From a virus: a DNA stretch of 36,721 nt. Below, one piece after another: positions 1-36,721 of the stretch (positions are counted from its first letter, which is position 1; every line of letters begins with the position of its first letter). The stretch covers positions 1 through 36,721 of IMG/VR virus record IMGVR_UViG_3300022689_000171; one strand, written 5' to 3'. The notes under the pieces were generated by a model that was not told the origin of the DNA, ran no database searches, and was given only the letters and a program-made list of their open reading frames with translations. The translations under genes and the position numbers were made by a program.

Positions 1-15
1 TTCAAGACTGCTAAA

Positions 16-702
16 ATGAAGACAGTTGCAAAGCTGCTCAATAAGCACATTGATTTTGGTGCTGTGAGTGCAGGTGAAGTATTGGATCTACCATCAGAAC
101 TAATGATGGACGACAAGAATGTCGGCGACCGCGTTAAGTACCGCAACATCAAAACCAAGCGCATGAAGTCAGGCACAGTTCGCAAAGTCGACACCAAGCA
201 CGGTCAAAAGCGATACGAACTAGATGGCGGCAAGATGGTATACGACAATGACCTTGAAGAAGCAGGTGGTAAGATTGCTTGCTTGAAATGTGACGAAGTA
301 TCTACTGCGGCAGCATGGAAAAAGAACCACGGCACTTGCCCTAAGTGCAAAAATTCTTCACAAGGAGTTGCAGAAGACAGCATGAGTGCAGCAATGAAGC
401 GTGACCGCAAGGCATATGATCGCAATGTTACGCGAGCAAAGAGCATGATGAAGCGTGGATTTGATGCAGACAAGGCAGCAAAAGAGCATGGTGTTAAAGC
501 TAGCGATCTTAAGGAAGACAGTCACCAGTTTAGCAAGGGTGACATTGTTATTGCACTTAACGGGCCGCACAAGGGCGACAAGCACGAAGTGATTCATTGC
601 TTTGGCGATGGTAGCTGCAACATTCGTCCGCTAACCCATCGTGTCAAGTATCGCATGGGCGCAGCAAAGGCGCAGCCAAATGAGATCAAGCTAGCGGAGT
701 AA
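16..702 (+). CDS. Zinc-ribbon protein of unknown function, possibly 5'-partial
   Basis: I do not recognise the family. Two CxxC pairs (C89/C92 and C108/C111) form a probable zinc ribbon in the middle of the 228-residue product. They are flanked by an N-terminal stretch around residues 37-60 and a C-terminal stretch around 172-205 that look like small beta-barrel (SH3/KOW-like) segments; the second reads FSKGDIVIALNGPHKGDKH. The linker (120-165) is basic and helical. The reading frame stays open to base 1 with no good ribosome binding site before the ATG, so this may be the 3' end of a longer gene. The next gene starts 3 bases after the stop. A nucleic-acid-binding role is a guess from the zinc ribbon and basic charge. 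Confidence 0.55.
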   Translation: MKTVAKLLNKHIDFGAVSAGEVLDLPSELMMDDKNVGDRVKYRNIKTKRMKSGTVRKVDTKHGQKRYELDGGKMVYDNDLEEAGGKIACLKCDEVSTAAAWKKNHGTCPKCKNSSQGVAEDSMSAAMKRDRKAYDRNVTRAKSMMKRGFDADKAAKEHGVKASDLKEDSHQFSKGDIVIALNGPHKGDKHEVIHCFGDGSCNIRPLTHRVKYRMGAAKAQPNEIKLAE

Positions 703-705
703 AAC

Positions 706-1032
706 GTGAGACTGATTGAACTAAAAGAAAAGGTCCGCCAGACTCGTATCCCAAATGCTATCTTCCACGAGTTGGTAGCTGTTGAGGCGGATACAGTTAA
801 CGCTGACAGCCCTGAAGCCAAGCAAATGCTGGCGGATGAAATGTCACGAGCAACACCTGGTGGCAACATCTTTAAGGTTCCTCTCAGCCGCGAAAGCAAG
901 CAATATATGGTAGACCGTGCTCTGCCAAATCTTATCGACATCCACAAAGATCAGCTAAATCGTCGTTTGGTTATGCAACTACAAAAATTCCGGGCGCGCC
1001 TACATGCCAAGTTGGTGGGAGTTGAAAAGTAA
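706..1032 (+). CDS. Small phage protein of unknown function
   Basis: A 108-residue product that I cannot assign. It starts at GTG, with GGAG about 8 bases upstream overlapping the end of the previous gene. It looks largely helical, with charged, amphipathic N- and C-terminal segments and a Gly-Gly turn near residue 52. Its stop overlaps the ATG of the nucleotidyltransferase by one base, so the two are probably translationally coupled. Confidence 0.6.
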   Translation: MRLIELKEKVRQTRIPNAIFHELVAVEADTVNADSPEAKQMLADEMSRATPGGNIFKVPLSRESKQYMVDRALPNLIDIHKDQLNRRLVMQLQKFRARLHAKLVGVEK

Positions 1033-1652
1033 TGCTAATCGAAGACATCATTACAGAATCACCAGCTGGCTACAAGAAATTGGCTTTGATGCCAGGGCGT
1101 TTCCAACCTCCTCACATTGGCCACATGCAAGCATGGAAGTGGCTAAACGACAAGTTTGGTGAAGCATACATCGTAACAAGCGACAAAGTAGATCCGCCTC
1201 GCAGTCCTTTCAACTTTGCTGAAAAGAAGCGTTTGCACATGCACGCCGGCGTCACAAGTAACCGTATTATACAAGTCAAAAATCCATACCGTGCTGATGA
1301 AATCGTCAGCAAGCAAGATCCCAACAACACAGTTTTGTTGTTTGGCATCAGCAAAAAGGACATGGAGGAAGATCCGCGCTTTACATTCAAGCCAAAGAAA
1401 GACGGAAGCCCCAGCTACTTTCAACCATTCAAAGGCAATGAGAGTAATATCAAGCCACTTAGCCAACACGGATATATCGTAGTGGTACCAACCTTTCCGT
1501 TCAAAGTAAACGGCAAACTAATGAAAAGCGCAACAGAGTTTCGTTCCGACTTTGCACAAGCAGACGACAGCACACAGGCGAAAATGATCAAGGACCTATA
1601 CGGTTCCTATGATGACGCCATCCACAACCTGATGCGAGAGAAGATTGTATAG
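1032..1652 (+). CDS. Cytidylyltransferase-like nucleotidyltransferase
   Basis: Member of the HxGH nucleotidyltransferase superfamily (NMN adenylyltransferase and cytidylyltransferase relatives), which transfers NMP from NTP to a phosphorylated acceptor. The nucleotide-binding signature GRFQPPHIGH lies at residues 22-31. A C-terminal SATEFR (about 166-171) occupies the place of the family's second nucleotide-binding motif (ISST-R). The 206-residue length fits a single domain. The GRFQPxHxGH form is typical of NadM/NadR-like enzymes, so NAD salvage is one possibility, but the acceptor cannot be read from the sequence. It overlaps the previous gene by 1 base and the next by 8. It is one of three nucleotidyltransferase-fold proteins in the window. 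Confidence 0.75.
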   Translation: MLIEDIITESPAGYKKLALMPGRFQPPHIGHMQAWKWLNDKFGEAYIVTSDKVDPPRSPFNFAEKKRLHMHAGVTSNRIIQVKNPYRADEIVSKQDPNNTVLLFGISKKDMEEDPRFTFKPKKDGSPSYFQPFKGNESNIKPLSQHGYIVVVPTFPFKVNGKLMKSATEFRSDFAQADDSTQAKMIKDLYGSYDDAIHNLMREKIV

Positions 1653-2304
1653 CGTCATTTATGACTCGGACGCCTGGAACAAATACCCTCAGCATCGTTG
1701 GCTCTTCAACAAACTAGAGCTCAGCCTCAAACTAGGTTATAACGCAGGCCCAGCTGGTGTCAGTGTGCCTAGTGATGGCGACTATATTGTTCGCCCCATC
1801 ATGAACTTGAGCGGGATGGGCGTGGGTGCCCGCCGTGTTCAGTTAGAACGAGGTGATTCTAACACAGTCAAACCTGGCGAGTTTTGGTGTGAATATTTTC
1901 ACGGACCAAATGTCAGCATAGACTACGAGTGGCAGCAGATGGACGATTTTCGTATTCTGCGTCCAGTGTTTGCGGCACAAGGTTATCGCACTAGCAGTGA
2001 ACTCTACCGCTTCAATGCCTGGAAACGCATAGAGCCACCCCACTGGCAGTTGCCCAGTTGGATCAGCAAACTAGATGACGTTCCACGTATCAACATCGAG
2101 TTCATCCACGATCAAATCATTGAAATACATCTACGCCCAGGAGTGGATTTTCCTGACGGTGCAACGCATATCATTCCTATCTGGAGTGACATGAACGATG
2201 CTGATTGTGAGCAATTTGTACGACGCGGCTACAAGCTGCAACTCAACCATGACGATGCTGACGGACATTTAGATGTATACAGGCTGGGCTTCTTCTATCG
2301 TTAA
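1645..2304 (+). CDS. Possible ATP-grasp-fold protein
   Basis: A 219-residue product starting at TTG, with a GAGAGAAG ribosome site inside the end of the upstream gene. Several stretches recall ATP-grasp ligases: a Gly-rich loop region (YIVRPIMNLSGMGVGARRV, about 47-65), an acidic EYFHGPNVSIDYEW stretch (about 83-96), and a late INIEFIHDQIIEIHLRPG segment. That last one resembles the Mg-binding E-x-N-x-R end of ATP-grasp proteins but has His instead of Asn. The match is by eye only. If right, it would ligate a carboxylate to an amine or thiol using ATP; the substrate is unknown. Confidence 0.45.
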   Translation: MYSVIYDSDAWNKYPQHRWLFNKLELSLKLGYNAGPAGVSVPSDGDYIVRPIMNLSGMGVGARRVQLERGDSNTVKPGEFWCEYFHGPNVSIDYEWQQMDDFRILRPVFAAQGYRTSSELYRFNAWKRIEPPHWQLPSWISKLDDVPRINIEFIHDQIIEIHLRPGVDFPDGATHIIPIWSDMNDADCEQFVRRGYKLQLNHDDADGHLDVYRLGFFYR

Positions 2305-2311
2305 ATAAATA
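2302..2311 (+). promoter_or_regulatory. Late-promoter-like TAAATAAATA element before the endolysin
   Basis: Two overlapping TAAATA copies sit about 23 bases before the endolysin ATG, overlapping the stop codon of the upstream gene. T4-like phages use a TATAAATA-type late promoter with no -35 box. The same TAAATA core recurs in other short gaps here (12404, 17777, 24436, 25238, 29841). The assignment rests on this recurrence alone. Confidence 0.35.
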
Positions 2312-2333
2312 CTACGTTAAAGGAGAACCAGCA

Positions 2334-3131
2334 ATGGCAGTCATAAAAAACCACCGCCTAGAAGGCACACCATATGTTGCATCACCAAACAAGGGCGGTC
2401 GTATTACTCCGCGCTTCATCGTGCAGCACTACACAGCAGGCTATACAGCACAGTCTGCAATCAATATACTAACACGTCGAGGAAGCGGCGTAAGTGCTCA
2501 TGTTACAGTTGGCCTTGATGGCGAGATTACTCAGCACGTTCCATTCAATGTAAAAGCATGGCATGCTGGACCGAGTAGTCATATGGGCTATACCGGTCTT
2601 AACAATCATAGTATTGGAATTGAGATCGTAAATATCGGTTGGCTCCGTCACGTGGGCGGATCAACTTTCCAAGATTCATATGGAAACACAAGAAATGAAG
2701 CAGATTTCCCGACCGGGCTCATTGCATCACCACATCCAAGGGTGGGCAGCGGCACTTTCTACTGGCCACGCTACACAGAACAACAGCTTCATGCTGTCGA
2801 CGCTCTTACAGAAGCTTTGGTCAAGAAGTATCCGATATTAGACATTGTATCACACGAAGAAATAGACACTCGCGGCTGGAAAACGGATCCAGGACCGGCC
2901 TTTCCCATGAAGTTAGTCAAGCGCCACTTGACTGACCGCAACCTAGACGAAGAAATGTTTGAAGTCGTTGCTAGCAAACTGAACGTCCGCAGCGGCCCAG
3001 GTATCGGATTCGACACTAATGAGCAAGCACTTGTTCGTGGGACACAGGTTCCTGTCTTACAACGTAGCGGCAGATGGGGTCGTATTGATCAAGATAGCTG
3101 GGTGCATATGGGCTATCTACGTCGCATTTGA
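2334..3131 (+). CDS. Endolysin: N-acetylmuramoyl-L-alanine amidase with SH3 domain
   Basis: Peptidoglycan amidase of the Amidase_2 (PGRP/T7-lysozyme) fold, which cleaves the MurNAc-L-Ala bond for host lysis. The catalytic domain covers about residues 20-200. The expected zinc ligands are H32 (in VQHYTAG), H174 (VSHEEI) and D185 (KTDPGPAFP), and the WHAG at 76-79 and IGIE at 94-97 are also typical. A bacterial SH3-type domain follows at about 207-265 (SKLNVRSGPG opens it), which usually binds the cell wall. There is no signal peptide, so a holin from elsewhere in the genome would be needed. AAAGGAG precedes the ATG, and a late-promoter-like element lies just upstream, fitting a late gene. Confidence 0.92.
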   Translation: MAVIKNHRLEGTPYVASPNKGGRITPRFIVQHYTAGYTAQSAINILTRRGSGVSAHVTVGLDGEITQHVPFNVKAWHAGPSSHMGYTGLNNHSIGIEIVNIGWLRHVGGSTFQDSYGNTRNEADFPTGLIASPHPRVGSGTFYWPRYTEQQLHAVDALTEALVKKYPILDIVSHEEIDTRGWKTDPGPAFPMKLVKRHLTDRNLDEEMFEVVASKLNVRSGPGIGFDTNEQALVRGTQVPVLQRSGRWGRIDQDSWVHMGYLRRI

Positions 3132-3156
3132 CATTTCTAGCAATCTAATCTAAAAT
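3128..3156 (+). promoter_or_regulatory. Sigma-70-type promoter
   Basis: TTGACA (3128-3133), a 17-base spacer, and TAAAAT (3151-3156). It overlaps the stop codon of the endolysin gene and points into the HR-GGPA repeat gene. Transcription would start near 3163, essentially at the annotated start codon. Confidence 0.75.
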
Positions 3157-3161
3157 AAAGG

Positions 3162-3635
3162 ATGCCTTTATTGGAAGCGCCTCGATTTGAAGATTTAACA
3201 TACCGGGAAGAGATACAGCCTGGTAATATTCATCGTGAAGAATGGACCTGGGATGGCGTTCTGCACAGTATAGATGATCATCCCAGTGTGATCATAGATG
3301 GTGGTCGTGAGACACAATGGCACAGTTATGGCATGCGTCATCGTATAGGCGGGCCAGCCTGGATCAAAGATTTTGGCAACACAGTGATCTATTACAACCT
3401 TGGTTATATACATCGCACTGACGGTCCTGCGATGATTACCGAGACTGACGAAAAATGGTATTTCAACGACAAGCTACATCGTGAGGATGGTCCGGCAGTA
3501 ATACGGAATCGTGACACTGGCGTTCCATATGAGTGGTGGTGGCGACATCGCCAATACTCAGACATTGACGTGTGGGCTGAACATGCACAAATAGACCCCC
3601 AACTTTTTTTGCTGATCAAGCTTGAATATGGTTGA
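3162..3635 (+). CDS. HR-x-GGPA / HREDGPA repeat protein
   Basis: A 157-residue product containing at least three copies of a roughly 20-residue repeat: an aromatic and Gly/Asn, then HR, two residues, GPA and a hydrophobic pair. Copies include MRHRIGGPAWI (about 58-68), YIHRTDGPAMI (about 82-92) and KLHREDGPAVI (about 105-115). Such repeats are frequent in tailed-phage hypothetical proteins and fold as repeated beta-hairpins; no enzymatic role is known to me. The start is uncertain. ATG 3162 lies 5 bases after the -10 box, so the message would be leaderless. An in-frame TTG at 3171 has AAAGG at a better distance, but that AAAGG would be at or before the transcript start. Confidence 0.7.
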   Translation: MPLLEAPRFEDLTYREEIQPGNIHREEWTWDGVLHSIDDHPSVIIDGGRETQWHSYGMRHRIGGPAWIKDFGNTVIYYNLGYIHRTDGPAMITETDEKWYFNDKLHREDGPAVIRNRDTGVPYEWWWRHRQYSDIDVWAEHAQIDPQLFLLIKLEYG

Positions 3636-3660
3636 CTATCAAGACGTCTTACTGTAATGT
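3632..3660 (+). promoter_or_regulatory. Sigma-70-type promoter with palindromic operator-like spacer
   Basis: TTGACT (3632-3637), a 17-base spacer, and TAATGT (3655-3660). The spacer holds a perfect 10-base palindrome, AAGACGTCTT (3641-3650). The -35 box overlaps the stop codon of the upstream gene. The expected transcript start near 3667 excludes the ATG at 3657 and supports ATG 3687 for the first gene of the operon. Confidence 0.75.
3641..3650 (+). promoter_or_regulatory. Palindromic operator-like site, copy 1
   Basis: AAGACGTCTT is its own reverse complement and lies between the -35 and -10 boxes, where bound repressors block RNA polymerase. The same ten bases recur in the promoter at 4976-5004. 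I saw no third intergenic copy. The regulator is unknown. Confidence 0.55.
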
Positions 3661-3686
3661 ATAAGAGTAAGCAAAGGAGAGTTGAC

Positions 3687-3950
3687 ATGCAAAAGTTTGA
3701 AGCTACCGCCGAAGTTGGCGACACTGTCAAGTGCTACGACTTTGAACCGTTCCCTGGACGCGAAGAGCGTTACGTTGTGGGTCGTGTTGTCGAGAAGGGT
3801 TTAATCACTGATTACGGCATCCAAGGCTACCGCGTTGCTGTCCTCAAGGACACCGTTTGGCCTGCTGGAGAGCGCACTGAAATCGTCGCGCCGTTTGAAA
3901 CGATGTTCCTCGAGTTCGACGGTCGCATTACCAAAGTGGAGGCTGTGTAA
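3687..3950 (+). CDS. Small early-type protein of unknown function
   Basis: An 87-residue product. The start is ATG 3687, with AAAGGAG about 7 bases upstream; an ATG ten codons earlier lies at the promoter and cannot be used if the promoter call is right. The sequence is rich in beta-prone stretches with charged turns (GDTVKCYDFEPFPGREERYVV at the front) and may be a small beta-barrel. First gene of an operon running to 4816; its stop overlaps the next ATG by one base. Confidence 0.65.
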   Translation: MQKFEATAEVGDTVKCYDFEPFPGREERYVVGRVVEKGLITDYGIQGYRVAVLKDTVWPAGERTEIVAPFETMFLEFDGRITKVEAV

Positions 3951-4165
3951 TGGCTCGTAAAACTATCCCCGTTGACCGTCTTCGTGACATGATGAACCAC
4001 TATCTTGCAAGCGATGACAGCACGCCTGACGGACGTGAAGCTGTTGCAAGCTTGCTTGAAGCTGCACTGTTTGAAACTGGCCGTTACGCTGGTTTCCGCT
4101 ACCTCGACACTGATGAGGTTGAAGGCGCTGGTTCGCGTCGGTTCTACATGATCAAGGAAGTTTGA
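3950..4165 (+). CDS. Small protein of unknown function
   Basis: A 71-residue product, helical at the N-terminus (PVDRLRDMMNHYLASDD) and ending FYMIKEV. No family recognised. It overlaps the upstream gene by one base (TAATG), and the next gene begins immediately after its stop, so it is part of the operon driven from 3632. Confidence 0.6.
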   Translation: MARKTIPVDRLRDMMNHYLASDDSTPDGREAVASLLEAALFETGRYAGFRYLDTDEVEGAGSRRFYMIKEV

Positions 4166-4166
4166 G

Positions 4167-4457
4167 ATGGTCAAAGCTGTTAAACCCTGGCCCGCTGAAA
4201 CTGAATGCCCGCTCGAGGGCTTCGCTGAGTTTAAGAAGCTGCTCGACGATGCCAGCTACCACAACGCCACACCTGGAACGGGTGAAATGGGCCTTGCTCG
4301 CGCCGCAGAGCGTCGTGCTGCTGAACTGGCTATTGAGAAAGAATGGCCGCTCTGGGTGATGCAGCGTATGTTTGGTGAGATCAAACCGCTCGTTGAATAC
4401 AACGGATTTCTCCAGACCTATGTCAACATTTTATTTGAAGGACAAAATAATGCGTGA
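4167..4457 (+). CDS. Small protein of unknown function, parent of a decayed copy
   Basis: A 96-residue product, acidic-aromatic at the C-terminus. The segment LAIEKEWPLWVMQRMFGEI (about residues 53-71) is clearly duplicated in the pseudogene at 4823-4936. AAGGAAG precedes the ATG. No family recognised. Its last bases overlap the next gene by 8. Confidence 0.6.
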   Translation: MVKAVKPWPAETECPLEGFAEFKKLLDDASYHNATPGTGEMGLARAAERRAAELAIEKEWPLWVMQRMFGEIKPLVEYNGFLQTYVNILFEGQNNA

Positions 4458-4587
4458 TGTTGAAACTCTTGCTCTCGAAATGTATCGCACATTGACTGGC
4501 TCCAGCGTCGGCTTTGGCGATGACCAGAGACTGGCCAATATCCTTCGCGATTTGGCACGGGCCCAGTTGGAGAAAGAAAATGTGTGA
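4450..4587 (+). CDS. Very small protein of unknown function
   Basis: A 45-residue product starting at ATG 4450, with GAAGGAC about 8 bases upstream. It overlaps its neighbours by 8 bases on both sides, which supports translation by coupling. It is predicted to be mainly helical. No function can be assigned. Confidence 0.5.
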   Translation: MRDVETLALEMYRTLTGSSVGFGDDQRLANILRDLARAQLEKENV

Positions 4588-4816
4588 TATGTGCGCAGCA
4601 AACGAACTCAAGTTGCTTCGCCAGACACTGGAAGAATACCTACGTCCTGGTGTGCGCATCGCTGTCAAATATGCGATGGGCGACGAGGACACTGAGGAGA
4701 TTATCCTGGTCGACGACGAGGCAGGGATCTGCGTGACGCTGAGTTCGGTTGGGCCCATGTGCTGGGAAGCTGAAAACCGCGGCAACGTGGTTCGGTTGTC
4801 TGATCACCGCCAATAA
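4580..4816 (+). CDS. Small CxxC protein of unknown function
   Basis: A 78-residue product whose N-terminus begins MCDMCAANELK, giving one CxxC (C2/C5). Further cysteines lie at about 51 and 62, so a metal site is possible but not clear. GGAG is in place upstream within the previous gene. Last gene of the operon from 3632; its TAA stop opens a 17-base repeat found again at 5868. Confidence 0.6.
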   Translation: MCDMCAANELKLLRQTLEEYLRPGVRIAVKYAMGDEDTEEIILVDDEAGICVTLSSVGPMCWEAENRGNVVRLSDHRQ

Positions 4817-4822
4817 CCATTT

Positions 4823-4936
4823 GACATCGCCATTGAGCATGAATGGCCTGTGTGGGCAGTGCAGCGTATGTTCAAGGAGATCGCTCCGCTCGTGATATGA
4901 GAAGAATTCTTTCAATCTTACATCAACATTCCGTGA
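4823..4936 (+). pseudogene. Decayed partial copy of the gene at 4167-4457
   Basis: Reading from the ATC at 4826 gives IAIEHEWPVWAVQRMFKEI and APLVI, then a TGA stop, then EEFFQSYINIP in the same frame. This aligns with the C-terminal half of the 4167-4457 product (LAIEKEWPLWVMQRMFGEI, NGFLQTYVNIL). There is no start codon or ribosome site, and its 5' edge is fused to a -35-like TTGACA. It is a truncated, stop-containing duplicate in a gap of about 220 bases. Confidence 0.8.
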
Positions 4937-4955
4937 AGAAATCGTCAAAAATGTG

Positions 4956-4967
4956 GAGAAATTTCTC
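4956..4967. other. 12-base perfect palindrome
   Basis: GAGAAATTTCTC, followed by CTTTTC-like pyrimidines, lies between the pseudogene and the next promoter. It is too AT-rich and short for a confident terminator; it may be a weak terminator or a protein site 9 bases before the -35 box. Confidence 0.35.
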
Positions 4968-4975
4968 TTTTCTGG

Positions 4976-5004
4976 TTGACTTCACCAAGACGTCTTGCTA
5001 TATT
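4976..5004 (+). promoter_or_regulatory. Sigma-70-type promoter with palindromic operator-like spacer
   Basis: TTGACT (4976-4981), a 17-base spacer, and TATATT (4999-5004). The spacer includes a 12-base perfect palindrome, CAAGACGTCTTG (4986-4997), which contains the same AAGACGTCTT core as the promoter at 3632. It drives the genes at 5037 and 5451. Confidence 0.8.
4986..4997 (+). promoter_or_regulatory. Palindromic operator-like site, copy 2
   Basis: CAAGACGTCTTG, self-complementary over 12 bases, between the -35 and -10 boxes. It is shifted by 2 bases relative to the -35 box compared with copy 1, so it is not simply part of a copied promoter core. Confidence 0.55.
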
Positions 5005-5036
5005 GATCATGTAAGCAACGCAGAAAGGAAGATGAC

Positions 5037-5438
5037 ATGGGCATTTATTACAGCGGCATCAGCAAGCGTTACAAGACGGTTGATGGTGCAAACATTCTGT
5101 TCAGCAACTTCTGGGGCAAGGCTCCTGGCATGTTCTGCGAGAACACTGGCCGTTGGGATGCGTTCCTGACGCGCAGCGAAAACACGGCGCTTGATCTCCG
5201 TGAATCCAACTTTACCTACGTGATGCACGCCAAGGACAACGCAGATCTGGCCCGGTATGGCGAAGCTGACGTTGCGATCTGGAGCGGGCAGGCGACCATG
5301 ACGGATGGCTTTTGGGACAACAATGTTGTCGGCAAGATCAAGAAGGTTGGCGGACGCTGGAAGCTGGTGATTGACCAGCGCCTGGTTGAAGCTCGTGAAG
5401 CACGTATTGTTGAGCGCCGTGCTCGGTTTGCAGTGTAA
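5037..5438 (+). CDS. Phage protein of unknown function
   Basis: A 133-residue soluble product starting at ATG 5037, with AAAGGAAG about 8 bases upstream. The front half is aromatic-rich (YYSGISKRYKTVDGANILFSN is its start), and the last 25 residues are a strongly charged helix rich in Arg and Glu. No known motif. It is the first gene after the operator-bearing promoter and is followed 12 bases later by the next gene's preferred start. Confidence 0.65.
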   Translation: MGIYYSGISKRYKTVDGANILFSNFWGKAPGMFCENTGRWDAFLTRSENTALDLRESNFTYVMHAKDNADLARYGEADVAIWSGQATMTDGFWDNNVVGKIKKVGGRWKLVIDQRLVEAREARIVERRARFAV

Positions 5439-5450
5439 GGAGATATGAAG

Positions 5451-5870
5451 ATGCAACATCTTATCGGAAAAGTTGTCACGTTCACCCCCAAGATCGAGGA
5501 CATGGAGTCCTACGCTGAAGGCGGAATGCGGGCACTGGTTGTCGGCATTGACGCAACGGATACCCGCAGCCCTGACAAGCATGAACACATCTACAAGATC
5601 ATGTTCGACTTCAGCGAGTTTGATGAGTTCAACCGTCGGTTTGAATCCAGCAACTATTACGACAAAAATGGTTCGCCCACGCTGAATGCTCGTGAGGCCG
5701 GTTATTACAAAGAGCAGGAGGCTATCTATTTCGGTTCGCCTGAGATTTGGCCCTTCGAAGACTATTTTGTCCTGGCCGATGCGGCGCAGACTGAGCTGCT
5801 GGACCGGTTCAAGGAGAGCGGTGAAACCGACTATGTCTCCTGGCTCGAAGCTCAGGTCATGGCCAAATAA
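5451..5870 (+). CDS. Phage protein of unknown function
   Basis: A 139-residue product. AAGGAG lies 8 bases before ATG 5451, while the ATG at 5445 is only 2 bases from it, so 5451 is preferred. The N-terminus (MQHLIGKVVTFTPK) suggests a small beta domain; the middle is acidic and aromatic. No family recognised. Its stop overlaps the repeat that carries the next promoter's -35 box. Confidence 0.65.
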   Translation: MQHLIGKVVTFTPKIEDMESYAEGGMRALVVGIDATDTRSPDKHEHIYKIMFDFSEFDEFNRRFESSNYYDKNGSPTLNAREAGYYKEQEAIYFGSPEIWPFEDYFVLADAAQTELLDRFKESGETDYVSWLEAQVMAK

Positions 5871-5884
5871 CCATTTGACATCGC
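5868..5884 (+). repeat. 17-base repeat shared with 4814-4830
   Basis: TAACCATTTGACATCGC occurs exactly at 4814-4830 and 5868-5884. In both places the TAA is the stop codon of the upstream gene and the TTGACA is in -35 position. The copy at 5868 continues into a functional-looking promoter; the copy at 4814 continues into a decayed gene fragment. Confidence 0.85.
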
Positions 5885-5903
5885 TATCATTATTTGCTAG
5901 ATT
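5875..5903 (+). promoter_or_regulatory. Sigma-70-type promoter
   Basis: TTGACA (5875-5880), a 17-base spacer, and TAGATT (5898-5903), ahead of the DsbA-like gene. The expected start near 5910 falls in the left arm of the hairpin at 5906-5931. Confidence 0.7.
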
Positions 5904-5905
5904 GG

Positions 5906-5931
5906 AAGGCAGCTGAATAGGCTGCCTTTTT
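5906..5931 (+). terminator. Intrinsic terminator or 5' stabilising hairpin
   Basis: AAGGCAGC (5906-5913) pairs with GCTGCCTT (5921-5928) across a 7-base loop, and the run TTTTT (5927-5931) follows. For transcripts from upstream this is a standard terminator. For the promoter at 5875 it would form at the extreme 5' end of the new RNA. Confidence 0.7.
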
Positions 5932-5946
5932 CAATGGAGAATAATA

Positions 5947-6204
5947 ATGAGCAGAACTTTTTCTGAAACAGAAATCAAAAAGCTGAAGGAAATCGTTACC
6001 GAGGGCGTCCAGGTCCAAAGCGAGATCGATACCCTCAAAGAAGGACTTAGCGATACAGTCAAAGCTATCGCAGAAGAGATGGACCTCAAGCCAGCAGTGC
6101 TGAACAAAGCCATCCGCACTGCATACAAAGCCGACCTCGAGAAAAAGCGTGAAGCTCTTGGTGACTTGGAGGACATTCTTGTTGCCGTCGGACGTGACTA
6201 TTAA
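5947..6204 (+). CDS. dsbA: DsbA-like double-stranded DNA-binding protein
   Basis: An 85-residue, helical, highly charged protein that resembles T4 DsbA (89 residues), a small dsDNA-binding protein reported to assist late transcription. The resemblance is in size, charge pattern and overall layout (a coiled N-terminal half, a central EMDLKPAVLNKAIRTAYKAD segment comparable to DELGVDGKMFNRLLALYHKD of T4, and an acidic tail). GGAGAATAATA leads into the ATG. It has its own promoter and 5' hairpin. In T4 dsbA lies next to rnh; here rnh is 17 kb away. The assignment is by eye. Confidence 0.55.
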   Translation: MSRTFSETEIKKLKEIVTEGVQVQSEIDTLKEGLSDTVKAIAEEMDLKPAVLNKAIRTAYKADLEKKREALGDLEDILVAVGRDY

Positions 6205-6451
6205 AGCATACGATCGCCTAGGGCAAGAACTGAGAGTGGGCAGCATCATAGCTGCTCCTCATACCAGATCTGCGATTGTTATTGGGCGCATCACCAAGAT
6301 CACACCCAAGATGATTTGTTTTGAAGATATCGATCGAAAACCTTTAAAAGCACAGTCTGCAAGTCCTACACAGCATAAATACCACACTGAAGTCATCTGC
6401 TTGGATACTCTCGAAGAAACTGTGATGTTCATGATGACACGAAATCTATGA
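6194..6451 (+). CDS. Small protein of unknown function
   Basis: An 85-residue product. I chose GTG 6194, which overlaps the end of the DsbA-like gene by 11 bases; an ATG at 6149 would overlap by 56 and has no better ribosome site. Beta-rich (VGSIIAAPHTRSAIVIGRIT), compatible with a small barrel. No family recognised. It ends in an ATGA overlap with the next gene. Confidence 0.5.
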   Translation: MTIKAYDRLGQELRVGSIIAAPHTRSAIVIGRITKITPKMICFEDIDRKPLKAQSASPTQHKYHTEVICLDTLEETVMFMMTRNL

Positions 6452-6684
6452 CCGATATTTTTGGCCCAGGGGATATTGCAGTTCTCTTGACGCTAAATAG
6501 CGCACGTTATGTTAGGATTGAATCATCTCAATCTGATAGCCGTTGCCTTGTTTACGATTTCGGCAAACAACAATACAGAGATTGTCTGTTACATAACCTA
6601 ATACGACTAACACCAGCACAAAAAGAAGACTTCGTATTGGCCAAACTTGAAAATAGGCTTGGTATGTCTGTTAAGGAAAACTAG
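6448..6684 (+). CDS. Small protein of unknown function
   Basis: A 78-residue product translationally coupled to the gene before it by a 4-base ATGA overlap. The first 55 residues are beta-rich (GDIAVLLTLNSARYVRIES) and the end is a helix. It is similar in style to the preceding product, perhaps a related small barrel. Function unknown. Confidence 0.6.
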   Translation: MTDIFGPGDIAVLLTLNSARYVRIESSQSDSRCLVYDFGKQQYRDCLLHNLIRLTPAQKEDFVLAKLENRLGMSVKEN

Positions 6685-6799
6685 TCCCCATTTGCAGATA
6701 ACGTTATATTTGGTCTTGATTTTTGTTTCTCTTGCCATGGTGTTTTCATATAATACCTGTAAATGATCTACATACATATTTTATCAAGGAGAATACAAA
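6685..6799 (+). promoter_or_regulatory. Leader region of the DNA polymerase gene
   Basis: A 115-base gene-free stretch. It holds a TATAAT (6749-6754) with no good -35 box at 17 bases, which could be an activator-dependent promoter. The strong ribosome site AAGGAG (6786-6791) lies 8 bases before the ATC at 6800. In T4 the polymerase represses its own translation at a hairpin here; I do not see a clear equivalent hairpin. Confidence 0.45.
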
Positions 6800-9466
6800 A
6801 TCTATATTGATGCACTTCATGACAGGGACCGTGATACTATCTATGTAGTTGAACGTAACGAGGAAGGCAAGCGTGTTCACACGCAATATCCTGCGCGTTA
6901 TCTGTTCTATTATCCCGATCCCAAGGGCAAATTCAAGACTATTTTCGGAGACCCCGTCTCCAAATTCCAGACAACTAGCAGCAAAGCCTTCAACAAGGAA
7001 AAGAAGGCGTTTGCTGGCAAGCGTCTGTTTGAGAGCGACATGAACGTGGTGTTCCGTTGCCTCGCAGACCATTACATGGACGCAGAGGCCCCCAAGCTGA
7101 ACATCGCGTTTTTCGACATCGAGGTCGACTTTGACAAGAAGCTAGGCTTTGCTCCGCCTGAAGATCCATTCAATGCTATTACTGCGATTGGCGTGCACCT
7201 CAATTGGCTGGACAAGACTGTCTGTCTTGTTATCAAGCCCCGGAGCATGAGCCAAGCTGAAGCGGAAGAGATTTGCTCCGGCTTTGACAGCGACGTGTTC
7301 CTTATGGACACAGAGGAAGAACTACTAGAAACCTTCCTCATGCTAGTGGAAGACGCTGACATCCTAAGTGGATGGAATTCGGAAGGTTTCGATATTCCCT
7401 ACATCGTCAACCGCCTTGCGCGTCTCTTGGGCAAGGACTACACCAAGAAGCTTTGCTTGTGGGGGCAGTTTCCCAAGAAGCGCACCTACGAAAACTACGG
7501 CAAGGAAGCACAGACATATGATCTAGTTGGACGTGTCCACCTAGACTATATGCAGCTCTACATGAAATACACCTACAACGTGATGCACAGCTATAGCTTG
7601 GATGCTATCACGGAACATGAGCTCGGCGAAAAGAAGGTCGAATACGAAGGCACCCTGGATCAACTCTATAACAACGACTTTCGGAAGTTCATCGAGTATA
7701 ACATCCAGGACACGGACCTACTGCGCAAGCTAGACGACAAGCTGCAATACATCGACCAAGCAAACCTGCTAGCACACTCAAACACCGTGCTACTGCAAAC
7801 AACCATGGGCGCTGTTGCTCAGACTGAGCAAGCCATCGTGAACGAAGCACATGCACGTGGCATGGTTGTGCCTGACAAACGTCGCGGGCAAGAGCACACA
7901 CAAGCCGCAGGCGCCTACGTTGCAAACCCCGTCAAGGGTATGCACGACTGGGTTGGCAGTATGGACTTGAACAGTCTGTATCCTTCTATCTTGCGTTCGT
8001 GCAACATGAGCACCGAGACGATTGTCGCACAAGTGCGCCATTCAATCACAGAGCCTGAGATCGACAAGTTTCGTCAGAAATACAAAGAAAACCCTGTCGC
8101 CAAATATTGGGACGGCAAGTTCGCTTGTGTGGAATACGAACTCGTTATGGCGAAAGACCGTGAGATCACACTTTACTTGGATTTCGAAGACGGCAAAAGT
8201 TATGAGTGTAGCGGCGCTGAAATCTACGACTTGGTGTTCAACCAAGGCAAGCCCTGGTGCATTACCAGCAATGCGACCATCATGACATTCGAGCAACAAG
8301 GCGTTGTTCCTAGCCTGCTAGAACGTTGGTATAGTGAACGTAAAGAGCTGCAAGCCAAAGCACGGGAATTCAAAGGCGTTAAAGGCAAAGAAAAAGAATT
8401 TGCTTTCTGGGACAAGCGTCAGCTGGTGAAGAAGATTAACCTCAACTCACTTTACGGTGCTTTACTCAACCCGCACTGTCGTTTCTTTGACCAGCGCATG
8501 GGCCAGTCAACTACACTGACAGGCCGTACAATTGCTCGCCACATGGCCGCACAAACCAACGAAGTGATTGCTGGTAAATACGACCACACAGGACCAGCAA
8601 TCATTTATGGTGACACTGACAGTGTTTACTTTTCAGCCTACCCAGTGTATGCTGACGAGATTGCTAGTGGTGAGTTCAAGTGGGACAAAGATACTATTAT
8701 CCAGCTTTACGATACTATCGGTGAGCAAGTCAACGAAACTTTCCCAGCCTACATGGAACGAGCACATAACTGTCCTGAGCGTTACGGACGGATTATCGCT
8801 GCGGCACGTGAAACTGTCGGCGAGAAAGGTCTATTCATCAGCAAAAAGCGTTACGGTATCCTTGTTGTTGATGACGAAGGCACTCGTATGGATGTGGACG
8901 GCAAGCGCGGCAAACTCAAAGTCATGGGACTTGAGATCAAACGTTCAGACACGCCCGAATACATGCAAGACTTCCTCAAGAAGATCCTGACGGAAACACT
9001 TGAGGGTGCGACGGAAGAACAGATCATCGAAGAGATCAAAGAGTTCCGTCAACGTTTCCGTGACATGTCGCCCTGGGAAAAAGGAACACCCAAGCGTGTG
9101 AACAACCTAACCAAATACACAAAGGCATGGGAACGAACGGGCAAATGTGGCGTTGGACACGTTATGGCAGCTATCAATTACAACCAGTTGCGCAATATGC
9201 ACAACGATAATTATAGCATGGAGATTGTGGACGGCATGAAGACCATCGTCTGCACACTCAAACAGAATCCACTCAACATGAGCAGCATTGCGATCCCTAC
9301 GGACGAGAAGCGTATCCCTGAGTGGTATAAAGAACTCCCCTTCGATCACGACGAGATGGAAGAGAAGATTATCACTAAGAAAATTAACAACTTGCTTGGC
9401 ACCCTGGGCTGGGACTTGTCCCGCGCAGAATCCAAGACAACTTTGGACGATTTGTTCGATTTTTAG
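6800..9466 (+). CDS. 43: Family-B DNA polymerase, T4 gp43-like, non-canonical start codon
   Basis: Replicative DNA polymerase with 3'-5' proofreading. Exonuclease motif FFDIEVD gives D106 and E108 counting from 6800 (T4: D112 and E114). Polymerase motif A SLYPSIL is near 390, motif B KKINLNSLYG near 545, and motif C YGDTDSVYF near 605. Counting from 6800 the product is 888 residues (T4 gp43: 898). The first ATG in frame is at 7040, but the preceding 80 codons are open and read like the gp43 N-terminal domain (IYIDALHDRDRDTIYVVER, then YPARYLFYYPDP), so starting at 7040 would cut off that domain. No ATG, GTG or TTG lies in frame between the TGA at 6764 and 7040. AAGGAG at 6786-6791 places the start at ATC 6800 (ATT 6806 is second choice). 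Confidence 0.93.
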   Translation: MYIDALHDRDRDTIYVVERNEEGKRVHTQYPARYLFYYPDPKGKFKTIFGDPVSKFQTTSSKAFNKEKKAFAGKRLFESDMNVVFRCLADHYMDAEAPKLNIAFFDIEVDFDKKLGFAPPEDPFNAITAIGVHLNWLDKTVCLVIKPRSMSQAEAEEICSGFDSDVFLMDTEEELLETFLMLVEDADILSGWNSEGFDIPYIVNRLARLLGKDYTKKLCLWGQFPKKRTYENYGKEAQTYDLVGRVHLDYMQLYMKYTYNVMHSYSLDAITEHELGEKKVEYEGTLDQLYNNDFRKFIEYNIQDTDLLRKLDDKLQYIDQANLLAHSNTVLLQTTMGAVAQTEQAIVNEAHARGMVVPDKRRGQEHTQAAGAYVANPVKGMHDWVGSMDLNSLYPSILRSCNMSTETIVAQVRHSITEPEIDKFRQKYKENPVAKYWDGKFACVEYELVMAKDREITLYLDFEDGKSYECSGAEIYDLVFNQGKPWCITSNATIMTFEQQGVVPSLLERWYSERKELQAKAREFKGVKGKEKEFAFWDKRQLVKKINLNSLYGALLNPHCRFFDQRMGQSTTLTGRTIARHMAAQTNEVIAGKYDHTGPAIIYGDTDSVYFSAYPVYADEIASGEFKWDKDTIIQLYDTIGEQVNETFPAYMERAHNCPERYGRIIAAARETVGEKGLFISKKRYGILVVDDEGTRMDVDGKRGKLKVMGLEIKRSDTPEYMQDFLKKILTETLEGATEEQIIEEIKEFRQRFRDMSPWEKGTPKRVNNLTKYTKAWERTGKCGVGHVMAAINYNQLRNMHNDNYSMEIVDGMKTIVCTLKQNPLNMSSIAIPTDEKRIPEWYKELPFDHDEMEEKIITKKINNLLGTLGWDLSRAESKTTLDDLFDF

Positions 9467-9467
9467 G

Positions 9468-9496
9468 TTGCATCAAAAAAACTCTTATGTTACAAT
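9468..9496 (+). promoter_or_regulatory. Sigma-70-type promoter for the sliding clamp
   Basis: TTGCAT (9468-9473), a 17-base spacer, and TACAAT (9491-9496), directly after the DNA polymerase stop. AAAGG then precedes the clamp ATG at 9520. Confidence 0.6.
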
Positions 9497-9519
9497 GACT
9501 TATCAAAAGGATATAAATT

Positions 9520-10266
9520 ATGGTTGATATCAAATCAGTATTGCTTGACATCGTCAAGCACACAAGTGGACTTGGCATTATCGAAAACATCAAGATCACT
9601 GGCGGGCCCGACGGCACAGAGCTTGCTGCAATCGACGCTAAGAAGTCCGTCATCATGAACGCAAAGCTTCATGACCACGTTACAGAATTCGACGGCGAAT
9701 TTGGCATGGGCAGCCTAGGCATGCTCAGCAGCCTTACACGACTATCAAACTATCAGGGCGATGACGCCGATATTGAAATCGTTCGCGCCGAACGCAACGG
9801 CGAAGAAATCCCAACTACATTGATCTTCAAGGATGGTGAAGGCAACAAAGACACCTATCGCTTTATGAGCAAGGAAATTGTCGACCAGGCCATGAAGGTT
9901 CCAAGCTTCCGCGGTGCACAGTGGGCAGTTCAAGTAACTCCTGCACTCAAACGTATCAGCCAGCTAAGCGAAGTGGCCGGCATCTACTCAGGCGTTGAGC
10001 CAGCGTTCTCAGTTAAGACAGAGGGCGGCGACCTTGTGTTTGAGGTTGGCAGCGCCGAGGGCGGCATTGTTGGTCGTCGTGTATTTGCAGAGAACATTGA
10101 CGGTGAGATGGGCCAGGTATGGAGTTGGCCACTTGCTGAGTTCCTTGCTATCATCAAGCTAGGCGGCACAATTGTTGTTCGCTTCAGCGATGCAGGTGCA
10201 GCACAGATTGATGTCGACAGCGGCATTGGCATCTACACCTACACCATGCCAGCAATGAGCAGATAA
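9520..10266 (+). CDS. 45: Sliding clamp, T4 gp45-like
   Basis: A 248-residue acidic protein (T4 gp45: 228) lying directly after the DNA polymerase. The opening (SVLLDIVKHTSGLGIIENIK), a central run of alternating beta strands and short helices, and a C-terminal TIVVRFSDAGAAQIDVDSG followed by a tyrosine-rich tip fit the two-domain clamp protomer that forms a trimeric ring and tethers gp43. Identification rests on position, size and fold pattern rather than a short motif. It has its own promoter, and its stop overlaps the next ATG by one base. Confidence 0.8.
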   Translation: MVDIKSVLLDIVKHTSGLGIIENIKITGGPDGTELAAIDAKKSVIMNAKLHDHVTEFDGEFGMGSLGMLSSLTRLSNYQGDDADIEIVRAERNGEEIPTTLIFKDGEGNKDTYRFMSKEIVDQAMKVPSFRGAQWAVQVTPALKRISQLSEVAGIYSGVEPAFSVKTEGGDLVFEVGSAEGGIVGRRVFAENIDGEMGQVWSWPLAEFLAIIKLGGTIVVRFSDAGAAQIDVDSGIGIYTYTMPAMSR

Positions 10267-10703
10267 TGACCAAAAAATACAATGTCGGCTTTACAGCTTC
10301 TACTTTCGACCTTTTACACGCAGGGCACGTTGCAATGTTGCGTGAAGCCAGTAGCGTATGCGAGAAGTTGATTGTAGGATTGCAAGTTGATCCCAGCATT
10401 GACCGCGACACCAAAAATCCGCCCGTGCAGACACTGGTAGAACGATATGTTCAGTTGAGTGCTGTACGTTATGTAGACGAGATTGTAGTTTACCAGACTG
10501 AAACAGACTTGCAAGACATACTCAGTATGCTGCAAATCGACGTCCGTATCCTTGGGGACGAATACAAGAACAAGGATTTCACTGGCAAAGATATCTGTAA
10601 GCGGCGCGGTATCCAGCTATATTTTAACAAAAGAGATCACCGCTTTTCGAGCAGTGAATTAAGAAGGCGAGTCGCAAACCGCGAAGGAGAAAACAATGGT
10701 TAA
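10266..10703 (+). CDS. Glycerol-3-phosphate cytidylyltransferase-like (TagD family)
   Basis: A 145-residue single-domain nucleotidyltransferase. The signature STFDLLHAGH is at residues 12-21, RYVDEIVVY near 68-76, GDEYKNKDFTGK near 97-108, and the RFSSSELRRR motif near 126-135, matching the TagD/ECT arrangement in order and spacing. These enzymes activate small phosphorylated alcohols or sugars with CTP. It opens the gene block that carries the 7-deazaguanine and sugar genes, so its acceptor may be linked to them, but teichoic-acid-type chemistry is not implied. It overlaps both neighbours (1 and 8 bases). Confidence 0.85.
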   Translation: MTKKYNVGFTASTFDLLHAGHVAMLREASSVCEKLIVGLQVDPSIDRDTKNPPVQTLVERYVQLSAVRYVDEIVVYQTETDLQDILSMLQIDVRILGDEYKNKDFTGKDICKRRGIQLYFNKRDHRFSSSELRRRVANREGENNG

Positions 10704-10932
10704 AAAAATCAGATTAATTGATGATGACGACACAGCTATTGAAGATGTTGATACGCAAGAATATCAAGAAACCGTCATCAACTATCTACAGGCAATCGAT
10801 TGGAAACTTTGGGAAATGCTTAAAATTGAGCAGGCGAGGGCAGAAGCTGAAGGGCTTGAATTGTCGCAACCAGATTCAAAGAGAAAGAAAAGGAAATCCG
10901 ACGTAAAATCAATTATCGTAGACGAAGATTGA
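10696..10932 (+). CDS. Small acidic/basic protein of unknown function
   Basis: A 78-residue product with a very acidic start (LIDDDDTAIEDVD), a central helix and a lysine/arginine-rich tail (SKRKKRKSDVKS). GAAGGAG lies before the ATG. It overlaps the TagD-like gene by 8 bases and ends 1 base before the QueD-like gene. No family recognised. Confidence 0.55.
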   Translation: MVKKIRLIDDDDTAIEDVDTQEYQETVINYLQAIDWKLWEMLKIEQARAEAEGLELSQPDSKRKKRKSDVKSIIVDED

Positions 10933-10933
10933 T

Positions 10934-11359
10934 ATGACTATTACACATGCACTAAATACTATCCATAATCGTATCTGGGTTACATTTCAGAAAGAAGCGA
11001 CTCACAATTACCCTGCCGCACTGACAGACCCCAAGTTGAAAACAGGTGACGAGTTCGACGTGAGTTTTTTAGGCTATCCACACCGTCACATATTTCATTT
11101 TCATGTATCAATTCAGGTGTTTCACGATGACAGAGATATAGAGTTCATTCAATTCAAGCGTTGGCTTGAAAAACTATACAACGAGGGCACACTTGATCTC
11201 GACTACAAAAGTTGCGAAATGATCGCTCAAGAACTTGCCGAGCGGATTCATTCAGTGTATCCGGGCCGCGCCATGGAAATTACCGTAAGCGAAGATGGTG
11301 AAAATGGCGCGACCTTGGAGTTTATCTCAACCAAACTAAATGATCTTATCAAGGATTAA
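10934..11359 (+). CDS. queD: QueD-like 6-carboxytetrahydropterin synthase homologue
   Basis: The 141 residues follow the layout of the QueD/6-pyruvoyl-tetrahydropterin synthase family: an early zinc His (H24 in EATHNYP), the H-x-H pair (H50/H52 in YPHRHIFHFHV), a DF/LK-like DIEFIQFKRWL segment (68-78), an E-x2-A helix (KSCEMIAQELAERI, 92-105), and a late Glu strand (ITVSEDGENGA, 116-126). QueD converts dihydroneopterin triphosphate to 6-carboxytetrahydropterin, the step between FolE and QueE, both encoded nearby. The catalytic Cys that usually precedes the H-x-H is missing here (C94 is elsewhere), so activity may be altered. The assignment is by pattern, moderate in strength. Confidence 0.62.
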   Translation: MTITHALNTIHNRIWVTFQKEATHNYPAALTDPKLKTGDEFDVSFLGYPHRHIFHFHVSIQVFHDDRDIEFIQFKRWLEKLYNEGTLDLDYKSCEMIAQELAERIHSVYPGRAMEITVSEDGENGATLEFISTKLNDLIKD

Positions 11360-11364
11360 CACCA

Positions 11365-11658
11365 ATGACAAACACAATTAGCCTAAACGATATCAAATAT
11401 GACCTGCTAAGAATCATCGAACCGTGGGATGGCATTCTTGAACAAAATTGTTCTACTCCAGTTCGCAAGCTATTTGTTGCGTATCTTAATGATCTCCAAA
11501 AAGAGAAGATGATTTACGATTTCTCGATCGATACAACAGCTCGAAAAGGTGCGTTCACATTTGATGTAAATATTCGAATGAGCCCGAGCCGCAGCCCTAA
11601 GAAGCTCAAGATCCACGTTGGCATCTTCCAGGCTCCTTGGGTTAGGGCTGCGGCATGA
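11365..11658 (+). CDS. Phage protein of unknown function
   Basis: A 97-residue product with AAGGA before the ATG. It has an N-terminal helix pair (VRKLFVAYLNDLQKEKMIYD) and a C-terminal strand region ending in LKIHVGIFQAPWVRAAA. The alternating pattern resembles small virion or tail-associated folds, but I recognise no family. It sits between the QueD-like and phosphomannomutase genes and overlaps the latter by 4 bases (ATGA), so it is co-translated with the modification module. Confidence 0.6.
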   Translation: MTNTISLNDIKYDLLRIIEPWDGILEQNCSTPVRKLFVAYLNDLQKEKMIYDFSIDTTARKGAFTFDVNIRMSPSRSPKKLKIHVGIFQAPWVRAAA

Positions 11659-12389
11659 ACGATGTCTATATTTTTGACGTAGATGGCACCCTGACTCCTA
11701 GTCGACAGCCAATCACTGAAGAGATGCGCGAATTCTTTACACAGTTTGCGCAGAATCACGAAGTGTATTTGGTCAGTGGTAGCGATTACGACAAAACTAT
11801 AGAGCAACTGGGGCAGTACATCGTTGAGGATCTCGTCAAGAGATCCTATAACTGCTCTGGCAACAGCGTCTGGGAGCGTGGCATGGAGATCCGCAAATCT
11901 TCATGGACACTCCCAGGTGAAGCTGCTACTTGGTTAGAGCGCACACTCATAACCAACGAATATCCAGAAAAAACTGGCAATCATATAGAGCACAGACCAG
12001 GTGCTGTAAACTTTAGTATCGTGGGTCGCAATGCAGACCTCGAGCAAAGAGCAAGATATATTGCTCACGACAATTCCACCCAAGAACGTGAAAAACTCGC
12101 TGAACTGTTCAATAAACAGTTCCAGGATCGCCTAAATATTGTTGCAACGATAGGAGGCGAGACTGGACTTGACATCGTCGAGCGTGGGCGAGATAAGCAA
12201 CAAGTCTTTGATGACTTTCGGAATGATCCAAGAAAAATACACTTCTTTGGTGACAAAGCCGAACCGGGTGGAAACGATTGGCCACTGGCAAAAGCAATTT
12301 ATGACTGCGAGGATCACTCACAAGTATACCAGGTTGAGACCTGGCGCGACACTTTGGAGCATTTGAAGAAGTTGACTCGGCGTCGCTAA
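11655..12389 (+). CDS. Phosphomannomutase, eukaryotic-type HAD family
   Basis: A 244-residue HAD phosphatase-fold enzyme of the eukaryotic PMM type, interconverting mannose-6-phosphate and mannose-1-phosphate. The catalytic FDVDGTLT has nucleophile D8 and D10. Also present are RPGAVNFSIVGR (114-125, the PMM sugar/phosphate-binding R-x-G-x-x-N-x-S-x-x-G-R), GGETGLDIVERGRDK (167-181) and FFGDKAEPGGND (197-208). The length matches the family (about 245). Position between the QueD-like and DpdA-like genes, with an isomerase-type cupin, a nucleotidyltransferase and a glycosyltransferase following, suggests it feeds an activated mannose for a phage-encoded glycosylation. The coupled ATGA start joins it to the upstream gene. 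Confidence 0.87.
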   Translation: MNDVYIFDVDGTLTPSRQPITEEMREFFTQFAQNHEVYLVSGSDYDKTIEQLGQYIVEDLVKRSYNCSGNSVWERGMEIRKSSWTLPGEAATWLERTLITNEYPEKTGNHIEHRPGAVNFSIVGRNADLEQRARYIAHDNSTQEREKLAELFNKQFQDRLNIVATIGGETGLDIVERGRDKQQVFDDFRNDPRKIHFFGDKAEPGGNDWPLAKAIYDCEDHSQVYQVETWRDTLEHLKKLTRRR

Positions 12390-12400
12390 GCTGCTATAAT
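12372..12400 (+). promoter_or_regulatory. Near-consensus sigma-70 promoter for the DpdA-like gene
   Basis: TTGACT (12372-12377) inside the end of the phosphomannomutase gene, a 17-base spacer, and a perfect TATAAT (12395-12400). A late-promoter-like TAAATA follows at 12404-12409, so the gene may be read in two phases. Confidence 0.8.
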
Positions 12401-12423
12401 TATTAAATAAATTAGGATTACAC

Positions 12424-13932
12424 ATGAACAAACCGCTAATTGATCTAACTGAAAGCAACCGCGATTACGCCGTCTTCCTTCCGAGTATCAGTGGATTTTA
12501 TGTAGGCACACTGCAACACCCAGAGACTCGCACCCCACCGGGGTTTGAGTTGGGCCTGCAAGGACTTGACTTCCTGCGCCCAGAGGGTAACTACTTTCGT
12601 TACAACTGGGGTCTTTACTCAGCTGGTCACGCTCAGCTAGACACAACAAAAGCTGACAAAGAAGAGAAGATGATCCAAGGGCGTGACCGCAAGAGTACAT
12701 TTATTCTTGGTGACAGTGGTGGCTTCCAGATCATCACCGGTGTGCTCAAAATGGACTGGAGCAAGTTCAAGACAGACGACACAGTGCGTCACAAGATTCT
12801 TGACTACCTTGAACATACCGCAGACTACAGTATGACACTCGACGTTCCAACACTTGCGGCCAGTGAGCCTTATAGCTCACGCAACGGCATCAAGAGCTTT
12901 GACCAGTGTTTGGAATACTCCAAGTTCAACAACGACTGGTTCGTCAAGAATCGCAAATATAACACCAAGCTACTAAACTCTATGCAAGGCCGCACAGTGG
13001 CAGAAGCACGTCACTGGTTTGAAGAGGTCAAGGATTATCCGTTTGAGGGCTGGGGCTTTGGTGGTTCAACCAGTAAGAACTTGGTAGTTATTCTCAAGCT
13101 GCTAATTTGGCTACGCGATGGCGGATACCTGGACGAAGGCAAGTATGACCACTTGCATTACTTGGGCGTAAGCCGCAACGAGTTTTCAGTTTACTACACC
13201 ATGATCAAGCGTATGCTGCAACAGACTGTCAACCCAAGCCTTGAAGTTACATACGACGCCGCAAGCGCATTCATCATGGCTACAAAAGGCCAGATGTATG
13301 GCGACGTGGTAGTCAACAACAAGAAGATGATTATGGGCGGTGTCCCTGTAGTAGACGACAAGCGTTTTCACGGAAGTGACTTGCCTCTAGCAGCACAGAG
13401 CCCAATCTTTGACCGTATGACGGCGGGCGATTTGTGCTATCACAATCACGGTGTGCCGGACTTGCAGGCCCTCCAAGCACGTGGCATTGATATTGACGAT
13501 GTATTCCACGATAAGGAGTTGCTCAACGACCCAGATCTTTGGGTTGAGCAGGGCAGCAAGAACAAAATTGACAAGGTTGGCAAGACCAGCTGGGACGTAA
13601 GCAGCTATCTCTACGTCATGGCCCATAACGTCTATGTCAACATCAAGACCTTACAGTTATGCAACCAGAACGTTGACCTCAGCTTGGAGGTTGCAGGAGA
13701 CTTCAACCCACGTGAGTTTACAACCGTGCAAGCGCGTAAAGGCAAATTGGAGATCAGTCCTTGGGCACCAACTGATGTATTGGTTACCACCAAGATCATC
13801 CAGGAAGTGTTCCAAACGGAAAACCCAATTGATTATATCGATTCAGTCGCAAGCTACCTGGACTCACGTTCAATCGTGAAAGGCTACCAGGACACACATG
13901 CCGTGGTAAACAACCTGTTTGACTTTAGCTAA
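12424..13932 (+). CDS. dpdA: DpdA-like tRNA-guanine/DNA-guanine transglycosylase homologue
   Basis: A 502-residue TGT-superfamily protein, larger than bacterial Tgt (about 375) and like phage DpdA enzymes, which exchange guanine in DNA for a 7-deazaguanine. The general-acid motif GDSGGFQ is at 96-102 (D97), a MTLDVPT strand holds D140, the substrate-pocket glycine stretch EGWGFGGSTS is at 208-217, HYLGVS is at 245-250, and the probable nucleophile is D278 in TYDAAS. I see no C-x-C-x2-C zinc site like that of bacterial Tgt. Neighbours supply 7-deazaguanine precursors (FolE, QueD-like, QueE) and sugar-activating genes. DNA as substrate is inferred from the family; tRNA cannot be excluded. Confidence 0.78.
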   Translation: MNKPLIDLTESNRDYAVFLPSISGFYVGTLQHPETRTPPGFELGLQGLDFLRPEGNYFRYNWGLYSAGHAQLDTTKADKEEKMIQGRDRKSTFILGDSGGFQIITGVLKMDWSKFKTDDTVRHKILDYLEHTADYSMTLDVPTLAASEPYSSRNGIKSFDQCLEYSKFNNDWFVKNRKYNTKLLNSMQGRTVAEARHWFEEVKDYPFEGWGFGGSTSKNLVVILKLLIWLRDGGYLDEGKYDHLHYLGVSRNEFSVYYTMIKRMLQQTVNPSLEVTYDAASAFIMATKGQMYGDVVVNNKKMIMGGVPVVDDKRFHGSDLPLAAQSPIFDRMTAGDLCYHNHGVPDLQALQARGIDIDDVFHDKELLNDPDLWVEQGSKNKIDKVGKTSWDVSSYLYVMAHNVYVNIKTLQLCNQNVDLSLEVAGDFNPREFTTVQARKGKLEISPWAPTDVLVTTKIIQEVFQTENPIDYIDSVASYLDSRSIVKGYQDTHAVVNNLFDFS

Positions 13933-13942
13933 GGAGAAATTG

Positions 13943-14749
13943 ATGCCAAGTATTGTAGTCGTAAGCGGAGGGTTTGATCCGCTTCACTCAGGACACATCA
14001 AACTATTCCGAGCCGCTCGCGATCTCGGAGACAGCCTTGTCGTTGGCGTAAACAGCGACGCATGGCTCAAGCGCAAGAAGGGCTGCGCATTTATGCCCTT
14101 CGATGAGCGACTCAACATCGTCCAGAACATGGAAATGGTCGACGCCGCTTATGGTTTTGACGACAGCGACGGAAGCGCAAGCGACGCTATCCGTATTGCA
14201 TTGCAGCGTTGGCCAGAAGCCGCCATTATTTTTGCCAATGGCGGCGATCGCAATGCTGGCAATATTCCCGAGATGATCGGCTATGAAGGACAGGACCAAG
14301 TATTCTTTGAGTTTGGTGTTGGCGGCGAAGACAAAAGCAACAGCTCTAGTTGGATCTTAAATGAATGGAAGAGTCCCAAGACAGACCGTCCTTGGGGATA
14401 TTATCGTAACCTACATCAGGATGGGCCAGGCACACGAGTCAAGGAATTGACTGTTAACCCTGGTGGCCAACTGAGTATGCAGCGCCATCGTCTGCGCAAC
14501 GAGCTATGGATGGTAACATCAGGCGTTGCTACAGTGACATTTGATGGTTTGGGGTTTCCTGCTCGCACCTTTGATGTAGGACGTCACCAGACTGTTGAAA
14601 TCCCTGTAGGATGCTGGCACCAGTTACGCAACGAAACAGGCGAACCGCTGCGTATTGTTGAACTCCAATATGGTGAAAACATCATGGAAGAAGACATTGA
14701 GCGCCGTGATGTTGAAGAAGGATATGGAGTAAGCCTATATGACAAGTGA
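13943..14749 (+). CDS. Fusion: HldE-type nucleotidyltransferase plus mannose-6-phosphate isomerase-type cupin
   Basis: A 268-residue two-domain protein starting at ATG 13943, with AAGGAG at the right distance. The N-terminal domain (1-140) is a nucleotidyltransferase: GGFDPLHSGH at 9-18, a FDERL helix near 53-57, and the SNSSSWIL second nucleotide motif at 132-139, as in heptose-1-phosphate adenylyltransferases. The C-terminal domain (about 147-268) is a cupin of the type-II phosphomannose isomerase kind: RPWGYY at 149-154, metal ligands Q180, H182 and E187 in QRHRLRNELW, and H226. Together with the neighbouring phosphomannomutase this could take fructose-6-phosphate to an NDP-mannose (isomerase, mutase, nucleotidyl transfer). 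This domain order is unusual: bacterial ManC joins the cupin to an unrelated pyrophosphorylase. Confidence 0.83.
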   Translation: MPSIVVVSGGFDPLHSGHIKLFRAARDLGDSLVVGVNSDAWLKRKKGCAFMPFDERLNIVQNMEMVDAAYGFDDSDGSASDAIRIALQRWPEAAIIFANGGDRNAGNIPEMIGYEGQDQVFFEFGVGGEDKSNSSSWILNEWKSPKTDRPWGYYRNLHQDGPGTRVKELTVNPGGQLSMQRHRLRNELWMVTSGVATVTFDGLGFPARTFDVGRHQTVEIPVGCWHQLRNETGEPLRIVELQYGENIMEEDIERRDVEEGYGVSLYDK

Positions 14750-15815
14750 TATTTGGATCTTCCCACTTGAACCACTTGACGGACGTTATACCAAACAATG
14801 GTATGACGAAATACCACGCTTACTAGAGGATAAGCTGGATGGACATAATAACGCAAAGGTTTTTAACGCGATCGGGAAACAACGTTCAAAAAGCCCTACG
14901 GCAGGCGGGTTCCTCGACTTCTGTGACACTAACTATTGGAAAAGCACACAGCTCGTTCATTTCATTGACGAGATCCGCAAAGGAAATGTGGCAGATGACG
15001 CTCACATCCTCGTCACAGACTTCTGGAACCCTGCGATACTTCAGCTTGCTTATATGCGGGACCTACTTGAAAAATCTTGGACAATACACGGCATCGCACA
15101 TGCAGGCGCATATGACCCAAGCGACATTCTCGGATTGAAAATGCAAAAACCTTGGCCTTGGGAGGCTGAGCGATCATTTTACTATGCATGTGATCATGTC
15201 TATTTTGGCACACACTTCCACGCTGACATGTTTGAGCGCAATCTTGAAATTCCTCAAGAGGAACGTCACCGCACCAAGGTGAGCGGCCAGCCGCACGGTG
15301 AGATCGTTCGAGCTTGTGGATTTATAGATTACAGTTATACAGCGGAACGTCCACACGATGTCATCTGGCCTCACCGTTACAACGAAGACAAGCAACCTGA
15401 GATTGCTGAAGACCTTGCTCATGACTACGACATGGTTATTACGCAAAAGCTTAAATTGTCAAAGAGTGAGTATTACAGCACTATCGCAAAGAGCAAGGTG
15501 ATGTTTAGCTGCTCTTTGCATGAGAATTTGGGCATAAGTATTATGGAAGGTGTGCTACTAGGCACTATTCCGCTTGTCCCTGACAGATGCAGCTACACCG
15601 AGATGTATCTGCCAGAGTTCAAATATCCAAGTATTTGGACAGAAAGTTACGAAAATTACCAGGCTTATCGCCCTCAACTCGTAGAACGTCTAAATACAAT
15701 GCTAGCATATCCAGAAAAACTTCGAGAACCTCTCGAACTTCAACGTGAAATTCTAGTCAATAACTACCTGTCAGCTGACGTAATGGTCAAGCATTTGACA
15801 GGTTCAAGCAAATAA
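14739..15815 (+). CDS. GT-B glycosyltransferase, queuosine-mannosyltransferase-like C-terminus
   Basis: A 358-residue glycosyltransferase of GT-B/GT4 type. The donor-binding half holds HENLGISIMEGVLLG (261-275), the family E-x7-E motif. The stretch WPHRYNEDKQPE (210-221) resembles the W-x-H-R-x3-D-K-x-P pattern that I recall from the tRNA-queuosine mannosyltransferase (GTDC1/QTMAN) family, which adds mannose from GDP-mannose to a 7-deazaguanine nucleoside. The N-terminal half (DGRYTKQWYDEIPRLL, then an ILVTDFWNP strand) would bind the acceptor. It overlaps the isomerase-nucleotidyltransferase gene by 11 bases and precedes folE, so the expected acceptor is the phage's 7-deazaguanine, in DNA or tRNA. 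Some other acceptor, such as a virion protein, is possible. Confidence 0.75.
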   Translation: MTSDIWIFPLEPLDGRYTKQWYDEIPRLLEDKLDGHNNAKVFNAIGKQRSKSPTAGGFLDFCDTNYWKSTQLVHFIDEIRKGNVADDAHILVTDFWNPAILQLAYMRDLLEKSWTIHGIAHAGAYDPSDILGLKMQKPWPWEAERSFYYACDHVYFGTHFHADMFERNLEIPQEERHRTKVSGQPHGEIVRACGFIDYSYTAERPHDVIWPHRYNEDKQPEIAEDLAHDYDMVITQKLKLSKSEYYSTIAKSKVMFSCSLHENLGISIMEGVLLGTIPLVPDRCSYTEMYLPEFKYPSIWTESYENYQAYRPQLVERLNTMLAYPEKLREPLELQREILVNNYLSADVMVKHLTGSSK

Positions 15816-15827
15816 GGGCAAACTGTT

Positions 15828-17039
15828 ATGAAGAAATTATGCGAAGATGCTAATCTATCACCATATTCAAATATTTTTGATGGATTAAGTTTAATTGAGT
15901 CAGGCCAGAATCGTGGTAAAACAGATTACAAGAAATCTGCTGATCAATTAGGTATTACAGAATCTCAACTTCGTAAAGTAATTGAACGACTAAAGGGTAT
16001 GTATTCTCGCGAACCCGGTTCATCTATTACAGCAATTGAGTATGTTCAAAAGGTCAATGAATCTTCTATAGATTTTGAAGATATTGGAATTGGTCTCGGA
16101 AAATATCAAGCCGGAAGAAAAGACCACTCTAAACCATATACAATAGAAAATTTTGAATTTATTCTACAAAAAGAGAATCTTGAAGAAAGAAATACCAGAC
16201 TGGAAAATACAACCAAATACAACCAAAAAGCAGTAAACTCACCATTAGGAAAATTTTCAAGCCGAGTTGAAGCAGCTACAATTCTTGAAGTTGACCCCAA
16301 TACGATCAGCCGTTGGATTGATTCTGGTGAAGAGAAATACAAAGATTGGTATTATGAAGGCGAATACCCAGAAAAAATAGCAACTATTTTGAAAGCGAAT
16401 AATAAAAGATTCTGGGCTGGTGATAATATCAGTGAGTATTTGACAAATACTGATCAACTCATTGAAGATCTTGTTCCACGATTCGAATCAGTTCTACGAG
16501 GATTAGTGATTGATATTGATAACGATCCGAATTCTCAAGGCACGGCAAGACGTTTGGCAAAAATGTATGTTCAAGAAATCATGAGCGGCCGGTATGATGA
16601 AGGGCCTCATCCAACAGCGTTTCCGAACGAAGGCGATAATGCTTACACCGGCATGTTAGTTGTTCGCAGCGAGCTTAAAAGTATATGCTCTCACCATCAT
16701 CAGCCTGTTACTGGTGTTGCCTATATAGGTGTCATCCCCAATGGCAAAGTGATTGGACTGAGTAAATATACACGTATAGCACAGTGGTGTGCGAGGCGCG
16801 GGACGCTACAGGAAGAACTAGCAAACGACATCGCACGTGAGATTGGTCAAGCAACCAATGCCAAAGACTTGGGTGTATATATTCAAGCACAACATGGATG
16901 CTGTGAAAATCGTGGCATTATGGCGCATTCGAGCCTCACACAAACCACTGTGTTACTCGGTCGTTTCAACGAAGATCACGGGACCAAGAAAGAATTCTTT
17001 GATAACATTAAACTGCAACAAGATTTCTTGCCAAGGTAA
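15828..17039 (+). CDS. folE: GTP cyclohydrolase I (FolE) with N-terminal homing-endonuclease-like extension
   Basis: A 403-residue product, twice the FolE length. Residues about 200-403 are GTP cyclohydrolase I, which turns GTP into dihydroneopterin triphosphate, first step to 7-deazaguanines. Zinc ligands are C287 and H290 (in ICSHHHQPVTG) and C358 (AQHGCCENRG), with GKVIGLSKYTRI at 306-317. Residues 1-190 look foreign and the DNA there is visibly more AT-rich: a helix-turn-helix (33-56), a GRKDHSKPYTIENFEF segment (97-112) with ILQKENLEERN like homing endonucleases, and a NUMOD1-like helix-turn-helix (SPLGKFSSRVEAATILEVD, 138-156). The frame is unbroken. No ATG opens the FolE part; TTG 16440 is the only plausible internal start. 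Confidence 0.85.
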   Translation: MKKLCEDANLSPYSNIFDGLSLIESGQNRGKTDYKKSADQLGITESQLRKVIERLKGMYSREPGSSITAIEYVQKVNESSIDFEDIGIGLGKYQAGRKDHSKPYTIENFEFILQKENLEERNTRLENTTKYNQKAVNSPLGKFSSRVEAATILEVDPNTISRWIDSGEEKYKDWYYEGEYPEKIATILKANNKRFWAGDNISEYLTNTDQLIEDLVPRFESVLRGLVIDIDNDPNSQGTARRLAKMYVQEIMSGRYDEGPHPTAFPNEGDNAYTGMLVVRSELKSICSHHHQPVTGVAYIGVIPNGKVIGLSKYTRIAQWCARRGTLQEELANDIAREIGQATNAKDLGVYIQAQHGCCENRGIMAHSSLTQTTVLLGRFNEDHGTKKEFFDNIKLQQDFLPR

Positions 17040-17043
17040 AATA

Positions 17044-17244
17044 ATGACAAAACTTAACGAAAAAGAATTACATAGTAAGATTGTCAAATTAGATGCAAAT
17101 CTAGAAAAACTAACGCAGGTCATTGACGAAATGTTTGACAAGTTAGAACGCATCGAAGAAGCCACGGCTCAACTAAAAACGGTGGTCGATGAAGAGACGG
17201 AGGAATTGATTCAGGTGATAGATGACAAAAATAGGAAATCTTAA
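17044..17244 (+). CDS. Small coiled-coil protein
   Basis: A 66-residue, almost wholly helical product with heptad-like hydrophobic spacing (VKLDANLEKLTQVIDEMFDK) and acidic surface, predicted to form a coiled coil. AAGG lies about 8 bases before ATG 17044. Its last 23 bases overlap the thymidine kinase gene. Function unknown; a structural or scaffolding role is only a guess. Confidence 0.6.
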   Translation: MTKLNEKELHSKIVKLDANLEKLTQVIDEMFDKLERIEEATAQLKTVVDEETEELIQVIDDKNRKS

Positions 17245-17779
17245 AACAATTGTTGGCCCTATGTATGCAGGCAAAACGAGCAAAATCCTCCAAGACATAC
17301 TTTGGCTTAACCATCAAAATCACAAGGTGTTAGTCCTCAAACCTCAAATTGATGATCGTTACAGTAAAGACTCAATTTCCACACATGATAGACTGAGTTT
17401 TCCATGCTTCAGTATGCGTGATTGGCAAAATGTTCTTGACCATTATAATTTAAAGTCATATAATTACCATACAGTGTTTCTGGATGAAATTCAGTTCATG
17501 TGCACCAAACAAACCATGGAAATCGTCCACCAAATGTTGGTGGACGGTGTCAACGTAGTAGCTGCCGGCCTCAACCAAGATAGTCGAGGTCAGCCATTTG
17601 AAACCACAGCCATGCTCATGGCTGTCAGCGACGAAATTACACTATTACAAAGTATTTGCACAGTTTGTGGTAAACACGCAACCAAGACTCAACGCCTAGA
17701 AAAAAAGGGCGACAGGGTCACTGTAGGCAGTGTTGGTATTTACGAACCACGTTGTCTTAAACATTGGACACCACAGTAA
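17222..17779 (+). CDS. tk: Thymidine kinase, TK1 type
   Basis: A 185-residue kinase making dTMP from thymidine. Walker A GPMYAGKT is at 12-19, the Walker B/catalytic DEIQF at 88-92 (E89 is the expected catalytic base), and the zinc-binding lasso uses C146, C149 (CTVCG), C178 and H181. RGQPF (122-126) is the usual switch segment. Length and motif spacing are normal for the family. With the thymidylate synthase and dihydrofolate reductase farther right, this gives the phage two routes to dTMP. It starts inside the coiled-coil gene. Confidence 0.93.
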   Translation: MTKIGNLKTIVGPMYAGKTSKILQDILWLNHQNHKVLVLKPQIDDRYSKDSISTHDRLSFPCFSMRDWQNVLDHYNLKSYNYHTVFLDEIQFMCTKQTMEIVHQMLVDGVNVVAAGLNQDSRGQPFETTAMLMAVSDEITLLQSICTVCGKHATKTQRLEKKGDRVTVGSVGIYEPRCLKHWTPQ

Positions 17780-17782
17780 ATA
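17777..17782 (+). promoter_or_regulatory. Late-promoter-like TAAATA before the deformylase gene
   Basis: TAAATA overlapping the thymidine kinase stop codon, 21 bases before the peptide deformylase ATG. It is called only because the same core precedes several other genes here. Confidence 0.25.
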
Positions 17783-17803
17783 CCATTACTACAGGACACA
17801 ATT

Positions 17804-18358
17804 ATGAACGCAGAAAACAACAGCCAAAAAATTGACATGTCATTACATCAGCTGGTCTACGTTCCGCATGGTGCACTTGAAACACAAGTTCCGGCATTCC
17901 CTCAGGGCGATGTAGAATATCGCCGCGCGATAAGCAACCACATGAAAACCACGATGGAGCAACACCGTGGTGTTGGGCTTGCTGCAAACCAAATCAATCT
18001 CAACGCCGCTGTTCATGTGCAAATGTTGCAGAAGGACATGGTTGCAATGTTCAACCCACAAATCCATGAGGTCAGTGAAGACAAGGTGCTTATGAGTGAG
18101 GGTTGTTTGAGTGACCCGGGCCTGTATCTCAAAGTCAAACGCCCAGACATGATCCGTGCAAGCTGGGAGGATGAGAATGGTGAACGAGTTCAATCTACAC
18201 TGTTTGGCATGGACTGTCGTGTATTTTTGCATGAGTATGATCATCTTCAAGGTATTCTCTTTACAGACCGCGTCGGAAGTGTTAAACTGAAAATGGCCCG
18301 CAAGCGTCAGGCTGAACGATTTAGCCGTGCAGCAGAACGTATTATAGAAAGTCTATAA
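17804..18358 (+). CDS. def: Peptide deformylase
   Basis: A 184-residue metal-dependent deformylase removing the formyl group from nascent proteins. All three family motifs are present: GVGLAANQ (56-63), EGCLS (99-103, metal ligand C101) and HEYDH (143-147, ligands H143 and H147, catalytic E144). The length is ordinary, whereas many marine phage deformylases are trimmed at the C-terminus; here a basic C-terminal helix is kept. ACAGGA precedes the ATG. Phage deformylases are thought to speed maturation of phage or host photosystem/other proteins; for a non-photosynthetic host the benefit is unclear. Confidence 0.93.
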   Translation: MNAENNSQKIDMSLHQLVYVPHGALETQVPAFPQGDVEYRRAISNHMKTTMEQHRGVGLAANQINLNAAVHVQMLQKDMVAMFNPQIHEVSEDKVLMSEGCLSDPGLYLKVKRPDMIRASWEDENGERVQSTLFGMDCRVFLHEYDHLQGILFTDRVGSVKLKMARKRQAERFSRAAERIIESL

Positions 18359-18369
18359 TCCTGGACCGG

Positions 18370-18398
18370 TCGAAATTTTTCTCTGCATGTGATATACT
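18370..18398 (+). promoter_or_regulatory. Possible promoter with extended -10
   Basis: TGATATACT gives an extended -10 (TATACT 18393-18398) with a weak -35 (TCGAAA, 18370-18375) at 17 bases. The following ORF's ATG (18400) would lie before the expected transcript start, which counts against either the promoter or that start codon. Confidence 0.35.
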
Positions 18399-18399
18399 G

Positions 18400-18684
18400 A
18401 TGACTGATAATGAAATTTTTAAAGGTACCTTCTGGCGTGACCAAAAACATAACGATACCATATATATCACATTAGAAAGCCAGGACTTGATAGCAGAAAA
18501 TAATATCGATTATGATGGAATATGCGGAGCGATAAATCGTTGGTTTGTCGATAAGCTCGGATTTAAATACGAAGATTTAATCATTTCTGATGATACAAAT
18601 AACCATTCGCTAAGATTAGTTGCAAAAGTTCGGTTTATCAATGAGGGCTATGTCATAGCCAAATTACAAGGAATTTTACATTAA
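18400..18684 (+). CDS. Small protein of unknown function
   Basis: A 94-residue product with alternating strands and helices (FKGTFWRDQKHNDTIYITLE at the front; LRLVAKVRFINEGYVIAKLQ at the end). No ribosome site is visible before ATG 18400, so the start is uncertain. It overlaps the queE start by one base. No family recognised. Confidence 0.5.
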   Translation: MTDNEIFKGTFWRDQKHNDTIYITLESQDLIAENNIDYDGICGAINRWFVDKLGFKYEDLIISDDTNNHSLRLVAKVRFINEGYVIAKLQGILH

Positions 18685-19592
18685 TGGTTAAAGAAATCCG
18701 TTATACAGAGTTTTTTTACTCGCTCCAAGGCGAGGGGCGTTTTGTTGGCGTCCCTAGTCTTTTCTTTCGTACATTCGGATGCAACTTTCGGTGTAAAAAG
18801 TTTGGCCTGCCGCGTGACATGGAAGTAGGCCGTTACAATCCAGAGGTAGAGGCACTGATCAAAGCCAGAGTACATGAAACTGCAGAACGCTTTGAAGATC
18901 TGCCATTGGTGCACACCGGTTGTGACACATACGCCAGCATCTATCCAGAGTTCAAGCATTTCAATGCCACAACACCCATTGACAAGTTGCCGGCACTTTT
19001 CCAGAGCAAGATTCCTAACCAGTGTTGGACACAGCCCAATGGACAAGACATTCACCTGATTTTTACCGGGGGCGAACCGTTGCTAGCCTGGCAAGAATTG
19101 TATCCAGACTTGCTGGAACAACCAGGCATGCAAGATCTCAAGAACATCACGTTTGAAACCAATACCACACAGATGCTAAAACCAGGACTAGACGAGTACC
19201 TTGGATGGGCGGCTGCTACACGAGGATTACACGCCACATTTTCCTGCTCGCCCAAACTGAGTGTGAGTGGCGAAGAATGGAGCCGTGCTATCAACCCGGA
19301 TGTATTGCTGAACTACGAAGACGCTATTCGTTGCAACGATGGAGAACTCAGCGGCAGCATCTATTTGAAGTTTGTGGTTGCCACTCGTCAAGACGTTGAA
19401 GAAGTGCAGCAGGCAGTGAGTGAATTCCGAGCCGGCGGCGTGCACTGCCCGGTCTACTTGATGCCAATGGGCGGCCGTAGCGAAGAGTATCAGCTCAGTG
19501 TTCAAGATGTCGCCAACCTAGCCATGGAGCAAGGATGGCGCTTTACACCAAGACTTCATATCGATCTCTTCGGAAACGCATGGGGAACATAA
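18684..19592 (+). CDS. queE: QueE-like 7-carboxy-7-deazaguanine synthase, atypical cluster loop
   Basis: A 302-residue radical-SAM enzyme. The opening EFFYSLQGEGRFVGVPSLFF is diagnostic of QueE, which contracts 6-carboxytetrahydropterin to 7-carboxy-7-deazaguanine, using SAM and a 4Fe-4S cluster. FTGGEPLL (about 127-134) is the SAM-binding GGEP motif. The cluster loop is odd: C33 and C37 (FGCNFRCKKFG) lack the third Cys, Phe standing in its place. A GCDTYA comes only at residues 79-84 after an insertion, giving C-x3-C-x42-C. The ATG overlaps the previous stop by one base. SAM could come from the MetK encoded 300 bases downstream. Confidence 0.85.
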   Translation: MVKEIRYTEFFYSLQGEGRFVGVPSLFFRTFGCNFRCKKFGLPRDMEVGRYNPEVEALIKARVHETAERFEDLPLVHTGCDTYASIYPEFKHFNATTPIDKLPALFQSKIPNQCWTQPNGQDIHLIFTGGEPLLAWQELYPDLLEQPGMQDLKNITFETNTTQMLKPGLDEYLGWAAATRGLHATFSCSPKLSVSGEEWSRAINPDVLLNYEDAIRCNDGELSGSIYLKFVVATRQDVEEVQQAVSEFRAGGVHCPVYLMPMGGRSEEYQLSVQDVANLAMEQGWRFTPRLHIDLFGNAWGT

Positions 19593-19747
19593 TGAATACT
19601 GTTCTTATCGTGTTGTTTTGGATATTGTTTCGTATCTATAACGGATGTCAACGTATAAAACAATTCTTTTACGTTTGCGCAGGTATTTCATACCGTCGTT
19701 ACGATGATCACAAAACTGGTACCTACCATTATGAAAGAGAAAAATGA
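19592..19747 (+). CDS. Small single-span membrane protein
   Basis: A 51-residue product. The first 16 residues after Met (NTVLIVLFWILFRIYN) form one membrane helix, followed by a basic, tyrosine-rich tail, so an N-out/C-in anchor is likely. GGGGA precedes the ATG, which overlaps the queE stop by one base. Too short for any family call; phage small membrane proteins often act on the host envelope, but nothing here shows that. Confidence 0.55.
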   Translation: MNTVLIVLFWILFRIYNGCQRIKQFFYVCAGISYRRYDDHKTGTYHYEREK

Positions 19748-19910
19748 ACTGGGCGGCAATCCATTGCCGCATGATGCACAGGAGAAGCTAGGCGAATTCA
19801 TTGACTGGCTTGAAGTGCATTATAAAATTGACCAAGGATCCACTGCTCTTTATTGGGATATGTCATACTACTTGGCATCTAGGATCCATACTAAGGAAGA
19901 AAATGTCTAG
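19731..19910 (+). CDS. Small protein of unknown function
   Basis: A 59-residue product from ATG 19731 (an in-frame ATG at 19704 is possible but would overlap more of the upstream gene). Helical, with KLGEFIDWLEVHYKIDQ in the middle. It overlaps metK by 8 bases and its end supplies the AAGGA ribosome site of metK. No family recognised. Confidence 0.5.
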   Translation: MKEKNELGGNPLPHDAQEKLGEFIDWLEVHYKIDQGSTALYWDMSYYLASRIHTKEENV

Positions 19911-20997
19911 AACATATCAATTTACATCAGAGAGTGTAAGCCGTGGCCACCCAGATAAAGTCGCTGATCAGATCAGCGATGCAATACTTGACCGAGCCTT
20001 GGAAAAAGGTGACGAAACAACCCGCGTCGCAGTCGAAACACTTGTTACGACAAATATGGTCACAGTCGCTGGGGAAGTCAAAAACTTCAATCTTACCGAG
20101 CAAGAAGTCGAAGACCTGGTGCGCGAAACCGTCAAGAATGTCGGATATGCTGATGGTTCCGGTTTCGACTGGGATGCACTCAGGATATACAATGAACTAC
20201 ATGCACAGTCAGGGGACATCGCGCTGGGCACGGATGATTTCGGTGCAGGTGACCAAGGAATCATGTTTGGTTACGCAAGCAACGAAACAGCTGACTTTCT
20301 CCCCATGCCTATCAGCCTTGCACACGGCCTCCTACAAAAGCTTGATGGACTACGTCAGGACGGATACGAATTTCTACTTCCAGATTCAAAAAGCCAGATC
20401 ACAGTCGAGTATGAAGGGGATACTCCCTGTAGGGTCGCATCTATCGTATGCAGCCACCAGCACACATCAGGTTTCGTGCACTCAACCCGCCAAGCAATCC
20501 GGGGAGCAGCAAAGGAAGTTATGGGTGACTTAATTGACAGGGATACTATATGGCACCTCAACCCAACCGGCAACTTTGTAATCGGCGGGCCGGATGGCGA
20601 CGCTGGAGTGACTGGGCGAAAAATCATTGTCGACACATACGGCGGGTGGGCGCCACACGGCGGGGGCGCGTTCTCGGGAAAAGACCCAACAAAGGTTGAC
20701 CGCAGTGCAGCATATGTAGCACGTTGGCTTGCCAAGAACGTCGTCGCTGACGAAATGGCAGATTGGTGCCAGATCCAACTGTCTTACGCCATTGGCGTAA
20801 AGGAACCGATAAGTATCTACGTAGACAGCAACGGACACAATCGCAGTATCGAAAAGTTTATAAGAGATAATATTGATCTCTCGCCGAAAGGTATTATTGA
20901 TCGTTTTGATCTGTTCAACTTCACTGAATACAGTGAGAATTGTGTCTACGGTCATTTTGGCAATAAAGACGTTCCTTGGGAGAATATTGGCTGGTAA
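19903..20997 (+). CDS. metK: S-adenosylmethionine synthetase
   Basis: A 364-residue MetK that makes SAM from methionine and ATP. ATG 19903 has AAGGA 6 bases upstream; the open frame before it is incidental. Motifs: GHPDKVADQISDAILD (about 13-28, with the catalytic His and metal Asp), GAGDQGIMFGYA (about 114-125), the glycine loop HGGGAFSGKDPTKVDRSAAY (about 253-272). The usual SEGHPDK reads SRGHPDK here, an Arg for Glu next to the active His. The C-terminus stops right after PWENIGW, about 15-20 residues shorter than in bacteria. Phage metK genes are uncommon. Here SAM demand could come from QueE and the two radical-SAM proteins at the right end. Confidence 0.93.
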   Translation: MSRTYQFTSESVSRGHPDKVADQISDAILDRALEKGDETTRVAVETLVTTNMVTVAGEVKNFNLTEQEVEDLVRETVKNVGYADGSGFDWDALRIYNELHAQSGDIALGTDDFGAGDQGIMFGYASNETADFLPMPISLAHGLLQKLDGLRQDGYEFLLPDSKSQITVEYEGDTPCRVASIVCSHQHTSGFVHSTRQAIRGAAKEVMGDLIDRDTIWHLNPTGNFVIGGPDGDAGVTGRKIIVDTYGGWAPHGGGAFSGKDPTKVDRSAAYVARWLAKNVVADEMADWCQIQLSYAIGVKEPISIYVDSNGHNRSIEKFIRDNIDLSPKGIIDRFDLFNFTEYSENCVYGHFGNKDVPWENIGW

Positions 20998-21033
20998 TTA
21001 ATAATACTAGATGGTTTTGTAGAACTAGGAGAA

Positions 21034-21318
21034 ATGATGTTTAAATGGTATAAACGTATGCAGGCCCGTAAAATTCAAGACGAGGCCCTGCGCGAAAAAA
21101 CACTGGCAAACATTGACAATGACCCTTGGGTAAAGGTAGTAGACGTGCAATTCGTCGATCCCAAAAATCCCAGCATGGGTTTCTTCGAGCTCGATTGGAA
21201 TGATGCATTCGTCAATCAGTTGACCGAGGCTGGCTATAGTGGTCGCACCTCGGAAGAAGTGGTTGACATGTGGTTCAACGATCTCTGCAGAGGAGTGATC
21301 CAAAACCAACTGGAGTAA
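21034..21318 (+). CDS. Small protein of unknown function
   Basis: A 94-residue product with TAGGAG before the ATG pair (ATGATG). A basic N-terminal helix (MFKWYKRMQARKIQDEALRE) is followed by a strand-rich middle and an aromatic C-terminal helix. No family recognised. It is the first of three small genes separated by 0-3 bases. Confidence 0.6.
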   Translation: MMFKWYKRMQARKIQDEALREKTLANIDNDPWVKVVDVQFVDPKNPSMGFFELDWNDAFVNQLTEAGYSGRTSEEVVDMWFNDLCRGVIQNQLE

Positions 21319-21321
21319 CCA

Positions 21322-21504
21322 ATGGAGAATCCAGATCGTTATTTCAACGACTGCCAACGTTACAGTGAAGAATTGGGCAGAGACTATCGCCGCCTCTACT
21401 CATTACGCGAAGAAGGCGCTGACAAGCAAAAGATTCGTGAAGCAAAGGCGAAAATCAAATCCGACAAGCGTCGTCTCAAGAATGTGATACATCAGGGACG
21501 ATAA
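21322..21504 (+). CDS. Small highly charged helical protein
   Basis: A 60-residue, very basic, helical product (IREAKAKIKSDKRRLKNVI in the second half). It could bind nucleic acid, but no motif shows it. It begins 3 bases after the previous stop and abuts the next gene. Confidence 0.5.
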   Translation: MENPDRYFNDCQRYSEELGRDYRRLYSLREEGADKQKIREAKAKIKSDKRRLKNVIHQGR

Positions 21505-21705
21505 ATGGGGAAGAGAGAAATGCGTATCCAGCACAATTTTACTCAAAGATATTCAAACTGGCAAACCCCTGCCTGGGTGGATGACTTTGAAGCGCGTGTG
21601 AGCACATTTGACATCCTCGAGGCTCTTGATCTACTGGAAGCGGAAGTTTACAGAGACCGAGATTACTTGATTGCAAATGATATGTTGGAAGCTATACAAA
21701 AGTAA
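21505..21705 (+). CDS. Small protein of unknown function
   Basis: A 66-residue product; ATG 21505 follows the previous stop directly, and an internal ATG at 21520 has GAAGAGAGAA upstream and may be the real start. The C-terminal half is an acidic helix. No family recognised. Confidence 0.5.
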   Translation: MGKREMRIQHNFTQRYSNWQTPAWVDDFEARVSTFDILEALDLLEAEVYRDRDYLIANDMLEAIQK

Positions 21706-21710
21706 TATGT

Positions 21711-21730
21711 CTGTTACATTGGCGTATTAC
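21711..21730 (+). promoter_or_regulatory. Possible Pho-box-like site upstream of pstS
   Basis: The 82-base gap before pstS holds CTGTTAC and, 13 bases on, GTATTAC, two imperfect copies resembling the CTGTCAT half-sites bound by PhoB. The spacing is 2 bases longer than the usual 11, and no good -35/-10 pair was found, so this is weak. Marine phage pstS genes are known in some cases to answer to host PhoB. Confidence 0.2.
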
Positions 21731-21787
21731 TATTATCAAACAAAATCCTAAAAGATATTAGGTAAAAATAGAAAGTTACAACATATT

Positions 21788-22759
21788 ATGAAAGCATTAA
21801 CTACCTTTGCGGCAGCATTGGCTCTTGCCGCAGCGCCAGCATTTGCACGTGATAACGTTCAAATATCTGGTTCATCAACAGTTTTACCTTATGCCAGCAT
21901 TGTGGCAGAAGCATTTGGAGCAAATACAGATTTCCCTACACCAGTAGTAGAAGGCGGAGGCAGCTCAGCTGGCCTCAAGCGTTTCTGTGAAGGTGTTGGG
22001 ATCAACACAATTGATATCGCTAATGCAAGCCGCGCAATCCGCGATAACGAAATCACAGCATGTGCAGAGAACGGTGTAACTGATATCGTCGAAGTGCGCA
22101 TCGGTTATGACGGTATTGTGTTTGCTACAGAGGCAGACACATTTGACTTTGAACTAACGCAAAAAGACGTCTATCTCGCGCTGGTCAACGGTTCAACTGC
22201 AACCACATGGAAAGATGTCAATCCAGCGTTTCCTGAACAAGAAATCTTGGTGTTTGTGCCTGGAACAAAGCACGGAACACGTGAAGTGTTTGAAGAAAAG
22301 GTCATGCTTGTTGGTTGTGAAATGGTTCACGGCGCGCCCGCGGACGATGCAGCCGAAGACGCTTGTATGGACCTGCGCACAGACGGTCGTTCGGTTGATA
22401 TCGACGGCGACTACACCGAGACACTGTCTCGTATTGACAGCAACCCAGGCAGCATGGGTGTATTTGGTCTTAGCTTCTACGAAAATAATACTGACAAGCT
22501 TCAGGTTGCTACCATGGCAGGCATTACTCCTAGCCAAGACACGATCGCCACTGGCGAGTATCCTGTTAGTCGCCCACTTTTCTTCTACATCAAGGCAGCA
22601 CATGTTGGCGTGATCCCAGGACTAAAAGAGTATGCTGAATTCTTTGTCAGCGATCCAGTCGCAGGGGCGGGCGGGCCGCTCAGTAATTACGGCCTAACAC
22701 CTGACCCAGCACTTGCTGAAACACAGGAACGAGTTCGTAACTTGGAAACAATGCAATAA
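21788..22759 (+). CDS. pstS: Periplasmic phosphate-binding protein PstS
   Basis: A 323-residue high-affinity phosphate-binding protein. A Sec signal peptide (MKALTTFAAALALAAAPAFA, cut expected after residue 20) is followed by the PstS motifs VQISGSSTVLPYAS (about 24-37), VEGGGSSAGLKRFCEG (about 54-69) and SNPGSMGVFGLSFYEN. The mature protein keeps several cysteines, typical of periplasmic forms. It is a host-derived metabolic gene that marine phages carry to sustain phosphate uptake for DNA synthesis; it would work with the host PstCAB transporter. The leader has the alanine-rich proteobacterial style. A strong terminator ends the gene. Confidence 0.93.
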   Translation: MKALTTFAAALALAAAPAFARDNVQISGSSTVLPYASIVAEAFGANTDFPTPVVEGGGSSAGLKRFCEGVGINTIDIANASRAIRDNEITACAENGVTDIVEVRIGYDGIVFATEADTFDFELTQKDVYLALVNGSTATTWKDVNPAFPEQEILVFVPGTKHGTREVFEEKVMLVGCEMVHGAPADDAAEDACMDLRTDGRSVDIDGDYTETLSRIDSNPGSMGVFGLSFYENNTDKLQVATMAGITPSQDTIATGEYPVSRPLFFYIKAAHVGVIPGLKEYAEFFVSDPVAGAGGPLSNYGLTPDPALAETQERVRNLETMQ

Positions 22760-22776
22760 AGCATTGACAACATCTC

Positions 22777-22808
22777 AAAATCCTGCATACAAATGTATGC
22801 AGGATTTT
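22777..22808 (+). terminator. Intrinsic terminator after pstS
   Basis: A perfect 14-base stem (AAAATCCTGCATAC against GTATGCAGGATTTT) with an AAAT loop, ending in TTTTTC. It works best on the + strand and isolates pstS from the RNase H promoter downstream. Confidence 0.9.
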
Positions 22809-22830
22809 TCACATCAAAGAAAGGGATCGA

Positions 22831-22843
22831 CTCTTGTCAAGAG
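22831..22843. other. 13-base palindrome upstream of the RNase H promoter
   Basis: CTCTTGTCAAGAG is symmetrical around its central T and lies 31 bases before the -35 box at 22875, in a gap of about 150 bases otherwise without genes. It may be an operator or activator site; no regulator is known. Confidence 0.35.
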
Positions 22844-22874
22844 CTGTTATTAATGAAAAAGATAGTTGATTCAG

Positions 22875-22903
22875 TTGACATCGAAACATAGGTAAATTAT
22901 AAT
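22875..22903 (+). promoter_or_regulatory. Perfect-consensus sigma-70 promoter for RNase H
   Basis: TTGACA (22875-22880), exactly 17 bases, TATAAT (22898-22903). The ATG of the gene begins 7 bases after the -10 box, so the transcript would have no or almost no leader. Confidence 0.9.
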
Positions 22904-22909
22904 AAATTC

Positions 22910-23911
22910 ATGACATATATTCTTGTAGACGCCGCCAACATGTTTTTCCGCGCCCGCCACGTAGTGCGCGGTGACGACATTGAAACCAAGATTGGCATGG
23001 CCATGCATATCATTTTTTCCTCGGTGAACAAAGCATGGCGCGATTTCGGCGGCACTCACGTGGTTTTTGCCTTCGAAGGTCGTAGCTGGCGAAAAGACTT
23101 TTATGCGCCTTATAAGGCTCAACGACGTGAAGCTCGCAAAGACTTGACTCCAGCACAAATTGAAGAAGATCAAGCTTTCTTTGAAGCGTTCGACCAATTC
23201 AAAGAGTTCTTGCATGAAAAGACCAATGTTACTGTTCTGCAAGCACAAGGCTGTGAAGCCGACGACTTTATTGCGCGTTGGATCCAGACACATCCTGACG
23301 ACGATCATGTTATTGTTAGCAGCGACAGTGACTTCTATCAGCTGATCAGTAGCAACGTATCACAATACAACGGCATTACCAGCGAGCACATCACGTTGGA
23401 CGGCATTTTCAACGTCAAAGGCAAGCCAGTCGTTGACAAGGCGACTGGTGATCAGAAGCATATTGGTGATCCTGAGTGGTTGCTATTTGAGAAATGTATT
23501 CGTGGCGACACTAGTGACAACATCTTCTCAGCATATCCTGGTGTCCGCAAAAAAGGCACCAAAAACAAGGTTGGTATGCAAGAAGCATTTGCTGACCGCA
23601 ATGGCATGGGGTTTGATTGGAACAACTTTATGTTGCAGCGTTGGGTCGATCACGAGGGTAAAGAACACCTTGTGCGTGACGACTATCTACGCAATGTTCA
23701 ACTCATTGATCTCACCGCACAGCCTGACGAGATCAAGGCTGTGCTAGACGCCACTATTGTTGAGGCTGTTCAAGCCGAACACAAGAGACAGGTTGGAATA
23801 CATTTTATGCGATTTTGCGGACAGAACAATCTTGTCCGCGTCGGCCAGCAAGCCGATGATCACGCAAGATATTTGTCTGCATCATACACCCAAAGAGCGG
23901 ACCAAAAATAA
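22910..23911 (+). CDS. rnh: T4 Rnh-like RNase H / 5'-3' exonuclease
   Basis: A 333-residue FEN-family flap/5' nuclease like T4 RNase H, which removes RNA primers during lagging-strand synthesis. Metal-binding residues follow the family order: D7 (ILVDAAN), an FEG at 55-57 where FDG is common, EADD at 116-119, SSDSD at 137-141, and RGDTSDN at 198-204. D7 is essential in the family, so translation must begin at ATG 22910 even though no ribosome site precedes it; the promoter lies directly upstream. It is slightly longer than T4 Rnh (305). Confidence 0.88.
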   Translation: MTYILVDAANMFFRARHVVRGDDIETKIGMAMHIIFSSVNKAWRDFGGTHVVFAFEGRSWRKDFYAPYKAQRREARKDLTPAQIEEDQAFFEAFDQFKEFLHEKTNVTVLQAQGCEADDFIARWIQTHPDDDHVIVSSDSDFYQLISSNVSQYNGITSEHITLDGIFNVKGKPVVDKATGDQKHIGDPEWLLFEKCIRGDTSDNIFSAYPGVRKKGTKNKVGMQEAFADRNGMGFDWNNFMLQRWVDHEGKEHLVRDDYLRNVQLIDLTAQPDEIKAVLDATIVEAVQAEHKRQVGIHFMRFCGQNNLVRVGQQADDHARYLSASYTQRADQK

Positions 23912-23938
23912 TCTTTGAGAGGCATAGGACAATTTGAT

Positions 23939-24421
23939 ATGCCAAAAAAGCTGAAGGCAGTTGAAGTCATCCCAGACAAGCTGTGGATCACCTACGATGA
24001 TAAGGGATCAAAAACTGGGACGATGAAAATCAGTCGCGATGAAGGGGTTTACTTTCACTATTTCAGTGATGGACGAGTGAGCCGTACCTATCAAATTGCT
24101 GAAATCGAAAAACTGTTCGAATTTGAGAAGAAAGCTGAACTCAGTAGTTGGCATCAGAAACATGTATTTGGCTATCCAGTGCCCAAGATCGAAACATTCA
24201 AGACGCAGGAGCGTGACAACCTTCCCTGCTTCACCAAGACGCCCAAAAGCAAAATTTATTTTGCCGCAGGATATTATGGTATCAATTTTGACAACGGCGG
24301 CTGGATGGATTCATTTTGCCCTAAACTATCTACCTTACGAAAATATGAATTTGTAGGCCCCTTCAAAACCATCACGGACGCACAAATCGTAGTCAAAAGA
24401 AAACAGCGCAACTATGAATAA
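23939..24421 (+). CDS. Phage protein of unknown function
   Basis: A 160-residue product from ATG 23939 with AGGA about 10 bases upstream; an in-frame TTG at 23915 is less likely. Strand-rich N-terminal half (VIPDKLWITYDDKGSKTG), then FGYPVPKIETF and a C-terminal YYGINFDNGGWMDSF. No known motif. It follows RNase H by 27 bases. Confidence 0.65.
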   Translation: MPKKLKAVEVIPDKLWITYDDKGSKTGTMKISRDEGVYFHYFSDGRVSRTYQIAEIEKLFEFEKKAELSSWHQKHVFGYPVPKIETFKTQERDNLPCFTKTPKSKIYFAAGYYGINFDNGGWMDSFCPKLSTLRKYEFVGPFKTITDAQIVVKRKQRNYE

Positions 24422-24435
24422 GTCTTCATTTTAGC

Positions 24436-24441
24436 TAAATA
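24436..24441 (+). promoter_or_regulatory. Late-promoter-like TAAATA in an inverted repeat
   Basis: TAAATA lies in TAGCTAAATATTTAAAGCTA, a near-perfect inverted repeat (24432-24451), 30 bases before ATG 24471. It fits the TAAATA series described for 2302. Confidence 0.3.
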
Positions 24442-24470
24442 TTTAAAGCTAGAGTTAAAGGAGACTATAA

Positions 24471-24791
24471 ATGGCGCGCCCCAAGCCTACGGTTTTGCTG
24501 GAGCACACAGATCAAAACTTCCGCAGCGAGCAGGTTCTTGCAGCTGATGCAATTTATGCAGTGTTCTATGAAAACTCTCCCGTAAATCTCAAAAGCTTTA
24601 ATAGCCTATTAGATACTACTGGTGCCAAATATAAAAAGACCAGTTTTAGCAATGAAGCGCATTGTGTCAACTTGGCTCAACGTTTGAATGAACAATTTAA
24701 AACAGACCAGTTTACGGTGGTTAAATTTACCAAAGATTCCAGTTACGAAGTCACATACAAAAAAGGTGGTATACCTTATAAGAAAGATTGA
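24471..24791 (+). CDS. Small protein of unknown function
   Basis: A 106-residue product, AAAGGAG about 9 bases before the ATG. Mixed helix/strand; ends in a beta pair FTVVKFTKDSSYEVTYKK. No family recognised, though the size and style are common among T4-like marine phage proteins of unknown role. Confidence 0.65.
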   Translation: MARPKPTVLLEHTDQNFRSEQVLAADAIYAVFYENSPVNLKSFNSLLDTTGAKYKKTSFSNEAHCVNLAQRLNEQFKTDQFTVVKFTKDSSYEVTYKKGGIPYKKD

Positions 24792-24829
24792 GCATGAAGT
24801 TCAACATCGAAAATTCACGGCAATAAGAG

Positions 24830-25207
24830 TTGACAACAGCACAGGAACAAAAGAAAAAATTGACCGCAGAGATCACGACATGGTTAAATGATGAGCTGTC
24901 GTCTACACAAAACGACCTCATCAAAAATACTTTTGGTTTGCATAACTACAAGATAACTGACTATTTTTATAATCAAGACAGTTTGCGTCTTCGCAGTGCA
25001 GGTTACCACTTGCTCAAAAATTATTTCGATTGCGAAGAGTTTACCCATGATAGAAATTTCTACACCGGCGAAATACTGACTCTCAGTCAAAATCTAACTG
25101 CGCCGTTTTACATCAATCGCAACAAAATTACTTTATTCCACCATGAGCATATTGTGATGTGTAAAATGCTTGGCAGCGTAACGCTTTGGCTGAATAATTT
25201 TCATTGA
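24830..25207 (+). CDS. Phage protein of unknown function
   Basis: A 125-residue product starting at TTG 24830, the only start codon after the in-frame TAA at 24824; AATAAGAG upstream is a weak ribosome site. Its last third (ITLFHHEHIVMCKML) resembles the ends of the products at 27450 (VSFYKGEHLVMFKLL) and 27856 (VIFYKDEDLVLFKI), so it may be a distant third paralogue. Function unknown. Confidence 0.5.
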   Translation: MTTAQEQKKKLTAEITTWLNDELSSTQNDLIKNTFGLHNYKITDYFYNQDSLRLRSAGYHLLKNYFDCEEFTHDRNFYTGEILTLSQNLTAPFYINRNKITLFHHEHIVMCKMLGSVTLWLNNFH

Positions 25208-25232
25208 CTGATCCCAATGATCTGCTTATATT
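25204..25232 (+). promoter_or_regulatory. Sigma-70-type promoter
   Basis: TTGACT (25204-25209, overlapping the previous stop), 17 bases, TATATT (25227-25232). It drives the short gene at 25283. A TAAATA follows at 25238. Confidence 0.8.
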
Positions 25233-25239
25233 GCTACTA

Positions 25240-25264
25240 AATAGCAGCATGCCAATAGCAGCAT
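25240..25264 (+). repeat. 11-base tandem direct repeat in a leader
   Basis: AATAGCAGCAT (25240-25250), 3 bases, AATAGCAGCAT again (25254-25264), between promoter and ribosome site. It may be a slippage duplication or a paired binding site. Confidence 0.7.
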
Positions 25265-25282
25265 CGCAGTAGGAGAAGCAAG

Positions 25283-25456
25283 ATGAGCGCAGAAACCACC
25301 TTCGAAACCTTTGCAAAGGGGCTGATTCCATCACAAAAGCGTATTGATCCTGAAACTCTTCGCAAAGCACAGGACTGGTATAAAGGTTTTGCCGGAGCCC
25401 ATGCAACACCGATGAACGATCGTGATCTAGTGGAAATTTATCAAGAACTTTGTTAA
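25283..25456 (+). CDS. Very small protein of unknown function
   Basis: A 57-residue product (MSAETTFETFAKGLIPSQK at the start), with AGGAG 8 bases before the ATG, a strong promoter and a perfect hairpin behind it, so it is a complete single-gene transcription unit. Helical, with an aromatic centre (DWYKGFAGAH). The full set of signals argues that it is real despite its size. Confidence 0.7.
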   Translation: MSAETTFETFAKGLIPSQKRIDPETLRKAQDWYKGFAGAHATPMNDRDLVEIYQELC

Positions 25457-25472
25457 CCCGCTGGGATATAAC

Positions 25473-25507
25473 AATAAGAAGGTCGCCTTTTTGGCGACCT
25501 TCTTATT
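25473..25507 (+). terminator. Perfect 15-base hairpin, terminator-like
   Basis: AATAAGAAGGTCGCC pairs perfectly with GGCGACCTTCTTATT around a TTTTT loop. There is no T-run after the stem, so termination may be less efficient or need a factor. The right arm shares two bases with the next -35 box. Confidence 0.75.
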
Positions 25508-25534
25508 GACAAACCAAGGCATCTTGCATATATT
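25506..25534 (+). promoter_or_regulatory. Sigma-70-type promoter fused to the terminator hairpin
   Basis: TTGACA (25506-25511), 17 bases, TATATT (25529-25534). The first two bases of the -35 box are the last two of the hairpin. Confidence 0.85.
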
Positions 25535-25558
25535 AGTATTGTAACAACGGAGATGGAC

Positions 25559-25747
25559 ATGACAAAGGCAGATACAGAAGTTTTTGGCGCAGACACTATC
25601 GTTTACTGCAAAAGTCACATGTGTGCCCATCACACCGGATGGTGCACTGTCTCGCCTGATGACAAAATTGCCCTTTCTGCGACTGATCTTGACTCCGCTA
25701 GGGAAGAATGTCGTATCCGTGATTTTGAGTTGTTCGAAGACTTCTGA
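25559..25747 (+). CDS. Small Cys/His-rich protein
   Basis: A 62-residue product from ATG 25559; GGAG is 6 bases upstream, whereas the ATG at 25553 touches it. The segment YCKSHMCAHHTGWC (18-31) offers three Cys and three His, a possible zinc site, with one more Cys near 52. Acidic C-terminus (DFELFEDF). No family recognised. Confidence 0.6.
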   Translation: MTKADTEVFGADTIVYCKSHMCAHHTGWCTVSPDDKIALSATDLDSAREECRIRDFELFEDF

Positions 25748-25804
25748 GTTACATCACCAATGGCCCACTGGTACGCACTCAAGAAAGTTTGACCGAGGTT
25801 TGTA

Positions 25805-26191
25805 ATGAAAAGATTTCCTACTTATATCGAACGCCGCGAAGCAGCTCAGGCACAAGCAATCGCAAAAGACAAGGCCAATCAAGAAAAGAAAAGACTGACT
25901 CGCCAGATGCAGGCCATTGCTTGTAGCATGGTCCCGCCGGAACCAAAAGAAGACCCTTGGAAGATCCGTGTGATGAAGGCACTCTGCAACTATCGTCTCC
26001 ACGGTAAGGACGGATGGGATATTTTGCGCTTTGCAAAGCAAGGCCGAATAGAAATCGACGCCGCCGCATTTGGGTTTCTTATGTCTGACTGGTATCCTAG
26101 AAACCCAGATTACATCATTCTTCGTCTTGCAAAAATGGGCAAATTGTCCTATAAGATGACTGACGAGAAAAAACTCGCCCAACTGCAATAA
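25805..26191 (+). CDS. Phage protein of unknown function
   Basis: A 128-residue product. A long charged N-terminal helix rich in Ala, Gln and Lys (about 5-40) leads to a C-terminal helical domain with WDILRFAKQGRIEIDAAAFG. No family recognised. The 57 bases before it hold no clear promoter, so it is probably read from 25506. Confidence 0.6.
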   Translation: MKRFPTYIERREAAQAQAIAKDKANQEKKRLTRQMQAIACSMVPPEPKEDPWKIRVMKALCNYRLHGKDGWDILRFAKQGRIEIDAAAFGFLMSDWYPRNPDYIILRLAKMGKLSYKMTDEKKLAQLQ

Positions 26192-26196
26192 AGCGG

Positions 26197-26225
26197 TTGA
26201 CATTACCCGTGCTTTCACTTAGAGT
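26197..26225 (+). promoter_or_regulatory. Sigma-70-type promoter for the MoxR gene
   Basis: TTGACA (26197-26202), 17 bases, TAGAGT (26220-26225). TAGGAG precedes ATG 26263. Confidence 0.7.
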
Positions 26226-26262
26226 GGAAACATAGCACGACGCCACAGACTAGGAGTTAGAA

Positions 26263-27375
26263 ATGGCCACTGTTGACACACATCAAATCCGCCTCAGCGA
26301 GGCAAAAAAGTATATTGCTCACGCCAGCGTCAAGCGCAAGCGTCCTGTCATGCTTTGGGGGCCGCCGGGCGTCGGCAAATCCGAGGTTGTTGAGTCCATT
26401 GTGACCGATGCACAAGCTGCCGGCAAGACTGCCAAGCTTTACGACATGCGCCTCAGCATGTGTGAACCCACTGACATCATGGGTATCCCCTTCTTCAATT
26501 CCGAATCCACTACGATGGCCTGGGCGCCCCCGTCGCTTCTTCCCAAAGCCAGCGACGCTGAAGACTATGACCTGGTCATTCTGTTTCTTGACGAACTCAA
26601 CGGCGCAGCGCCGGCTGTGCAAGCCGCTGCATACCAGCTGATCCTCAACCGCCGTGTCGGTGAGTATGAACTTCCTGACAACGTGGCTGTGGTTGCTGCT
26701 GGTAACCGCGAGACCGACAAGGGCGTTACCTACCGTATGCCCAAGCCGCTTGCCAACCGCTTCATTCACTTTGAAGTTAAGGTGCACTTCGAAGATTGGC
26801 AAGAGTGGGCGATTTCGAACGGCGTGATTGCTGACGTTGTTGGATACCTCACTGCCAAGAAAAACGATCTCTTCAAGTTCGATCCCAAGAGCCCTGATCA
26901 TTCCTTCCCGACCCCGCGTTCCTGGACCTTTGTGTCCGAGATCCTGCAGGACTCGGATGGATTCACTGAGGGTGAGCTGACCGATATGATTATCGGCACT
27001 ATCGGCCAAGGCACTGCGCTCAGCTTTGCTGCCCACCGCAAGACTGCTGCGCTCTTGCCAGATCCTACGTTGATCCTCAAGGGAAAAGTCACTGAGCTCA
27101 AGACCAAAGAGATCAGTGCCATGTTTTCGCTTGCTACCAGCCTGGCCTACGAGCTCAAGGCATTCAACGAAGAAATCGGGCGTTCCATTGAACAAGACGA
27201 AATGAACCAGTATATCAACAATGCAATCGGCTTCTGGATGGAGCACTTTGAGCCTGAAATGATCGTTATGTCGTTCCGTATGCTTGCGAAGTATGGCATC
27301 AAGATTGCCTTTAAGGAACTTTCCAATTGGCAGGTTTTCTACAAGCGTTACGGCGACTTGGTTGTGTCTGCGTAA
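26263..27375 (+). CDS. MoxR-type AAA+ ATPase
   Basis: A 370-residue AAA+ ATPase of the MoxR/CobS-like branch. Walker A GPPGVGKS at 33-40, Walker B VILFLDE at 105-111, sensor-1 AAGNRETD near 145-152, and NRFIHFEV near 167 in the sensor-2/arginine region. MoxR proteins act as chaperones that remodel partners together with a VWA-domain protein; that partner is encoded 0.8 kb downstream. A strong promoter and a hairpin frame the gene as one unit. In T4-like phages such ATPases are often labelled CobS; no cobalt-chelatase function is implied. Confidence 0.87.
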   Translation: MATVDTHQIRLSEAKKYIAHASVKRKRPVMLWGPPGVGKSEVVESIVTDAQAAGKTAKLYDMRLSMCEPTDIMGIPFFNSESTTMAWAPPSLLPKASDAEDYDLVILFLDELNGAAPAVQAAAYQLILNRRVGEYELPDNVAVVAAGNRETDKGVTYRMPKPLANRFIHFEVKVHFEDWQEWAISNGVIADVVGYLTAKKNDLFKFDPKSPDHSFPTPRSWTFVSEILQDSDGFTEGELTDMIIGTIGQGTALSFAAHRKTAALLPDPTLILKGKVTELKTKEISAMFSLATSLAYELKAFNEEIGRSIEQDEMNQYINNAIGFWMEHFEPEMIVMSFRMLAKYGIKIAFKELSNWQVFYKRYGDLVVSA

Positions 27376-27391
27376 AGGACTAGGCCCTTAC

Positions 27392-27424
27392 AGAATAGGC
27401 CGGGCAAATTGCCCGGCCTATTCT
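27392..27424 (+). terminator. Perfect 14-base hairpin after the MoxR gene
   Basis: AGAATAGGCCGGGC pairs with GCCCGGCCTATTCT around AAATT. There is no T-run afterwards, like the hairpin at 25473. GC-rich and strong; a terminator or RNA-stability element. Confidence 0.75.
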
Positions 27425-27449
27425 ATAGACGCATCAAACGGATAGATTT

Positions 27450-27863
27450 TTGTCTAACCAACCACCGACAACAAAAAATATTAGACTGGTTATATGGGAA
27501 CGTATGTTCCCTGGCTGTGGCAAAGAGTTTGATGAAATCTTTGGAACACAGTTACCTGAGGTGCGGCAGGTTGCTCGGTGGAAGAACAAATGGATGGAAA
27601 CTACTCCGTATCAGTTTGTAATAAATAATAAAATCGATACGACACTTTCGAATTACAGCCTTAAAAAACGCATAAATGACGTCTGCAACAAAGCAGGCAT
27701 CCATCCTTACTTTTGGGAATTCAGAGAGCGACATAAAACTCAGAAACATACCGACGGTGTATTTGATGATCTTGGTTACGAAGTTATCACCCTGCAACCT
27801 CTTGTTTCTTTCTACAAAGGTGAACATCTTGTGATGTTCAAATTATTGTGTGGATATGACTAA
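27450..27863 (+). CDS. Small phage protein, tandem paralogue A
   Basis: A 137-residue product apparently starting at TTG 27450 (an ATG comes only at 27504). It is clearly related to the next gene: FDEIFGT, then RWKNKW, then IHPYFWEF and a final FYKGEHLVMFKLL match EIFGT, RWKTSW, IDPLFYQF and FYKDEDLVLFKI there. The pair lies between the MoxR and VWA genes, so it may be part of that system. Family and function unknown. Confidence 0.65.
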   Translation: MSNQPPTTKNIRLVIWERMFPGCGKEFDEIFGTQLPEVRQVARWKNKWMETTPYQFVINNKIDTTLSNYSLKKRINDVCNKAGIHPYFWEFRERHKTQKHTDGVFDDLGYEVITLQPLVSFYKGEHLVMFKLLCGYD

Positions 27864-28131
27864 ACAACCAAGCAAAGAGGCACTTGTTGAAATATTCGGA
27901 ACTCCGAAAGCCTCTCGCGCGGCCATCCATCGATGGAAAACATCATGGCGTCACGAGCGGCCGCACATTGAAATCAACAGCTTCGTTCATACGATCAGAA
28001 TAATCAACGATTTTGATATTGACCCGTTGTTCTACCAATTCTATACCCGCACAGGTGTTGTAAATAAATTTTACGTAATATTCTACAAGGATGAGGATCT
28101 GGTTTTATTTAAAATCAATTATCAAGAATAA
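27856..28131 (+). CDS. Small phage protein, tandem paralogue B
   Basis: A 91-residue product from ATG 27856 (GTG 27850 also possible), overlapping paralogue A by 8 bases. It shares A's order of motifs with the N-terminal 25 residues and a central loop removed. The helix-turn-helix-like front (SKEALVEIFGTPKASRAAIHRW) is suggestive of DNA or RNA binding in both paralogues; this is an inference. Confidence 0.65.
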   Translation: MTKQPSKEALVEIFGTPKASRAAIHRWKTSWRHERPHIEINSFVHTIRIINDFDIDPLFYQFYTRTGVVNKFYVIFYKDEDLVLFKINYQE

Positions 28132-28132
28132 T

Positions 28133-28161
28133 TTGACTTTTGACTGATGCTGCTATATATT
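28133..28161 (+). promoter_or_regulatory. Sigma-70-type promoter for the VWA gene
   Basis: TTGACT (28133-28138), 17 bases, TATATT (28156-28161). AAAGG then lies 7 bases before ATG 28189. Confidence 0.8.
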
Positions 28162-28188
28162 AAAACTGAACTTAATAAAGGCATGGAC

Positions 28189-29511
28189 ATGACGCAGAAA
28201 GCTAACGAAGACATCAAAAAGCATGCCGGCAAGGCATACATGACCAAAGAGATTACCAACGATCTCGCTGGCGAGGCCAAGACGTGCCTCATCAAGGCAC
28301 GTATGCGGCTGCTTTTCAAACACCCGTTTTTCGGCCAGCTCGCCTTACGCCTTGAGCTTGTTGAGGCGAACCGCAGCTGGTGCCCGACCGCTGCCACTGA
28401 CGGGCGCAAATTCTATTACAACCCTGCGTTCATCACCGAACTTGATGACAAGGAGAACGTGTTTCTCGTTGCACACGAACTTGGTCACTGCATCTACGAA
28501 CACTTTATACGACGTAGTGGCCGCGATCCCAAACTTTGGAATATCGCTGGTGACTACATCATCAACAACACCCTCGAAAACGAAATTGTCAAAAACGGTG
28601 ATTACGCTCGTGTAATCACCTACGTCAAGCCATATCTCAATCACAAATATGACGGCTGGACCACAGAGGAGGTTTACGATGACCTCATGGAACAGCAAGA
28701 GAATGGCGGCAAGCCTGAAGATGAAGGCGAGCTGATTGACGTCCACATCGACCCCAATGGCTCTGCTGGTGGCGATGATGGCGACGGGGAAGGTGTTGAG
28801 GTGCAGGGCCGTGGCGCAGGCATGCCCGACCCTCTTAGCGAAGAAGAGCAGAAGCAACTTCAAAACGAAATGAAGGATGCTCTTATTCAGGCGGCTGCGG
28901 CTGTTGGTGCTGGCGGCGTGCCGGGTGATATGAAGCGTATGATCAAGGATCTGCTCGAGCCTCAGATGGACTGGAGAGAAATTATCCGCGCCCAGATTGA
29001 AAGCTCGCTCAAGAGCAACTTCACCTTCCTTCGGCCTAACCGGAAGGGTTGGCACACGACCGCCATCTTGCCAGGAATGGATCGCGATGTGATGATTGAC
29101 ATTGCACTCTGCATTGACACTTCTGGTTCGATTAGTCAGCAAATGCTCACCGAGTTTGTGAGTGAAATTGCCGGCATCATGGACCAATACGACCAGTATC
29201 GCCTGCGTATTTGGCAGTTCGATACTCGTGTCTATGGCTATGATGAGTTCACAAGCGACGATGGACGTGACATCTGTGAATACCAAATTACCGGGGGCGG
29301 TGGCACTGACTTCATGGTTAACTGGGCCTACATGGAAGAGAACGAAATTATGCCTGACCAGTTCATTGTATTTACGGATGGCATGCCTTACGGCAGTTGG
29401 GGCAATCCAGACTATTGCGACACAGTTTTTCTGATTCACACCGTTTATGGCCGGCCTGAGGCGCCGTTCGGACAGTCGGTTTATTACGAGAGTAAAGGCC
29501 AGGCGCGATAA
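28189..29511 (+). CDS. VWA-domain protein with metallopeptidase-like motif (DUF2201 type)
   Basis: A 440-residue protein. ATG 28189 has the best ribosome-site distance. The N-terminal part carries VAHELGHCIYEHF with H96-E97-x2-H100, a zinc-peptidase HExxH signature. The middle (about 170-230) is acidic, Gly-rich and probably disordered, and the C-terminal part is a von Willebrand factor A domain with MIDAS motif DTSGS (310-314) and a later FTDGMP Asp. This is the layout of the bacterial VWA-like metallopeptidase family (DUF2201), which pairs with MoxR ATPases. Together with the MoxR gene upstream it forms an ATPase/VWA module; its substrate is unknown. Confidence 0.85.
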   Translation: MTQKANEDIKKHAGKAYMTKEITNDLAGEAKTCLIKARMRLLFKHPFFGQLALRLELVEANRSWCPTAATDGRKFYYNPAFITELDDKENVFLVAHELGHCIYEHFIRRSGRDPKLWNIAGDYIINNTLENEIVKNGDYARVITYVKPYLNHKYDGWTTEEVYDDLMEQQENGGKPEDEGELIDVHIDPNGSAGGDDGDGEGVEVQGRGAGMPDPLSEEEQKQLQNEMKDALIQAAAAVGAGGVPGDMKRMIKDLLEPQMDWREIIRAQIESSLKSNFTFLRPNRKGWHTTAILPGMDRDVMIDIALCIDTSGSISQQMLTEFVSEIAGIMDQYDQYRLRIWQFDTRVYGYDEFTSDDGRDICEYQITGGGGTDFMVNWAYMEENEIMPDQFIVFTDGMPYGSWGNPDYCDTVFLIHTVYGRPEAPFGQSVYYESKGQAR

Positions 29512-29532
29512 AAGGACAAAGGAAACAGTTAC

Positions 29533-29823
29533 TTGAAATGGCGCCCTCATAGATCTCTCAGCAAAGTCGATATGGACTACCTTGCTGGCACCCCACTGAT
29601 GGAAAAACTGCAACGACATCGTCTAGTAATCATTTACGACCCTGGAGACACTCACGCTAAGATGGAAGATCTAGGGCTCAATAAGACCAAAGGCATGGTC
29701 TATGCTAGGGAAATCCAGGAAGAGCATCGCGGTTCTGATACCATCGAGATTCTATTCGAGCTCAGAAGCGATATGGAATTTACTGAGCAGTGTCTTACAC
29801 TATTCAAACTTAACCAGAATTAA
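29533..29823 (+). CDS. Small protein of unknown function
   Basis: A 96-residue product starting at TTG 29533 with AAAGGA 9 bases upstream; ATG 29572 is an in-frame alternative. Contains LVIIYDPGDTHAKMEDLG followed by a beta-alpha tail. No family recognised. Probably read through from the VWA gene 21 bases upstream. Confidence 0.55.
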   Translation: MKWRPHRSLSKVDMDYLAGTPLMEKLQRHRLVIIYDPGDTHAKMEDLGLNKTKGMVYAREIQEEHRGSDTIEILFELRSDMEFTEQCLTLFKLNQN

Positions 29824-29840
29824 CTGCATGGTTAATTAGA

Positions 29841-29846
29841 TAAATA
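29841..29846 (+). promoter_or_regulatory. Late-promoter-like GATAAATAA
   Basis: AGATAAATAA, the closest match in the window to the T4 late consensus TATAAATA, 39 bases before ATG 29885, after a small AT-rich inverted repeat (AATTAAC/GTTAATT). Confidence 0.4.
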
Positions 29847-29884
29847 AACGTGACATAAATTTCTTTTCATAGGAGATAGTTATA

Positions 29885-30142
29885 ATGTCCAAAGGACAAG
29901 AAAACGCTGAACAGCTTGCAGAGACCAAACAAACCTTAGAGCAATCACCTAATCTTGATCTCAGCGATCTTGCTATCCTGCTTAATCTACTTAAAGCGTC
30001 AATCGAGCGCGGCACCTGGGAAGTAACCGAGCTACGTCAAGTGCTAGACGTTTACGAAAAGCTTGATGCTTTTCTACAATTTCAGGCCAAACTACAAGCC
30101 GCAGCAAAACAAAACAAGGAAACAGCTAATGACACAACTTAA
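29885..30142 (+). CDS. Small helical protein of unknown function
   Basis: An 85-residue product, AGGAG about 9 bases before the ATG. Mostly helical, with a leucine-rich centre (LSDLAILLNLLKASIERGTW) and a polar Gln/Lys tail. Overlaps the next gene by 14 bases. No family recognised; may be part of a late operon with it. Confidence 0.65.
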   Translation: MSKGQENAEQLAETKQTLEQSPNLDLSDLAILLNLLKASIERGTWEVTELRQVLDVYEKLDAFLQFQAKLQAAAKQNKETANDTT

Positions 30143-30800
30143 ACACGTCGGACGAATTAAGAACACAGGAAGGCGTTGCATTATTGCGTTTCGAGAAATC
30201 TACGATGAGCTTGGAAACGTGGTCGACGGCGATCATTGCTTGGTTTTTGAAACTGATAATCTACCTGATGCCGAGCATCAAGACCTTATTCGCATTATTG
30301 AAAGTGAACCAGCTCAAGCGACTGGTGATCTATACAACATTCTAGCAAGGACGCGACTTAGCAATAGCGTCCCAGCACTTAATTGGCTTGTATCAACAAA
30401 CCGGCTGCGCAAAGAAGCGACTAGCAATGTTGAACTCACACCAGACTCAACCACGCAAATTCGTCTAGATACGATAAATAAGATTGTGAAGATGCAGAAT
30501 ACAGGTGCTTCACAAGAAGAAATTGCTCGTGTTCTTCAAGACGACACAGATATGCCGCCGCGAAAAGCAACAGAGGCATTGCAAGTCTTAGACGAAAACG
30601 AAACTGCAACACCTGAACCCACTGCAGAGTCGCAGTCAGGAGAACTCCTTGACGATGCTGCGCTGGCGAAAGGAAGATTGAACCAAGCCGAGATGTTTGA
30701 AGCACAAGCCAAAGAACTGCGCGAACAAGCATACGAGCTTGACCCAACCCTTAAACCCAAGTCAGAGACAGCATCGAAAAAGAAGACGCCTGCCAAATAA
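30129..30800 (+). CDS. Phage protein of unknown function, disordered C-terminus
   Basis: A 223-residue product from ATG 30129 with AAGGAAA upstream. The first 100 residues look like a compact beta-rich domain (HVGRIKNTGRRCIIAFREIY at the front), a helical middle follows, and the last 70 residues are Ala/Glu/Lys/Pro-rich and probably disordered. The style is like T4-like virion or assembly proteins, but no family is recognised. Confidence 0.65.
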   Translation: MTQLKHVGRIKNTGRRCIIAFREIYDELGNVVDGDHCLVFETDNLPDAEHQDLIRIIESEPAQATGDLYNILARTRLSNSVPALNWLVSTNRLRKEATSNVELTPDSTTQIRLDTINKIVKMQNTGASQEEIARVLQDDTDMPPRKATEALQVLDENETATPEPTAESQSGELLDDAALAKGRLNQAEMFEAQAKELREQAYELDPTLKPKSETASKKKTPAK

Positions 30801-30815
30801 CAGGGCAAAAGCCAA

Positions 30816-31109
30816 ATGGCAATATATCAGCGTGATCGTAATTTCCATCAAATTTTTACTGAAATTGATATCGACGTTATTCCGCTCAAATTCATTCGTG
30901 ACATCACTTGTTATCTAACCGATGGTAGAAAAGTTGTTCTTGATGAAAAAGACTTTCAAAACAAGTCTGATGACAAAGATCTTGAAACTTTAATTAAAAA
31001 TCTTGGATTTTATGAGCAAATGTCCGATCTACAAATCAGAATCAATTATGATCGAGTCGAAAAAGATGTCGAAGCAGACGTCGCGAGATTACTAAAAAAT
31101 CATGATTAA
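30816..31109 (+). CDS. Small phage protein of unknown function
   Basis: A 97-residue product. The N-terminal IYQRDRNFHQIFTEIDIDVIP and FIRDITCYLTDGRKV strands are of a kind seen in T4-like phage proteins, but I cannot name the family. It overlaps the dihydrofolate reductase gene by 8 bases. Confidence 0.6.
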   Translation: MAIYQRDRNFHQIFTEIDIDVIPLKFIRDITCYLTDGRKVVLDEKDFQNKSDDKDLETLIKNLGFYEQMSDLQIRINYDRVEKDVEADVARLLKNHD

Positions 31110-31614
31110 AGCTATCCTAGCTTGTGATTTTCAGGGTGGAATTGGTCGTGGTGGACAATTACCATGGCCACACAACAAACGAGACCTTGCACACTTTAAA
31201 GAGCTTACCAGAGGCACCACAGTCGTTATGGGAAGGGGGACTTGGGAAAGCAAAGGTATGCCCAAGCCCCTTCCTGATCGACATAACATAGTAGTCACAA
31301 GTGACCCTGACTATATTGCAAAAGGAGCAGATGTCATAAACGACGAGGTCGTAAAAAACTTGACAAATCTTGCAGAAAGTAATACAGTATTTGTAATAGG
31401 TGGCGGAGTGCTCGTCAATCAGCTAATGGATCATATCCAGATCTTCCACTTAACTCGCATCACCGGTGACTATGGATGTGACGCCTTCGTTAATTTGAAG
31501 GCACTAGAGGAAAAATTTGTCAAAATCGACTCGGTTGAGATCGACAATATGACACGGTTCGAAACTTACTTTGCGAGGAAACTGCATGACCTTTCTTTCA
31601 CAACAATCTTTTGA
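31102..31614 (+). CDS. frd: Dihydrofolate reductase
   Basis: A 170-residue NADPH-dependent reductase that regenerates tetrahydrofolate after thymidylate synthesis. Family features: AILACDFQGGIGRGGQLPWP (4-23, substrate and Met20-loop region), FKELTRGTTVVMGRGTWES (about 32-50, cofactor phosphate site), and VFVIGGGVLVNQLM (about 97-110, the conserved GG turn). In T4 frd lies directly before td; here the thymidylate synthase follows after two genes. The acidic catalytic residue usually near 27 is D28. Confidence 0.9.
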   Translation: MIKAILACDFQGGIGRGGQLPWPHNKRDLAHFKELTRGTTVVMGRGTWESKGMPKPLPDRHNIVVTSDPDYIAKGADVINDEVVKNLTNLAESNTVFVIGGGVLVNQLMDHIQIFHLTRITGDYGCDAFVNLKALEEKFVKIDSVEIDNMTRFETYFARKLHDLSFTTIF

Positions 31615-32254
31615 CGTTGACGGCAAAATCCAGGTAGTCAAGAAAAAGCGAAAAATCCTAGAAGAGGCCGAACAGCAAAAGGACGGCACGATCAAAGGCA
31701 AGGCAAGGGTCAAGTTTGAATACGGCGAGCTCACACGCGAAGATCTCGACCCAAATTTTGCTGGTAGCAATCTTGCCGCCGCCGAAGCATATGTTCTTGA
31801 AGAAGGCAACATATTCTGGGGCATGAGCACCCCTCCGCTCAATCATATCAAACCCGAGGCACAACTAGCACATCGTATTAGTAACGCTCGTGCTAAGATT
31901 GCCAATTTCAGCAAGCGTGGCATGGGCAACACTGTGATCTTTCATCCCAGAGTTCTTGACCGTATCGAGGAAGCCAAGGTTGCTATCAAAGTGACTGAGG
32001 TCGCGCAGCCTGGTCCCAACTACGAAAACGACCCAGACGACATCGTGATGGTCGAACAGGAAAAACCCTACTTTGGTGAAGACGAAGTGGAGTTCATCCC
32101 CCACGAGATGGCTCCTGAGGACAAAGTCCTCGTTATGTATCGTGGCACGGGTGACGACGATCAACCCCTCATCTACGTTGAAGGCGAAGGACTTGTTCTC
32201 AACAACTCTGTTGCCGACGTGGAGACATACGGAAAATTCGTAAGGATCCCATGA
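31586..32254 (+). CDS. Phage protein of unknown function
   Basis: A 222-residue acidic product from ATG 31586, GAGGAAA upstream, overlapping the end of frd by 29 bases. It has a basic early helix (IQVVKKKRKILEEAEQQKD), a KRGMGNTVIFHPRVLDRI segment (about 110-127) and a beta-rich acidic C-terminus. The pattern recalls phage structural or head-proximal proteins, but I make no assignment. Confidence 0.6.
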   Translation: MTFLSQQSFDVDGKIQVVKKKRKILEEAEQQKDGTIKGKARVKFEYGELTREDLDPNFAGSNLAAAEAYVLEEGNIFWGMSTPPLNHIKPEAQLAHRISNARAKIANFSKRGMGNTVIFHPRVLDRIEEAKVAIKVTEVAQPGPNYENDPDDIVMVEQEKPYFGEDEVEFIPHEMAPEDKVLVMYRGTGDDDQPLIYVEGEGLVLNNSVADVETYGKFVRIP

Positions 32255-32439
32255 CTAACACATTAACACTTTGGTCTTTACTTACCCTCTTTATAGGAAT
32301 ATTCTTAGGGATAGTTATAATATCAGTATTCAATGGCTATACATGGTTCATTATTATACCTGCTGCCTTGACATTTCTAGGATGGGCGTATGTTGTTCTG
32401 GCATTTCATAAAAAACTGGAAATAAAAGCAAAAAAATGA
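32251..32439 (+). CDS. Small two-span membrane protein
   Basis: A 62-residue product with two hydrophobic helices (about 8-28 and 32-52) and a lysine-rich C-terminus (KKLEIKAKK), so both ends are probably cytoplasmic. Overlaps both neighbours by 4 bases. Two-span small proteins can be holins; nothing beyond topology supports that here. Confidence 0.6.
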   Translation: MTNTLTLWSLLTLFIGIFLGIVIISVFNGYTWFIIIPAALTFLGWAYVVLAFHKKLEIKAKK

Positions 32440-33308
32440 AACAATATCACGACCAACTACAACAGATTTTAGACCAAGGAGAGGTCCGCACAGACAGAAC
32501 AGGCGTAGGCACAAAAAGTGTTTTTGGGATGCAGGCTCGCTATGATCTCCGACAGGGATTTCCAGCTGTTACTACCAAGAAGCTCGCTTGGCGTTCAGTC
32601 GTCAGCGAGCTTCTTTGGTTCTTGGAAGGCAGCACTGATGAGCGTCGTCTAGCTGAAATACACCACGGCACCCGCGATCCCGAGAGGACAACTATCTGGA
32701 CTGCCAATGCGCTGACACAAGCTGTCGCGCTCGATTACAAGGTTGAAGACGATCACAGACAGATGGGCCCAATCTACGGCAAACAATGGCGTGACTGGGG
32801 ATGTGATGTGTGGCGGGCTGGGGAGCATACTGACCAGATCCATAGCCTCGTCAAACAGCTTCGCCATGATCCAATGAGCCGACGCCATATCCTAAATGCA
32901 TGGAATGTTGGCGATGTACCTGACATGGCGCTGCCGCCCTGCCACGTTATGTGCCAGTTCTATGTTAGCAATCGTAACGAACTCAGCTGTCAGCTTTATC
33001 AGCGAAGTGCAGACATGTTCCTAGGCGTTCCGTTTAATATTGCCAGTTATAGTCTGCTCACACACATGATGGCGCAAATGACTGGCCTCAAAGTGGGTGA
33101 GTTTATACACACTATAGGTGATGCTCACATTTACCTTAATCACATTGACCAAGTCAAAGAGCAACTTGCACGACACGAACGTGCATTGCCTGAATTGGTT
33201 ATGCCCGATTTCGAAACACTTGACGAACTACTAAGTAAAACTGTGGACGAATTCAAGCTAGTAGGCTATGATCCACACCCAACAATTCGTGCGGAGATGG
33301 CAATATGA
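32436..33308 (+). CDS. td: Thymidylate synthase
   Basis: A 290-residue ThyA-type enzyme converting dUMP to dTMP with methylene-tetrahydrofolate. Motifs: RTDRTGVGT (18-26), GPIYGKQWRDW (111-121), the catalytic LPPCH with C169, YQRSADMFLGVPFNIASY (188-205). N201 in PFNIASY is the residue that selects dUMP; a dCMP-hydroxymethylase would have Asp there, so this phage is not using it to make hydroxymethylcytosine. ATGA overlaps on both sides couple it to its neighbours. Confidence 0.94.
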   Translation: MKQYHDQLQQILDQGEVRTDRTGVGTKSVFGMQARYDLRQGFPAVTTKKLAWRSVVSELLWFLEGSTDERRLAEIHHGTRDPERTTIWTANALTQAVALDYKVEDDHRQMGPIYGKQWRDWGCDVWRAGEHTDQIHSLVKQLRHDPMSRRHILNAWNVGDVPDMALPPCHVMCQFYVSNRNELSCQLYQRSADMFLGVPFNIASYSLLTHMMAQMTGLKVGEFIHTIGDAHIYLNHIDQVKEQLARHERALPELVMPDFETLDELLSKTVDEFKLVGYDPHPTIRAEMAI

Positions 33309-33649
33309 AAAACTTGATTGTGGCGCTAATACTATTTGCTACATCAGCGGCGGCGCAAGAAATACCACCCGGTCTTGAAACTCATTATCTATGCAATGCG
33401 CTCATTGAGTATGGATATCAAATGTCAAACGCAGAAAAATTTTCTTGCTCACAGAACTACGTGTGGCTTAAAGCAAGCTTTATGACAGTTGAGGCCGAGG
33501 AGTGGGGCAACACTGACACTGAGGGTCGAGCAGAGATAATGCTTCAAGCTTACCGAGACTTCAAATCTTGGGAAGAAGAGAACTTTGAATTGGTCGAAAG
33601 CCTACGCATTGCGCAGAGCGAAATAGCAAGAACCATAGTTGGACAGTAA
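33305..33649 (+). CDS. Small secreted/periplasmic protein
   Basis: A 114-residue product with a clear signal peptide (MKNLIVALILFATSAAAQ, cut after Ala17) and a mature part with two Cys near 30 and 48 (possible disulfide) and a long acidic helix. No family recognised. It might act in the host periplasm during late infection. Its ATG overlaps the thymidylate synthase stop by 4 bases. Confidence 0.65.
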   Translation: MKNLIVALILFATSAAAQEIPPGLETHYLCNALIEYGYQMSNAEKFSCSQNYVWLKASFMTVEAEEWGNTDTEGRAEIMLQAYRDFKSWEEENFELVESLRIAQSEIARTIVGQ

Positions 33650-33680
33650 GATTGTCACTTACGACGTCACGATGTAACAA

Positions 33681-34403
33681 TTAACCAAAAGCATAACGAT
33701 AATGGACCCGATTAATAGTCGGGTCCGTTTCATCTCTGCGATGAAGGACTTTAAGATTATTCATGAGGATTAAGTCGCCAGGCGTCCACTCGTGTTTGTA
33801 TACATATTCTTTACGCAAACATTCCTTTTCAAGACGCGGTTCTAGTTCTGTTATCGTATATGCTGGGCTATAGAAAAAATATTGATCGCCATCATTTTGT
33901 ACAAGAGAGTGCATTGCCTTCTTAACCATCATGAACGCCCGCTTCTTCTTTTGATCAGTAAATTCATACGGATGCTCAGCATGTTCAAAATATTTTGCGG
34001 CCTTATTTAAACAGTTTTGCTTAGCAGCATCTTCTTTAAGTTCTTCTGAGCTATTTGCATAAGCTGCAACCATATCAAGGAAATATGTTGGACTAGATCC
34101 TGTTGGCGCTGACTCACAATACAAGCCAACATATGGATAGACAACTGGCTCATATCCACCATCATGATGCCAAAGCATGTCCGGATGTGATGAGAAAATT
34201 TCTCCCAATTCATTTGGTCTGTTGGCAATTAATGCTTCAGTCAGTCCACGGGGATCTTGATCAACAAGATCCCCGAAATGTTTAACAGTGGCACGATCAG
34301 AATTTTCAATCACTAACACGCCAATGCGCTTGTTACGAAATTCAGTGATAAGTTCTTTTGTCACATCGGTAGCATCGATTCTTTTAACGAACGTGTATGT
34401 CAT
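33681..34403 (-). CDS. Fe(II)/2-oxoglutarate dioxygenase, TauD/TfdA-like
   Basis: A 240-residue non-haem iron dioxygenase. The metal triad reads H79-x-D81 (in WHHDGG) and distal H221 (KVLHRRDE), with R236 (VHYRYAF) in place to bind 2-oxoglutarate. N215-N216 before the distal His and the length fit the TauD/gamma-butyrobetaine hydroxylase group. It would hydroxylate or oxidatively cleave a small molecule or a modified residue. It is the last gene of the - strand operon, starting 4 bases inside the previous gene, so it probably acts on the product of the radical-SAM and transferase genes upstream. Confidence 0.82.
   Translation of the reverse strand: MTYTFVKRIDATDVTKELITEFRNKRIGVLVIENSDRATVKHFGDLVDQDPRGLTEALIANRPNELGEIFSSHPDMLWHHDGGYEPVVYPYVGLYCESAPTGSSPTYFLDMVAAYANSSEELKEDAAKQNCLNKAAKYFEHAEHPYEFTDQKKKRAFMMVKKAMHSLVQNDGDQYFFYSPAYTITELEPRLEKECLRKEYVYKHEWTPGDLILMNNLKVLHRRDETDPTINRVHYRYAFG
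33703..33725 (+). other. 8-base GC-rich hairpin at the convergent gene junction
   Basis: GGACCCGA and TCGGGTCC, 7 bases apart, lie within the last codons of the - strand dioxygenase gene. Read on the + strand it ends in GTTTC and could slow transcription leaving 33305-33649; no other terminator is seen in the 31-base gap between the convergent genes. Confidence 0.35.
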
Positions 34404-34948
34404 ACTTTAGCCCTCGTAAGTGTGTTGTTGCCTGACCAGATTACTCTCTGCTGGCAATCAACAGGTCCATTGCATAGCTGATATAGATTGTCATCTCCTT
34501 GCCAATCGTCACCAAGAAGAAGTAGTAAACTATCCATCACAGTGGCAGCACGGGCTCTGCTAATGAATACGTCATTGAAGCCTAACTCGCTTGCTGCTTG
34601 GACTTGTTGATGAATCATCTCAATTGTCGACAATCTTATACCATTTTTGATATCTTCTATCCATTTTGGACGTAACCCTTTACCAGTGCCTTGTGATGAA
34701 TAGTATCTCGACAGTAACCTAACCATCCCATTATAAAAATGCCGTTGCTGTAGTATGCTCATTGTGGCCGGCGTTCCATTTGCGTCAATGGCAACACTGT
34801 AAGCTAAGATTTCATTCTCTGGTGGCCACCATATGGCGTGATCATCCAGTTTGCGAACGGTTATTGCATCATTATGTAGATGCTCGAAAGCCTCTTTAAT
34901 TTCAGGTGTTAGTATAAAATCAGTTTTGACTGTTAGCAAGCTTTTCAT
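34400..34948 (-). CDS. Possible GNAT-type acyltransferase
   Basis: A 182-residue product from ATG 34948 with GAGAGAG upstream, overlapping the end of the radical-SAM gene by 29 bases. The strand-helix order EILAYSVAIDANGTPATMSIL, then MVRLLSRYYSSQGTGKGLRP, then a late FNDVFISR resembles GNAT-fold acyltransferases, with the RxxGxG-like loop in the G-T-G-K-G-L-R stretch. The resemblance is modest. If correct, it would acylate an amine made in the same operon. Confidence 0.4.
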   Translation of the reverse strand: MKSLLTVKTDFILTPEIKEAFEHLHNDAITVRKLDDHAIWWPPENEILAYSVAIDANGTPATMSILQQRHFYNGMVRLLSRYYSSQGTGKGLRPKWIEDIKNGIRLSTIEMIHQQVQAASELGFNDVFISRARAATVMDSLLLLLGDDWQGDDNLYQLCNGPVDCQQRVIWSGNNTLTRAKV

Positions 34949-35849
34949 GTTCTCTCTCATAATATTCAAAGAATGGCGCTACCTTGTAATTCTCCGTTAA
35001 AATTCCACGTCGTTGACTGCCTGGGTCGGGTATTTTTTCGTTATTCTCGACGGACCAATCTGTTAGCTTAACATACAATGTGCCACTTCGAACCTCTAAA
35101 GGATAAACGCAGGTATTGCGCTCAATAAATCCATCAATCTTATATGAAACGGTTGGTTTTACATCGTATCCATGAATATTTGACATCAAATCAATCATTT
35201 CATCTAGCGAATATGTGTAGGTGTCACGGAATGTGCCTAGCTTTCCAATCGACTTGAAACGTATTGCCACTGGGAATCTGGCACCAAAACGCCTGTTGTA
35301 AATTTGACCAAGGTCATCGATGTATTGAATCAAATCTGGGATTACATGTATATTGGTAGGATCGATAATAATATTTACGTGGGGGATTAAGCCAACATTC
35401 ATACAGTTATCTAGTGCTATGGTTTTTTGTCTAGCATACTGACCATTATCAAATTCAAGGTATGCTGCATCATCAAGACCTCCGTTCATACTGAGCCCAA
35501 GACTATGCAGTCCTGACTCCTTCAATTGCTTGACGTAAGGAAGCCGTCTCAATTTGAGACCGTTAGTAAGCATATCAGGACGATGGCCAGCCTGGCGAAC
35601 AACGCCGATAAGATCAGGCAATGATTCATTCATTGTAGGCTCAGCACCAATAAATCTCAAATTGACTCTAAACGGAAGACGAGACATAAAATCTTTAAGG
35701 CGGCCTTCGTCAACATCTGGATAGTTTTCATTATTGAGAATATCACCCAAATAGCAATTTGCACAGGTCATTTGGCAACGATATGTTGTTTGAACTGAAA
35801 TAATTTTGAATGTATTCTGCTCTGGCTCAAGTTCGTAATACGTCATCAA
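34920..35849 (-). CDS. Radical-SAM protein
   Basis: A 309-residue radical-SAM enzyme. The cluster motif C25-x3-C29-x2-C32 (TYRCQMTCANCYLGD) and a GAEPT at about 67-71 (the GGEP SAM site, with Ala for the second Gly) are present, followed by the usual alternating strands and helices (MLTNGLKLRR, LGLSMNGG, HVNIIIDP). No auxiliary-cluster Cys set is obvious; one Cys lies near 250 (NTCVYPLEV). The substrate is not readable. Its ATG overlaps the sulfotransferase-like gene by 4 bases. Confidence 0.83.
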   Translation of the reverse strand: MMTYYELEPEQNTFKIISVQTTYRCQMTCANCYLGDILNNENYPDVDEGRLKDFMSRLPFRVNLRFIGAEPTMNESLPDLIGVVRQAGHRPDMLTNGLKLRRLPYVKQLKESGLHSLGLSMNGGLDDAAYLEFDNGQYARQKTIALDNCMNVGLIPHVNIIIDPTNIHVIPDLIQYIDDLGQIYNRRFGARFPVAIRFKSIGKLGTFRDTYTYSLDEMIDLMSNIHGYDVKPTVSYKIDGFIERNTCVYPLEVRSGTLYVKLTDWSVENNEKIPDPGSQRRGILTENYKVAPFFEYYEREHEKLANSQN

Positions 35850-36385
35850 ACTGACCTTAAATATCTTTCTATTAATTGTTTGCTATTTACAATTTGTTTT
35901 GTGCGCAAATTGAAATGTTTTTCTGATTCACCAGCACCGAAAATATCATCGAACTCAAGCGTAATATCAGTGTGAATCAATTTTTTATTCTGATTCACAT
36001 GTTTCATTGTATCTATATAATCATCTACCAAATTTTCAGAGATCTCAATCTCGTCATAATTCGGATCTAGCATTCCGGTTTGCATGACAAGCAACGCACT
36101 TACTAACCGATGTAACCCTGGTCTCTCTATAGTTATCACGTGATAATGTTCATCGATAAAAGACACAATACGTGGATCAATTTGATGCAATGAATACCAA
36201 TGCCCGCAGACTATAAAATCTCCCGATTTGACTTCCGACAATTCAGCACATGTAGATGGTGCGTATGTTGAATTATTAATTCCTATCGTTTGTTTACCAT
36301 ATCTTTCAGCATATATATCAGCTGCGCTGCGGGTTCCAGACCTAGGATTGGTAATGATTGCTATATAATTTAAATTGTTTTCCAT
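35846..36385 (-). CDS. Sulfotransferase-like P-loop protein
   Basis: A 179-residue product from ATG 36385; the longer reading from 36433 would overlap the upstream gene more and has no ribosome site. IAIITNPRSGTRSA (8-21) matches the PAPS 5'-phosphosulfate loop of sulfotransferases, and RPGLHRLVSALL (about 82-93) the R-x7-S 3'-phosphate site. It is shorter than ordinary sulfotransferases (250-300). It would sulfate a hydroxyl or amine using PAPS, if the C-terminal half still supports catalysis. Confidence 0.65.
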   Translation of the reverse strand: MENNLNYIAIITNPRSGTRSAADIYAERYGKQTIGINNSTYAPSTCAELSEVKSGDFIVCGHWYSLHQIDPRIVSFIDEHYHVITIERPGLHRLVSALLVMQTGMLDPNYDEIEISENLVDDYIDTMKHVNQNKKLIHTDITLEFDDIFGAGESEKHFNLRTKQIVNSKQLIERYLRSV

Positions 36386-36721
36386 TTTGGTATCTTGCTG
36401 TCTGCGCTGCTGACACACGCCTCTGTAATACAAGGGCGCGGCCCGTCAAAAAGCTTAAAGCCCGTCTCTATGTTGCCGAGCGGGACGTCGTGGCAGCTAT
36501 AGCTACGTTTGATAGATCCATCTGGCTCACGAATAATTATCCCTTGATATCCACTGTTGCACATCCATCCTTTGAACTTGTTGAAGTTGAAGGCATTGAA
36601 CCGTTCAGCTTGATCCATATACCAACGCTTACCAGTGCTGTCACGAAACTCAACTTGCATGTGCCAGGGCACACTCTTGTCGTTTTGCCCCTCGGCATGT
36701 TGTGGAATCTGAAATTCTGGT
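36370..36721 (-). CDS. C-terminus of a radical-SAM protein (partial, runs off the window)
   Basis: The - strand frame is open to the window edge, so only the last 116 or so residues are seen. They look like the C-terminal SPASM-type region of a radical-SAM enzyme: WMCNSGYQGIIIREPDGSI, then SYSCHDVPLGNIE, then PRPCITEACVSSAD, four or more Cys in the order and spacing used to bind an auxiliary iron-sulfur cluster. A GTG at 36672 in this frame is internal, not a start. It overlaps the sulfotransferase-like gene by 16 bases and would be the first seen gene of the operon. Confidence 0.7.
   Translation of the reverse strand, partial: PEFQIPQHAEGQNDKSVPWHMQVEFRDSTGKRWYMDQAERFNAFNFNKFKGWMCNSGYQGIIIREPDGSIKRSYSCHDVPLGNIETGFKLFDGPRPCITEACVSSADSKIPKWKTI

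Follow-up and report, generated by a model that had tools for sequence, protein, structure and literature searches.

The right end of the window, the 36,721-bp IMG/VR fragment analysed here over its whole length (record IMGVR_UViG_3300022689_000171), carries a run of enzyme genes at 33681-36721 that an original prediction had read as one small biosynthetic or peptide/protein-modifying pathway. Do these genes belong together and, if so, on what might their products act?

Gene content of the operon

A reading-frame check found five overlapping minus-strand genes, A to E, with frames, strand and overlaps as had been described. A and B overlap by 16 nt, B and C by 1 nt (TGATG), C and D by 29 nt, and D and E by 4 nt (ATGA); the stop codon of E lies 31 nt from a convergent plus-strand gene (33305-33649). 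Gene A is cut by the contig end, and the view of the operon stops at its 5' side. The gene calls are mechanical ORFs, and the loci are metagenomic. The features discussed are as follows.

Gene A, 36370-36721, minus strand: C-terminal 116 aa of a radical-SAM protein with a Cys-rich (SPASM/twitch-like) C terminus; the 5' part lies past the contig end
Gene B, 35846-36385, minus strand: 179 aa, sulfotransferase-like (a weak call), with a PRSGT loop
Gene C, 34920-35846, minus strand: 308-aa complete radical-SAM enzyme (CX3CX2C; PF04055), the core of the module
Gene D, 34400-34948, minus strand: 182 aa, predicted GNAT-fold acyltransferase-like protein (AlphaFold2 model and Foldseek), with a QGTGKG (Q/RxxGxG) motif
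Gene E, 33681-34403, minus strand: 240 aa, TauD/TfdA-type Fe(II)/2-oxoglutarate dioxygenase (PF02668)
MetK (S-adenosylmethionine synthetase), 19861-20997, plus strand: outside the operon; matches PDB SAM synthases at 5e-109 and PF02773 at 3e-60

Gene C had been proposed as a second radical-SAM enzyme, and a Pfam match above the cut-off confirms this (Radical_SAM PF04055, 35.1 bits versus 29.5, 2e-8). Its cluster motif is CQMTCANC, with C24, C28 and C31 invariant in family alignments, and the viral members also keep CX3CX2C, GAEPT, TNGL, SMNG and a C-terminal DW...RG...FF signature. No conserved C-terminal set of auxiliary-cluster Cys was found in these alignments, the three cluster Cys being the only invariant ones; judged by its sequence, gene C is without a SPASM auxiliary cluster and falls outside the SPASM/twitch group. 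Across the 14 genomes searched, scores with the family C profile split cleanly, with members at 279 bits or above (mostly >390) and the next sequences at 142 or below. The structures nearest to the AlphaFold2 model of gene C (pLDDT 90) are Tes, MoaA and BlsE (best Foldseek match 7tol, 3e-13). Although Tes/GDGT-MAS, MoaA and BlsE share the radical-SAM core and are the best HMM and fold matches, they are only 15-19% identical to gene C, and none of the NCBIfam equivalogs compared (TrsS, NirJ2, Tes, MoaA, BlsE, PqqE) was reached, the best score being 58 bits against a cut-off of 490.

The call of an Fe/2-oxoglutarate dioxygenase for gene E is likewise confirmed, both by its match to TauD (PF02668, 72.3 bits versus a cut-off of 27, 8e-20) and by its iron triad, HHD (HxD) at 79-81 with the distal His at about 221 in VLHRR. 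Its PDB matches are ScoE (best, 2e-7) and a TfdA-like protein (3e-7). Gene D, which had been put forward as a possible GNAT, matched no sequence family. Its AlphaFold model (pLDDT 78, pTM 0.78) gave GNAT acetyltransferases as the best Foldseek matches (3efa at 4.1e-6, and others), and on this model the protein is predicted to adopt the GNAT fold. Gene D belongs to the same family as the neighbour-protein clusters c3 and c9; the Q/RxxGxG/A acyl-CoA pyrophosphate loop reads QGTGKG in the window, RQDGLG in one relative (L003), and is degenerate in other members.

In a five-way alignment, gene A corresponds to the final third of a radical-SAM protein of ~370 aa, and its C-terminal Cys 54, 76, 97 and 102 are invariant. 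The fragment itself has no Pfam match, while its full-length relatives in L044 and L109, 79-81% identical, match Pfam Radical_SAM at 1e-15; these relatives and the four Cys support the suggestion of a radical-SAM C terminus, possibly of SPASM type. Comparison with SPASM/twitch profiles gave no Pfam SPASM match and 46.9 bits for N_Twi_rSAM, against a cut-off of 170. For gene B, described originally as a PAPS-loop protein, the PR[ST]xx loop (PRSGT) is conserved and homologs recur, but family support is weak: one homolog matches Sulfotransfer_3 at only E=0.046, and gene B itself matched no Pfam family and no PDB entry. We therefore describe it, weakly, as sulfotransferase-like.

Conservation of gene C with an oxygenase and a GNAT gene

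Relatives of C were collapsed at 90% identity to 46 viral sequences, 39 of them evaluable; near-identical contigs were collapsed by C identity only. Neighbour families were found with iterative HMMs, and a gene was counted as a partner when it lay within four same-strand genes. At the 39 distinct evaluable viral loci, a 2-oxoglutarate (2OG) oxygenase was present in 34, a D-family gene in 29, and both in 27, a co-occurrence that may be slightly inflated because the HMM seeds were drawn from the same loci. The control, which used the same HMMs and criterion at other genes of those loci, gave both at 11 of 590 positions (1.9%). Given this difference, the grouping of C, oxygenase and GNAT is not chance. 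A search for the gene set in other phages had been suggested with the original prediction; what it revealed was strong co-occurrence, which together with the overlapping genes bears out the reading of A-E as an operon.

With R standing for the C family, T for TauD, H for Asp/Asn-hydroxylase-like, G for the D family and S for a B homolog, the usual same-strand orders in the viral loci are R>T>G, R>H>G, or R>G>T>T>S, B homologs coming after R>G>T>T in L027, L030, L102, L103, L106-L108 and L119. The window has a permuted form of this last order, S>R>G>T. In other phages, Asp/Asn-hydroxylase-like or membrane desaturase-like oxygenases take the place of E or accompany it; membrane fatty acid (FA)-desaturase-like genes are the third oxygenase type adjoining C (L035, L036, L040, L097, L104, L114, L116-L118). 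With desaturases counted in, and two MAG-derived viral contigs added, an oxygenase is found at 37 of 41 loci and an oxygenase plus GNAT at 28 of 41. The core trio of C, E and D is thus a conserved module recurring in dozens of uncultivated ocean phages. Our literature search found no description of the trio module or of radical-SAM arrays, though passing mentions of radical-SAM cassettes exist (PMC7029224).

Distribution in phages and bacteria

The gene set had been called rare in T4-like phages. This holds for cultured phages, since tblastn with C, E, full-length A and the TauD protein of L002 found no relative in 50,697 records, and a bacterial C query gave two weak partial matches only. It does not hold for uncultivated marine phages, where relatives are common: 206 IMG/VR contigs for C and 220 for A, of which 80 each were retrieved for study. 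A plasmid search returned only distant radical-SAM proteins (about 25% identity).

Gene C is rare and patchy in bacteria: sampling found it in 2 of 385 Alphaproteobacteria and in 3 of 192 Bdellovibrionota genomes, and at the level of the relevant family and order in 2 of 87 and 1 of 248 genomes. L037 and L044, two MAG contigs labelled 'bacterial', have their phage genes in common with the viral loci and are probably viral in origin. Because viral and bacterial groups are interleaved in a 60-sequence tree of C, repeated passage of the gene between phages and bacteria is probable.

Enzyme islands in related phages

The full-length genes 79-81% identical to A end long enzyme islands. In these, tandem radical-SAM/SPASM-like genes are followed by A and then by H, other 2OG, desaturase-like and GNAT genes, often with a fibre gene on the opposite strand. 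One such T4-like phage (G916; portal, head protease, SbcC/D-like and baseplate genes) has 19 Radical_SAM matches on its 198-kb contig, all within 105.8-149.0 kb; contigs of 275, 212, 323 and 382 kb have 17, 16, 16 and 14, respectively. Among the other recurrent island genes are nitroreductase-like, PP-loop ATPase-like, AMP-ligase, P450, aminotransferase and nucleosidase genes, the last lying shortly upstream of A in G916 and G926. The broad notion of a pathway for biosynthesis or for peptide/protein modification is supported, as are the gene calls for A, C, D and E and the operon, but that of a small, stand-alone one is not: in relatives, the module sits inside a large hypervariable enzyme island.

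A fibre gene lies within 10 genes at 13 of 41 loci, a proximity that can be a general property of hypervariable-island genes. A T4-like host-recognition island with adjoining fibre genes is seen in relatives; the window, whose DNA polymerase is phrog_262, ends before any tail-fibre gene. The available text of PMC7029224 describes, for pelagimyophages and cyanomyophages, a hypervariable host-recognition cluster (HRC) that contains tail fibres, LPS genes and cassettes of 'radical SAM' genes, the latter mentioned in passing as a difference between two genomes. The HRC and the islands here are both hypervariable, belong to T4-like marine phages, and contain fibres and radical-SAM cassettes. However, that text, as far as it is available, describes neither a module of rSAM, oxygenase and GNAT genes, nor arrays with as many as 19 radical-SAM genes, nor a link to bacterial RTX proteins.

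Bacterial loci and candidate substrates

In Labrenzia alba (L042), GNAT, Asp/Asn-hydroxylase-like and C genes, which overlap by 4 nt, are followed by genes for an Imm11 immunity protein and for an RTX protein of 2,620 aa that includes an AHH nuclease domain. Roseibium loci share both the order, GNAT>H>R>(immunity gene)>RTX, and the 4-nt overlaps, and a similar arrangement is seen in Rhodospirillales. The giant neighbour was also considered as an NRPS, an identity rejected on the Pfam matches to RTX repeats and an AHH nuclease domain. The bacterial neighbour proteins share one ~165-aa DxDxDG domain, including a shorter, secreted-looking neighbour without RTX repeats (L046). A search with this domain found 15 places in six alphaproteobacterial genomes, and all eight C copies in those genomes lie on the same strand and at most 3 kb from a DxDxDG-domain gene, usually with a GNAT gene; two RTX copies with no C in view still have the GNAT. 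At L041 (genome G006), where a bacterium carries R together with TauD, a DxDxDG protein is absent, which counts against a polypeptide substrate. The linkage to secreted proteins is the strongest evidence for a protein substrate, one that for the phages would apply by analogy; neither RTX repeats nor the DxDxDG motif was found in the phage loci tested.

RTX toxin operons carry an activating acyltransferase of the HlyC type. In both those operons and the bacterial loci here, a GNAT-fold gene adjoins a giant secreted RTX gene; they differ in that the GNAT here is joined by radical-SAM and Asp/Asn-hydroxylase-like genes, and in that the phage copies have no nearby RTX gene.

A search for a precursor peptide gene found none, and there is no room for one inside or 3' of the operon. 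A ~95-aa neighbour recurs in relatives; in most loci it runs towards the module instead of being co-transcribed with it, and it was not called a substrate. Radical-SAM RiPP clusters (SPASM maturases plus tailoring enzymes) have tandem radical-SAM/SPASM-like genes, oxygenases and nitroreductase-like genes in common with the islands, but differ in the precursor peptide, which was not found here, and in the SPASM domain, which gene C lacks. The bacterial loci suggest, by analogy, that the substrate is a large protein and not a short precursor.

Discussion

What does the operon do? We tentatively favour the reading that it closes off a hypervariable host-recognition/biosynthetic island in a T4-like marine myophage, where C, E and D form a tailoring module with a displayed polypeptide as substrate. 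Starting from what is observed, namely the gene families, the operon, the co-conservation and the bacterial linkage, a possible route can be outlined. SAM could be supplied by the window's own MetK, a possible source of co-substrate for the radical-SAM enzymes; MetK occurs in 2 of 13 records, the window included, and is no general companion of the module. With SAM and a 4Fe-4S cluster, C would generate a 5'-deoxyadenosyl radical that activates a C-H bond of the substrate. E, consuming O2 and 2-oxoglutarate, would hydroxylate or oxidise that substrate, and D would transfer an acyl group to an amine. The contribution of B would be a sulfate group, if it is truly a sulfotransferase, and that of A a second radical-driven change; the nucleosidase near A in some relatives could remove 5'-deoxyadenosine. 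That the enzymes act on one substrate is suggested by their co-conservation, and the order of reactions given is likewise a proposal. From the bacterial loci we infer a polypeptide that is externally displayed, which would be a large secreted, often RTX-type, protein in bacteria and perhaps a tail fibre or host-surface protein in the phage. The position in the island suggests a role in adsorption or surface change.

Counted against a polypeptide is that TauD enzymes and the closest radical-SAM structures to C mostly act on small molecules or lipids. Islands also hold UDP-sugar (UDP-glucose) dehydrogenase, carbamoyltransferase, DegT-aminotransferase and ornithine-decarboxylase-type genes, which like AMP-ligase are typical of small molecules or glycans, and saccharopine-dehydrogenase-type genes. 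The product of the module might be a small molecule or a building block for glycans, namely a modified amino acid or sugar, that is joined to host surface polysaccharide or to the virion and would change receptors or block superinfection. BlsE and MoaA, as small-molecule relatives of C, fit this proposal, as does the tie between such islands and LPS change drawn in the available text of PMC7029224. However, the module itself has no glycosyl or nucleotidyl transferase, and its bacterial copies lie in operons of secreted proteins, not among polysaccharide genes; we consider it possible, if doubtful. A third reading, in which the module hydroxylates, desaturates or couples (C-C) fatty-acyl chains or a lipid and the GNAT serves as an N-acyltransferase, much like the acylation chemistry of ornithine lipids or RTX toxins, is distinctly unlikely. 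The tetraether-lipid synthase Tes is the best structural match of C, but the sequence match spans the radical-SAM core only; the desaturase-like genes adjoin C at the loci listed above, but are absent from most; and no recurring acyl-carrier or lipid-synthesis genes were seen. H, which we take to belong to the family of lipid hydroxylases LpxO/OlsC, and the best PDB match of E, ScoE, also speak for a lipid.

The islands are mosaic and enzyme-rich, and unrelated auxiliary genes could in principle gather there independently, with no common pathway. R, oxygenase and GNAT genes are, however, same-strand neighbours in most of the 46 distinct viral sequences and also in some bacteria. Their several gene orders, their overlapping reading frames and the count of 27 of 39 loci versus a 1.9% background already make an independent origin of the grouping very unlikely. 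We give hardly any weight to a pathway of DNA or nucleotide hypermodification. The window does have thymidylate synthase (TS), GTP cyclohydrolase and QueE-like (7-deazaguanine) genes, but the operon is convergent with the TS operon and not part of it, and TS, read by eye, keeps the FNIASY motif of a normal dTMP synthase; this reading is disfavoured because the bacterial context, with copies tied to secreted proteins, does not fit it.

Returning to the displayed polypeptide, a wider proposal is that the multi-radical-SAM islands, with up to 19 radical-SAM genes besides 2OG oxygenases, desaturase-like genes, P450s and GNATs, chemically diversify a displayed protein such as a tail fibre. This would be a phage protein-maturation system widening host recognition and common to bacterial RTX-type secreted proteins; we regard it as somewhat unlikely. 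The islands are in any case an unexplored store of radical-SAM enzymes, with no relatives in the cultured-phage collection searched, and the bacterial RTX link gives a cultured organism, Labrenzia alba, in which the substrate can be sought directly. If the module does modify a fibre or surface protein, phages would gain a chemical route to altered adsorption or an altered host surface beyond sequence variation.

Genes adjoining the enzyme operon

Membrane fatty-acid-desaturase-like genes lie immediately beside the gene for the 308-aa radical-SAM enzyme C, the core of the module, at these loci among others:
L036:1457-2236
L117:10895-11707
L104:3124-3888
This pairing occurs in both phages and Bdellovibrionota. 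A family of ~95-110-aa proteins also adjoins the module repeatedly (L002:9436-9726 and 36 other loci), and 19 times it was found in convergent orientation at position +3. In the window, a small gene convergent with the operon (33305-33649) has an apparent signal peptide, as judged by eye; a family search with it returned no confident family.

Enzyme-rich islands of related phages

Radical-SAM genes form arrays on two contigs of relatives:
G916:C1:105811-149018 (L201-L203), 19 on the contig
G919:C1:241626-271200 (L205, L206), 14 on the contig
In both arrays they are interspersed with many tailoring-type enzymes, and the carriers are T4-like or large phages. Ornithine/arginine-decarboxylase-type, saccharopine-dehydrogenase-type and AMP-ligase genes adjoin a phage fibre gene at L206:13517-19227, where they may encode a polyamine-type pathway. 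Cytochrome P450 (PF00067) genes were found at five loci, including a phage island (L152:8347-9594, 6e-15).

Metabolic genes of the window

Other genes of the window include:
12424-13932, 15828-17039 and 18684-19592, GTP cyclohydrolase, QueE-like and tRNA-guanine-transglycosylase/DpdA-resembling genes
19861-20997, S-adenosylmethionine synthetase (PDB match, 5e-109)
21788-22759, phosphate-binding PstS-like protein (phrog_5385, 8.5e-7)
Among 12 related contigs tested for the phage-encoded synthetase, only G916, with its radical-SAM array, carries one. The tRNA-guanine-transglycosylase/DpdA likeness was judged by eye. Taken with the GTP cyclohydrolase and QueE-like genes, it points to probable 7-deazaguanine modification of DNA.
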